DNA of 64,000 nt from assembly GCA_026874595.1 (NCBI GenBank), contig CM049316.1, positions 59,777,676-59,841,675 on the forward strand. Reading direction: 5' to 3'. Position 1 is the stretch's first letter. Every line of letters begins with the position of its first letter. The position numbers and the translations under genes were made by a program. Under the pieces are notes generated by a model. That model worked only from the letters and a program-made list of their open reading frames with translations, was not told the origin of the DNA and made no database searches. Source of the stretch: Sipunculus nudus (taxonomy: Eukaryota > Annelida > Sipuncula > Golfingiida > Sipunculidae). Below, piece after piece: positions 1 to 64,000 of the stretch.

Positions 1-178
1 CTTAAATAAAATATGATTTTAGATTAATGTTTATCATTAACAGGATAAAAATGTTGAACAATTCTTACTAGTTTCATGCAACAACACCAGGTGACTGTGA
101 CATGCAATTTCAGTATTACTGTAAGAAATAACCAATGCTATTCTAAGATACCGAACTTTACCATGAAGGTCATCTCAG

Positions 179-309
179 CATGTCAATGACCTTTTTGGTT
201 TGGAAAAGGGCAAGTCTGCAAGGTCCAACACTCCTGTTGTAACACAAATCAGTAGAGTAATTAAAAATGTGTCAAAACACACAGCAGAAGTCTCCTCAGC
301 AACCTGGTG
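179..309 (+). CDS. Candidate internal exon, unknown protein
   Basis: An open 43-codon segment starts just after an AG at 177-178 and runs to a possible donor (GTAACT at 310). It reads as a polar, Lys/Ser/Val-rich stretch containing SNTPVVTQISRVIKNVSK. I do not recognise the protein. The pyrimidine tract before the acceptor is weak, and an open frame of this size can occur by chance in this DNA. It could belong to a gene that begins left of the window. The opposite strand is also open here, so even the strand is uncertain. Confidence 0.2.
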
Positions 310-1328
310 GTAACTTAGTAACCAGACAGTTACTTGGCAACACAGGGTGTTTCTATGTAACATGAGCACAGATAAACAAACTTGACCTGAGTGTGGTGGT
401 CATGGAATAAATGTACAGACAGTAACTGCTGAGTTGTTTGTTTGACCTTTGCCCTTGTAAGTTAGCTTGACCTTTGACCACGCAATGCAAAAAATATCTA
501 TCTTAAATATTCTGCCTTTATATTTTTTAATTTAAATATAAGAAACAGAATCAGTTAATACTTATTATGATATACAATATTTCTGTTTGTACTTTTTTCA
601 ACAAGTTAACAACTGCACAGGACATTTTTATGTCTATTTAAATGTTAGCATTACTGTCTGCAGTTTTTTGTCAGTCTCTTTCATCTCCTGTACTATGCCA
701 ATGCAATACTATGCTTGCATAGTTCCCTTCCTGGCTTACTGGTAATATACAATTCATTAAGGAGGCAACCCAGAACCATTTTTTCTGCATTTCAACAAGG
801 AGTCTGAGTTCAATTGAGTTCAAACCAAGTTACATTTACATTATGCAGTGTGATTTTACTGTGACAATAAACATTTGTTACGATGCCTAAACCATTGTTA
901 TAACATCTAAAATTGCTCTTCTATCTGGCTACCTTTCTCATGCCACTGAACATGATATGTGACCCTATGGGTTTACTGCAGGTGGGATGGAGACTAATCC
1001 AGTTTCCCCGGTGGTATATTAGGGAAGGCCTTGGCTATTGCCTGGTGACTGAAGACCCCCCAGCTCCAACTTGTCAATGGTACAAGCAAGATATTAAATG
1101 GGAGGGACAGGGCACATTTATCTAGGAAAAATTTGTCTTTGGAATATTGATCTTTAGCAAGCTGGGCTGCACTGAATGACAGAATCAAAATTGGTTGAGA
1201 TTACCCACATAATTTTAGAGTTCCATTTCTTATCAACAGACACAAATGCCATGCCACTGATTAATGAGCTTACTTTATTACTACTCAAATATACTTAAAG
1301 TTACATTTACAAAGATAACCTAAGATCA
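310..1328. other. Non-coding AT-rich stretch
   Basis: No convincing exon is visible. A somewhat GC-richer patch at about 960-1130 has short open frames on both strands. An AG precedes it at 979-980, but no frame has a matching donor and no family is recognisable, so it is left unassigned. Confidence 0.5.
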
Positions 1329-1441
1329 AAACTACTTAAACTTGGAAAATACAACTAGATAAGACCCAAATCACTTCAACTTGGAAAATACAACTAGATA
1401 AGATCCAAATTACTTCAACTTGGAAAATACAACTAGAAAAT
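1329..1441. repeat. 39-bp tandem repeat, about 2.7 copies
   Basis: The segment CTTGGAAAATACAACTAGA recurs at 1341, 1380 and 1419, exactly 39 bp apart. Spacers between copies are almost identical (ATAAGAYCCAAAT plus CACTTCAA-like sequence). This is a minisatellite with no coding potential. Confidence 0.9.
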
Positions 1442-4400
1442 CAGTAACAACAAAAACATGGCACGTATCATCCTTTAAATTACATCTAGCTATTCTTGTA
1501 AGTATTATCTTACATCTACTTTCCTTATCTGAATTATGCTGTACATGATTCTCCTTGTCTGCAATTTAGTGAAAATTTATCTTTGTATCCATTTTGCTGC
1601 ATCCAGTTGTAATGTCAAAATTCTCAGTGAAATGCAAATATTCCAATTTGTATTACATGATCATGTTTCAATGTTTTAATTAAGGGAGACTAGCATATCA
1701 GTTAAACGCCAGCAAAAACTGAGACTGATAACAAATGACCTGTTGGAGCTAGGCAAGTACTTAGTTACTTCCATATAATAAAGAGCTGGATAAATATAAA
1801 GATATGTATCAAGGAATCTGGACTAGAGAGTCCAGACAGAGATAAGACAGCAGAGAGATATGAACACCTTATGCATGGTTGAACAAGGATGGGATAAAAT
1901 ATGACAAAGCTGATTATATAATCATGTAAGTTAAAAGTATTTTGCACCAGTTGGAAACAAGACCCCAGCCATTATGCAGGTGTTCAAAATCTTTGATATC
2001 ATTCCTGCTTCATGACCTTAAAATTAACCAAAAACAAACATAGCAAAATCTTCCAAGGGTGTGCTAAAATATTTGTTCCTCAGAAATCTTGAGAAAAATA
2101 TTTCTTAAATGGACAGTTTAATAATGCTTGTAAAATACTCAACTCGGGAAGTCATGTTATCTCCAGGGACAGGATCCAACATACACAGTTTGATGGCTCA
2201 ATATTTATAATTATTGGATGAACGTCCCTGAATCTCAGTTATTGTGCTGTACTTGCATCTGTATCACCCATCACCTGGGCGATGAAGTCTTTGGGGCTCA
2301 GACTTGTCAAGTTGTAATGGTAAATCCTCTATGGTGAGTTTATTAGGCTCAAACTTGTCAGGTCTTCAAGTGACTGATCCTTAATACTAAGGCCACACCT
2401 TCTTTGCCATACAGAGACTAAGGCTGAGACAAAAGTAATCAAATATGACAGCAGGACTCCCTAAGCCCCCCTGTTTACATTCCCTAATGAATCAACATGT
2501 ATAGATAAGATAAATTAAGACTACAGTATTTGGCTGTTTGTCTGCATGGTTACTTGCCCTGAAGCTGCATTGTAATTGGATATTTTATCCAACTCCAGAT
2601 GGTACTACTTTTCCTCTCAGAATTAGACTCAAACCAAACTAATAGGGAGCTCATTACTTTTGCCAAAGTGTTTTAAGTTAATGCCCAAATTTGTTTTGTT
2701 TGTTCACTGGGAAAATAAACAAGAAATCCTTTTATAGAAACAAACAGGGATAACTGTATGCATTATATACAACAAATATTGGTTGACCTGACCTCAGACA
2801 CAGATCCAGGATAATGTTTCATTTAAGATGACCATTCTGGATCGACTTTTATCCCTTCACTGGCATTCTTGATTTAAAGCTCCTATAATTACAAGATTTT
2901 ATTACCAGATGCATCGTAAGGATATTTTTTTCTTAATTGGACACAAATCCATTTTAATTGATGATTAATTTTTTTTATACTTTATCACACATTGAGAAGC
3001 ACACTTGATTAATAGCATGCGAATTAAAAGGCTCTTTATGCAGTGGTGTGGCTGGTATAAAGGTGACCATGCCTCACAACATCACCCATCTTTAGGATAA
3101 CCAAAGATAAATTTTAAGAATAACTTCTTTCATTTTCTTTGAAACAAGCCTGCATGTTCTACCTTGGTGAAGGCATGTCAGCTTTACTGAGTGCTTTATA
3201 ATTATTTATTGTGGTTCCCAGAGAAATCAGAAATCAATTCCACTGGGGCTTGGACTATGTTTTCTTTATTTTTACAATTTATTTGTGAAGTTACATTTGC
3301 AAAAACCTAGGCTTGACCAGTTTTTGTTCTTGCCATAGATGTGCACAGAAGCAAATAATAAGCAACATTCGTTTTAGTATATATGTTTATTTTTTAGCAT
3401 TTTTAAGTTTTACATATTATTTAACATTTATGGGACCATCCACCCAACACATGTCACATATATATTTATCCAAGCCATCAATATCTTTCACACCATTACC
3501 AGATTCAACAAATCATGAAAAAGTATTGTGTTCTCAGATATTACTCAACTTGTTTACACATATCAGGTCTTAGAAGAAGTGTCAGGTTTCTTCTAGTTAT
3601 TTACTGAAGTGCTGCATTCATCCATTACAAGTTACTCTCTGATAATGAAATCTGTTGAAAAAGTGTCCAAGGAAATTCCCAAAAAACCCTGAGGGGACCA
3701 CTAATGGAACTTTGTACGCTTCAGGCTTTTTGAAGAAACTCCCATTTTTGTTGGCCTATTAGTTTAATGCATTATATCCCTCATTCATTTCAACAGAATT
3801 TTCCGACGAAAGGAGTTTCATCAAATTCTGTAAGTAAGGAGATCAATCATGTTACTTTTTTATACATACTTCATGCATTTTAAGAGGCAGATATCCATCT
3901 ATCTTATTCAAATGTTTCCTTTTCTCATTTCAGAGTACTTGGTAACCAAAGTCTGGTAACTGCAGAGAGGTTAATGTTCCTCAATTACTCACCTTGGATC
4001 TGCGATAAAATCTCAACAATATTTGAGCTGATATGTTAAGATCAATTATCAGTATGAAATTACTGACAAAATGTCAATATCTGATATGATGAGTGAAAAT
4101 TTATTTAAATAGCCACTTTTTGATGCAACTTAGAAATAGCTGACCAATATTATTGGAAGTATAAAATATTTTGATGTTAGTCTGATGTATAAATATGCAC
4201 CAATGTTGTACTTAACACAATTTCATTTAAAATTTGTTCTATTTAGGACATAGGAGTTATGGGACATATATATCCCTGTATAAGCCATATCTATCATATG
4301 CAGAACAACATTGTTCATAAGACAAGGGTCCAAGCATCTTGATAAAAGCATGCTCCTCTTCCTTAATACTTAAAAAAAGAAATTCACATAAAAAACATAC

Positions 4401-4556
4401 AGGATGAAAGCCAATGTGACTGAGCCAGTGAAGGCTGATATGAACTGGTGCCATGCAATCAGCAGCTGTTGTGCTTGGCTGAACTTTGGAGCAGGGCTGT
4501 TTGTACATGTTGTTGTAAGGACCCAGCACTGAGAAATGTTCAGGTTAACTGTCTCT
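1442..4556. other. AT-rich intergenic or intronic DNA
   Basis: Mostly AT-rich unique sequence. On the minus strand, 2241-2330 ends an open frame (...SPKDFIAQVMGDTDAS... then stop). It lies beside a partly duplicated segment in which TTGACAAGTYTGAGCC occurs at both about 2302 and 2347 (antisense). A minus-strand donor-like GTGAGT lies at about 3990. Nothing here could be tied to a known protein. Confidence 0.4.
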
Positions 4557-4772
4557 TTATGGCAAGGGTGTGTGAGAAGACCATCTTGGATACCCGGGAG
4601 GTACTGTCGAGGGACTCAGATTGCTCTCTGCAGGTTTCTCGGCAGCTGTTTTGGGAGGCTTGTTTCCCAGCTGTAAGCTTTGGAGGGATTCTCTTTTCTT
4701 TGCTAACACATCAACACAAACTCTTTGATCCGGACATGATATATATCTGGGCTTTAACTTAACACTGTACAC
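4557..4772 (-). CDS. Weak candidate coding segment, unknown
   Basis: A 71-codon open frame on the minus strand lies in a patch of higher GC than its surroundings. Its central part is rich in Lys, Pro, Ser and Gln (LQSLQLGNKPPKTAAEKP). That composition resembles a disordered linker more than chance AT-rich translation. No splice sites flank it cleanly, and the plus strand is open over much of the same interval (4448-4762, Cys-rich), so either reading may be spurious. No family is recognised. Confidence 0.15.
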   Translation of the reverse strand: MYSVKLKPRYISCPDQRVCVDVLAKKRESLQSLQLGNKPPKTAAEKPAESNLSPSTVPPGYPRWSSHTPLP

Positions 4773-5675
4773 AACCCACTGGATTTCCTATACATGCCTT
4801 GCTTGCCTCTGTATGAGAGATAAACACTGTGTGCTATCTGTATACACTATGTATGTTTTTTTCTTTCCCATAATTTGTGAGATAAACAATATCCAGAGAA
4901 CACAGTAATACTTGTTTTACTGGCAGTTAAAGAGACAAATACTGCAATAAACCCCTTTTTCCGGTAGTTTGATGATTTACCCTAAAATTTGTTTACTCTT
5001 AGTGTTTAAGTGTACTTTCTAACTCACATTTTTGAGTCTATCACACAAACTGCATTTTTCATCACCTTTCATGGCTTTCAAATCATTCTCATATATTAAA
5101 ATTTATATCATCTGTCATAGCATTTCACTGTACCCTGTAACTGTTTAAAGTTCATTCATAACTTTTATTTTGTCCTACTACTTCATCACACATTTATGTA
5201 CAGAAAAACTCCCATGAGGCATTTCTTAATCTGTGCAGCAAACACTAGTCAGTGTGAGACTCTTTTTGGAGGTCATATAAATCTGTATTACTTGAGTAAA
5301 GATAAATTAAACCATATTATTACTGACATTTATTGGCCTTTAAGGTTTTTTTATGACTAATCCTTCACTATGTGCAACCCTATCCAATTTTCTTGCAAAG
5401 TAGATCTGTCAGTCATGTTCAATTCATGACTCTTAATGACATAATCTTATAATCTAGGTAATCCCCATTAATTTTGGACAGAGTGTGAATACAGTGGATT
5501 TTATTTCATTAATTTTTGGGGAGTATTGTTAACATGATAAGTATTCAATGTATTCTTCAATGATTCACGCATTTATTACAATTATTACTGTATTACTAAG
5601 TTTAATATTGCTTAGAATGACAAATGAATATTCTCATAACTATATTATATAAGAATAACTTATCTGACAAATTCC
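4773..5675. other. Non-coding AT-rich stretch
   Basis: Low GC, many stops in all frames, no repeat structure. Nothing could be assigned. Confidence 0.5.
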
Positions 5676-5724
5676 AATAATAATAATAATAAAAAGAATA
5701 ATAATAATAATAATAATAATAATA
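5676..5724. repeat. (AAT)n microsatellite
   Basis: About 15 AAT/ATA trinucleotides, interrupted once by AAAAAG. It is followed at about 5750-5766 by a short ATT run that could pair with it as a hairpin. Confidence 0.95.
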
Positions 5725-8512
5725 AACAAAAAATCATTAACTAATATTGTTAGTATTATTATTATATAAACAGAAGTTTCATAATGCACAATGGTCAAAA
5801 TTGGTATTCTATTCAGGGAAACAAATTTACTTATTCGTCTGTCAAAGTCAGCATCAATGATTTGTGAATAACATTTTATTATGAATTGTTCAGCTTAATA
5901 TTATGATTCAAAACAAATTTCCAACTGCTGTCATGGAAGTACTTAAGGAGAGTTTCCTTCTGCCTAGCCTGTCTATAATAGAAAAATAAAAACAAACTTC
6001 AAAAGCTTTCCATTATGGAGTATGCTTTTTGATACATATTCCTGCGATGTTTGTTTTGCCAGATAATTTCTTGTAATTTCATGTATAAACATTACACAAG
6101 TTTAATCATAGCTTACAAGCTGCTGTTTCTTTTATAAAGCCCATGACCAAAAAACAGGAGATTAGCGTTCTCTTTGTGTTGCTAAAGATTATTGGTCTTG
6201 CAAGTTTTTTTCATGACATATAATCCTGTGTTCTTGTGATCTGGTATAATTCCCTAATTCACTTCCTTTGATTAAAAGTCTCCTCAAATACAGACAACCA
6301 ATCAGCTTTGAATAAAGCATTCATTTGGGGCCGTTCTGTCAATACAAGTATATGACCCGTGGTGTAGCATTTCATGTCAGAGAGCTGTTATCCTCTTAAC
6401 TTGGCAGTATTCTCCAGTATTTCTTTGAAGTCTCTTTATCTCGTACCGCTACTGTTTTCTCAGACCTGGTTTTTATCTATGTCCGCAGTGAACTGTTGTT
6501 ACCGCAGGCCGGGCACTGCTCATATGTGATATACCGTGTTTACGTTATGTCATAACTTATGGCTGCAGGGCTTCAATCATGGTGATACCCACTTACTGCT
6601 GCCCTATCACAATATATTGTCACCCCTGGCTATGTATTGTCCTATCTATACACATCCCAAGGGCAAAAATAAAGTTATGACCCAGGGGATTACAGTAGAT
6701 CAACTGAAAGGTATTGTTACGGGTCAAGTGGGCTACTTTGTGGATAGAGACTAATGGACATGGACCCTAAGGCTCAACCTGCCTAAGGCTCAACATGCCT
6801 GGTATATAATGCATAGATTTGTTCCTGGCTTATTTCAATCTTTAATAGCTGATTTCTATATTTAAGTTTGGTACATGTACTACTACCCATGATTATTATA
6901 TCATGAAAATATGATGATTTTCATACTGAACTGGTACTTTTAATTACTACTCTATATAACCTTTCACAGTTAAGTTTAATAAAATTAGGTTTAAAACACT
7001 GATAACTTAAAGTCCTACTGACATAGCAAAGACAGCCCACTTGATTCAATTACATTTAAGTTTAAAAGATCAAGAATATTTCAATATGTTCATTTACAAT
7101 AACATCCTGATTCCAACATTTAATGGTAAATCATGACCATTTATTTCCAAATGCTACAGCAGTTGTGTTGATATTGTTTTCATTTTCCGGTTACTTGAAT
7201 GATTTAGAAGTTTGCCCGGCTTTCTTTTTATCTTCATGGTTGTATGAAATATTATGACTTTCACCACTGTTAATCATTTCTGTTAAACTTAAAACTAGTT
7301 TCTTGTTTAAAACTCAGTCAGTACAAAATGCCATTGCCATATCTAAGCAGACTGGGTCAGCAAGAGAAAATATTTTAGTAAGATAACTAGGGCCAGCCCT
7401 TCAACTGCATGTCAGATCACAATGACTTAATTTATGAAACTGTTGATCTTTTTTCTGCACAGATAACTACCTCTTATATTTGAGTTATGAATAATTGAAC
7501 ATCAAGTGCAGGAGAATTCTAATTTTGTAAATGGCACTGCATGAGATAATTTTGATTAATTTTTTCCTGGTGGGCAATGCTTAATGCCTGATCTATCCCT
7601 GGCTCACTGATGCCTGCAGTGTAAACTGGTTCCCTGCTAAATTCTCTGAATGTGAAACCCTAACCCCTGCGCAATGAAAAAATAATTTTTAACATTTTCT
7701 TCTTCAGATGGTTCCATCTTTAACTCAAAATACATTATCATGTATAAATGCAGAATTAAATCCAGGGAGCAAGTATATTGTATTGATTTTAACAGGCCTA
7801 TCAAGGATTTCTAGTCACTGGTCTCATTAATATGTATGAGGGTTTGCACCTGATCAATGTGGCTACAATTGAACGTTTGATCAGCTTTGGACCGAAAGAT
7901 ACACTGAAATAACTTGACACCATAAGATGAAAGTTCAAGAACTGCTCAAACTCCTAATTCTTTTTTAGTATTCTCTGAAAAACTGCTCCAAATTCTAAAT
8001 TCTTTTTTTTTTTAGAATAAATGCTCCTTTGTGTTATGTGGTATACATATATTCCAAAGTACATAAAATATATTAAGATAGGTTTTGCTGAGATGATAAA
8101 CTTCATTTAATTGATGTTACTCCAGCTGATAATTCTAACATATAAATTAAACACTCCAATACACATTTACAGGAACTCGAAAAGAAGAATATTAATATTT
8201 TAGCAGAGAACCAGTCTATCTTGTGGATTGTTCAAGAAATTCCATGAGAATCTGTTTAACAAATGTGGCCATCCTGCTGGAGCTGCTGACTACAGACTGG
8301 AACCACCAGATGCCCTGTGCTGGCATCCATAGATTGGTAACATGAATGTAGTCTTGCTCCCTCCCTCAAATCCTTCCAGCTCGCTGCCCAGTTAAAGCTG
8401 GGTATGATGGAAAAGGCTAGGTATTACACAAATTTTACAGTTTAGACTTATTACATTTACAACAAAACAGATAATCACCATCTCTAATTCACTGTTACTG
8501 AAAACTATGACC
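5725..8512. other. AT-rich DNA, no assignable gene
   Basis: No exon could be supported. At 8200-8370 both strands are open for 40-50 codons. The minus reading (GIWWFQSVVSSSSRMATFVK..., ending in a stop at about 8219) and the plus reading are equally plausible, so neither is called. The GC-richer patch at 6340-6780 has short open frames without paired splice sites. Confidence 0.4.
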
Positions 8513-8513
8513 A

Positions 8514-8530
8514 CCCCCCCCCCCCCCCCC
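8514..8530. repeat. Poly-C tract
   Basis: Seventeen consecutive C residues. Similar homopolymer C or G runs recur at 11537, 22583, 27583 and 63270. Confidence 0.95.
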
Positions 8531-8673
8531 GCATTTTACAGTTTTGGTACCATTCTTTCCACTAAAATTCAATTAAATATGACAGAGGACAATTTTAATG
8601 TTACTTACAATTCTTAACCTTTCAACAAATAGGTCTTAGTGAAATAAAATCAACTATCATGATGATTCCTACA

Positions 8674-8728
8674 TTATATCATATCATATCATACAATAAC
8701 AAATTATATCATATCATATCATATATAT
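8674..8728. repeat. ATATC pentanucleotide microsatellite
   Basis: Two runs of ATATC/TCATA pentamers (about 8674-8692 and 8703-8726) separated by ACAATAACAAAT. They run into a short TA stretch. Confidence 0.85.
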
Positions 8729-11536
8729 GTTCATAATATATCATCTCTTTCTCGGTAAAATTAACAAAGTTCTTTCTAAAGCAAGAATTTAATCAATCTT
8801 GATCCTATACTATCTTATATTATCTATTTTATGATCTCCATTCTTATCTGCATAAAACTACACACTGGAAACTCCCCCCACAATAAAATAAATTACACAG
8901 CTAAGGCTGAAGGGACCAGAAAAGAATGGGCCGGACATTAAAATGTAAATGTTTCCAGAATGGCGGAGACACTTTCCCAAAGCCCACACTAACAGAAGCC
9001 AAACATCAAAGCCCCACTGTCAGACAATGTCTCTACTGTGGCCTGTAATAAGGGACCAGACCTGTTGGACTGCACTTGTACAGCACAGAGCGAGCTGGAG
9101 TCTTATTGTCCGGCACCAATTGATTATTCATAACATTATTTGAGGTCTCTCTAGCTTCATTTCCTTGCTTAATGGAACCATGCACATACTGCATCTAAGC
9201 CAGCGGACTGGAAACCAGCCGAGCTAGCTGAGGCGTAAGTGTACTGCTGTTGGTGCCCTGACAGGCTCTTTGCTGGATTCTGAAACTGTCCAAACTTGCA
9301 GCCTGTCTCCTAAACAGGAGACTATATACACAACACCAAGCATGTTCCATAACAGAACCAAAATCCATTGTTAGACTTCTGCATCTGTCAAAGATTTTCT
9401 GGGACATATTTCAAACTAAGGAAATTATATTATTTTTGGTTTACACCATTGAAAACATTTTTTTTTAATTAATTTTATGCATCGTTTCCAAGGATTTAAT
9501 TTCCTTTTATAGACCACAGAGGTTTTTTTTCCCTCTTCACCATAGACTGACCAAATGTTTCTCCAATTTTGTTTTATAAAATTTGTATATGACAAATAAC
9601 AAAGCAGCGACTAAGCCAGCAGAAAGTTAGTTTTGCTGCTGCAAGTGCCAAACTTCAATAAACAGTGTCAACATATTTCTGAATCTACTATGCACATAAT
9701 TGTTGTTAATGTTTGGCCAGTGGTCTCTGAAATAATTAATCACAGGTTTACAGTGTACTATATGAGAAAATTTATCTAACTTGCTTGATTTTTATTATTT
9801 CATCCTAATTATTTGCTCTTTCAGCTATCATTGGAGCTATAATCTGTTAAACAATCAATAACACCTAATCAGTGACCAGTCTTTGGTTGCACACATTATG
9901 TGGTGAGCACCTTGATTTAGGAGGGGGGACATTATAAACAGAAAGGTTTGAAAGATCAGCATAACAAATATAACATGTTACTCCCCCTTTGTTCTGCGAT
10001 TTGTGATTTTCTCCCTTTGTGATTTTTCACTGTCATCCAACTGACAGCTGTGACATAAGCTTAATCAGTATTCATGTCAAATATATCAATGGTTTAATCC
10101 AATACCTGCAAGTTTTGTAATAGTTCACATGAATAGTTTATAAGTGTATTTTTTTCAAACCAATTCCATTTACCATGCTTAATGAATAAATGTTTTTTTC
10201 GAAAAAGTTAATAAATGTTTTTAAAGATGAATATTTAATATGTGGCTTAATTTCCAAATGGCACTGATGCCATTAACCATTACACTATGTTTTATAACAC
10301 CTGGGGGGCTCTGATGGTGCTCTCCTTTGATACCACATGAAGATAACCATATGGTAACAGATCATGTTTTATTATCCCTCCTGGGGTGTAGGCATTTGTA
10401 CAGAGGGCAGGGAATAATCCACAGGTCATAACAGCCATAAAGACATACTGAGGCCCTTGGGCAGTTTGACAGATTCACTGTGTTTAGGGTTAAATTTACC
10501 CAGACCCACAGGCTACTATTTTTTAATCAATACATTAAAATTCAGCAGAAGTAGGCTAAATTAACCATGTATTAGGTATTTTATGGTAATTTATATGCTA
10601 AACTTGGCTCACTTTTTTTTTATTCTGTGATTTGATGCAGAAAAATTAAAACCTTATGTTCAACAAACCTGGGTGTGAACATAACTGAAATAGAACTTTT
10701 CAAATTCCAGCTGACAGACAAAATGAAAATGGCAAAAAAAGCTAAGCATTAAAATTGAAATAATAGTTTAATTATAAAACTAAAACCTGTGACGTTATGG
10801 CATTCTTTAAGTGATTTTCTTAGGCAATCAACCATGATGACAGAGGAAGTTCCTTGTTAAATGATACAGGTTTAACATGAATGTTCTTTTTATAACTGTT
10901 AAAGCAAGTGAACACAAAGGTGCAACAAATCTAGAAAACCTATGCGACCTAAATAGTATTTTTTTTATTACTGTAGTCCAACAAAAAATTCTATTAACAC
11001 TTGTGCAAAATAAGAACCTTTGGCATAAAGTTTAATGTCACAAGTACAAGATGAACATATTACAGAATTGTACATTATAAAATGTACAACTATTCATCCT
11101 GAACACAGAACACTGTTAATGGCTACCATATACAGGCATTCAAGTACCAGCAGAATAATTAGCTAATGGTTCCACGGGCACTCGGGCCAGGAATGCAACA
11201 AAACACAGGGGCCCTCAAACCAAGAATAGAAAATTGCAAAATTAATCAAAGAGAGTCATAGTGTTAACTTCAAACTGGTGAGGTCAACATGAAAGCTTGA
11301 AGTCTCACCCGCCAAAAGTCCAAGTTGGCCCACTAGACATATAAACATTTATGAGGCAGCCCTACAGAAGTCCAGGGCCAAGGCTAGCTTTGTAGATGCC
11401 ACAGGAGCACTCGCTGGGTTGTGTGGTATGATTTTATAGAGGCCACCAGAGAGGTGTTTCTGATCCATGTTGGCCGGTTGGTAGGTCTGTACATGAGGGT
11501 ATCTCGTATTAAAACACTAGCCACATACACAGACTT
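8729..11536. other. Mostly non-coding; short open segments
   Basis: The patch 8930-9410 is GC-richer. It contains a 70-codon minus-strand open frame at 9195-9407 (including RRQAASLDSFRIQQRA) and shorter open stretches next to it. There is no clear acceptor/donor pair and no recognised family, so no gene is called. The rest is AT-rich unique DNA. Confidence 0.35.
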
Positions 11537-11551
11537 GGGGGGGGGGGGGGG
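11537..11551. repeat. Poly-G tract
   Basis: Fifteen consecutive G residues on the plus strand. Confidence 0.95.
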
Positions 11552-11574
11552 TGGTTGAACTCCTGTTAAAATCC

Positions 11575-11745
11575 TAGTCTTTATGGTGCCACAGAATTAT
11601 ACGTCGTAAAATGCATTACCGATCCTAGCTGCACACAAAAACTTCAGGACCGTCGGTCTCCTCATGAAACTGTGCAGCTCTTTGTAGTGCTACAAAGTTG
11701 TATGTCGTAAAATGCGCCACCCAATGGAGATAGCTTTAACACACA
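11575..11745. repeat. Diverged direct repeat, about 101-bp period
   Basis: ACGTCGTAAAATGC at about 11601 and ATGTCGTAAAATGC at 11702 sit in matching contexts: TGGTGCCACAGAATT before the first and TAGTGCTACAAAGTT before the second. This looks like the tandem core of an old interspersed element. Confidence 0.6.
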
Positions 11746-12099
11746 TGTAAATGTCTCTATTATACCATAAAAAGGTCATTGCTTTTTTCTCCGTTTGATA
11801 TCTTATCCCTCGTATCTCGAGTTAATGCCACTACAGGTGAGGGGCTCACCACACATCCAAGTTTTGAGCCACAGTTGGGCAATATGTCCCTGTCACCCTC
11901 TAATCACGAATGTAAAAACCTTTCTCTATTTATCATACAGGATAAGGATATTTAAATATAAATCCACACCTGTAGTACATGTTCATATATTCCCAAATTT
12001 CAATAATTTACTGAAGCCACAATAAATAACAGTTGTCAGTTTGAAGGGGAAAAAAGACAAATTAGCTTACATCTTTTCTAAGAAACAATGCAATATATA

Positions 12100-12281
12100 C
12101 AGTGACACCTCAAAATTACAACCACCAACAGGACCTCAATAAAGGGGTCAAATTTTCAAGGTGTTCATCAAAGCAAGGTCTAATATAAAGAGCAAAAAAG
12201 AATTGAGACTGTGAAACGGTGGTCGTTATTTTGTGGTGGTCACTAAACCGAGGTGGTCTTTAGGTGAACTGGGTTTTACTG
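12100..12281. mobile_element. pogo/Tigger-like MITE
   Basis: The left end reads CAGTGACACCTCAAAATTAC. The right end, read inward on the other strand, is CAGTAAAACCCAGTTCACC. These termini (CAGT-RA-CC) and the internal GGTGGTC-type motifs match the ends of pogo/Tigger-superfamily elements. A TA precedes the left end; the right-hand TA is not intact. At 182 bp it has no coding capacity and would have needed a transposase in trans. Confidence 0.55.
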
Positions 12282-13090
12282 TGTCTATCATGTGGAACAA
12301 CATTTATTTTAGCTTGTTAAATATACCAAATATAAAGAACAATGCAATGCCGACACAGCTTGTTTGTATTATAAACAATCAGAGGAATTATCTTGCATAT
12401 ACTTTGCCTATTCAAGGTGCTTTTTTATATATGCTGGTCCCCACATGGGGAAAATTTGCACACCAACAGTGTTGGATTCTGCAGGTCCAATATAGATAAA
12501 ATCCCCAGATTTGTAAAGGCAGCCTGAGCATTGATTAGCAAACTGTTGGTGAAATTCAACTGAATTGCCATAACATCTTCTCATTCCTTATATAACAAGA
12601 CATAATTCATTATCATACAGAACTATTTAGACCTTCTGTAATCAGTAATCAACTTATTTTTACATAAAAGTTAAAGCAGCTTTCATCTACTGAAGATTTG
12701 AGATATATTATTACTTTAAATACATGCAGGTTTAATTCACAAAATTTCATAAGGTGATAAATAAGTTCAAGCTAATCTCTTGACTGGAAGGGTAAGAGCT
12801 ATAAAATAATAACCTCAATCTGTCGGCGTCTTTGTAAAACTGATCTAACTCCATGATGTGCACATGTCCATGAAGCTGGACTTTATAATCCAGGTCCATC
12901 ATGGCATCTTCCCAGAATGATCAGGTTTCACAGAGTGACTGCATAAAACCCCTCAGGGCAAGTGATTTTTATGATCCTGTGAACATGCATCATGTCCAAA
13001 CACCCTCCACTGTAAAGCACTGTCATCACACCACTATGCTTGGGGAGAATTCATGAGCCTCAGATATAATACAATACCATGGACTCTGTC
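12282..13090. other. Non-coding AT-rich stretch
   Basis: An 88-codon plus-strand open frame at 12233-12499 begins inside the neighbouring MITE and has AT-driven composition. It is regarded as chance. No other structure is visible. Confidence 0.5.
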
Positions 13091-13223
13091 TATTACAGAC
13101 ACCAGCAGGACCCTTGGTTTTGCCCATACAATATGTGTTCATATATAAATTCTTAAAAAAGGTTATGAAACTGAATTCCATGGCAATGTCTCAAGTGCCT
13201 GTAATAAAGTAGTGTCTGTAATA
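13091..13223. repeat. Short inverted-repeat element
   Basis: TATTACAGACAC at 13091 has an exact inverted copy (GTGTCTGTAATA) ending at 13223. A second CCTGTAATA lies just inside. The 133-bp palindromic layout is that of a small MITE or its remnant. Confidence 0.55.
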
Positions 13224-13676
13224 TGAGTGCTCCTAAAGAGATGTTCCCCTGTGTTGTATTCATGCAAACTAGAACAGAATGAACCAGAATAATTGGAGAA
13301 TTTTAAAGTGACAATGTGGCCATTGCTGAGATATTAGTTTTATGATATCTGATTCTGATCTTGCTTATACAAGTTATGTCTAATAATGGAGAGATATCAA
13401 TTATATTGTTTGTTTGTTTTTCCTTTTATCAGGCAAATATGGTTAGTTTATTTTTTTTTATTTCACATATTAACTGTAAGATACATCTGCGTTTTTGAAC
13501 ATATGTTCCCTATCAAGATTCCCCAGTGCTTTCTTTCCCAGATTTGAGTACACATGAATTTAAATACTTAATTTAAATGCCTCAGTATGCACTCTCTGAC
13601 TCTTGTGAAGTGAATATTTTAGTGTTCTTTTTCTCAATGTTTGGATGGGTCAATAAAATATTCTGCATTTAAACAG

Positions 13677-13826
13677 GAAAAATCACTTGGTAAAGATGTA
13701 CAGAGAGAAAAGGCACTACAGTTTGACAACACTCCACAAAACATGCTTAAACCAGGCCCTCAAACTCCTTCCAGATACCCAAGCAAACACTTCAGTGATG
13801 AAAAAGTCATCCATGCATACCAATAA
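13677..13826 (+). CDS. Candidate terminal exon, unknown protein
   Basis: After an acceptor-like AAACAG (13671-13676), 49 codons stay open to a TAA. The reading is hydrophilic and Pro/Gln/Lys-rich, with TPQNMLKPGPQTPSRYPSK in the middle, and differs from the AT-driven translations around it. No start codon or upstream exon could be linked, and I recognise no family. Random open frames of this length are expected several times in 64 kb, so this stays a lead only. Confidence 0.25.
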   Translation, partial: EKSLGKDVQREKALQFDNTPQNMLKPGPQTPSRYPSKHFSDEKVIHAYQ

Positions 13827-14908
13827 TTAAGTATTCCATCATGTTTCATTAGAATTATACCAACATAACATCAACTACTTCACATGGTCATTAGGATTCC
13901 GTTATCCTAATGAACTACACAATATTCTAATAAAACCTACCCACACTCCTTTGCAAGCATCTAAATTTTGCACTTGGGTGACCAGCTAATCAACCATGCC
14001 TAGTCATGATTAAGTACTCCTTCATATTTTCAATATTCAGATTTTCCTATAATAACAGCGTCGGATCGTTAACGTTGTGTGATCTCCTATTTTTACAAGT
14101 CATTGATCATGCATGCTGCTCCCCCATTACCAGTTTCTTGGTGGTTTTGTTTTCTTTATCAACACAGGCAGTACAATCTTGCTTCACACTTCATTGAGAC
14201 ATTGATCCTGCATAGCTGTAAGAACTACAAAGACTTGCAGTGAAAAGCCTGACTGGCAAAAAGAGTTCTTCTGAATTAAGCAGGTAAGAATCACAGAACG
14301 ACATCTCTACCCATTTCTGGCACAACAAATATTTATCTTGATAAGGTTTATCCACTGATGTATGCAAGTGTGACAAATTTTCATAACCCTTAAACAGGCT
14401 ATAAACTGATTATTGATGAGTAAATGCAATGTCCACAAAGGGATGGATATTATTCTTACTGATCAATAAACATAAGTTATTGATTTTTTTAAATTAAAAA
14501 TACTGTCCCCATACTGTCTCTGGACCTTACAAGATGCCAAGTGTTACTGAGAATATGGAACTGATCTGTGGCCTATGGTGAAATGGTGGTAGAACCTCTG
14601 AGATATGCTCTAACATCTTGACAGCAGACTATGACTCAAGGTTTATTCATAGCCCCATGCATATAAAACCTGAATTCCAAAGGCATTAATCAATAAAATT
14701 TTACTTTAATCATACTGTTATATTCATCCTTATTCAAGAGACAGTGCCACAGACCTATCCTTAAATTATAAAGAAGAGACTTAGTTCTAAAAAAAATTTG
14801 TTTCCAGTATTCTGACAGAGTTTAAATACACTGAGTCCAAAATTATTATTGGGGGTTTCAGCCATGGGGATATCATGTTCCACATCCTACATAGGTAAAA
14901 ATTACAGC
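13827..14908. other. Non-coding; one possible mini-exon
   Basis: AT-rich. At 14239-14283 a 45-base segment lies between an AG and a good donor (GTAAGAAT) and is open in one phase, but the pyrimidine tract is poor. Nothing else is assignable. Confidence 0.4.
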
Positions 14909-15248
14909 TTAGGCCAAAATAAAAAAAAGGTATGGTTCTCAGGCACTTTTTTTCAGAAATCAATGCCGGCGGGCGCTTTTTTTATTTTAAATTTTTTGGT
15001 ATGTTTCGATAAAAATGTCAAATGATAAGGGTAAAGCAAGAAAATAATAGTTTAGTTTGCTCAATAAGTAAAAGCACTACAAAACAAAGGAAATTGTATG
15101 GTTTTATCTTCTTGAAAGAAATTCGGAGCGGCAGCAGCTCAAAATTGGAAAATTTTTATTGAAAATCAAAATAAAAAGTTTTGATGCGGGGGTTTAAAAT
15201 TGATGCGGCCGGTGCCTGAGAACTATACCTTTAATTTTTTTGGCCTTA
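14909..15248. mobile_element. 340-bp MITE, GGTATGGTTCTCAGGCAC family, copy 1
   Basis: Terminal inverted repeats of about 38 bp run from TTAGGCCAAAATA through AAAGGTATGGTTCTCAGGCAC at the left. They are mirrored at the right (GTGCCTGAGAACTATACCTTT ... TGGCCTTA). The interior is AT-rich with two GC-rich subterminal patches, GCCGGCGGGCGC and GATGCGGGGG. It has no open frame of note. A second copy in opposite orientation lies at 43198-43538 with very high identity along its whole length, so the family was active recently. Confidence 0.85.
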
Positions 15249-15548
15249 TTCTTTCACAGTAGTGATTCTGTCATTTTTCTCTGATCTTAGTGAAAATTAT
15301 GTATAAATGTTTCAGTTATATAACTTTAATTTGAAAGACTCCTTGGGTTTTCTAGATCGTCAGGTGAGTGATAATAGAGGGATATATTGCATGGTGAGCG
15401 ATAATAGCGGTTATAACGGCTTACTGTTTATACATTGCCACCTACTGATTGATAATGATACTGTTTTATAATTCACATCACACCTGAGTTAGATTCTTTC
15501 TAGTATTATTTGTATCACAAAAATATGAATTTTGAATCCAAAATAGAA
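15249..15548. other. Spacer between two mobile elements
   Basis: AT-rich. GTGAGYGATAATAG occurs twice within 15363-15412. Otherwise featureless. Confidence 0.5.
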
Positions 15549-16709
15549 CTAGAATACGGGTAGTCGACAAGCAACTACGTGTATCTGCCAAAATCAGAGT
15601 GGAACGGGTGAAGTGAGGCATGGATTGAGTGGAAAGGGGAAATAGAGTGAAGTGTTGCATATTAGCATGGATGTCTGCAGCGGAAATGTGTATGTAGGTT
15701 GTGCCACTTACCACAAAATCCAGAAACCTGTCCAAGTTGTATACATATGCAAAATTTAAGGCAGATAAGTCAAACCACTACATGTATACGAGTGATTTTA
15801 GCCCGTGGCAGACAAACAGACAGACGCTGTGAAAAAAAGGTTGCAGGTGGCGCCACCAGTTTTGCGTATGATAAAGAGCTATGTGAGATCTATACACATG
15901 CAAAACTTTGGCCAAATCGGTCAAACGGTTCCTGAGATATGAGCTTGGATATCTGCATCGTAAACTATAATCTAGGTGGCGCCACCTTTCATAAAATCAA
16001 GAGAGCTGTCAAGGATGTATAAACCTGCAAAATTTTAGGCAGATATGTCAAACCACTGCCGAGATATGAGTGATTTTATCCCACGGCAGATAAACAGACG
16101 GATGCTGTGTAAAAATGGCTGCAGGTGGCCCCACCATGTGATATCTATACACATGCAAAATTTTGGCCCAATCGGTCAAACGGTTCCTAAGATATGAGCT
16201 TGGATGTCTGCAGCGTAAACGTGAATGTACCTGGCGCTACCTGTCATAAAATCAAGAAAGCTATCCAGGATGTATACACATGTCGAATTCCAAGTGAATT
16301 ACTACAATTAGTCAAACCACTGCAGAGATATGAGTGATTTTAACCCAAGGAAGATGAACAGATGGACACTGTGCAAACATGGTTGCAGGTGGCACCACCA
16401 TTTTTTGTGTAATGTTATAAATCTATCCAAGGGCTACATTTGTACAAAAATTTTTTCCTGATAAGGTAAAACGATTCCCGAGATATGTGGGTTTATGTGT
16501 GGAAACAGACGCACAAATAGATGCTGGGCAGAGAGGAAAGGTCAAAGGTCAATGCCAATTTGTTAGGCACCAGTTCACATGGTAATTGGTGTAAGTTTCG
16601 GAAAAGTCCGTCCAGTAGTCTCAGAGGAGTTCTCCGGAAATGAACGCCGCTGCGGTGGCGGAACCGGGTCAAAAACATAGTATCCGCAAAACTTCGTTTT
16701 GGCGGATAC
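15549..16709 (-). mobile_element. Helentron/HINE-like element, copy A
   Basis: Read on the minus strand, the element starts GTATCCGCCAAAACGAAG. It ends with a short hairpin (GTAGT...ACTAC) followed by CTAG, and the flanking base on both sides is T. The interior holds tandem units carrying GGTGGCGCCACC-type palindromes at 15846, 15975, 16124 and 16388, plus a decayed one near 16231. The 5' terminal GTATCCGCCAAAA has an inverted partner next to the 3' hairpin (GTATCTGCCAAAA on plus at about 15580). That asymmetric inverted repeat is the hallmark of Helentron-type termini. No replicase/helicase frame is present, so the copy is non-autonomous. Confidence 0.75.
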
Positions 16710-19700
16710 AATTATCACCTTGAAACTAATGTGTAAATTATGTTAAACCTTAGCAACAGCAGCAAAATTTAGTCTTAAGATGGTCTCAAAAAGCTCTGGC
16801 TTTTATATCACACCATGTAAAAAAAATTTAAATAAAATAAAATTCCCTACCTACCTTCTCTAATTTTTTTTACCACTGTTATTGGAAAAAAAACTTTTTT
16901 TTGGCCTAAGAGCACTTCTCACTAGCATCAGCTCTACTTATCTGTATCAACAAACATGGAATACCTTATGACATAAAAATCCATTCCATTTTCACCGGAA
17001 ATTCACAGAACTTTACAAACAAAACACAGAATATCTGCAGCTGTTTCCCTCAGGTTTCATTTCAATATCTTAAAAACTTTACATTTATTAATCCACAGCA
17101 GTAATGTGAGAGGCCACAATGCACTCAGGAACAAACAATAATCCATTGATTTGGGTCCTGGGATGTTTTATTTACATTACACTCCCCCTTATTTGTCCGG
17201 TTCTGCATGTTTATTCTGATCGCTCACTCGGCACAGGACCCATTGTCTATGCATTAGTTTGTGTAAATTCAGCCGAAAAAAATCAATAACATTCATCCCA
17301 CCCTGCCTGTTTCATCAACCGTCTGTAAATGAATAATTGCCCAGGTCAATAGCTGGACATGTTTGTGGAACATTCATGGAAAACATCTCAGAAAATTTCT
17401 TCCATTTTCAGATTCTGGCAAAATGTCACAGCACGGAGAAATCCATGCAACTGAGGCCTTGCTTGAGAGTCTCTGATTTAAGATGTTAAAAACATTGAAT
17501 CTTGTGTGTGTCATGCAAAATCATCCTTTTTTAGATATCTCAAAATTGTGTAAAATTATTTCAACTTTCGGAAACCCAGGGGTACATTATGGTTTGACTG
17601 ATGGAATGTGGAACTTAACTTTTGCTTGACAGTATGAACAGTGAAACTGTGGGACTATACAAAAGTGGTCTTAATTCATCTTCACAGTGTTAGTAATGTC
17701 ACTTTCATCCTATCACTAAATACAGGTCCTAATTGTCAAAATTTAAATCAAACCATGCTCTGATTTTCACTGACCACATAAGTCTTCCAGAAATAATCTG
17801 CCATGAATACTCTTTTGGGAAATGTGATTCTATCAAAATACATTTTCTCCACGATAACCATTTTTTGGTGTATCCTGCTGTTTATGTACTGGATATATTC
17901 AAGTAAAATTGTGATAAAATGAAAGATATTGACATATGACAGCTTGAAACAGACTACAGTAGAATCAACAGATGCACTAAGAAAGCTTATGAAAGCAATG
18001 ACCAACCTAATGAATAGGTAATGCTGTATTGAATATACAGCTGGTATTATTCTCCTAGTACATACATCCCTTAACTTTCTGATTCTTTTTCCGAAAATGA
18101 CAAATTCATCAACTAACACTGGGAGACAAATCTCACAAATAATTCAAAAGTTAAGTGTAATTTCCCATAATTCTTAGCTCACTTCATCATATGACCAAAC
18201 TATTACCAAAGCTATATGATATTTTAATACATATACATTTTGGCATACTGTGAATACATTCATTGCTGGAACCAGCTATTTGAAAAATTGCCTGATTTTC
18301 ATTTATGAAAAATAAACTGAATTGAAAGTTCCAAGAAATTTGTACCAAACAGACAAAATCAGCCATAATCCAACTTGCATTCAACTAATTTCAAACTTTA
18401 TCACTCTTACAAGTCCCTCCTTAAGAGAGAACAAAGTAGTAATCTGCAAAAACATAGGTTGCATGTGGAGCATAATTCAATTTTGAAAGTTTTTACTTCC
18501 TAACTATTTATGGCAACACAGTGTGGCCACTTTAACATAAACTGTACGAAATGTTTGTTTGTACAAAACAAATGTTGGTGTGAAACATTTTGAATAATTG
18601 CTATATCCATGTAAGGATTTGACATATTTGGTGTTGCATAAAACTCCCCAGAGTCAACACAAGCATTATTTGTGAGCATTCTTGCGAGAGCTAACATAAC
18701 ACTCCAGACCATAATTCATAGCATGCTTTGGTTTCTAGGTTTTGACATGTACCTTTAGGCCAAGAGATCATCTGTTTGCAATACTTGGCTGGTTTAATAT
18801 GACATAATGATATATGTGTCACTTTCAGGTCAACCTAGAAATAATATATAGATCTACTGAGCACAAACACAGGCTGAAGGTAAAATAAAACACCAAAGCA
18901 GGCCTTGAAATCAACAGTTGACACTGACAGGCACATTTCAACCCCTGACAGTCACAATATAAATCATCTAGAACATAATGGAATTGAATTCTCTTAAGAA
19001 TATATTTAGTATGTTAAGTCTATATTACAGTATCAGTGGTGTGCTAATTAACTGATTATATTGATGATAGGTCATTATCTTTCATAATCAATTAAATCAA
19101 TTGCATTTTTGCATAATCAATTACAAACGATTATGTATTCACATCAAAAGTACTGATATCCTGATAAAATATTCTGTCAAAGATATAAGAAGACAGACCA
19201 CATAACAGCTATGAATAGTCAAGCCAGTAATTTTTTTTATTGGGTTAAAACCAACTGGCACTGCATGGCGGACCCCAAATAATTAATGTGCGAACTATAC
19301 TCTCACAATTAATGTAGAATCAAATGCAATACAAGCAGTCATGTTTTTTCAGGAGTAAATTTACCCTTGTGGAATTCACGAAAATTGCATGCACACAAAA
19401 AGTTCTGGTTTCAAAATTTTGATGTCAACACTAAAAATTATATCTTTTAGCATATTTTTAAACATAGGTTCTAGGGATACTCACTGTGGTGATTTTGGTG
19501 AGCCCTAAAGATTCCCATCAATATTTGCTAATTTTCAAGACATATAATGCAGTAGCATTACATCAGCAGAGACGGCACTGTGCTAGTAACAAAACACTTT
19601 ATGAAAGCTGGCCAGGTAACCATGGCAGGTAACCATGTATTGCAGATACAAACCAGAAGGTTTTCAAAGCTACCAACTACATCTCCATTATGTGATGAAC

Positions 19701-20074
19701 AAAGAATATATTATATGGTATGTTTTCACCCAACTGAGGCTCGCCAACCAAACTTATAGACGTGATCATGTGAACAAATAATTCCATGAAAACATACCCC
19801 ATATAGGTCATATGTCAGATTCTGCTTCGTTTCTATGCACACATTTTCACAGCTTTTAATGTTCATTATTTTATATGGTGTAACCTTTTGTAAACATGTA
19901 TTTCATAAATCATCAAGACTTAGCCTTTCAAGCAGATATTGTTAAGTTAATGTAAGTGGTAACCGAGGGGTGAAGCTGTGGCTATTTTTTGCCTGGAAGT
20001 AAGATCTTTGATAACAGCTTTAAATTGTAACATATATATTTTACCTGGATTATACAAAAAGTTATTACAACTAA
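16710..20074. other. AT-rich DNA, no supported gene
   Basis: Mostly low GC. A 123-codon minus-strand open frame at 17748-18119 is rich in Ile, Phe and Val and has no splice or promoter context. A rough estimate from base composition predicts about one such frame by chance in the window. At 17412-17476 a good pyrimidine-rich AG precedes a 21-codon open segment with a stop. It is too short to call. Confidence 0.4.
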
Positions 20075-20275
20075 TTGAGGCACTCTATGGCTCATGTGGT
20101 GGTGTGTTTGGCGAGTCCAGAGGTGAAGGAAACCGGAGAACCCAGAGAAAACCACCAGACATGGACAGGCCACTGCAACCCACTCTTAAAGCCATGCATA
20201 GGATCAAACCCAGGTCACCAGTGGAGAGAGCGGAGCGTTTTACCCCTCTACTGCCTAGGATTTCACTAGTGATAC
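20075..20275 (-). mobile_element. Probable tRNA-derived SINE fragment
   Basis: On the minus strand the segment contains a B-box-like GGTTTGATCC after GTGACCTG, preceded by GGCAGTAGAGGGGTAAAAC, where an A-box-like motif would lie. It then runs into a conserved-looking tail with GGTTTTCTCTGGGTTCTCCGG. The order A-box, B-box, conserved central domain is that of a SINE. Open frames across it on both strands are by-products. The exact family and ends are uncertain. Confidence 0.5.
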
Positions 20276-20696
20276 TGTTACTTAAATACAATTATTGATA
20301 GGAACATATCTAACTTATCAGGGAAATATTTTCTTGGAGAAAACTGATCAACAATGATTGCATGATGATCAGCAATTTATGACTTAGATTAGCAGTTTTA
20401 TCATTGGTTTTATTTTTAGCTTTATATATCTTATAACATGTTATCAAGATCTGGAGTATAATTAAGTTCTTTGGATCATAATAAATGAGCATAACTAACT
20501 TATTACTAAAACACCATCATAAAATAAAAACTAATTCAAACACAATAATGTTGTAGACAGGAAGCACCAAATATAGGAGTACAATGTATTAACCAAAATG
20601 TTAATCCAGGGTCCATTCTGTTAAAATGGTTTCTAAATTAAAATGCTCCCTCAAATCAATTCATTTTCATTGATGGACCTACCTCCTTCTCTTAAA
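20276..20696. other. Non-coding AT-rich stretch
   Basis: Nothing seen beyond AT-rich unique sequence. Confidence 0.5.
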
Positions 20697-21198
20697 TTAA
20701 TTCCTGTTAATGCAAACTGAGGTACATGAGTTTGAAATAAGCATATAATTAGAATCCCAATCTGTTATCCTAAATGAAGCAGAAATGTTTAAGTGTCTCC
20801 AATTTACTACCACTGAGATGTTTTTTAACACAACATAGGACTGGGACAGAGTGTACTCTGTTTGACCTTGCTCCAGCTCCCAGACCATGGAAGAGGAGAA
20901 AGCGTAATTTGAAACTGTAATAAGGGGGTGCACTAAATGCAAGCTGACTCGAGCCAATATTCTGTATTGAACAGCCAGGGTCACATGACAGTAACCCTGA
21001 TGCGGCAGTTGATAAAAACAGAAGCATCTTCTTCCCAACGCTCCGCAAGTACTGCGGAGGCAGGATAGGAGAACACCTACCAAGACGCAATAAAAGTCCT
21101 GTAAACTTAATGGAATGGGAGGAACAGTGACATGTTTTGAGCCGCAAAAGTGGTATTTTTTTACCTCCATCACACAAGTATGTGTCTGTATTTTGCAA
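20697..21198 (-). other. Two long overlapping open frames, unknown
   Basis: Two minus-strand frames are open together: 158 codons (21173 down to 20697) and 142 codons (21198 down to 20770). They are the longest frames in the window after PDP1. Neither resembles a family I know, and neither has clear splice or start context. The patch has higher GC than its flanks, which lengthens chance frames. The plus strand also carries a short open stretch at about 20840-20930 (TLFDLAPAPRPWKRRKR), so the coding strand cannot be decided. It is not called as a gene. Confidence 0.25.
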
Positions 21199-21333
21199 AC
21201 CGGGCTTTTGTACTGGGGTAACCTGGCTTAAAGAACCAACATATTTTTTCTATCTAAACAGAAATTGCAAATCAACTGTGAACATGCAAAGCTTCCTTGG
21301 GCTCTCAGAGATAATGCTGTTTTAATTTTTGCA

Positions 21334-21390
21334 GATACTTAGTAACTTATCAATCCAGAATGCACGTCCAGCCGGTCCATGAGAAAACGG
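21334..21390 (+). other. Possible short exon
   Basis: A pyrimidine-rich acceptor (AATTTTTGCAG) is followed by about 57 open bases (YLVTYQSRMHVQPVHEKT) and a donor-like GTATGT. It is a clean acceptor/frame/donor combination but short, with no partner exon identified. Confidence 0.15.
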
Positions 21391-21499
21391 GTATGTCCCT
21401 ACTTTTCTTGTTGGTCGTTTCTTGAAATGAATTTAACTAGTTAATACACCTAATAAATATAAAAAGTTTTCTGGATATAAATATATCTCTCATCCCATC

Positions 21500-22054
21500 T
21501 TCTAATTCCAAAATTTTTGCCTGCATGTACATTAACATCCCCCAGTCCATGTTTTTAGGAAACCATTTACATGTAGCTCCACTCTGGATAAATACCATCT
21601 TCTTCCCTCAATCTCATTTCTTCTAGAAATCAGGAAACAGACACCCCTGCAGGCCAATTTAAAGTTAGATTCTTCCCCTGATGTTACTGAATCTATTTCC
21701 TCACAAAAAAACTATTAAAGTTCAAACCATCCCATTCTATCTCCACTCACTTCTTGTGGAAACCAAAGACTAACTGCTTCAGTCAACAAACCCTTAAACT
21801 CCAACCCATATTAAACAAAAGTTAGCCCATAAAGCCCTCAAATATTTCTGAATCCATTTAATAAACAGTACTAGTGGGCTGGCATTATAAGGTTTCAAAA
21901 CAACCCTCCCCCTACTGATTCAACCCAATGCTTGTGGAATTCAAAGACTCTAATCTTGTGTAAATGCACCCTTGCCCTCAAGGCCATATTAGATGTTAGT
22001 TACCCAGTGTTCTTCTTAAATGTTACTGAACCCATTACATTAAAAGTACAACCA
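21500..22054. repeat. Diverged tandem array, about 160-185-bp units
   Basis: Equivalent points of successive units (TTACTGAATCTATTTC, TTTCTGAATCCATTTA, TTACTGAACCCATTAC) fall at about 21686, 21846 and 22024. The following unit is at about 22721, after a 513-bp insertion is removed. Each unit also has a 'CTTGTGGAA...AAAGACT' and a 'GCACCCYTGCCCTC' block. The array continues at 22568-22743. Confidence 0.65.
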
Positions 22055-22567
22055 TTAAAGGGGCCAAATCACATATGAAGCATGTTGCATTAAGATGAAA
22101 GTGGCTGCTTCCTTTTCAAATAAATCTGTACCTGCCAAAACTACCCTGAAACGGTTTGCATACTCCTGTAAACGAGTGTTAAAAACAGTGGACCGGGCGC
22201 GATCACAAGTGTCAAAATAAACATGGAATGTGGGGCTGTGTGCATCGCGAGGAGCCACAACGTGTCAATTAAGAGATGCCCTGATTGACTTGGCCCAAAA
22301 AATGTAATACATGTTCCTGCTAGCTCAAACACAGCATATTGCAGCCCACAATCGGACCTCTGGTCACGCAGCTTTGTTATGGTAAACAGACAGACATGGA
22401 CTGTGTGTACCAATGTGCAGAGCTTTAACAAGGTGTTAAACAGCCATATGCGAGGTACTGAGACTGTGTGCTGGGATGGTTTTGCTGGGGAAACTTTTGT
22501 ATAAGCAAAACTGAAATGATAGTGTGAAAGAATAGGCATAAAATTGCTCCTGATTATGTCCCTTTAA
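22055..22567. mobile_element. TTAA-flanked MITE inside the tandem array
   Basis: The left end is TTAAAGGGGCCAAATCA. The right end, inverted, is TTAAAGGGACATAATCA. Both are bounded by TTAA, the target used by piggyBac-type elements. Removing 513 bp restores the roughly 180-bp spacing of the surrounding tandem repeat, which supports insertion. A 138-bp copy of the right end lies at 55110-55247. No transposase frame is present. Confidence 0.6.
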
Positions 22568-22743
22568 CTTTCAAAACACCATCCCCCCCCCCCCCCCACA
22601 CCACCACCCCTTCTGGCACCCACCTACTTATTGTAGAAATCCAAAGGAATAAGTTACTTCATGTGTAAATGCACCCCTGCCCTCCAGGCCATTTTTAAAA
22701 TTAGTTACTGCCCCTAATGTTCCTTAACCTATTTCATTTACAG
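22568..22743. repeat. Last unit of the tandem array, with poly-C
   Basis: Continues the array of 21500-22054, with ATGCACCCCTGCCCTCCAGG matching the earlier unit at about 21966. It contains 15 C residues at 22583-22597. It ends in TTTCATTTACAG, which would serve as a splice acceptor for the open segment that follows. Confidence 0.65.
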
Positions 22744-22992
22744 CTGCAGCAATCAGGTTCAATAAGCTTTACACGGAGAGCAGCACTATCCAGACTACTG
22801 CAGCCTCCAACTGCAAGCTGCCAGCCTCCCTCATCAGGTACCTTAAACAGGATGAGGGGGCCATCCATCACAAACCAACATCACTCCCGTGTTCCTAGTC
22901 CAAAGAAATTCAGGCAGACCACATACCATGTGTCAGTGTGTTCAGAATCTGAAGAGGAAATCGTTCCTGGCACCCTCTGGATGGACAGCTGA
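22744..22992 (+). CDS. Candidate terminal exon, unknown protein
   Basis: Directly after a good acceptor (TATTTCATTTACAG), 82 codons stay open to a TGA. The GC content is well above the surroundings. The reading is Ser/Pro/Arg-rich and ends in an acidic Ser-Glu cluster (SESEEEIVPGTLW), typical of a disordered C-terminal tail. I do not recognise a family. No upstream exon is securely linked (21334-21390 is a weak possibility). The local GC content alone could keep a frame open this long. Confidence 0.3.
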   Translation: MQQSGSISFTRRAALSRLLQPPTASCQPPSSGTLNRMRGPSITNQHHSRVPSPKKFRQTTYHVSVCSESEEEIVPGTLWMDS

Positions 22993-24278
22993 TACAAGGT
23001 CTGCTGCCCTATGGTCCTCTCCAGAGGTGGTGGTCAGTGGCCGCCCCCTTATACAAAACAGGTGGACAGTATGAATCATTAGTGACAGTGTTGACCTATT
23101 AAAGGACCCTTTCACCCAACATTCACTACCACTTGGGCCATTCTACCATCTGTGTTTAATCATATTTATGATCAACACTATATATCACATATATATCATC
23201 TTCCAGACTTGTATATTTTTATGTATAAAGTTATCGTTTACTGTTAGGAATTTAAAAAACACTTGAAAGAGGAGCTTTAATTCTGCATTAACTTACCTGT
23301 GAATTATTTTAATCTAAAAAATTAATTAAAAATCAATTGTGAGAAAAATATTTTATAATTCCATATATCATGAAGAATAATTAATTTCCTACCCCAGTTT
23401 GTGAATTTTGTTTCCCTGACTTAATTTTATACCCTAAATTATGACTATATTTCCTGCAAATTTTTTTCCTCTGTAACTTTTTTCCTAGAATCATGTTATC
23501 AGTGATACTCCTAACATGAGGGTTAGATACAGACATAAAATAGGGGAGAGAAAAATATTCAAGAAATGAGGGCAGAAGGACAATGTTATGTTGCTTCAGC
23601 TCATCTAAGCATATAAAGCTGCACCTCCAGTTACCTGTGGAAATATGGCTGCAGGATACAGAAGAGAGCACACCACCAACTAACCCTGCACAAACACTGT
23701 ATCAACAGAAGGGGTGCTGCTGCAAAATTGCAAACTTATACCAAATGCCAATAGAATGCCAAGTTAACATGATCACACTGGGTAATTAAGGTTTCACTGC
23801 AAAAAGGACAATGACAAGTCTAAGGCAATTTAAGAGCTCCATAAATTTTAAGAAGACCAGGTTTTCTATGGTCTATGGATGTTTTTGTTCCTTGAAGTTC
23901 AAACTGAAAAAGTAGCACAAAGTACTCTAGACTAGGAATGGCCCAAAAAGCAGAACTTGAAAATCCAAAGACCTACAAATCCTTCAAACTCCACATGTTC
24001 TTTGAAAAATAAACAAAGTTTACATACCCTTCATAATTTAAAATTTTTATTTATGCCTACTTTAAAAATAGGAGTTGTACCCATTTGGCCTGGACCAGCT
24101 TGCTGACATACAGGTAAGGTGCTAAAAAGAATCTCTGGCACAGAACTCCTGCAGTAACATGGAGCTGACTAAGACTACGCTCCAAAACACAGCACCGAAA
24201 CACGGGATAACACTGACTGACCCTGACAACCTATCAGAGCACTGCTGAGCAAGATCCCATGAAAAGGGCTGACCATTT
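22993..24278. other. Mostly non-coding
   Basis: AT-rich. A 42-base open segment (ELYPFGLDQLADIQ) at about 24068-24109 is bounded by AG and GTAAGG and could be a mini-exon. Otherwise nothing is assignable. Confidence 0.4.
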
Positions 24279-24497
24279 GTGAATGGCCACTATGACTCCA
24301 CTAAAGTTAAGTATATGGCCACTCAGGGCTTCTACAGGGCTGCCTCTGGCAGGGCTGCGCTGTGTGAGTTTGAAGCTCCTGTCTGTGATGGCTATCTGCT
24401 GCATGTCAACACAGCTCTCTGTAATAGCACTCCGGCTGAGTACCGGCTTTTAGCATGTCTGGTAGAAACTATTACAACAGTCCTTAACTTAGTATAA
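24279..24497. other. GC-richer patch open on both strands
   Basis: The plus strand is open for 72 codons (ATG at 24279). The minus strand is open in the same register across the same bases (including DMQQIAITDRSFKLTQ), running further left to about 24240. Both readings look protein-like and neither has good splice sites. One may be a real exon, but the strand cannot be chosen. Confidence 0.2.
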
Positions 24498-24671
24498 AAG
24501 AAAAACACTACCCCCTACAGTAGGACCCACAGTCAAAGGAACTTTTGTTCCAACCATGACAAATATCTCTAAGCATTTTTTATGGACATGCATATTCCAA
24601 ACTGGCCATATTGTACTATCTGTTATTTAGGACTTTAGTTTTTTCAAGCATGATATATAATATCAGTGCAG

Positions 24672-24844
24672 ACCACCAGCATTCTCAATGGAGGACACCT
24701 GAAGCAAGAAAAGACTTCTACCAATATTCTGGAAACAGGCACAGCAATAATATTGATACGTCTATGGAAGAATATCCACGGAAATTATCTGATCTGCAAA
24801 TTATACAATATTCTCCATTTTTAATCATCATTTTTATTGAATAA
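24672..24844 (+). CDS. Candidate terminal exon, unknown protein
   Basis: After TATCAGTGCAG, a frame stays open for 57 codons to a TAA. Its first 43 residues are strongly hydrophilic (for example QWRTPEARKDFYQYSGNR), unlike AT-driven chance translation. The last residues become hydrophobic and look like read-through into non-coding DNA. No matching upstream exon or known family was found. Confidence 0.2.
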
Positions 24845-27582
24845 GGCACTAGATAACCCTATGCCATTACCTATTAGCTTCTCCCCGGAGTGTATTTGTT
24901 CATCCCTGTTTGTGTGTCTGTTTATGTGTTTGTTCACAACATAACTCCCTCATTCATGAATGGAACCTCATAAAATTTTCAGGGCATTTCAGAAATTGGC
25001 CAAGGTCATGATTCATTTAGCATCTTCATTGGATTCCATGGCATCGTCAAGAAATATTCACAAATGATAGGTCACTTATGTACCAATGAATAAAAAAATA
25101 TGGGCCAAATAATAAATGAATGCACGAAAGGTCTAGCTAGATCATTCAGATCACAGCCGAGCGCCCGCATCTCAGACTGACAGTCTCCACTGTGTGGCAA
25201 CACGTTTTTTAAACTTGTGCTCCCATGGTGGAGGCATGTATCCATTTGGATGCATATTTCTAGTTATTAATGCCTTCTTTTCATGCCCTGAAGGTAAAGT
25301 GAAACTTCCCATTACAAACACTGGCGAGTTGTAGCTCAAACTAATATTGTATCAGAGAGGATACACACTTCCTTGCTCAGCTATTATTAAATGGACAATC
25401 TTAAGTAATAGAGATGAGTCCCTATTAGTGTACTTAACTGAAGTGTCTTGGATATAGAGGGGTCTGTGAATATCTAGATGTTTGTAATAGCAAGGTGCCT
25501 GTCATGTAGATGTGCTTGCATGAAGAGGTTTTTTGATGTACTTAAGTTTTATCAAATAAATTGGAGTTTTAAAGGTACACTTCCATCACTGGACAGAACA
25601 GTTTTGTCAACAGTAACTACAAAGCTGGTGATTTCCTCTGTTTGTTAACCATATTCCTCTCAATGGAATAAAACACAATAAAACTCTCAAATGAAAATCC
25701 CACATAGATATCAATAAATGCCAAATGCACCCTACAATGCACAAATAACACCTGTAGTAGAGCAGAACTTTTACAACTTAGAAGAACTATGGGATTTTTT
25801 AAACTGAAATATAAATGTGTATCAGTTTAGACCATTTGGCAAAGTATTCACATAAACCATGAAGGAACTTGCTGGTAGGCTTCCCTCCATACACCAATTC
25901 ATATGAAGCAAGTCCTCTCACTAATCCTCAATTTTCATGTTTGTCTCACCACAACCAGGTTTTGTCTGTGAAGATTTTGTTACAGTTGGGGATTATCTGG
26001 GTGGGGTTTGTCCTGTGCAATAACATCCTATCCCTAACACACAGTGTAAATCTATATAATTCTGATGTTTATAAACATTATGCCTGTCCCTGAAAGAGAA
26101 GAATGTAAGAAAGGTGTGAAACATGGAAGGCTGAAACATCTGTTCAAGTCTATTAAAAAGAAGAATTTCTGTTTCCACCAAAACAAACATCTTCACATGT
26201 GACATGTTTAACTAACTGACCTTAGTACACCATTTATTTATGTAAATCCTCAAGTTGTAGGCGTTCTGTTTCAGTCCAAACAAGTATCCACAGTTCAGGG
26301 GAAACTGAATATCTCAAACCAGCCTAACTGTGCAATTTGATGCTTATAATCAACATCCAGGGCTCCACTGTGACAAATGTACAGATGCAGACAGTTCAAA
26401 GGGTGCCTTTACCCAACTGTTAATTTTATTTTTATTTAAAGGGAAACCATTAGCTCATCCATTTAATGCTTACCATGATAGTCTTTTTCAAGCATGCTAC
26501 CCCATAACAGTTTTACAAAGTAAATACTATTTAAGTAAAGGCACATTTAGGTTCTGTGCATTTTAGAGGTGACCAGTTTGTAGAAAATTTTTAATCCTTT
26601 GTGACTTAAATTTGACAAATATTTTTATTTAAACAGATTTTAATTGGTGGCTTTGTTTTGGTTTATTTTTAAATGTATTTCTGTTTGTATCCCACAATAT
26701 TTTCTGTCAACTGCAAACAGTATGTATTTTTTCATAAAATTAATTGAAATAAGAACTCAGTGCAATCTGAAATAAGTATTAATACATTCAAATTCACATT
26801 GTTATGAAATCAGGGAGATTTATAGATCCCACTTTCAGAGGTCTTTAATTCTTACAGTACAAGTGATAGAAATAGCTGTTTCAGTACTACAATATGTACT
26901 ACTTAATGGTATCATTAATTTATTATAAGTATATCATAGGGAACAAACCACCAGAATGGTTAAACCAAATCTGTTCTGCTGTAACCATATATAATGCTAA
27001 ACTGCCTAATCTGTTATATTACTTATTACATTAAGAAACATATCCACAATAATGTTAAAAATAAATCCATTTAGGTATAAGTCTATAAAGAGATATTTAC
27101 CCACATTATTTAATTCTTTACTTGGTACTCAAGAATTAGAATACTAGGCATGTGAAAATAAATATGTTAAGGAATAAGAGTATATTATGCTTAATACCAT
27201 TACTTGATATAAGACTCGGCAAATTAAGGGCCAGACCACTACAGCTAAAGAATGGTCATGCTTAACAGGATAAGCCCCATAAATAAACACCTGAACACTG
27301 CCAGATAAATCTGTTTACCCTGATAGATGGGGATATATACATGCAAAGTGCAACTGACTGAGGGTTCTATAAGCCCAGCACACTCAACCATACATAATAA
27401 CCTGGTCCCTGGTGTCACAGGGGATTGTACTATTTGTACACCTGTGTGGTGTGTGATATTCTTGACATCACATCCTAACTTCATGCTTAGTCTGTGGCCT
27501 CTCAGCTTATCCCTGAATCAGCAGGATATTTTTTTACAAGTCCTCTGGTGAAGAGGAGTCCTGTCACTTCAATTTACTTGAA
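24845..27582. other. AT-rich DNA with an old repeat at its left end
   Basis: At 24870-25270 the sequence (TTTGTGTGTCTGTTTATGTG..., then ACATAACTCCCTCATTCATG) has the style of the palindrome-bearing repeats described elsewhere in the window, but no second copy was found here. The rest is unique AT-rich sequence with no supported exon. Confidence 0.4.
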
Positions 27583-27597
27583 CCCCCCCCCCCCCCC
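27583..27597. repeat. Poly-C tract
   Basis: Fifteen consecutive C residues. Confidence 0.95.
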
Positions 27598-27769
27598 ATC
27601 TTAATTCCCCATCCCATACCCGCATCCAGTGCTGTCCCTTGCACTAGGAAAAGAAGAACATGTCAGTCCAACTAATGTCAGTGCTACAATTATACTTCCT
27701 TTTTTAAATTTTTTTTAATCATGGACTTAAATGAGCACAGACCTGCAATGCAGTTCCAACGAGTCTTGA

Positions 27770-28200
27770 TAATTACCAAAAGTACCTAAAAGTATACCAC
27801 AAAAGTACTGAAAAGTTTACTGAAAAGTACCCAAAATTATATTTGGAACACCTTTTGGTATGCTTTTACTAGTTTTAGTAATTTTCAGTACATTTTTGGG
27901 TTTTTTGGGTATACTTTTCTGTATTTCTCAGTAATTTTCTGAATAATTCAGTATAAGTATACCAGAAAGTGTCCCAAATGTATTTCTGGTACTTTTGATA
28001 GACATTTCAGTACATTTTTTTAGGTTCTTAACAATTTTTTAATGTCCTACTGTATTATTCAGAATACACTAAAAAATACACAAAAGTATACAAAAAAATA
28101 CAAAAATGTACTAAACATTACTTAAAAGTATACCAGAAAGTGTCCCAAATGTACTTTACAAACTTTTTAATGTCCTATTGAATTATTCAGTAAGACTTAA
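27770..28200. repeat. AGTA/TACT-rich degenerate repeat
   Basis: Short words such as AAAGTACT, AGTATACC and their complements recur dozens of times, with one side rich in AAAGTA and the other in TACTTTT, so the block can fold on itself. TACCAGAAAGTGTCCCAAATG occurs at about 27960 and 28131. AATGTCCTAYTG occurs at about 28041 and 28169. The two spacings differ (171 and 128 bp), which implies an internal deletion. Confidence 0.7.
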
Positions 28201-28449
28201 AGGATCTACAGGCTACAAATGAAGATTGTAACTGACACAAAACCCACAGATATCTAAAAACATCAGTCGCCCCTGAAAGAAGAAGGGAGGAAGGTGTGAT
28301 TGTAAGACCCATCCTAGCCTAGCTGTGGATGTTCCACTTGAAAAAGAGTGTTGACTGTTACAGAGACAAAGGCTATCCCTGTATGAAGCAATGATGCTAA
28401 AGAATTCCATTTGACATGACAGTTGATGAGGCATCTGATTATCCACGTA
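28201..28449. other. Short spacer, no gene
   Basis: An 81-codon minus-strand open frame (28213-28458) has no supporting signals. GTGGATGTTCCACTT at about 28325 matches a motif in the next repeat block. Confidence 0.4.
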
Positions 28450-29345
28450 AATTTCCAATTAGTGGATGTTCACCTTTATCTCCGCTCATTTACCTCTAGT
28501 TTGCCAACTGAAACACACACTCACATAGAGACTGTAAAACATTACTGTTACAGTTAACTTATCCCTTCAGGACTGAGTGAATATAGAAACAATTTCCTCT
28601 CTCATTAAACTTATCAGGTTTGTAACATGCATACACAACTCTCTTCTGTTACCTTATTCTTGGAAAAAGGTTAACTGACACAAAACCAACACAAACACAA
28701 ATACAACAAGAGTACCGCAAACGTGCATAATACACCCGACATGTATCTGGTGACCTTTGACCTAATTCAATATGCGTGAATTTTGATGAGAAGATAATTC
28801 AGGTGAGAAACTCTACTAGTGAATATAAATAATGAGTTTCATGAAAATCCATAGGATTTTTGGTAAGTCACCAAGGTGCCTCCAAAGTGCAGTGACCTCT
28901 GATCTCATTAAATATGCATGGATTTTGCTGGAAATCGAACTTAGGCGAAATATTTCATTGATTAACATTTCTGATGAATTTTATCAAAATGCTTCATATT
29001 CTTTGTAAGTTACCTTGCTGACACCACAAGGCAGTGACCAGTGACCTTATTAAATATGCCTGGATTTTGACCACAATCAAACTCGGGTGAGATAATCTCT
29101 TGGTTAGTAGTTGAGTTTCACCAAAATCCATCAAAGCCCTGGTAAGTTATCCCGACAACACTTAAAGATAATGAATCGACAAATGGATTGACCGACAGTG
29201 GGTAAACCATAATATTCCCTCATATGATAGGTGTATAAAAATTTAGCTTTCCCTGGAGGACTTGGTGAACATAAAAACTTCCTTGTCCCACAATCAAAAC
29301 AGGTTTTTCACACACAACTGTGGATGTTCCACTTCATCTCCGCTC
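28450..29345. repeat. Compound interspersed repeat with about 145-bp core units
   Basis: Flanking direct repeats GTGGATGTTC...TCTCCGCTC occur at about 28463 and 29323. Inside them, TTCAGGACTGAGTGAATATAG at about 28566 corresponds to GGAGGACTTGGTGAACATA at about 29255. The core holds three imperfect units, with TGACCT near 28751, 28893 and 29042 (142 and 149 bp apart), each followed by AAATATGCNTGGATTTTG-like sequence. This is an element with a tandem core, decayed and non-coding. Confidence 0.65.
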
Positions 29346-29967
29346 TATTACCACCACTTGGGGTGGGAGAGGACTCTTGTATGTAACCTTGCTGACAAGC
29401 CTACACCATCTCAAGTAACAACCCTCACACTGTGATTATAGCCTGTGGTTACACTGTATTTGGGTGGTCCTCACCGTTTTTCTCAAAGCAGGTGTAATTT
29501 CTCAATACAGGTCTAAGATATGTTTACTATGGGCTGGTATATATGTCCAGCCCTTATTTAATATCAGTATATAAATTTACAAAGTAAATATCTAGCTAAA
29601 GTGCTTGGCATATTTTGTCAATGTTAGTCTTACAGACCAACTATTACTGTACTTTAACACAAGACTGACAAATGTACACATTTATACACATATCTGCACT
29701 ATCCTTTAGTCTTTGGTGCCTCACCCTTACTCCAATATCACACTCAGAGCATATTTTATTCTTTTAACAATGGCTTGAATATGAAATTAACAAACAAAAA
29801 CATCTAGGTGATGCAAATCTTGCAATGTATATCTCAAAGGACAAAATGATAATCAGTTATTTACACAACATTTTCCTACAGGTGGGTGGGTGCTGCACAC
29901 AAGGGAGGTAAATTTCTTTTTCCACTTTAAGAAAGCAATTCTTCTGCATTATCTTCTACTTATAAAA
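29346..29967. other. Non-coding AT-rich stretch
   Basis: Nothing assignable. Confidence 0.5.
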
Positions 29968-30416
29968 CTAGAATACAGGTACGTGTATCCACTATATCAC
30001 AGACTTGGTGTCAGAGAGGCATGGGTAAAGGAAGGCAAGGAATGTTCCTGACATATATGTGCAATTTTCACCGAAAGCAGATCTACCATGGATACACCAT
30101 GCAAGATTTCTGGCCAATACACCAATCCACTACTGAGAAAAAATACATTAATGTATTGATCAAGATCTATAGACATGCAAAATTTCAGCTCAATACACGA
30201 AACCACTCCTGAACCCAGATTCATACTGCACGATAAGGACTGCAGGTGGTGCCACCAGTCTTTGTTAGGCATAACTACATAGGTGATCGAATAACTATAC
30301 TGGTTTTTGGAAAGATAGGTCCAATGGTGTCGGAGGAGTTCTCAGAAAAACGAACGCAGTGGCAGCTGAACCTGGTCAAAAACATAGTATCCACAAAACT
30401 TTGTTTCGGTGGATAC
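29968..30416 (-). mobile_element. Helentron/HINE-like element, short copy B
   Basis: Same family as 15549-16709. On minus it starts GTATCCACCGAAACAAAG and ends TGTATTCTAG with T flanks. It is only 449 bp, with a single palindromic core (GGTGGTGCCACC at about 30246). The GTAGTC/GACTAC hairpin before the 3' end has been lost. It is a contracted or deleted derivative. Confidence 0.7.
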
Positions 30417-31107
30417 GATTAATCCATTACCTTTTCATGACATTTTAAATCTTCTCACCTCTATAAATATAATACATAAACAGCCATGGACTCAGTACAG
30501 TGTCTGAAATTCACTAAGAAAACATATTTGACGCTTAAGTATAGATACTTCTTGGTTAGTTTGAGCAAATGCAAGTTTCAATTGAAAATTTGTGCTGATG
30601 ATACAGAAAGATGATCATTGTACTATATGGTCACAATTATGATACACAGTAAGACAAAATTCTTAGCAACTTCTACATTTAACCTTTTACTGTTTGAGAT
30701 CATCCTCCTAGGCCAACACTTATTTTCTTACATACACATGCTTTAAGGTTACAATTTTAACAGCATCAGCGTCAAAGGGATAAAACTATACATCTAATAT
30801 CTCAAAACAACTCAATTACCTTGTTTTTGTACAAGGTGCATCTTCTGTTACTTTGGAACATCTGTTATGATTTACCAGGTGAACCAGATCAGGTGGCAAG
30901 GACAGATAGTGATACTGAGATGCAAGTATGTGTAAACCCCTCCTAACAAGTCTCCTAAACTGCCATAGATCACAGCACCATCAGATGTGGGGAGGAACGC
31001 AACACTCCTTTAACAAAATATCTCTCAGCGTCACCTGGGATGAAGCAATTTGTGCTATTCTTTGATGTGGATACAACAAGAAGATGACACGCAGCCGTGA
31101 TACTCAC
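30417..31107. other. Non-coding; possible small exon
   Basis: On the minus strand a 42-base segment at about 30826-30867 lies between an AG (AATCATAACAG) and a donor (GTAATT). It would sit downstream of the candidate exon at 31108-31359 but is not otherwise supported. Confidence 0.3.
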
Positions 31108-31359
31108 GTTCCATAAATCAGACTCCTCTGAGAAGCCAAGCGATAAAAGAAACTCTGTTCCTCTCACCTCCCCACTAACACTGCACATTGAGCAACCCTT
31201 TTGTTTATGCTGCTCAAAAGCTGGTCGTAATATATGGAGTAATATATCAAACCAAAAAGCCAAAAAGCAAAAGCCAACATCAAATACCGCGCAATTCACC
31301 TGAGCGCTTGAAGTTAGTTTATCCAAACCTCTTGTTTCATGTGGTAGGAGCAACATCAT
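31108..31359 (-). CDS. Candidate exon with strong donor, unknown
   Basis: A minus-strand frame opens with ATG at 31359 and stays open through 31108, where a near-perfect donor (GTGAGTATC) follows the codon AAC. If the donor is ignored the frame runs on to 30970 (129 codons). The last residues before the donor (GTEFLLSLGFSEESDLW) recall the 'EFLxxLGF' turn of PUB-type domains, but the match is too short to name a family. An acceptor-like TGCAG at about 31181 suggests the exon may be only about 73 bases. Confidence 0.25.
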
Positions 31360-34143
31360 AAATTATCTTTGTAACCTGCAGGTATTCATAGGATCAAACA
31401 TTGTGTAAATTACATATGGAATACACCTATAATATTTAATTCTATCTAATACACAAAAAATAACATTTTAATTATAACTAATAAGCAAAGGTGTTGTTCG
31501 TCTTCAAAAATCAAACTTCAATATCCCCGTTTTTCCAATACTGTACCTGTTATCTGACTAAAAAATAAGTGACAAATTCAAATTTTTTCCCCTATAAATT
31601 TAAATAAGATTTTAAAAATAAAATTTTAAAATTTATGTATACAATTCATAAGGATTTGCAGCAGTCCCATTAAAACTTAGGTTAAAGCCTTAAGGTACAA
31701 GTGGTTTCATTATAAAACAAGCAAGCAATCAGATTGTACTGTGCTCACCTTATAGAAGTAATTCTAAGCAATAAAACTCAGAGAAATTGTAATGATTAGT
31801 TTAAATATTTCAAATAATAAAACCCTTATCAAATAAACATTGTTTCCATAAAAAGACCTTGTTCTTAGATTCTTAAAACTTACCACTCTATTTTTGGGAG
31901 AAAATATTAATACACTCAGACAGCAATAACTGGCAATTACTATATTTACACAGAAATATTGTGCAGTTGTGGTATGATCCATGTACAAATTTATACAATG
32001 TAACAATATAAACATGCTCCAGAGTAAGTCCTCTTATCAAAGAGTCAAAAAAAAGTGTCAGCCTCTAGTTAAAGGTGACTGATAACACAAACCTCATTTA
32101 TGTGTAGAGCCACATCTATGAATGAAATATACTTTTTCCCACTTATGTGTGCCTTACAGCAGCATGACACCATTAATGTGCTAAACAGAATGTCAGGTTT
32201 TTGTACCTGACTGTCTGATTAAACATGACACACTCATTATGTGTTTGTTCCCCTTCGCCTACATATTTAGCCTGCTTACCTGGGGATGAAGCGGTGTAGG
32301 GTTTCAGTATCTGAGTGATCTCCCTACACTAAGTGTGTACCAAAGTTATTTTGACATGAAAATGATAGGTTTGACAATGTTTAGATTCAACAATATCAGA
32401 AAACCTTGGTAATATATATTCACATATGAAAGTTTTAAACAGCCAATAACAAGTGGATGGTTGTATACAATGACATATAAAATCCAATTAAAAGTGGATC
32501 AAGGTCTTAAATTTTGAATATATTAAAGCCCCAATATCGGAAGTCAACAATTCAGAATACATTAGGATACTGAAGTTTTAAACTTTGTATATTAAAGTCC
32601 CAATATACCTTAAGTCAACAACTTCAGAAAACATAAGGAATTCAGCTGAATATTTGAATGCTAACAACGGCAACTTATGCAGATCCTTAAAATTAATGCA
32701 TAAACCACATACACAGTGAAAATATGCCTTGATGGATGACTTATTATCTTAAACACTCCCCAAGATTTAAATATCACACTGAATCTTGAAAAAAATCTCA
32801 ATAAAAAAAAACCCATGATATAAAATAAGCATTTAAAAGTTCTCCTTTTCTGAAAACACAAGTTTTGTCAGAAAATTATCAATGTAATCCTAAAAGAAAT
32901 GAATAGCTTATCCTCATACAAACTGTATACGAATAACATGTACATATCTAATGGAAAAATAGTGTGCAGTTAAATGTAAAGAAAGACACACTTACTTGCA
33001 CTAGTTTTACTCTACTTCAACTACAGGTAGTCAACACTTGGTATGCATCAGACAAACCCACATCAGAGAGAATTCCTCACTTGACTGACTGAATGAATGA
33101 CGTACACACAACTGATGTAGCTGTCATTATGAGTATGATGAAGATGCCTCAGTTCTTATATACTACTCAAGCCTATAATTATCTTATCTTTAAAGTGTGC
33201 CAATTAAAGCTTATTCAGAGCTTCAGTTCAGGAACAAAAAAAGTATATTATCCTCCTAAAGAAGTGCTTATGTGCTGAAGAATACTTAATAAACCATACA
33301 AAGGGCCATGAGTTCCTTCTCTCATGAATACTTAATTGAATGATCAGGGGGAAAATGGTGCATGATGCTTGGTTCACTGTTCACACCTTAATTACCACTA
33401 CTACTCCAAAGATGTTACCACTAACATCCCAAAGGTGCATTCTTTCAGAGTTCAACATGAAAGTAACATGGCCCAGGTCAAGTCTCTGATGGTCAATTAA
33501 CTGCTGTCTACAGGAGACACCATTACACAAGCTTAGATCATATACAAAAAGACATGATGATACCTATGATCTTATCTGTCATGTCCAAGTGTACCTGAGA
33601 AATACCACAACAAAAGAGACAGGCAGCCACACAGGTCAAACCTATCATTTTACTTTAATGCTAGCCTAGTCACAGGGCTCAATGGTGACTCAGGTAATAT
33701 ATGCAGGTACAGGTGGTTTCATTTCCCCCACAATGTGACAATACAACAAGACAAAATTGACCACACACCAATACAGTTTTAGAAACTTTAAATGTCTCTG
33801 ACCAATCATACCTGTAATACCTTAAGAAAAAGCTTTTTTTTGATATTTAAGACCTTCAATGATTCTCCTTATGACTACAATTTAACCATTTTTTAAGTAA
33901 ATTGAATTTTATTTTGATATTTCTTTTCATGTAAAACAACTGCAAAAAGACAATAATCATGTTAATACATTTATCATTTTTGTTCAAACTGAATAAGTTA
34001 ACCACTATTTTTAACAAGTTATCATTTGATCTAGTGATTTAAAATCTGACTAAATCTGAGGTAAACTACTGCACGACCTTTGAACTGACAAAGCATGATG
34101 GGAACAAAAGAAGTTTAATCAGTGCCAAGCCACCTTTTTCTAA
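31360..34143. other. AT-rich DNA with a 69-bp direct repeat
   Basis: At 32522 and 32591 the motif ATTAAAGYCCCAATAT is followed by AAGTCAACAAYTTCAGAA in both copies. That is a local duplication of period 69 bp. No exon is supported. Confidence 0.5.
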
Positions 34144-34329
34144 ATGAACAGTCACTGCATATTTATTTTTGAAAATATACCACAATATTCTATCGGAAAT
34201 GGAACCCTTAAGGAAAATGTCCGTATGGAATCGCAGATGATGTATGAACGTAGATCACACCTGGAGGACGGGGCCATGTGGTTCAACTTGTCAAAAGTTT
34301 CCTTGACAAATGTCCCGGCACCTTACTGA
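34144..34329 (+). CDS. Candidate terminal exon, unknown protein
   Basis: A pyrimidine tract plus AACAG at about 34130-34151 precedes an open frame ending in TGA at 34329. The central part (VRMESQMMYERRSHLEDGAM) is charged and GC-richer than the flanks. It could also start at the ATG at 34144. No family is recognised and no partner exons were found. Confidence 0.2.
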   Translation: MNSHCIFIFENIPQYSIGNGTLKENVRMESQMMYERRSHLEDGAMWFNLSKVSLTNVPAPY

Positions 34330-37300
34330 ACTATATACCAGTGAGCTTGCCAATGGCAGAGTGAGAAAAAATAATGACAAATGACCATGCCAGGGTCAAT
34401 ATGTCACTTACCTGAAGGGAACATCGCATGTCTAGATGTCGTTTCTCACTGTATATTGACAGGCAAAAGGGAAGGTGAGACTATGTATACTTGTGTTCAT
34501 ATCTGGCAAAACTCAAAGAGCCTCATTCCTGAAAGGCATTTACAAAACGCCGAGTGATAATTTTCATACATTAAATGGCAGCTGCATGGTGTGTACTATT
34601 TATATACTGCTGTGCTTATGGCTAATAACACAAAACTATCCCATGCATGATATTCGTGAAAAGGAAATAACCACAAATATTAGGCCCTCTGGAATAATAT
34701 GCCACACTGATGCAGATGACAAATAGGGGATGCTACATCTGTGCAAATGGATTAGCTATAACACCTCTGGAAACATGGTTCCTTAATCAGCAACGTCATC
34801 TGTGAATGTACAGTATTGGAATCAGCCAATACAAACAACCATTAATTATTGCAAAACATAAGGTAATCACTGTTGATATATTGACGGTGACACAGGCAAT
34901 TATGTTTTGAGTGTAACAGAAATGAATGAGGTATTATAGGATTTGTTCTCATTTTAAAATAAATAAAAATACTGCATAATTAGATTTTTTAGGTTTGGCT
35001 GCTATCGTGCAAATGAAACCCTCATGAAATGTTCAAAATGAAGACAAGACAAAATTACAGCTTCGCACATATGAAGCATGGTATTACTTTGAATATTTTA
35101 AAATACATCTCCCAAAATAGTTATGCTGGTATGCATGTTATCATTTATTATTGGCAAAAACAGGAATTTGTAGACATATAAAAGCTGGGTTATCAAGATA
35201 CAGTTCAAAAACATAGAGCCATGTATACACACCGAAGGACGAGCTGTCTGATAAACTACACCATAGCACAGCAACAGCACGCTCCACCCATACACTCTGA
35301 AAAACCACTGTGGCACATTGCTATGCTTGGGCCAAAAGTAAATAAAGTTGGGAATAATAAATAAAAGATAACAGTTACCTGTCAGTCTATATTTAGGACA
35401 ATACCGTTCAGATCAGTTTTAAAATTTTAATTTTAGTCTGGATAGAGCAGGCCTCAAAACCATTCACTATCTGCTATCCCAGGGATGATTAAATTTTCAA
35501 ACTGCCTCCAGGACCCACACAACAACAGCCAGGTCTTTTGGAAACATCTTTATGAATGGAGACTGGACCTTATTTCCCTAACTTTACTAGAGACACAAAC
35601 TGTTGAAATGAATAATACATATGAATTTTAATTAGGCTTTTAGGCTATTTGGCTTGTAGTTATGAGCCTTGCCTAGTTAATTCATCTGTAAGGTAATTCA
35701 GGGTTCATACCCTGAAATATTAATTTAGAGCCCTGGATAAAGGAAACATGTTTCTTCTCCTGGATAGAACCAGAGTACGTCCTGGATCCAGTCTACAGCA
35801 TACGGCATGAATATTTAAATAGACAGAAATACATCATACACCCAATCATAACTATAAACAGGGAAAGAAATTATTAATAGCCTGCTGCCCTGATGCCTGC
35901 ATATTTACTACTAATACCATTTAGCTTTTCAGGCCCAAATGGATCTGAAGAAAGTGTTATACCCAAGTCTTATGGGCATCTATTAACAAGCAAGTTATAT
36001 TTTAACAACTGTATGTGTTAAAAGTATAAACCTAATTATCCTACTTAAGTTTTGAATTTTTAAACAGAAATGTTCATGTCAAGGGAAACAGAAGAATATT
36101 GAGAAAATCCTTAATGATTTGATTCATGAAACTTGCATGCACATGATAGTTGAGTGCTAGTTTTATTATCAAACCAAGTAGTAGGTTATGTTTTTACTGT
36201 GAGATCTTAAAAAAAAGTTTCTCTTTGACAGGTGAATGTTTTGAGTCTTTCATAATGACAGGCATGCTGGCCTGTAAAACTTGAAAATAAATTTCAGCCA
36301 CTGATAATAAAATATCTAATTTGTCCAACTAAGTTACCAAAGCTTCTTATGGTAGATTCTAAATGTGACAGGAAAGTGAACCCTCTAATGAATTTACCCA
36401 GCTTATTAAATGATCCAGTCTTAATTCCTACTACACAGATCATACCTCACCATAGGAAGACATCAGTACTTCAGTTAAATGAAACTTTCAGATACCCTAA
36501 AACCTTGATTATCTTTAGAAACACTCTGAGAGGAATAGCATTTTTTCAGATAACTGAGCTAACAGTTATGCAAAGTTTACCATTTTCAGTAAGCATACTA
36601 TCGGTACATGTGAGCATATTAGATAATATGCTAATCCTGCCAGTAATAATTATATATTCAGTAATTATGGAAAAATATATTTTCTGAATGTCACACATCT
36701 ACTTTTTGGTTAACAAAGGTTTACAAATTTTGGCTCCTTATTTTAAATTTAAGAAAAAAAAGTTTTCAGAAAAATGAGGTTCAGAAATTTGAAATTCTAC
36801 AAAAGGATTTAATAGCAATCTCATATTACTTCCTAGTACACAACAAGATTATATCAGCTTTTCAGAAAATAATAACCAACACAAGTAGAATGGGGTGGGT
36901 GAAACTAAGTATGGCATCTGTATGGCAGTCATAAGTGCTGTCTTGTCACAAGACTCTTGTGTATTTAAATATTTCTATTTATAAAAGGTTTCCCTCAAGG
37001 GTACATGTTTTGACACTGTGTGTTAATGTTGCCATAGTCATTGTCACACAAGGATTCTCAAGACAATACTCAACACTGTATATTCTTCAGGGGCAAGTCT
37101 GAGATGTCTTATTAATGTATTTAAGCCTGAATCAATTAGCACCTACAGAATGCCAGAGTCCTTAATTACCCACTTAATTCCTTAATGGGCAACTATGCAA
37201 ACCCAGACTTAACAAGGTTAAGGGTTATCATGTACTGGCATTCAACTGACCATGCCTATAAACCAATTACACCAATCAACAAATGATACACTCATGAATA

Positions 37301-38399
37301 CTCAATATTTTGTTGAATTATTTATGGAATTTTTTCCATAGCAAGTTAACATTGTAATAAAAATATTAAAATTTCAACACAAAGATTGAAGTCACTAATT
37401 TATTGTGCTTAATGAATGATTGTTACTTGTCTGACTGGGAGTGATGGAATTCATGATTAAGTTCATTTTCAATACAGAATGTGTAGCCCAGTTTCTGTTT
37501 CAACCTTACTACAGACACTGTTATGTGCTAAGCTATCTTCCTGGGTTCTGTTCAAATTACAATTCTATTCAGGTCTTCAAAGGAACATTCACAATACATT
37601 AATTCATCAAAGACCAACAGATGGATGGCAAACATTTCTGCCATATAAACTAAATATCTGAATTTTCAACATAAATTGATCTTTTAAGTTCAAATTTTCA
37701 AAAAGTATCCAATCTTTAGTGAATATAAATGAAAAAAGCATTTGCTTTAAAACAGTTAAAATTTCAAATTATTTTACATCTACATCAACGCTTTTTCCTG
37801 CACATTCAATAACCAGTATTTACTTGAAAACTGTATTAATGTTACTTTTACAATTAATAATATTTTGTAAAAGAAACTTTTATGTTTAAAAATTTACAAA
37901 ATTTAAAGGTTTAACTCAAAAAGATTCCTGAGAATTACGCATGCTGGAATGAGTTAAGCGTAGTGATGACTTTAGCCTGAATACAAGAGATTAACTTACT
38001 CACACCTACAATGAGTGAGTAATATGAATCACTGCTCCTGGACCTCGTTAACATTTGCTTGTTGTTTACCTGTGATGGGACGGCTATGTCAGATACATAT
38101 TTCAGGTGTGTGATCTCCGATCTGTCTTAGTTAACCACTGGCTGGACTAACATATGTCTCCCTAAATCTCCTCGCCTTGGCTGGGACATATTTACCCTAC
38201 CATCATTAATTTAACCCAGCCCAGGCTATGGGCATCATCTGAGCCCCAACTGCACTGTACCCGCGCACCCCCCTGGTGAGCCAGCATGTTCAAAACATGT
38301 CATCACTGTTTCCATCAAAACAAAACCTCTATGAATATTCATATCATGACTATCCTCAAAATACAAATTATATTTATTTCATATAGTATTCGCACGTGG
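34330..38399. other. AT-rich intergenic DNA
   Basis: No supported gene. A 112-codon plus-strand frame at 36349-36687 is dominated by Ile, Leu and Thr and lacks any gene signal. CpG and GC content begin to rise from about 38220 towards the PDP1 promoter region. Confidence 0.45.
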
Positions 38400-38669
38400 G
38401 TGTTTCACTCAAGATTTAAGCTGATTTAGGAAGATAAGAGTTGGTCTGTCAAACAAACCCTCACCCGCGCGGGCTTGATTATTGACATGGGACTTGTGGT
38501 TTCCGATGTACATTTCGAGATGGGCTACCAGAATGGTTTCATAAAGATAAACCTACCGTATTTACTTTCAGCTTTTCCCATGTCGCGCAATACTGCTTTC
38601 AATCCATGTCCCGTGTGCACCAAGACACAAATGGCGGTTTTTAGTGCTTTAGCTTGGCTTGGAAGCCAG
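38400..38669 (+). promoter_or_regulatory. CpG-bearing region with YY1-like start and possible first exon
   Basis: CpG dinucleotides reappear here (CCCGCGCGGG at about 38464, TCGCGC at about 38583) against a CpG-poor background. CAAATGGCGG at 38628 matches the YY1-type initiator that overlaps the ATG in many animal promoters. From that ATG (38631), 13 codons stay open to a donor (CAG|GTAAAC at 38670). It could be the first exon of PDP1 or of another transcript. Joined to the 40970 acceptor it would not be in the PDP1 frame. Confidence 0.35.
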
Positions 38670-38783
38670 GTAAACATGCGCCATGGGCCTCCACCATAAA
38701 TAGCCTCTGTCAGTCAGCCTCACGGCGGCCTCTGCTGGATGACCCAGATATTGATCAGGTTGGGGTTCAAGCCTCAGTTCACT

Positions 38784-38840
38784 GGGCGGGGCTTCACTCT
38801 ATGATTGACAGGTCGTAATTTTTACCACCAAGCTATAAAA
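38784..38840 (+). promoter_or_regulatory. Probable PDP1 core promoter
   Basis: Within 57 bp lie a GC box (GGGCGGGGC, 38784), the PBX/MEIS-PREP decamer TGATTGACAG (38802) and a TATA-like TATAAAA (38834). A strong donor lies 340 bp downstream (GTAAGTATT at 39180) and PDP1 is the next gene on this strand. Their combination suggests a start near 38860-38870. This is inferred from motifs only. Confidence 0.45.
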
Positions 38841-38864
38841 TATACAAATCTCTTATATATAATT

Positions 38865-39179
38865 TCATAAACTTCACCATTTGTGTCTGTTGGTAATATT
38901 GATCAAATTTGATGCCTGGATTTAGCGGTTTATTCCTGGATTTAATTATTTACGATTTGCACTCTAGTTTTGAGTTCCCTCGCGGCAAGTTTGCGGTACC
39001 ATCTGGATTTGACGGTCAAGGTCGCGACTGTCAAAACAGGCAACAAGAGTACCAGAGTTGTGTGGTCAAACAAGTTGTTTTCGTGTACCGTCACCTTATT
39101 TAACTTCTGAATTTGGCTTTGTTTTCGTAGAAAGCATTGTCGTATATTGGATTTTCTCATAAATGGTCCACACTTTATG
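38865..39179 (+). other. PDP1: Possible 5' UTR exon of PDP1
   Basis: CpG-containing, moderately GC-rich segment downstream of the TATA-like box that ends at an excellent donor, TATG|GTAAGTATT. No frame runs through its whole length into the donor, which suits a non-coding leader. Vertebrate PDP1 also has untranslated 5' exons before one large coding exon. The 5' boundary is a guess. Confidence 0.4.
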
Positions 39180-40969
39180 GTAAGTATTATCCAGGGGTTA
39201 CAGGGTGAAATTGTGAAGTCCTTGACAGTTGATTTTGCCAGTTTTCAGACCATGTGGTCTCAGCATGCAGTATTGGGTTGTTATTTTTATATTTAAACCA
39301 ATTAACTGTAATATTTGTGTTTATAGTATGCATAAAGGGACAAAAGAAGACTGTTGAATATAACTGGTGTTTTTTTTTTATTTGAGACCTGCGTCTCATC
39401 TCCGGTTTCCCCCCATGTTTTTATTTACTTTTACATAATGTTTATGAATAATATAATGTTGTGCATTATATGATAAACATTATGTAACTGTCAGTAGCAC
39501 TGAATAAACTGTATTTTAAAATTTAGTTTGAATTCAGTCAGTGAGACTCTTATACCTTTATCATAAATTTTATCATATAAATTTCATCATTTCTTTAGTG
39601 AAGACCTTGAATTTATTATACTGTGTAAATGAAAATGTTATTAATGGCAATGTATAAAAGTAAAAATGTCCAAAATTAAGGTCATTTTACATGAAAGAAA
39701 ACATAATGTCTTCAAATAATGAGTCAGCATATCTTTAGGAGATCAAATATTTGCTCAAATGTGAAATGAGAAGAAAACAGTTGACAAATCCGCCTTATTA
39801 TTGCATTTAAACAAAGCATACATAAATGAGGTTTGAAACCATGAAGAAATTTAAAACAGGATTCTCCCTTATTTTGGCTAATTCCAAACTAGCTAAAGTC
39901 TACAACTTGTGAAAGGAATTTAAATAGTGTCCTGTGTTCCATCTGAGGTCAGAGACGGCTAGCTGACATATTATGTGGCATTTCCCACAAGGTGCCACAA
40001 TTAATAATTTTAGTAATTGAATAACTGTGCCAATCATTTGGTTTGGTCATTTAAATATGGAGATACAGAGTTCATGTGGTCACCACTGGTTAGTTAAGAA
40101 GACAGTATGTGACCACAACCATTCATACCTTTTCATCATCATTGGTGCTGAATAAGGGTCAATGTGTGAAATCTGAGGCACAAGTGCTAATTAAGTCCCT
40201 GCATTCTGCTTGGCCTACTACAAAAGGAGTGAAGGCCATAATGCATTCCCAGGAGTATTGTGAAACTGTAATCAAAACACTGTGAACTCGCTTTAGAACA
40301 ATACATTAAAACATCACACCTCTGACACATACTGTTACAGAGTTTTTGACACACTACTCAATTCAATACAAGCAGAATGTACTTGCAGGGATTTGGCTTA
40401 TATATGCTCTTAACACAATGTAATTTAAGTCAGTGTGATGTCATGTTGATTTACTGTTTTCAGGCCAGATTTCAGTGATGTTTCAATACTAATTTCTCAT
40501 GCATGTTTATTTAACATTTTTGCACAGATCTCTGTTTGGTACATGTACAGTAAGGAACAAATGATATAATTTCTTAAAGTTATATATTTAAAAGGACCTG
40601 CTTCATGAAGTATCACAAAACTGTTGAGTTTATCAGCCTGTTTGTGATGTTATTTGTTGCAGATAAAACTTTTTTTAACATCAGTAAACAATAAAAAAAA
40701 AGCATGAAAGACCCTGACAGTGACCCTATCATCATAAACTTTTTCCCCCATAGAAATGGGTAATGAATTACCAATGGATATATTAATTGTATAGATGGAG
40801 ATGAACAAATTAATTTGATCTGGAAATTTATACATACTCAGTTGATTTTTAATAGATATAATGTAAATGTGAATATAGATTTGAGATAACAGTGAAAATT
40901 ACACTTTAATCTTAATTTACTGCAAAATATGCCATATAAATATAAACTTCAACCTTTGCTGATTTCCAG
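39180..40969 (+). other. PDP1: Inferred 5' UTR intron of PDP1
   Basis: Bounded by GTAAGTATT at 39180 and TGCTGATTTCCAG ending at 40969. The interior is AT-rich with no exon or repeat of note. Confidence 0.4.
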
Positions 40970-42528
40970 GTGATTTTGTCCCAGACAACAAAAAACCTCT
41001 CGAGTGTGGCCAGCTACTCAAGTTAAGATGTAAAGAATTTCACAAGAGAAACTCACAAGAGAGAGAGACAGCAATGTTGTCCATTTTGCGCACTGTACCT
41101 TTCTACACGAAAGGTACAGCAAAACATGTGATACGCCATTTTCACAGACATCATGGTCTGAGAGAGAGAGAGTTACCTTCCCCGTTCAGTTTGTTAGAGA
41201 GCCGTGGATATGTCCCCACTTTGTCACCGTCACAAGTTACGTCAATTCTTAATATGAATGAAAGCACTATGCATGTTAAACACTTTGGGAGATCTCCAGT
41301 GCGAGGGTTCGAGAGTAATCAGCTGGCGTCTAACAATCCCATCGAAGATCGGCGAGCAGTGGGTCAGCAGTTACAAACTGAGGGATTCCTATTTGGTGTT
41401 TATGATGGACATGGTGGATGTGCCTGTGCTCAGGCTGTTCAGGAACGCCTGTTTGATTACATAGCTGCGGCCTTGCTTCCCCTTGAAATCTTGGAAGAAT
41501 TTAGTCACCGTATGCATACAGATGAACCCATGGAAATCATGCAACGATTTCGCCATGTTAATGAATATACAAACACGGAAATGACAAAATTGAACCGTAA
41601 CAGCCTCCACAAATTTGTTGCTGAGACATTATCCACAGATCTTGATGATCAGGAATCCAGTTTTACGGCTGCGATGGAAAACGCTTTTCTCAGGTTGGAT
41701 AATGATATCAGTGCAGAAGCTTTACCGGTTGGGGGTATGGTTAACTTTGAAGCTGTTGAAGTTGCTTTATCAGGGGCATGTGCTTTAGTTGCACATATAG
41801 CAGGGGTTCATGTACATGTCGCTAACACTGGGGACTGCAAAGCAGTGCTTGGTCAGTTTGAAGACGGTGTATGGCAGGCTATACCCTTATCCATAGACCA
41901 CAATGCCGAAAACGAGCAAGAGGTAGAAAGAATAAAGCTGGAGCATCCCAAATCTGAGCACGCAAATGTGATAAAAAACAACCGTCTTCTTGGGCAGTTG
42001 GCGCCCCTTAGAGCTTTTGGTGATGTACGATACAAATGGGCCGTAAAAGATCTGAAATTTTTAGAAACTATGGGTACATACGGACAGAGTTTGGTTGCTA
42101 TGAATTATCAAACTCCTCCATATTTAACCGCAAAGCCTGATATCTTGTATCACCGCTTAGGTCCAAGAGATAAATTTTTAATCCTGGCTTCAGATGGGCT
42201 TTGGGAACATCTCCCTGACCACCAGGTGGTGCAACTTGTTGGGGAGCACATGCATGGACGACAAACACCCGCAGCATTTGAACCACATTCAAAAAACCTG
42301 AAACTTGGATCATTGAACCAGCAATTGCGTCAACGGAAGCAAGGATTGGCAAACAGAGCGATCGACACAAATTCAGCCACTCATCTTATTCGTAACGCTC
42401 TTGGCCTACAGCACCAGAAACTCTCGGCCATGTTAACTCTTCCTCCACACGCTGTTCGCTTCTACCGTGATGACATCACTGTCACAGTTATTTTCTTTGA
42501 TGATGAATATATTGCTAACCAGGCATAA
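40970..42528 (+). other. PDP1: PDP1 transcript exon (leader plus coding)
   Basis: Begins after the TTTCCAG acceptor and carries a 104-base leader before the chosen ATG. The PDP1 frame has no stop between 40970 and the ATG, so an N-terminally extended isoform fed by an upstream exon cannot be excluded. Confidence 0.5.
41074..42528 (+). CDS. PDP1: Pyruvate dehydrogenase phosphatase, mitochondrial
   Basis: A PP2C-family Mg/Mn-dependent phosphatase that removes phosphate from the E1-alpha subunit of pyruvate dehydrogenase in the mitochondrial matrix and reactivates the complex. At 484 residues it is slightly shorter than the human enzyme (about 530). The basic, Asp/Glu-free first 30 residues fit a mitochondrial presequence. 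The PP2C metal-site motifs are all present: E91 in PIEDRR, D111 in YDGHGG, D254 in NTGD, D374 in SDGLWE and D466 in YRDDIT. RAFGD (313-317) and the PDP-characteristic LEHPKSE (289-295) are also seen. The large intronless coding exon matches the vertebrate PDP1 layout, so a retrocopy need not be invoked. The ATG is the first one giving a presequence. PDP2, the vertebrate paralogue, is the only serious alternative name. Confidence 0.95.
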   Translation: MLSILRTVPFYTKGTAKHVIRHFHRHHGLRERELPSPFSLLESRGYVPTLSPSQVTSILNMNESTMHVKHFGRSPVRGFESNQLASNNPIEDRRAVGQQLQTEGFLFGVYDGHGGCACAQAVQERLFDYIAAALLPLEILEEFSHRMHTDEPMEIMQRFRHVNEYTNTEMTKLNRNSLHKFVAETLSTDLDDQESSFTAAMENAFLRLDNDISAEALPVGGMVNFEAVEVALSGACALVAHIAGVHVHVANTGDCKAVLGQFEDGVWQAIPLSIDHNAENEQEVERIKLEHPKSEHANVIKNNRLLGQLAPLRAFGDVRYKWAVKDLKFLETMGTYGQSLVAMNYQTPPYLTAKPDILYHRLGPRDKFLILASDGLWEHLPDHQVVQLVGEHMHGRQTPAAFEPHSKNLKLGSLNQQLRQRKQGLANRAIDTNSATHLIRNALGLQHQKLSAMLTLPPHAVRFYRDDITVTVIFFDDEYIANQA

Positions 42529-43197
42529 CTAACTCATTACATTGTTGTTATAAACAAGTATTAAATTGTCTGCCACAAACAGTGAGAGGTGTTCACATTC
42601 ATTATGTGGTACTTAAATATTACCAGTTTTGCTTTATTGACATATGTTTTAAATATTAATATAAGAGGAAGAATTCTCATTTACACATTGTGATCATATT
42701 GATCAATAGATAGTGAACTAGGTCAGTGAATTTACAGTTGATCCTGTATTCCAAACATTGGCTTGACTTTAATGTATCATGTGAAGGAGAGTAGATGGCT
42801 ATCAATCTGATAATAATATAGAACATCTTAAAGGTCATCTGTTAGGTGTCTGTGTAATATAGGTGGCTTTCATTGGGAAATCCCCTTCAAGTGAGATTCT
42901 TTTTAAGTAATGGGTCATATTATCACTAACAAACTCAACCTATGGTAATTTATACTGTACTGTATTTCATCATATGGTCAGTAGAAAAAATCCTTCTCAG
43001 ACTGAAATTTCCAGTGGGGGGGAAACCTAATTAAAGTAGCAGAACTGGCAAAATCCCCTATATCTGAAATCAATCCAAAAGTTGTTTTAAATTCATTATA
43101 GACCACATAAAGTATACATTATTTTAAACAATGGTACAATGTTCTTTCCGATGGTATTGTCATGTAGTTTAATATTACCCTGCTAAAAAAGTAGCTT
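42529..43197 (+). other. PDP1 3' UTR and downstream DNA
   Basis: AT-rich sequence after the stop. A variant polyadenylation hexamer ATTAAA at about 42562 is the first plausible signal, but no canonical AATAAA lies close by, so the transcript end is unknown. Confidence 0.35.
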
Positions 43198-43538
43198 TGG
43201 CCAAAAAAAATTAAAGGTATGGTTCTCAGGCACCGCCCGCATCAATTTTAAACCCCCGCATCAAAACTTTTTATTTTGATTTTCAATATAAATTTTCCAA
43301 TTATGAGCTGCTGCCGCTCCAAAATTTCTCTCAAGAAGATAAAACCATACAATTTCCTTTGTTTTGTAGTGCTTTTACTTATTTAGCAAAATAAAACTGT
43401 TATTTTCTTGCTTTACCCTTATCATTTGACATTTTTATCGAAACATACCAAAAAATTTAAAATAAAAAAAGCGCCCGCCCGCATTGATTTCTGAAAAAAA
43501 GTGCCTGAGAACCATACCTTTTTTTTATTTTGGCCTTA
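43198..43538. mobile_element. 340-bp MITE, GGTATGGTTCTCAGGCAC family, copy 2
   Basis: Inverted relative to 14909-15248 and nearly identical to it along its length, including both GC-rich subterminal patches and the interior GAGCTGCTGCCGCTCC. The terminal repeats contain AAAGGTATGGTTCTCAGGCAC at both ends, flanked by GGCCAAAA tracts. It lies less than 700 bp downstream of the PDP1 stop and may be transcribed as part of its 3' UTR. Confidence 0.85.
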
Positions 43539-45307
43539 CTGATATTGGGGTGCTTAAAATAGCATACTGTTTAAAAATTTCATTTACATTTTAAATGTTA
43601 AAAATATCATATGAAATGAAAGAAAATGTAAAAAATTTGTAAACCTCCGAGAGGACACCATACAAGATAATAATGTATACTTTATGGTTCTAATATGAAT
43701 ATAAAAGACCTTTTGGATTGATTTGAGATAAGAGGTTTTTCCAGATCTGTTACCTTAACATCAAGGGAACAGAAAACATTCCTCCATGAATATATAAGTT
43801 CTGTAATTAATCAAACTGCTCCGGATTCAGTATGTTAGCCTTTGTACTGTATTTATTGATTACAGTAAGTTTGGACTAAGGCTATAGGTGCATTATAGGG
43901 GCTGAACTTCAGGGGGCTAAAAAAGTAACTGATTTTATGTTTTTTTTAATGTGGGTTCAATGCCTAATAGGCTTCTGCTAATATACCTTACTGTAAATAA
44001 TACCTGACTTATTTTTCTGGACATGTTACACAACATCATTGGCAAAATTACCAATAGTGGGTCACTTTACTCAGATAAAGGTGGTTCACAGTCCGAAATG
44101 TGGAAGTTTGCAAACATAAAAATGTGGGTTCACTAAATGAGTATCTATTACACATTGTACCCAAATTTTTTTCTGCATTAAATATGAGCCCAATGTAATG
44201 CACCTATACTGGACTAAGAACAAGCAGCATGTGTGCAATTTTTGTTTCATTGTCTTTCAAATGTGATGGGCATCTTACTGAGTTATACTTTCTCTTGGAG
44301 ACTGGATACCTTATACCTGTCAAAACTCAAATGGATACATGGTGCAGGGGTATAAAGCAAAACATAGGTGCACATTTTGTATCCCAGACATTTGTTTGTG
44401 TATTTTTTTTAATAGCTTTCTTATTCACCACCACTGTAATTCATATTTCAGATCTGTAGGATGCATATGCAGTTATCTTGTCCAGTAACAATTTACTGAT
44501 AAATTTGTATGCTGGATAAATTAAATATGCAACTGTTTAATTCAGTTTTTTCCTGTGCCTTGCAGTATAAAATATGCACAGTTTCACACTGATTTGTAAA
44601 ATACCATTAATAACCTTGTACTTCAGCATACTATTTACCATAAAGGACCCTGTAAATACAGTTTTTAATATTCCATAAATAACCCTGTAAATACCTGCAG
44701 AATTTAATTAACTGGTTTGGTTATAAATATACTATATATGGATTAACAATATGCATTTATAATCATGTACAGTGTACAGAAGATACCCAAAATCTTTATA
44801 TTCACATAGGGGCAATGACTCGTTTATCATAAAGCTCAGATTTGTATATTAAGCATTGTTTTTCAGTTGGTGCTTCAAGATGCTAAACTGACCTCACTTT
44901 TTTAAAACTCACCCACTTCACCAAAAAAACCCTTACTTCATGCACACCCTTATGGTGAAATGACCTTTCTTGTATTCACACATACATGTATATAAGTCTT
45001 GACAAATTTTAGCCTGTATAAAAAATGAACCTTGTACAATTTATTGTAAGCTAGTCTTTGGATACAATGTATCCTATAGTTATTTACATGCATAGGCTTT
45101 AAGATTTAAGTGACATTTAGTCACGTTTCAATCTTCATCAATGTTCCCAATTCCTTCTGTGAAGTGACCAAATCCATGTTGCCGTACCAACCATTTTGCA
45201 TTAACATTTCAATATTTCAATCAAAATTTGTAAGACCATCAGAAGTTAGTTTTTCCATGTGATATCTATCCATATAATATTATGAATACCTTATAATTTG
45301 TTCATGC
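43539..45307. other. Non-coding AT-rich stretch
   Basis: A small local repeat at 44640-44700 (ACCCTGTAAATAC twice). Otherwise nothing is assignable. Confidence 0.5.
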
Positions 45308-45454
45308 ACAGTAAAACCTTGCTTATAATTCCATGTGAAGAGCATATCATAAGTAACATTTGCACTTATCTGTTTTAACAGAGACCAAAATAGTCGGTCG
45401 ATCCTTTTGGGGTGGTCATATATCAAGTTTAGTCATCATATGGGGTTTATTGTA
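45308..45454. mobile_element. pogo/Tigger-like MITE
   Basis: The left end is ACAGTAAAACCTTGCTTATA. The right end, inverted, is TACAATAAACCCCATATGA. Interior GGTGGTCATATA-type sequence resembles the element at 12100-12281. 147 bp, non-coding. Confidence 0.5.
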
Positions 45455-47008
45455 TATTCACACAGGCTTGAAATGTAGTGGCTGCAAGTCAGTTAAAAGA
45501 ATATATATATGAATCAATATTAATGAGACTTCTTAAGGTTAGGAATACATTAACCTTTCAAAATTACATCAAGTGAATAAGCAAATAATTGTTACAGATA
45601 GTGGAAACAGATATGTTCAGTCTAGACAGGTAAAAACCATGCCAGTTAAGATTGAAATATGGAAATTTATTTTAAGCAGGTGACTGTACCTGGTTTTGAT
45701 CTTTGCAGTCCATGTATGGAATAAATGTCTAGGTAACAGGAATATGATAACATATATGTCAGCCAGATTTTAGTTTGGACATTGATCTCAGACTCATTTT
45801 CCAGTCCAGGTGTATAATTTAAAGTCAGACTGACTTGTGCAGTACAGGTGTTGATATTGATGTGTTTGCTTGATCAAAATTTTGTGCTTTTTTAATCAGG
45901 ATTTTTTTTACAAATTAAAATGTTAACCCAAATATAAATTTGTTGTTGAGACTTTTGAGTTGTGTTTTCACCTTCAGGTGAACATGGTGAAATGAAAATG
46001 GAAAAAAAGTTAGCATAGATATCTTCAGGCCTTGGACAAATGATAATTTTCTGCAGTAAATGGACCAAAAAGTGAAGGTCATTATTCCCAAGTTGTACCA
46101 GTTATAATTAATTTTGCCTGCAAAATGTTTGGTCATTTGTACAGTCCTGACTTTATTTATAAATTATTATCAGTGCACTTTTGTTATTTAAATACAGCAC
46201 GGTTAAAAATTTTCAGGTTCGAGGTAAAATTTTATAATTAAAAAAATATTGATACATAATGTAATATTGTAAGTTAAATCATTACAGGGCTACTTGAAGT
46301 GAACCAAATTTAGATCATTAAATCACGGCTACAAGTGTGAGGTAAAACTGACATATGATAACTAACAGAAGAATGATTAAACTAGGCACAGACATCATTA
46401 TAAACTAACTGCATATGTTGAAATTATATTTAGACCCAGTTTTAAGTAGCAAATTGGGACTGGCTTTATTTCTTAACAAAAATTAAATATAGAAACATAA
46501 AGCACATATATGTTTTACTTTGGAATATATCCAGATTATAAAGGATTATGCAGGCATTGTACCGGTATGTGGCACCTTGTAGTACAGTGCAGTTGTACTA
46601 GCAGGTACTGTAAACATAATTGTATGGAACAATGCCTCAAGAACTGGTCAGCACTTTGGCGCAATAACTAGGTAACCTTGCAAGGACAAATCTTTTGTAA
46701 AGAGGCCTTGACTTCTTGCAGTAATTGAAGACCACAACAGCACAAGCTGAAATTGTGGTCTGGGTACCCATGTTCTGGCACTGTGATGTTGTTGACTGTG
46801 GAGTGTATGAGATATGTAGTTCAAACTGTATATAGATTTAGATGAACACTTGTTTTTTGTTGTTGTCTGATCTGATTTCTTGATGACATTTAAATACATG
46901 TATGGTCAAGTTTAATTAATGCTTGGTCTTTTGATTAAGCAGTATTATTACAGAAAAAAAAATACTGAACGTTATTCCTAAAGGCCTTGTTTTATAGGTT
47001 ATGTTTTA
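45455..47008. other. Non-coding AT-rich stretch
   Basis: An 83-codon minus-strand frame at 46648-46899 has no splice or start context. Nothing else was found. Confidence 0.5.
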
Positions 47009-47113
47009 TTCCTAAATTAAAACCCATTCCAGTATATGCCTAAGAAATGTTGCATGACTGTTATGTTAAATTCCTAAATTAAAACCCATTTCAGTATATG
47101 CCTAAGAAATGTG
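47009..47113. repeat. 62-bp tandem duplication
   Basis: CCTAAATTAAAACCCATTYC followed by AGTATATGCCTAAGAAATG occurs at 47011 and again at 47073 with one mismatch. Confidence 0.9.
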
Positions 47114-47495
47114 ATATAAAACTTAATTATGTGAATGACATAACTGACATGGTTGTCTTGACTGGAGAACTTTGAACAAAACAGATCTTTTCTGCATATG
47201 AGGTAATGACAAAACTTGTATGCCTTGCCCTGATCATGAGATAAAACTCTACTTACTGGTTCATTTGACTGAATTTTAGGGAGTGACTGCAATTATAAAT
47301 TACAAGATGAACTATGAAACTTAACAAAGCAAATTACCACAATATTGATATTCCAGTGTTTGTAATGATAAAACACAGTGAAACAGGAAGCATGCAGTAT
47401 GAAACTAATATATTGTGACATTATTACCAAATTATATATAAATATATAAAATAATATTTTATATATACATATATTTATAAATATAATTTATATAT
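47114..47495. other. AT-rich spacer with long AT palindrome
   Basis: At about 47430-47495 the sequence is almost pure A/T, with an imperfect inverted repeat centred near 47455 (ATATAAAATAATATTTTATAT). Cruciform-prone DNA of this kind often flanks TA-targeting elements. Confidence 0.6.
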
Positions 47496-47844
47496 ACTGT
47501 GGTTGACCATATTGGTTAGGCTAATTTTTTGCAATTTTTTTCATTGTTTCAGGGTTTAGGGTTCTATTTTCACAATCTCACTATTTATTAACCTACAAAG
47601 AGTGCATCCATCATAACATTAGGCTAAATCTTAACGATTCGACAAGGACCCATGAAACAAGAACAAGTGAAAATTCTTGTCCTCTATAGGCAGATGATAT
47701 GGACTCTCAGATATTATTATGTCAAATTTTTATTTGATTTTATATGACCGTAGATGAGGTAAGGAAGGCTTTACTTTCATGATAACTTCCCATCCGCAAA
47801 TATTGCAAATTTGAAACCCTCGCAAACAAAAAGCAGACCACAGT
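47496..47844. mobile_element. MITE-like element with ACTGTGGT ends
   Basis: The left end is ACTGTGGTTGACC. The right end, inverted, is ACTGTGGTCTGC. Both are flanked by TATATA. Subterminal GCAATTTTTT and TTGCAAATTTGAAACCCTCGC motifs lie near the ends, and a related GGTTTGAAATTAGCAATATT occurs at 52625. It is 349 bp and non-coding; the family is unknown. Confidence 0.5.
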
Positions 47845-49026
47845 TATATATATATATACACAAACACATCATTGTGTGGGATTTTATTAAAATATATCCC
47901 CTGTGTCAATGTTAAAAAAAGATAAAGGACCATACAAATACAGGTATATAATACATATTAATGCGGTATAGTGAAATGTCAAGAAACTAAGAAAAAATGT
48001 TTCACCAAATGCCAATTTGTATATAATATAAATATATGTAACGGAACATGTATGTTATATGTTAGTTCTGGAATGGTACTGTTCATATGTTTGTCCTATG
48101 TGTATATGTTGTGTGGAACATTTGTGGATGTTGTATAATAGGATATGTATAAAAAAGTAAATTGTGATACAGGTGATGTATTATATATGTGCACGCACCA
48201 AGTGCCAGCTGATGTCTAATGTGCCATGAAAAAGATAACTTGTCATTAATCAGAAAATCAGTCACCAATATGTATGCAATATATATATATATATATTTAT
48301 TATTTATATATTGACAGACTTTAATATCAGTGAAATGTTAACAGGATATACTGTATATTCCATGGAGGAGAATTCTGAACTAAATGTTAAGTGCACAAGT
48401 CTGTTGTCAGAATGTTCATTTTCACAGCCTTGTACAGGTGCTTGCATTGTTAATGTTAAAATTGTCTAATGTTTATTAACAAATAATCAATTGTAGTAAA
48501 AGGTTGTTAAGGTCATGAAAAAGTTACTAGTATTGGTTACAAAGTTTACTTTACATATTCAAGAAAGGTTACTGAAATGAAAATGAATGGTTAATGAATG
48601 AAATTAAAGAGGATAACCCCCTTCAATTTTACTCATAATGTAAAGCTACCTATCACAGATTAAATCTAGATGAGGTGGTCATATATTCAGCCACAGTGTA
48701 ACCTGTGTAACCACCAACCTCATCATCAAAATTTTTTTCATAACTTTTTTCTTGATAACATACAAAACCAACCAACCAACAAACCCAGGGTTAAACCTGA
48801 TACCTTCCATGGGTGGGGGTAAAATAATAAGTACTCTACATAGCAGAGCAGATCTTGTAAGGTGCTTCACACATATACTGATCTTTTTTTGTGTTCCTTA
48901 AACCCGTATGAAAAGATTTTATTTGCACCTCAGAAGAAAAGCCTTCTGGCTCTTGAGGCATTTGGAGAATCTCTTTCAGGTTAGAGCCCTGGAGCCTAGA
49001 CGATTTCATTAAACCGTGAAAGAATA
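47845..49026. other. Non-coding AT-rich stretch with TA runs
   Basis: TA dinucleotide runs at about 47847-47860 and 48280-48297. A CAACCAACCAAC run at about 48768. No gene is supported. Confidence 0.5.
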
Positions 49027-49142
49027 TACAATGAAACCTGTACATGTTTACAGTTAGACCACCCATGGATGGGACTAGTCAAAAGTGGGCTTTATTCACA
49101 GGTGGTTTTATTAGACATGTCTTTCAGACAGGCTCCACTGTA
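49027..49142. mobile_element. pogo/Tigger-like MITE
   Basis: The left end is TACAATGAAACCTGTACATG. The right end, inverted, is TACAGTGGAGCCTGTCTGAA. The first 14 bases match with three changes, and the outer TA may be the target duplication. 116 bp. Confidence 0.55.
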
Positions 49143-50933
49143 CCAACACTTTTCATGACCAACATCCTATATATTGTTATAGGCTAAATGGCACATTTTT
49201 GTATGTTATAAAATACATATGCTATAAAATACTTCTGTGCTGCAATACTGAAGTATGGTTCTGAATGCATACATCTTACCTTCAATGTATGTTTTTCTTA
49301 CCTGTGTGTTTCTTTAATATTGGGGGATGTTTACTGTGATGGTTGACCCACATTCCAACAGTTCTTGACACTTGTGCAAGCAGTTTACAATAGTCTCAAA
49401 ACCTTAAAAATCTCTTTGATCTGTTTCAGCTCAGTAACACCGAACTGTATATTCTACAGAGCATCAACCATTTGATATTTTTTAGTTATGTTTGCTCACA
49501 TTTTGCATATGGGGTGTATTTGTTGAGGTTCTTTGGCTATTAAAGTCTCTTTGATATGAGTCTATTAACATGTTTGTTTTTCCCTGTATGTATCTTGAAG
49601 GAAACTAATGCAAAAATGCATCTTGGTTGTGGGCTTGTTCACATTTTTTGTAGGCAATATTCTTAAGGGAACACCTACTAATTTATGTTTGTTACCAGGT
49701 GTTCTAGTCTTCAAAGAAATCTTTTTTTTTATTATCTCAGAATAAACTTAAGAATTAATGTATCATTGAAATATACCTGCTGTCACTCTTTATGACTTAT
49801 TCCCCCAAAGAACTATTAAGGTTATATTTCTTAATAATTTTAGATTTCTTTAAAAAGAATTATCAGTCCATCAGCTTCTCTAAATTCTGATAGTCTTTTT
49901 TTTTTCCTTAAGGGACTGAAATGCTTGAATTAATTATTGAATTTGTTCTTTAATCTTTCGAGTTATTTTAATAATGCTATCAGAGTGTTGCCTTGGAAAC
50001 CAAAACTGATTAAAGCATCTTTTCTGTGGGTTTGAAAGTTTTTTCCATGTTTGGATTTTTCTTAAGGAATCTGAAACCACTCTTCCTGCAAAATTGAGTC
50101 TGTTTACATTGTTATTATACTAAGCATTTGTTTGCCTATTATCTTTTAACAGTTTAATATAAGCTTAAACCAATACATATGTATACTGGTACACAAGATA
50201 GATTGCTCATATGAGATTGTAACTGTGTAAAATCAATGTGTCTGACAGTGTGTTTAGTTTGAGTGTACATGCACAAAATTTGCCATCAGTGTATATGAGT
50301 TTGTGAGTATGTGTATGAAATTTTACCTGAGAGCAGTTTACCAGTTTACAGGCATAGGGTTTGCAAGAACTGAGGAAGTCAGGACAAAATGAACTCTCTG
50401 TTTACTTGTTACTCACAAACAAACTTGAATCCTAAGAAATCCATCCTTATGCCCAGAGATGCAATCTGCACAGGAATAATTGGACTTAGGAATACAAATT
50501 AGAGATACTTCTTCCAAGTTTGTTTGGAAAAAAACAAGGGACCCATGGGTCATGGCACTCAGCTGAATTTTGTATAATTAACTTGAGACAGCTTCCTGCA
50601 TTTGCCTTGAGAAGCCATACCTGTCATCCACTTTCATTAATTACATTTTCAAAAGACCTCCACCTTGGCATTAAGATAACCCTTGGTTTATCAGCATGCA
50701 TTGTGAGATAAAGTTGATATTTCAATGTCACATGAAGTGGTGTCATTGAACCTCTTGTGAAAGCACTGATAGTGATATCATATAAAAACGAATCAATAGG
50801 GTTATCTTTATACCACAGGAAATGGCATCTACCAAGAAACAGGATTTATAGTCTTCACTAGTAATAGGAATTGGTTTTAAAATCATATTCAATGAGTTAA
50901 AGATAGAAAATAACTGATGTTCAATCATTAATT
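49143..50933. other. Non-coding AT-rich stretch
   Basis: No supported exon or repeat. Confidence 0.5.
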
Positions 50934-52406
50934 GTATCCGCCAAAATGAAGTTTTGTGGATACTATGTTTTTGACCGGGTTCCGCCACCACCGCCGGCGT
51001 TTGTTTCCTGAGAACTCCTCTGAGACTACTAGACGGATTTTTCCGAAACTTACACAAATTATCGGGTCACATGTCAACTGGTGCCTAACCAAGTGGCCTT
51101 GACCTTTGACCTTTCCTCTCTGCCCAGCGTCCGTTTGTGCGTCTGTTTCCAGACATAAACCCACATATCTTGGGAACCGTTTGACCGATCAGGAAAAATT
51201 TTTTACACAAATGTAGCCCTTGGATAGCTTTATAACATACTCAAAAAAAAGGTGGCGCCACCTGCAGCCATTTTTGCACAGCGTCCATCTGTTTGTCTGC
51301 CTTGGGTTAAAATCACTCATATCTCTGCAGTGGTTTGACTAATTCACCTAAAATTCGGCATGCATATACATCCTAGATAGCTTTCTTGATTTTATGACAG
51401 GTGGCACCACCTACATTCACGTTAATGCTGTAGACATCCAAGCTCATATCTTGGGAACTGTTTGACCAATCAGGAAAAAAAATTTACACAAATGTAGCCC
51501 TTGGATAGCTTTATAACATATACAAAAAATGGTGGCGCCACCTGCAGCCATTTTTGCACAGCGTCCATCTGTTTGTCTGCCTTGGGTTAAAATCACTTGT
51601 ATCTCTGCAGTGGTTTGACCAAATTACCTGTAATTCCGCATGCGTATACATCCTGCATGGATAGCTTTCTTCATTTTATGACAGGTGGCGCCACCTACAT
51701 CCACGTTCACACTGTAGACATCCATGCTTATATCTCCAGACTTGTTTGACCAATCAGGAAAAAATGTTTACACAAATGTAGCCCTTGGATAGCTTTATAA
51801 CATACACAAAAATGGTGGTGCCACCTGCAGCCATTTTTGCACAGCGTCCATCTGTTTGTCTGCCTTGGGTTAAAATCACTCGTATCTCTGCAGTGGTTTG
51901 ACCAAATTACCTGTAATTCCGCATGCGTATACATCCTGCATGGATAGCTTTCTTCATTTTATGACAGGTGGCGCCACCTACATCCACGTTCACACTGTAG
52001 ACATCCATGCTTATATCTCCAGACTTGTTTGACCAATCAGGAAAAAAAATTTACACAAATGTAGCCCTTGGATAGCTTTATAACAAACACAAAAATGGTG
52101 GCGCCATCTGCAGCCATTTTTGCACAGCGTCCATCTGTTTGTCTGCTGTGGGATAAAATCACTCATATCTCTGCAGTGGTTTGACTTTTCCACCTGAAAT
52201 TTTGCATGTGTATACATCTTGGATAGTTTCTCATTCAAATAACAGGTGGCACCACCTACATTCATGTTTATGTGCCAGAGATCCATTCTAATATGTAACA
52301 CATGTAACTCTTATTTCCCCTGCTTCTCAAACCATGCCTCACTTCACCCGTCCTACTCTGATTTTGGCGGATACATGTAGTCACTTGTCGACTACCTGTA
52401 TTCTAG
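50934..52406 (+). mobile_element. Helentron/HINE-like element, copy C (best preserved)
   Basis: The 5' end GTATCCGCCAAAATGAAG starts a stem-loop with GTTTTGTGGATAC. The inverted partner TTTTGGCGGATAC lies at 52362-52374. It is followed by the hairpin GTAGTC...GACTAC (52377-52395), seven bases, and the terminal CTAG. Both flanking bases are T. The core holds four units about 283 bp long (GGTGGCGCCA-type starts at 51251, 51531, 51814 and 52097). The order (asymmetric inverted repeats, 3' hairpin, CTRR end, T-T target, tandem core) fits the non-autonomous Helentron class that includes bivalve 'pearl'-type elements. There is no Rep/helicase frame. Confidence 0.8.
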
Positions 52407-53001
52407 TTGATTATTTTATGTTCTTTGTATACCTGTATATCCCGTAAATTATGCTTTATTGAATTATACCTTAAATATTGACAGAGTAAACTCAGTCAAA
52501 CTTGTGCATCACACTGCAAAGTCACAGTATTGGCCAGGCTGTTGACACTCATTTATTGCACAAGGTTAAAGTTTAATGTTGTTAGCTGTTTCATGCCCCA
52601 ATAACATATGATAACATACCGTGGGGTTTGAAATTAGCAATATTTGCAAAAGAGAAATTATTGCAAAAATAAAATCTTGGCAAATAAAGCTTACATTCCT
52701 TATGTACAGAACATTGCTCAAATTGGTATTGACTAAATAAGGTGAGTTTCTTAATGAGTGGATCCGGCATGCAGAATGTACATCTAGCAAAATGAATCAC
52801 TATGTGTTCTGAATGATGTCCTGGAGGGACACCTAGAAAACATGCATGTTGTCTTGCCTATACATCTGAAATCTCTCAATATTCAACATGCGGCATTCCA
52901 TAGGTAAGAAATCTTAGCTCCAGATGCCCAACCTACAAAGGTAACATTTATTTAAATATTGTGCCTCATTGGCATCACAAGGGAAAATTTGGGTAATATT
53001 T
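52407..53001. other. Spacer between two HINE-like elements
   Basis: AT-rich. It contains a short fragment (GGTTTGAAATTAGCAATATT, about 52625) related to the ends of the 47496-47844 element. No gene. Confidence 0.5.
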
Positions 53002-54408
53002 GTATCTGCCAAAACAGAGTTTTGTGGATACTATGTTTTCACACTGGTTCCACTGCTGCCTCCGCCTCATTTGTTTCCTGGAAATTTCTCTAAGACCCTT
53101 AGACTGATCTTTCAGAAGCCTAGCATACTCATTCACTCACATGTGAACTATTCCTTAAAAAGACTGTTGTATGAATGTTGAAAGTTGTGCAGTATAAATC
53201 TGGGCATTTTAGTGATAACAGCCTGCATATCAGGAATGGTTCAATGTATTGAGCTGAAATTGTTCATGTCCATAGATTTTGAATCTCTCCATCTCAGACT
53301 CAAACTTGTGGCACCATATACCATAATTTTCACAATCACATCCATCCATGCGTTTGCACTTGGTACATCTTAAAGATTGGTTCAATGTATTTGGCTTAAA
53401 TTGTGCATAGATCTTGGATACCTCCATCCCGTACTCAAGACTAGCGAATCCTTTTGCAATAGTTTTCCCATGGCATCCATCCATATTATTGCTTTGGGGG
53501 AATTTTTTTCTCAAAATTCAGGTGTAGTTAAATGTATTGGTCTGAAATTGGGGATGTCCATTCATCTCGGAGAGCAATCTCCTAGACCAGAATGGTGGTG
53601 CCACCTACATTCATGTTTCCATAGAATACATTGATGCCCTTTTCTCAAGAGTGGTTTGCCCTATTGGCCAGAAATTATGCATGTCTGTAGATCTTGGATA
53701 CCTCCATCTCATACTCAAGACTGGTGGGGCCATCTGCAATCATTTTTGTGTGGCATCCGTCCAAATGTTTGCTTTGGATGAATACTGCTTAAATCTCAGT
53801 TGGTGTTCAATGTATTGGTTTAAAATTTGGCATGCCCATCCATCTTGAAGAGTTTTCTCATTGACCAGACTGGTGGTGCCACCTATCCTCCGTTTTCACA
53901 GAATACATTGATGCCCTTACATCAGGACTGGTTCGCCTTATTGGCCCGAAATTGTTCATGTGCATGGATCTTGAATCCCTTTATTTTGTACTCAAGACTG
54001 GTGGCCCTATCTCCAATGGATTTTGGTCCATTTACTTTGGTAGAAAACTGCTTACATCTCAGGAGTGGGTGGAGGTATCAGCCTGAAATTATGCATTTTT
54101 ATTCATCTTGGATAGCTTTGTTGAACACCAGACAGATGGGGCCACCTGCCATTCTGTTTTAATAGAATACATTGTTGCACTTTTTCTCAGCAGAAGATTG
54201 GTGTCTTGGCCTGATTTTTTGCATGTTGTATCCATCTATGGATCTTTTCTTTGGGTGAAAATTGCACATAAATGAGGAGTTTAATTTGGATCTCTGATGC
54301 CACAAATTTGGAATCATGTCATGTCCAGAACATTCAACACCTTATATTACCCATGCCTCTGTGATTTGGTGGATACATGAAGTCACTTGTTGACTGTCTG
54401 TTTTCTAG
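53002..54408 (+). mobile_element. Helentron/HINE-like element, diverged copy D
   Basis: The 5' end GTATCTGCCAAAACAGAG pairs with GTTTTGTGGATAC. The 3' end has GGTGGATACATGAAGTCACT, a decayed hairpin (AGTC...GACT) and CTAG followed by T. The core units carry GGTGGTGCCACCT and related motifs (53592, 53872) but are much more diverged than in copy C. This is an older insertion of the same family in the same orientation. Confidence 0.7.
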
Positions 54409-54966
54409 TTTATCAACAAGTCTTTTATGTTAACTGTATATCAAAGATTTATATTTGAAGAATAATTTGAAATCTTTTACATTATCCGCCTATAATAAAC
54501 AAGAATTTCCCCTGAACTGATGTTCCTTGGCTCCTGAAATTATAAGTTTTTTTTGCAATTATATTACATATTACATACAATAAATGATACACTCAAGAGG
54601 CTTACTCTATGGCAAGATCATGAAAATCGAACCCTCTTAACATTGAACTAATGGAAACTGCAAAATTTTAACCTCACAAATATTAAAGCAACCACTGTAT
54701 ATACACCACTATATGTGTATCAGTTGAAATCAAATGTGCTACTGAAAGAACCTGGTTTCCATGATGGCAGTATTTTAATTTGTATTCATGAAACCATCGG
54801 TTAAATTTAGGATCGGTTGTAGGCTTGTTTGAAAAAAAAAAAGATAATAACCACTTGTATGCCTATTTGGCTGCATGTGAATACTGCTGGTTCAAAACAA
54901 GCCTGGTAAAACAAAATTTGACAAAAGCACACCTGCTGGTTTCATTTTGACCAAATGATAATAATG
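54409..54966. other. Non-coding AT-rich stretch
   Basis: Contains AACCCTC...ACCTCACAAATATTAAAG at about 54640-54690, resembling decayed MITE ends. No gene. Confidence 0.45.
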
Positions 54967-55807
54967 TACAGTAAAGCCCCGTTTTTCTGAAAGCGTTGGG
55001 GGACAAGCTTTTCGTTCGTAAAAACGAACATTCGGAAATGCGAACAAAGGTCTAGCGGCAAGTTATTATGACAGTTAATGATTAACTTAATACCAACACG
55101 CACGGTCATAACAAGGTGTTACACAGTCGTATGTGAGGAAATGAGACTGTGTGCTGGGATGGTTCTGCTTGGAAACCTTTGTTTAAAGCAAAACTGAACT
55201 TATAGTGTGAAAGAATAGGCATATTGATCCTGATTATGTCCCTTTAAGGATACGTGCTTGCCCTTTTTTCATCAAATTCACTAGAGGGAAAGGTCAGATG
55301 ACATCGCCAAGGAACACAGTGGTTCTCATCAATCTACTTAATTGAAGACCATTACATATAAAAGCTGCCCCGAGCACAAGCGTTTAATGAATTATACTTC
55401 ACCAATGCTGATGCGAGTAGACTGCTCAGTTATTTTGCATGACATCCTGTCCTAAGCCGACAAACCATGCTTGCTTGAGTACAAACGAGGTGTGGATGAT
55501 AAAACACAAGTGCTCTTGGATAAACTGCACAGTCGCTTGCTAGGGGTACAGGGGCCCTAGCATTGCGGGGCTAGCTGTAGTTCTCACACCTTTGCCCTGG
55601 CCACATCATCGGCCCAGAACTAATTAATTAGGGTCATCACTTGGCATAACACAGGCCTTGTGACTCGCAATTACAATACTCTTTTAAGGTTATTACATAC
55701 TTGAAATATATTTCGGAAATACAAACAAATTTTCGGTTCCCCATTTTAATTTTCGTAAAAACGAATTTTCAGTAATTCAGCATTCGGAAATACAGTGCTC
55801 TACTGTA
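54967..55807. mobile_element. pogo/Tigger-like element, 841 bp
   Basis: The left end TACAGTAAAGCCCCGTTTTT and the inverted right end TACAGTAGAGCACTGTATTT agree in most outer bases. Inner inverted motifs TTTTCGTAAAAACGAA and ATTCGGAAAT occur near both ends (55026, 55751). The CAGTARAGC-type terminus and TA target fit the pogo/Tigger superfamily. The interior has no transposase frame and contains a fragment of another MITE (55110-55247). Confidence 0.65.
55110..55247. mobile_element. Fragment of the TTAA-type MITE, nested
   Basis: Matches the right-hand 138 bp of the 22055-22567 element, from AACAAGGTGTTAMACAG through TGATTATGTCCCTTTAA, with about 85-90 percent identity by eye. The left part is missing. 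It lies inside the 54967-55807 element. Confidence 0.65.
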
Positions 55808-55810
55808 TTA

Positions 55811-56520
55811 TAACAAGAGACCCAGGGGTCTAATGTTCACTCTGTTAATTACTGTGCATTTTGGCAGATGATTAAAAAAAATGTTTCAGAAAGATCAGTC
55901 CAAGAGTCTCAGAGGAGTTTTGGCAGATTATAACAAATAAATACTTAATGACATATTATGGATAAAAGTGGAAAAGACCATTACAGCCTGCTGAAAGTAA
56001 CTTAACACAGGTAGCGCTACCTGCAGGTCAAAATCATTAAGCAGTCACATGATCAATATTCCTGTGAAATTTGAAACTGAAGGCTGCAGCAGTTCCTCAG
56101 ATATTTAGTAACAGACAATACATCCTGTTTGGAAACACATCAAGTTGGCATATTTTGCGATCGACACGATTTGAAGTTCCATAGAGACGCCACCTTGAAA
56201 ATGACCTGACTGAATTTACACACAAATTATTCCCCTTCTTCTAAGGAACTGTTGACTATGATATGAAGGCCAAAATATTAATACTTTATGACTTATCTTG
56301 GAAGAAGTGGAAAAGACCATTTCCTCCCGCAGAAAGTAGGTCAACATAGGTGGTGCCACCAAAAGCTTATTTTTGCATGTCCATCCCATGATCATTAATT
56401 CTGCAAAGTTTCATGAAGGTAGCTGCTGTGGCTGTTGAGATATTTGGTAACAGGCAGTGGACGGTGGACAGTTGACAGTGGACGGCGGACGCTGCGCCAT
56501 GGCATAAGTTCACAGAGTGT
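55811..56520. repeat. Interspersed element with two 338-bp units
   Basis: AAAGTGGAAAAGACCATT (55967) recurs as GAAGTGGAAAAGACCATT (56305), each followed by AAAGTARSTYAACAYAGGT and a palindromic core (AGGTAGCGCTACCT or GGTGGTGCCACC). The left end has ACAAGAGACCCAGGGGTC. The right end has a GTGGACGGTGGACAG-type purine run followed by GCGCCATGGCATAAG. This looks like a distinct tandem-core element abutting the preceding transposon. Confidence 0.6.
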
Positions 56521-57753
56521 ACTAAAAATAATAGAAATTATTTATATAGCACCAAAATCTCTTGATAGTCAAACTCACAGTACTAATAGTGAACCCCAAC
56601 TATAGAAGCCAGTTAAACAGTATGATCATGTGCAAAGAAATATGCACAAGTAAGATGTGGTATAGGAAAAATACAAAGACAGATTCTGTTTTCAAATATT
56701 ATATTGCACATATAAATATGATATACAAGATACATACAAGAAGGTATACACATAAATCCATATTATTTTCTGAGACTCAAGCAAGCACAGCATATTCTTA
56801 CTTAACAGCAGCTTAATGTAAATTTTAATTTAAGATTTCATGTTCTCGGGATTTCCTATTCCTAGCCTTATATATCACATTTATCAACTGTGGTAGCAGT
56901 CTGTAAATAAAAGAAAGGCATGGGAAATGTTAAAGATTAATATCAGCAATGATTATTGGTTTGATCAATCAATCTCAATACTTTTAGCTTAGCAATGTAT
57001 AGGCTCACACTACCGGTAACACAAATGCCTCATACTTACACAACTTAACATTTCTTGCACTGACAAATAGAATTTATATGATTTAATAATTAATGAGCTA
57101 ATAATGAATATGATCCTGTGTGATACCTGGAATTCAGTATCAAGGTGGCTTTGAAAACAGGAGTGCAAAGTGCAAAACCTTGGTCTGTGGTCTTACAAGA
57201 GGATTCACTGGAGTCAAAGTTTAACCCTGTTTCCCTCGAGGCATCTTCAAAATACAACCAGAACTGACTAAAATACAACTGATCCCTTGCTAATAATGCA
57301 ATATTTTTTTTGCATTTATATAACTGTTATTAATCCCAATTTGGATATTATTAAAAAAAAACAGCATTATTTCCTATAAGCTTTCCACCCATCTCTTTCT
57401 GCAAATAGAGTATCACCTATAACCTTGTCTCTGGGGTACTTTCATGTCACATCCCCTCATCCTAATCAAACCCTGACAGGTTTATCGCTACCAGTTTCTT
57501 GAAACTGCTCATGGGGGCTGACATTTTGCATACCCACTACAACAGGGATGTCACAAGTCACATATTAATATTATGGGTACACCACTAGTTATTATAAGGA
57601 ACAATACTAAATTTGTGTATATGGTGGTTTGTGTGCAAAAGTATTTCTTTAACTGAAGCTGCAAGAGAAGCCATGACCTGGGGAACACAAAACCCTTCTT
57701 GATGCTGGGGTTGATGTATAATTATGTATAAAAAGTTCAGGAACTGTGTTATG
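56521..57753 (-). other. EXOC2 3' UTR and downstream DNA
   Basis: AT-rich, downstream of the EXOC2 stop on the minus strand. I could not place a convincing polyadenylation signal. Small open frames on both strands have no support. The two genes PDP1 and EXOC2 point towards this interval. Confidence 0.4.
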
Positions 57754-57844
57754 CTATGCTGCAACTTCTTTCTGGTCTGCATAAAAGCACAAGAGCTGGA
57801 AGCTCATGTGTGACTTGAATTCTTGAAGTAGTTCATCCAGTTTC
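57754..57844 (-). CDS. EXOC2: EXOC2 (Sec5) last coding exon
   Basis: Encodes the C-terminal 29-30 residues of the exocyst subunit Sec5, which helps tether secretory vesicles to the plasma membrane and is a Ral GTPase effector. After TCTCATTTCAG (acceptor) the exon starts with one base completing a codon and then reads KLDELLQEFKSHMSFQLLCF, ending in TAG at 57754. It aligns well with the end of the human protein (a LEELLNKFKS-type helix and the following LQL-CF). The last nine residues (ADQKEVAA region) are species-specific. Confidence 0.85.
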
Positions 57845-58395
57845 CTGAAATGAGAAATTGTTTAATAAATCATGCTTGAAGACTTATATATGTAAACTGT
57901 ACAGACATAATCTAAACCGATTCAAAATCAATAATACAGACTAAATGTAATAGAAAACTAGATTTTCCAGTATTGCATTTTGCATAACAATTTGCTGCAG
58001 AAGTAATTAATTTAGAAAACAGGTTGGAGTTAGCCTTCTGTCATCCTAAAAGCATTTAAAAATTATGAATGTATATACAGTAACACCTCAATGCTGAACT
58101 CACTTTAACTGAATAACCCACTTGTGTCACAGCAGAATGCTTGAAATTTGAAGGAAAATATTACTTAATATAACACCCACTTTTGCCCAACCTGAATAAT
58201 CCAAAGCTTTATTGTGAGTCACTTTGACATGACTAGGTTTCAATATAATTTAATTAATATTCTAACTCAGGAACAGAGACAATACAAGTGTATTTTATAC
58301 ATCAGAAATTACAACCTCATCAGCACTCTTCTAATATCAAAGATTGTGCTCATGTTAAGAGTTTTGCAATGGCGTAAAACAGTGAAAATACTTAC
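57845..58395 (-). other. EXOC2: EXOC2 intron
   Basis: 551-bp phase-2 intron with a textbook donor (GT|GTAAGT on minus) and a TTTCAG acceptor. A pogo-like terminus (ACAGTAACACCTCAATGC) lies at about 58079, without an obvious partner end. Confidence 0.7.
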
Positions 58396-58455
58396 ACTTT
58401 TTCTTCAGTTCTCTTTAGTGCTGGCAAATATTCACATGCTTCTTTCAAAGACAAA
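58396..58455 (-). CDS. EXOC2: EXOC2 (Sec5) penultimate coding exon
   Basis: A 60-bp exon, phase 2 in and phase 2 out, reading SLSLKEACEYLPALKRTEEK. The acceptor is TTTACAG and the donor GTAAGT. It corresponds to the conserved 'SS-KQALE-LPQL' helix near the human C-terminus. Its reading frame continues exactly into both neighbours, which is strong evidence that the exon is real despite its size. Confidence 0.85.
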
Positions 58456-58765
58456 CTGTAAATAAATAATCATAAAGAATAAACTTAAAGAAAAGAGTCT
58501 TTAATATATTTTGTCCTCTTGAAAATTAAATCCATAAAATAGTCTTAACTATGTCTTTTCTCATGTTAGTGTTGCTAATAGTTATGTTGCTTAAGTATCC
58601 CATGGCTGATACCTTTAACCGTGAATAAAATTTGATGCCCGGTAAGACATGCTGTCTTGTCAAAAAGCAACTTTGTTTGTGACAATGAGAATTAATGTAA
58701 TTAATCAACTATGACATAATAACTACTGCTGTTATTATCTTTTACAACATCACAGTCTCACTGAC
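58456..58765 (-). other. EXOC2: EXOC2 intron
   Basis: 310-bp intron between donor GTCAGT (58760-58765 on minus) and acceptor TTTACAG. AT-rich, nothing else seen. Confidence 0.7.
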
Positions 58766-58827
58766 CTGCTGCCCTCAGTCTGGTATGGAGCAACAGCATT
58801 TTGTAGCACCAGAAGGTCCAGCCAGCC
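58766..58827 (-). CDS. EXOC2: EXOC2 (Sec5) coding exon, third from end
   Basis: A 62-bp exon, phase 0 in and phase 2 out, reading GWLDLLVLQNAVAPYQTEGS. The acceptor is ATTTTGCAG and the donor AG|GTCAGT. It aligns with the human segment of the form RLEICALRD-VA-YLTPES. Together with the flanking exons it makes one continuous C-terminal Sec5 sequence. Confidence 0.85.
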
Positions 58828-59262
58828 CTGCAAAATATATGATTACATCAGCACAATCCTCTTTGACACAGACCAGACAGGCACCATGGTCAAATGTAAG
58901 AAATATTGGAAATATTACTGAGGCTTTCAAGTAAACTGGATGTATATTGTTCTTTTAAGTTATTCAGGTATGAAAATTTGTATACCTGATTATATTATTA
59001 TTATTAATATTTTCCAGGCAGAACATACCAGAAGAGTTTTTTTTTCTGTTATAACCGACCCCTCTGTGCCAGGAGCAAAATACAATAAACATATTAATAA
59101 TGAACAACATCACCATACAAATAAATAAAAAGACAAAAAGTGGATCATGAAAGAATCCGTATGCATGATAATTAATTGTAGGATGCAGAAAACACTCCAA
59201 AACAAACAATCCAGTGGAGGTTATGAATAATGGAGCATGTTTATATCAAGTGTAAACCTTAC
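58828..59262 (-). other. EXOC2: EXOC2 intron
   Basis: 435-bp phase-0 intron, donor GTAAGG and acceptor TTTTGCAG. AT-rich. Chance open frames at 58940-59209 lie within it. Confidence 0.7.
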
Positions 59263-59385
59263 CTGTAGTGTGCCATTGACACTGAATTTGGGCACACACT
59301 GGATTAGTCGTCCAACTTCTTCGACGACACAAGTGACTATCTCCTGGAGCAGGGCCTGGACCAGAGCTGGGGCTAAATGCTGAAC
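59263..59385 (-). CDS. EXOC2: EXOC2 (Sec5) coding exon, fourth from end
   Basis: A 123-bp exon, phase 0 at both ends, encoding 41 residues with no stop. It contains LVQALLQEIVTCVVEEVGRL followed by IQCVPKFSVNGTLQ, an amphipathic helical stretch fitting the alpha-helical rod of Sec5. The acceptor is TTTATATACAG and the donor GTAAGG. The next exon upstream would lie to the right; none could be recognised up to 64000, so the preceding intron may exceed 4.6 kb. Confidence 0.8.
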
Positions 59386-59998
59386 CTGTATATAAAATAA
59401 ATCAGCCTTTAGTTACTGTAAACTATCACTCAAGTAACAATGTAATACCTTAAAAATACTTTTTGCACTTTCCAATATTTTCAACAAGCATTTTTACATT
59501 GACTTTTCCCACATTATTTTCCAGTGGATGTATAAGCCAGGTTTTGTAATGCTCTGGTCATAAGACTAAAACATGCACAACTTAATACTCCAGAGCAGCA
59601 CTATAATAGACCATTTCAGCATTACAGGCGCGCATGTGCGATGACCGACCTTGAGCCCAATGTGAAAGGTCACCATTACCAAAACAAACTACATGCGGTC
59701 CTGACAACTTCTGCCGCTTCCTTTGTCAGACGCAGCAGATACACTGTGTTACTTGTTTCTCGGGGTTTAACATGCCACGTCCCAAACAATGTCGTGAAAC
59801 ATTGTATTTATGGTACACATGGTTTGTGAAAAAGAGCCAGCTATAGTCTGTGAAAACACAGGAAACAACATGTGCGTTGTGCGAGTTCTGATCAGTGAAC
59901 TAAGGCACCAAGGCCGTGTCACGCGCATGTGGGTGCAAGTTGCCAGCAGATCGGGGCGGACATAAACAATTATTGTTGGTATAGACTATACTATAGTG

Positions 59999-60000
<2 letters not shown>
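59386..60000 (-). other. EXOC2: EXOC2 intron with CpG-rich patch
   Basis: Mostly AT-rich. At about 59620-59975 there is a GC- and CpG-rich block (for example GGCGCGCATGTGCGATGACC and CACGCGCATGTGGGTGC near its two ends). It is open on plus for 62 codons but has no family match. It may be an internal regulatory region or an old repeat. Confidence 0.4.
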
Positions 60001-60049
<49 letters not shown>

Positions 60050-60294
60050 AATCATAAAACGAAGACTGGAGAAAATTTTACTGATAGCGGTACATTATTA
60101 CAAATGTGTGAATTAATGACAACTTTAACAGCAGGGATTTCTGTCCAAATAAGCTGTGTGGCTACGTTTAGTTTAACAGTTAATATTAATATAGTACTAT
60201 AACAGCATTACTAATAGTAATACTTTGAGCCTGCCTCTCTTTCGTAACATAGAAAAGAAACATATAATCAGATGTATATGCATATATATAAATA

Positions 60295-60343
<49 letters not shown>
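60001..60343. repeat. TA microsatellites flanking a duplicated unit
   Basis: Long (TA)n runs at 60001-60046 and about 60300-60343 bracket the first copy of a 298-bp unit. Confidence 0.9.
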
Positions 60344-60346
<3 letters not shown>

Positions 60347-60582
60347 AATCATAACACGAATGACTTGAGAAAATTTTACTGATAGCGGTACATTAATACA
60401 AATGTGTGAATTAATGACAACTTTAACAGCAGGGATTTCTGTCCAAATAAGCTGTGTGGCTACGTTTAGTTTAATAGTTAATATTAATATAGTACTTTAA
60501 CAGCATTACTAATAGTAATACTTTGAGCCTGCCTCTCTTTCGTAACATAGAAAAGAAACATATAATCAGATGTATATATATA
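60047..60582. repeat. 298-bp tandem duplication
   Basis: From TTTAAATCATAAMACGAA to AAACATATAATCAGATGTATA the sequence occurs twice (AACTTTAACAGCAGGGATTT at 60121 and 60419) with few differences. The repeat junctions lie in the TA runs, consistent with slippage or unequal exchange through them. Confidence 0.9.
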
Positions 60583-60701
60583 AATATTATATATATATAT
60601 ATACACACACACACCTAGCCGTTACCATATATTTTTGTTACATGTACTTATTGACAATTTTTTTACTCGCTATATTTATTTACAACTACTATTAATTTAA
60701 A

Positions 60702-60741
<40 letters not shown>

Positions 60742-61099
60742 CTGTTAAATGAACTTATTGGCAATATTTTTAGCTATAGATAATTAATTCATTATTTTTA
60801 TTTATTCAAAATAAACATATTACTATAAACTATATTATGATAATTTTTTATATAACTGATATTGAACTATATTATTAATATTATTAAAAGTGCAGTAGAT
60901 TGGAGTTTTAAAGCAATATATATATATATATAAATATCAATATGTATTACCCTTCTTTTATTTATGTTTTATTTTGTTTCTTAACCCTTTACTGTTCAGA
61001 TTAGCCTGTGGATTGTCACACTCCTACTGTTCAGATTTATTTTGCATTTTTTCCACATTTTGACATGAATCTATATAAGAGACATTAACTCAGTAACCG
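60583..61099. other. AT-rich DNA with further TA and AC runs
   Basis: (TA)n and (AC)n runs at about 60588-60614, 60705-60739 and 60916-60931. No gene. Confidence 0.6.
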
Positions 61100-62640
61100 T
61101 TACAGGTATCTTTGTGAAATTTTCAGCTTTTACTGTCAGGTATATGTCCATCATGTTATTTTATTTATTTTCTATATACCTGGTTTGATATGTATGTAAC
61201 TAAGGTATATACAGGTAAAAACAGGTAAATCTGTACTAACTGTATTTCCACTCACTGGTATATCACCAAAATGACCCCTTTCATCCTGTTCAGGTAACCC
61301 ATTAACCCTTTGATAAAAAAAGGGAAATGTAAGGATTTCTTTTCACTCTAAGGTAATTATTAATTAAAGGTAAGAAAAAGGTAAATGATTTGGTTTAATA
61401 CTGGGAAGGGAACCACCAACGAACCAGAATGTGCAAGTAAATTGGATTTTTCTGTGGAAATCAAATATTTTTCACCTGAAAAGCTTGCTGACCCAAAGAG
61501 CACATTCTATGATTATTAACATATAACACATATGTTTACTTGTACAGGTAAGTAAAGGTAAATTATTTTTTTTTCTGAATATGTTAGCAAACACCTTGTT
61601 CATCAATGTAGTTACTATAAATTAATACCTTCTCTATTTATGGACTGTATAATTCATTTTGATATAAGAACAGGTGCTTTTAATACAGTAATTAAGTTAC
61701 CTATGTGAATAGTACCTTTGTTCTTCAACTGATCTAATTACCTGTGGCAGTGACAAAATCATGCTGAAAAGTGGCTGAGAAGAATATGGATAAACAAGTG
61801 TCAACTGTGTAAAACCATTATATTTTGATTTTTCGGACATGTAAAACTAAAATTGATAATTTTGGTTACAGTTACACATAAAAACATACTCACCTGTACA
61901 GGTGAGTTCAGGTAAATACAGGTAAATTATTTTTTAATGAAATATATATTTTATACATGTAATAAGGGAGAAAAAAAAACATACAACTTAATTTTGAGTG
62001 CCATGTGTAAAATTTATGAATTATAGGTACTAACTGCACTATTTATTGGGTTACCTGAAATGATACCTTTGATCTTAAACAGATTTAATTACCTTTGTAA
62101 GTACAGAATATAAAGACAACTTTTCATTTTAAAAGTGGAGAGGAAATTTTTGAAGGAGTTAAAACAATATGCAGAAACTATCTTTTAATTAACTGCACAG
62201 CCACGAGACTTGTGGATTTCAATTTTGCCAATTTCTACCTGTAAAAGTTTACTCACCTGCACAGGTAAGATCAGGTAAATAAAGGTAAATTCTCATTTTT
62301 TTTATTTAAATTATATATTATACTTGTTATAAGGGACATTGCAATAAAAACTATTTACTTTTGTCCAATGTGCAAAATATATAATTTATGGGTGTGAAAT
62401 GCACTAATTATCTGGTTACCTGTAATATACCTTTTTATGTCAAATTAATATATTTTTACATGTGCAGGCAAAAACAAATCGCCGACTGATTTTAAAATAA
62501 AATCTGGAAAAATGTGTCTACCCTGTTTGTTAACATATCATGCAATAATAAAATTGCTGTTTAGTTGGTCTGTCGCGTTTATCTGCACTGGTAAAAATCC
62601 AGGTGCGACAGGTAAACAGGTGTGCACTTGGTTCGATCAA
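61100..62640. repeat. Degenerate array of CAGGTA/TACCTG-bearing units
   Basis: At least 15 CAGGTA or TACCTG hexamers lie within 1.5 kb, plus several CAGGTG/CACCTG. They are organised in four imperfect units of about 333-363 bp (ACAGGT anchors at 61211, 61544, 61898 and 62261). The anchor is usually followed by a second CAGGTAAA or AGGTAAA 8-14 bases on. Each unit also has a TTACCT block further along. Unit bodies are otherwise AT-rich and diverged, so the motif has outlasted the rest. It is not coding. Confidence 0.7.
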
Positions 62641-63111
62641 CGATTAGCCTAAATAAACGTTGATATATCCAAATCTTTCCCATTCGAAACAGTGCGAATG
62701 TACTAAAATTTGAAATAAAAAATCAAAACAAATATGTCTTACACTTGTGAAAACTCTTATTTTCTTAATTGAGGGTATCTTTTGAAGTACCGGTAATTGT
62801 GCGATAATGAGTGAATTTAGCAATATGTGATTGAGCGATAATGAGTGAATTTAGCAATATGTAGCACACAAGGTACATTAACGAGGCGGTTTTGCAGACT
62901 TTAGTCACAGAATTATCCTATCTAGTCAATATAACGGAAAAATAAAAAATAAATAAAACATTTACTGGACAATTAAGATGCAAGGCGACACGTCTGTTTG
63001 GGTTTTTTTTTCCAGAACGGTCCAATTTTACCGCGTCATCCCTCAGCCAGCGGTGACGCACTGACGCTGCAAACTTTTCTCACCCAATCGTATCTACTTT
63101 TACATCAGCAA
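62641..63111. other. Spacer with a 34-bp duplication
   Basis: GCGATAATGAGTGAATTTAG occurs at 62801 and 62835. The segment 63030-63095 becomes GC- and CpG-richer (GCGTCA, TGACGC, ACCCAATCG). Confidence 0.7.
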
Positions 63112-63200
63112 GGTTCACGTGACTGGGTCTGGCGTGTTTATTTTGTAAAGTCTTTTAAATGGACATGGTTCACGTGACTGAGTCTGGCGTGTTTATTATA
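63112..63200. promoter_or_regulatory. Duplicated CACGTG-containing segment
   Basis: GGTTCACGTGACTGRGTCTG, followed by GCGTGTTTAT, occurs at 63112 and 63167 (period 55 bp). The palindrome TCACGTGA is an E-box of the MiT/TFE or USF type. With the CCAAT-like ACCCAATCG at about 63082 and TGACGC at about 63053, this could be a promoter, but no transcript is identified. Confidence 0.35.
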
Positions 63201-63260
63201 AGAAGCATCATGAGATGCTGTGCAGACTGGCGGTCGGATTATTCTTTTTTTTTTGTGTGT

Positions 63261-63290
63261 GGGGGTGGTGGGGGGGGGGGGGGGGGGGGG
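63261..63290. repeat. Poly-G tract
   Basis: A G run of about 30 bases, interrupted by T at two places near its left end, preceded by a poly-T run. Confidence 0.95.
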
Positions 63291-63292
63291 AA

Positions 63293-63357
63293 TTACCTGG
63301 AAACATCCTCTCACGTCATGCAAGAGTTACCTGGAAACATCCTCTCACGTCATGCAA
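63293..63357. repeat. 34-bp tandem duplication
   Basis: TTACCTGGAAACATCCTCTC followed by ACGTCATGCA occurs at 63293 and 63327. On the minus strand each copy has a donor-like CCAG|GTAA. Confidence 0.9.
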
Positions 63358-64000
63358 TATGTATGCATTATATTCGATTCTTTCCCGCAGGGATCAGAAA
63401 CAATGAGAACACTGGTAGTACTAGTGGAACAATAATTTATTACATATATAATAAATAGGCCTATGCACATTAATGTAAACAAATCGTTATTAACAAGAAT
63501 ATAAAATAACGGAAAATCAATATTTTTTATTGTTGGAAAGGTGTTTTTAAAATGTGCTATTGGGGATAATGCACATAATACCAAAGTTTATAAACGTGAG
63601 AAAACGATACTAAACTGTGAAGTAACACCAAAGAAACATGTTTTCACAGTACATTTTAATGTATGTTATGTTATTCAAATATATAGGCCTACGTAAGTCC
63701 AACAATGCTTATCAAAATCATGCCTAGTTACTATGATTTCATAGCTGTACATTCTGGTATCTTAGAGGAAAATTGCACGTAGGCTTACATATCTTCATGC
63801 ACTTACTTATCCAGGTCTTCAATTTGCACTTTATTTCAGTGACATTTAAATGAAGCATAATTACGTCATATGAAATTAATATAAAATGGAAATATAATAT
63901 ATAATTACATTTATTCAATTCAACTTCACTTGAAGAAAAGTAGGAAATTTATTTAATAATTTTGAGATGCACAATTCCTTGGTTAACTAGATGTATACAC
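63358..64000. other. AT-rich right edge
   Basis: No supported exon. On the minus strand a possible short exon end (CCTGGATAA|GTAAGTGC) lies at about 63811. It is not assigned to EXOC2. Confidence 0.3.

Follow-up and report, generated by a model that had tools for sequence, protein, structure and literature searches.

An abundant, probably Helentron-like element family in the genome of Sipunculus nudus

DINE-1 elements and other HINEs are the closest described systems to the repeats reported here. The available excerpts of PMC4067079 give them 13-bp subTIRs, an inverted repeat ∼3–22 bp from the 5′ subTIR and a 3′ stem-loop, together with a preference for TT or T-rich targets that are left unmodified, and tandem repeats or microsatellites. 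The same excerpts call the distribution of flanking Ts around HINEs unclear and leave the nicking mechanism open. For the oyster, the available part of PMC7492417 applies the same feature list to 11 elements, adds insertion into other repeats and identifies no autonomous partner.

This study concerns a family whose copies begin with GTATCC, found in a 64,000-nucleotide stretch of Sipunculus nudus DNA (the window). The GTATCC family is very probably a non-autonomous rolling-circle element of HINE (Helentron-like) type. The first-pass annotation had proposed a Helentron/HINE reading, which held up at the level of class; the structural features tested were all present, the autonomous partner aside. 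They comprise a 5′ subTIR with an internal 3′ partner, a local 5′ inverted repeat, a 3′ stem-loop, central tandem repeats with a microsatellite, and insertion at TT with no duplication beyond an ambiguous TT. The element is thus ordinary in kind and very abundant. Its kind is known and the family is new as judged by the text of open papers: among the papers listed for its end and core sequences in open-literature text none was relevant, Repbase lying outside the scope of that search. The palindrome-bearing core, once taken as the mark of a distinct family, is nothing other than the central tandem repeat common in HINEs. Specialist interest lies in a one-sided target word, in passenger copying with an identified carrier Helentron, and in an orientation pattern.

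Window copies and genome-wide abundance

The window holds four copies with sequence in common (E1–E4), all at the coordinates at which they were first annotated. Their parts are as follows.

15549..16709, minus strand: E1, HINE-type copy of 1161 bp; its 5′ hairpin (16680-16709) is exactly the 30-base pattern of the genome search
15581-15593, 15560-15578 and 15549-15552, minus strand: 3′ subTIR, 3′ hairpin and CTAG of E1
29968..30416, minus strand: E2, degenerate HINE-type copy of 449 bp; mutated 5′ motif, C at the 5′ flank, CTAG kept
50934..52406, plus strand: E3, HINE-type copy of 1473 bp, the better kept of the two plus-strand copies
50934..50963, plus strand: 5′ subTIR and local inverted repeat of E3, a 30-nt hairpin (DNA fold z −4.5, 0/200 shuffles as stable)
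51179..52268, plus strand: central tandem repeats of E3, 283-bp unit × 3.9, each unit with roughly two palindromes of the GGTGGCGCCACC type
52362..52374, plus strand: 3′ subTIR of E3, TTTTGGCGGATAC, the exact complement of the 5′ end
52377..52395, plus strand: 3′ hairpin of E3, GTAGTCACTTGTCGACTAC; 12/200 shuffles of the 36-nt end fold equally well
52403..52406, plus strand: 3′ CTAG of E3, then TT
53002..54408, plus strand: E4, diverged HINE-type copy of 1407 bp; 5′ motif at 53002-53014
54364-54376, 54379-54397 and 54405-54408, plus strand: 3′ subTIR (3 mismatches), weak hairpin and CTAG of E4

The ends first ascribed to all four copies hold for three of them in full. E1 (16697-16709, minus strand), E3 (50934-50946, plus strand) and E4 (53002-53014, plus strand) carry the 13-bp 5′ motif unchanged, whereas E2 has it with two mismatches (GTATCCACCGAAA; 30404-30416, minus strand). 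Every copy ends in CTAG followed by TT, and three have TT on the 5′ flank, where E2 has TC. The internal inverted partner ahead of the 3′ hairpin is present in E1, E3 and E4 (one, zero and three mismatches to the 5′ end, respectively), but E2 has neither feature: a search allowing ≤4 mismatches gave no partner, and there is no hairpin. At ≤2 mismatches the 13-bp motif occurs 16 times in the window, where 3.85 matches would be expected, and 0 of 100 shuffles give as many as observed. The longest open stretch in the four copies is at most 114 aa. Elsewhere in the window, a short fragment at 55883-55919 (minus strand) resembles HINE positions 79–115, a 521-aa open frame at 40963-42525 (plus strand) carries a protein phosphatase 2C domain (E 1e-38), and 60003-60577 holds a 298-bp unit (1.9 copies, 97%) with long TA runs inside.

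The 5′ end extends beyond the 13-bp motif as a 30-base hairpin (GTATCCGCCAAAACGAAGTTTTGCGGATAC in E1). Its DNA fold z is −6.5 in the form found in E1 and the fetched copies described below, beside −4.5 in E3 and −3.1 in E4. At the 3′ end, TTTTGGCGGATAC or a variant is followed by two bases, a hairpin whose stem is 7 bp in the common form, a terminal ...TATTCTAG, and then TT. The fold z of this hairpin is −3.65 in the common form, −1.9 in E3 and −0.6 in E4; with 58 of 200 shuffles folding equally well for E4 and 12 of 200 for E3, neither stands clearly above shuffles. Between the ends, the core palindrome GGTGGCGCCACC (≤2 mismatches) recurs at spacings that alternate between ∼149 and ∼131 bases in most examined copies, and the 283-bp unit consists of two halves of ∼140 bp. 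A CCG microsatellite-like run differs in length between copies L015 and L028.

Across the assembly searched (1.43 Gb, 153 contigs), the 30-base 5′ hairpin gave 11,055 matches at ≤3 mismatches and a reversed-pattern control gave none, while the exact 28-base 3′ end without G at +7 occurs 3,981 times. The collection of genomic copies by both ends, which the first-pass annotation had put forward as a check, therefore runs to thousands. The 20 copies fetched as a sample head the list of exact 5′ ends on contig C1, a choice biased towards intact 5′ ends. Nineteen have their 3′ end in the fetched stretch (lengths 869–1747 bp), with a 3′ partner that shows no mismatch in ten, one in eight and two in one. 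The twentieth (L020) has none in the fetched stretch; a same-strand 3′ end 2.0 kb downstream is probably its own. The closest non-nested fetched copies are 95–98% identical by best local alignment, which points to recent activity of the family, in a sample favouring intact 5′ ends. E1 and E3 reach 77–89% identity to these copies, and E2 and E4 align over short stretches. At three further places (C1:28494501, C5:83341103 and C9:51329610) the 5′ hairpin runs straight into an apparent 3′ end (GGATACATGTA); these are apparent deletion derivatives, joined at a common GGATAC.

Rep/helicase loci and nested copies

At least 143 Rep matches were listed among the best 150 of 195 candidates scored. Twenty loci were read in part: 14 with ∼3.5 kb upstream, nine of these extended to ∼7 kb upstream and three downstream, and six more from other score classes; the stretches read for groups A, B and C were extended as well. 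Helentron loci are as follows.

C13:9.1 Mb (L010/L065), group B: single uninterrupted Helentron frame of 2420 aa with Rep match, PIF1 and C-terminal Exo_endo_phos
C11:50.38 Mb (L001/L064): single uninterrupted Helentron frame of 2235 aa with Rep match, PIF1 and C-terminal Exo_endo_phos
C17:35.6 Mb (L008/L059/L076), C5:42.9 Mb (L009/L075/L077) and C1:71.8 Mb (L067/L079): group B copies with the HINE

Alignment offsets in the Helentrons at C13:9.1 Mb and C11:50.38 Mb suggest 63-/69-bp tandem repeats in or near the coding start.

The first-pass annotation had looked to an autonomous partner with a Rep/helicase and the same ends; none of the 20 loci read in part, of at least 143 Rep matches, has GTATCC ends of its own. 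The termini reached in this search were the 3′ ends of groups B and C. The sole GTATCC ends in the Rep loci read belong to HINE copies inserted in Helentron B, and other hits to the 13-mer at one or two mismatches were set aside on visual inspection, having no hairpin. In three Rep loci, an automatic search for a subTIR plus inverted repeat yielded 2, 11 and 6 candidate pairs, none with the family's sequence; these were taken as chance, and the positive control in the window was recovered. Genome-wide patterns that paired one of the family's ends, 3′ or 5′, with a different interior matched 15, 4 and 19 times; by eye, nearly all of these matches are GTATCC-family copies with indels or end-to-end deletions, and one (C2:14341876) fits neither description. 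The first two patterns are weak, barring six or five letters at once and passing about one-fifth to one-quarter of unrelated interiors, and all such patterns would miss a partner with longer common ends.

Because no autonomous partner with the family's ends was found, the choice of a Helentron over the related Helitron2 is one that we infer. A Helitron2-type derivative would belong to the same class and depend on a Rep/helicase without an endonuclease, perhaps one such as group C. The two group C copies (C3:41.77M and C5:20.31M) are 97% identical and have a Rep match and an 877-aa frame with PIF1; the scan, which reached to 0.6 kb from the 3′ end, gave no Exo_endo_phos match. Both copies end at a common boundary, GTGTCG-TTC-CGACAC-AT-CTAGTTT, whose layout of hairpin and CTAGTTT resembles that of the GTATCC family, and the family's ends also fit asymmetric terminal inverted repeats with palindromes at both ends. 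In sequence, however, the group C hairpin and subterminal region, compared at the 3′ end, are unlike those of the GTATCC family, and a Helitron2-type origin is unlikely. Within the window, 28701-29240 (minus strand) is ∼76% similar to repeated non-coding DNA upstream of a group C Rep gene and more weakly similar to group B.

Many copies are nested. Outer flanks are common to eight of the 20 fetched copies, and 2,303 junctions in the genome carry this common-host flank (≤2 mismatches). By these counts, a sizeable share of the family descends from a single nested insertion that was copied along with its host repeat. The uninterrupted host is also present: among the best 40 of 464 candidates, 27 matches continue across the joined flanks as far as the query extends, four of them within 29 kb on C17 and probably local duplicates. 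Among the 20 uninterrupted matches fetched, the T/A run at the junction varies in length, so the host site shows an uninterrupted target and not the exact base of insertion.

Two of the eight host copies were compared: their last 35–37 bases, which end in a palindrome and CTTGTT, match the 3′ end of Helentron group B (copies on C17 and C5) at 94–97%. The common host is another HINE, with group B as the matching Helentron. In the window, a match with two mismatches to the 3′ end of group B and its HINE lies at 50533-50555 (minus strand), 0.4 kb before E3. Group B carries GTATCC insertions as well: in all three close copies (C17:35.6, C5:42.9 and C1:71.8 Mb; 96–98% identical) a GTATCC HINE sits at the same position upstream of the coding frame. 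The related group B copy at C13:9.1 Mb is 92–93% identical over the coding part and aligns poorly at the place of the HINE insertion. The shared position in three of three group B copies, taken with the host nesting, shows that the family spreads as cargo besides its own transposition. This HINE has thus been multiplied while riding in a second HINE and in an autonomous Helentron, and a Helentron fitting the carrier has been identified.

Target word and mode of insertion

Left flanks were compared for 100 copies among the matches listed, using a pattern that excludes G at −7. T occupies −1 in all 100 and −2 in 99. In the 58 that do not have the common-host flank, T stands at −5 in 57, and −3 is A (46) or T (12). 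T at −5 is likewise found in each of 15 copies that lie outside the common host; apart from the four window copies and a few others, these also belong to the 58. On the right, TT follows CTAG in 97 of 100 copies among the matches listed; from +3 on, the flank is A/T-rich with no fixed base (T at +3 in 50 of 100, again among the matches listed). The target preference is one-sided: TN(A/T)TT stands ahead of the element only. This left word, TNWTT, resembles the element's own 3′ terminus, TAGTT. More than 10,000 5′ ends in one assembly thus yield a one-sided word like the terminus of the element itself, and with it a testable prediction of Rep cleavage.

Empty sites were the other check proposed by the first-pass annotation, which held that a target-site duplication or different boundaries would speak against its reading. 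Three insertions have such sites, all of them paralogous, and duplication in them is limited to two ambiguous Ts. For L022, the other units of the interrupted array equal the filled site minus two Ts; for L019, the same holds for a diverged unit upstream at the same locus. For L034, 41 listed rows match the joined flanks over ∼149 bases, and none of the ten fetched is interrupted; one is the filled site less two Ts, and each of the other nine departs from that by one further base. When the joined flanks of 14 copies were set against the fetched sequence, L034 gave the one real span, a self-match of L032 being dropped. A genome search with seven of the 14 joined-flank constructs returned matches for L034 alone (best 40 of 1379 candidates), which may have crowded out others. 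Insertion therefore gains two Ts and duplicates nothing longer, and these Ts are ambiguous, since terminal Ts of the element are not distinguishable from a TT target duplication. Four copies have unlike dinucleotides at their two ends (GT/TT in L018 and L029, TT/TC in L094, TT/TA in L095), which speaks against TT duplication, although point mutation could also produce them. A further 3′-side exception (L096) was dropped, its fetched stretch being without the 5′ end. Two common-host copies (L016 and L017) have GT after CTAG.

The two Ts also bear on whether the family could be a MITE-like derivative of a cut-and-paste TIR transposon with a TT target duplication. Its ends are inverted and complementary, and TT on both sides could represent a 2-bp duplication. 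Such a derivation is nonetheless very improbable: the 3′ partner is internal, ahead of the hairpin and CTAG, in 22 of 23 copies (19 fetched and four in the window, E2 being the exception); the target word is one-sided, with T at −5 and nothing comparable at +3 to +7; and the flank exceptions are not common to both sides. Ends shared with a known TIR transposon had been named at the outset as grounds against a HINE, and those found are not the ends of a symmetric TIR transposon. Descent from a canonical Helitron (5′ TC, CTRR, A^T target) would suit the 3′ CTAG, which fits CTRR, and the hairpin near that end, yet it is highly improbable, as the 5′ end reads GTATCC after TT with no TC and the target is TT, not AT. 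The available part of PMC4067079 counts a subterminal inverted partner and a local inverted repeat at the 5′ end among the features of DINE-1/HINE and Helitron2 elements. An immobile, satellite-like tandem repeat would explain the 283-bp units and can practically be dismissed in view of the defined ends, dispersed copies and empty sites.

For the HINE-type element, then, we infer the mobilising protein, the cut positions and the rolling-circle steps as follows. On the simplest reading, the enzyme would cut behind TNWTT at both the target and the 5′ junction, and at the 3′ end behind CTAGTT. Acting in trans, a Rep/helicase of Helentron type would nick the 5′ junction just past its T-rich word (TN(A/T)TT^GTATCC) and displace the nicked strand. 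Displacement would stop past the 3′ hairpin, with a cut after CTAGTT, and the strand would be joined into a target cut after a like T-rich word. No target duplication would form, and the target word would remain on the 5′ side alone.

Insertion orientation and comparison with known systems

A second family, HINE-like as judged by its 5′ end, has a 5′ hairpin (AGCTCAGCTGA...TCTGAGCT) with 22,769 matches to the exact pattern in the genome; examples of this AGCTC family lie at C1:101578-3139003. Among the matches listed, 82 of 100 left flanks are plain T runs. In the other 18, T is found at −5 in 17 and TT in 17, with A (11), G (4) or T (3) at −3, and from these flanks the second family shows the same left word as the GTATCC family. 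A repeat meant as a non-rolling-circle control for orientation was rejected: in 22 of 29 such markers below 3.15 Mb, an AGCTC-family 5′ end lies 0.5–4.5 kb upstream on the same strand (19 at 1.9–2.1 kb). The marker lies inside AGCTC-family elements and is therefore no control for orientation.

Orientation was compared among rolling-circle families only, for copies listed on the first part of C1 (0–15.75 Mb) and for nested copies from all of C1. The GTATCC-family pairs derive from 124 merged copies below 21.3 Mb, nested copies included. Same-strand pairs, by distance, number as follows.

Second-family marker: 4/6 at <5 kb; 34/37 at 5–50 kb; 36/42 at 50–100 kb; 60/79 at 100–200 kb; 84/130 at 200–400 kb; 139/255 at 400–800 kb; 189/388 at 0.8–1.6 Mb
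GTATCC family: 31/39 at <50 kb; 21/40 at 50–100 kb; 58/83 at 100–200 kb; 81/154 at 200–400 kb; 149/264 at 400–800 kb; 255/517 at 0.8–1.6 Mb
Between families: 44/55 at 5–50 kb; 32/49 at 50–100 kb; 65/102 at 100–200 kb; 78/159 at 200–400 kb; 202/381 at 400–800 kb; 392/691 at 0.8–1.6 Mb

Neighbouring copies agree in strand in 70 of 99 cases for the second-family marker (p ∼0.0001 versus strand shuffles) and in 90 of 99 for second-family 5′ ends in the first 3.1 Mb, a value reached in 0 of 10,000 shuffles. Concordance is 60/99 for GTATCC-family 3′ ends (p 0.02) and 58/85 for nested copies (p 0.003); the GTATCC-family 5′-hairpin sample (56/99, p 0.10) is not clearly above strand shuffles. Cross-family nearest neighbours share a strand in 41 of 64 cases, and 7 of 99 circular shifts reach 41, so that this concordance is suggestive only. 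On sampled C1, with rolling-circle families alone compared, the two HINE-type families tend to be co-oriented within ∼200 kb.

Segmental duplication, gene strand or replication direction are possible sources of this coherence. In bacteria, according to the available part of PMC5371812, IS200/IS605 orientation follows replication direction. By analogy, HINEs might target the single-stranded DNA of replication forks and so have their orientation set domain by domain along the chromosome, a tentative and rather doubtful idea. Were it true, HINEs would preserve a fossil record of the direction of replication, and Rep would cut the 5′ junction, the 3′ end and the target after one T-N-N-T-T word. 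No report of orientation domains for Helitrons was met among the open papers listed on orientation, target or replication, including the available parts of PMC5371812 and PMC5876387. If upheld against other transposon classes, the orientation pattern would be a new link of eukaryotic rolling-circle transposition with replication or transcription direction.

Among known systems, the HUH transposons IS200/IS605 and IS91 resemble the GTATCC family in forming no target duplication; unlike it, they are bacterial, and their mechanism has been shown where that of the GTATCC family is proposed (PMC5371812 and PMC5876387, available parts). DINE-1 and the mite element HINE-Mo are closer, with 13-bp subTIRs, a 3′ stem-loop, a TT or T-rich preference and an unmodified target, and DINE-1 further has the inverted repeat ∼3–22 bp from the 5′ subTIR (excerpts of PMC4067079). 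In contrast to the GTATCC family, both have had their autonomous Helentrons found, and the family described here shows a further T constraint on one side. The bivalve elements Pearl, DTC84 and MgE, compared by description as given in excerpts of PMC7492417, have short central-repeat arrays in a comparable architecture. The Cg_HINEs of Crassostrea gigas, as portrayed in the same excerpts, differ in their monomers of 138–181 bp, against a 283-bp unit with halves of ∼140 bp here, and in the microsatellite, which is GTCY, GTCC or GTCK in several Cg_HINEs and a CCG run here; the ends were compared by description. They are like the GTATCC family in their 5′ subTIR with a local inverted repeat, microsatellite, satellite-like central repeats, 3′ subTIR with a palindrome, T-rich target free of duplication, and insertion into repeats.
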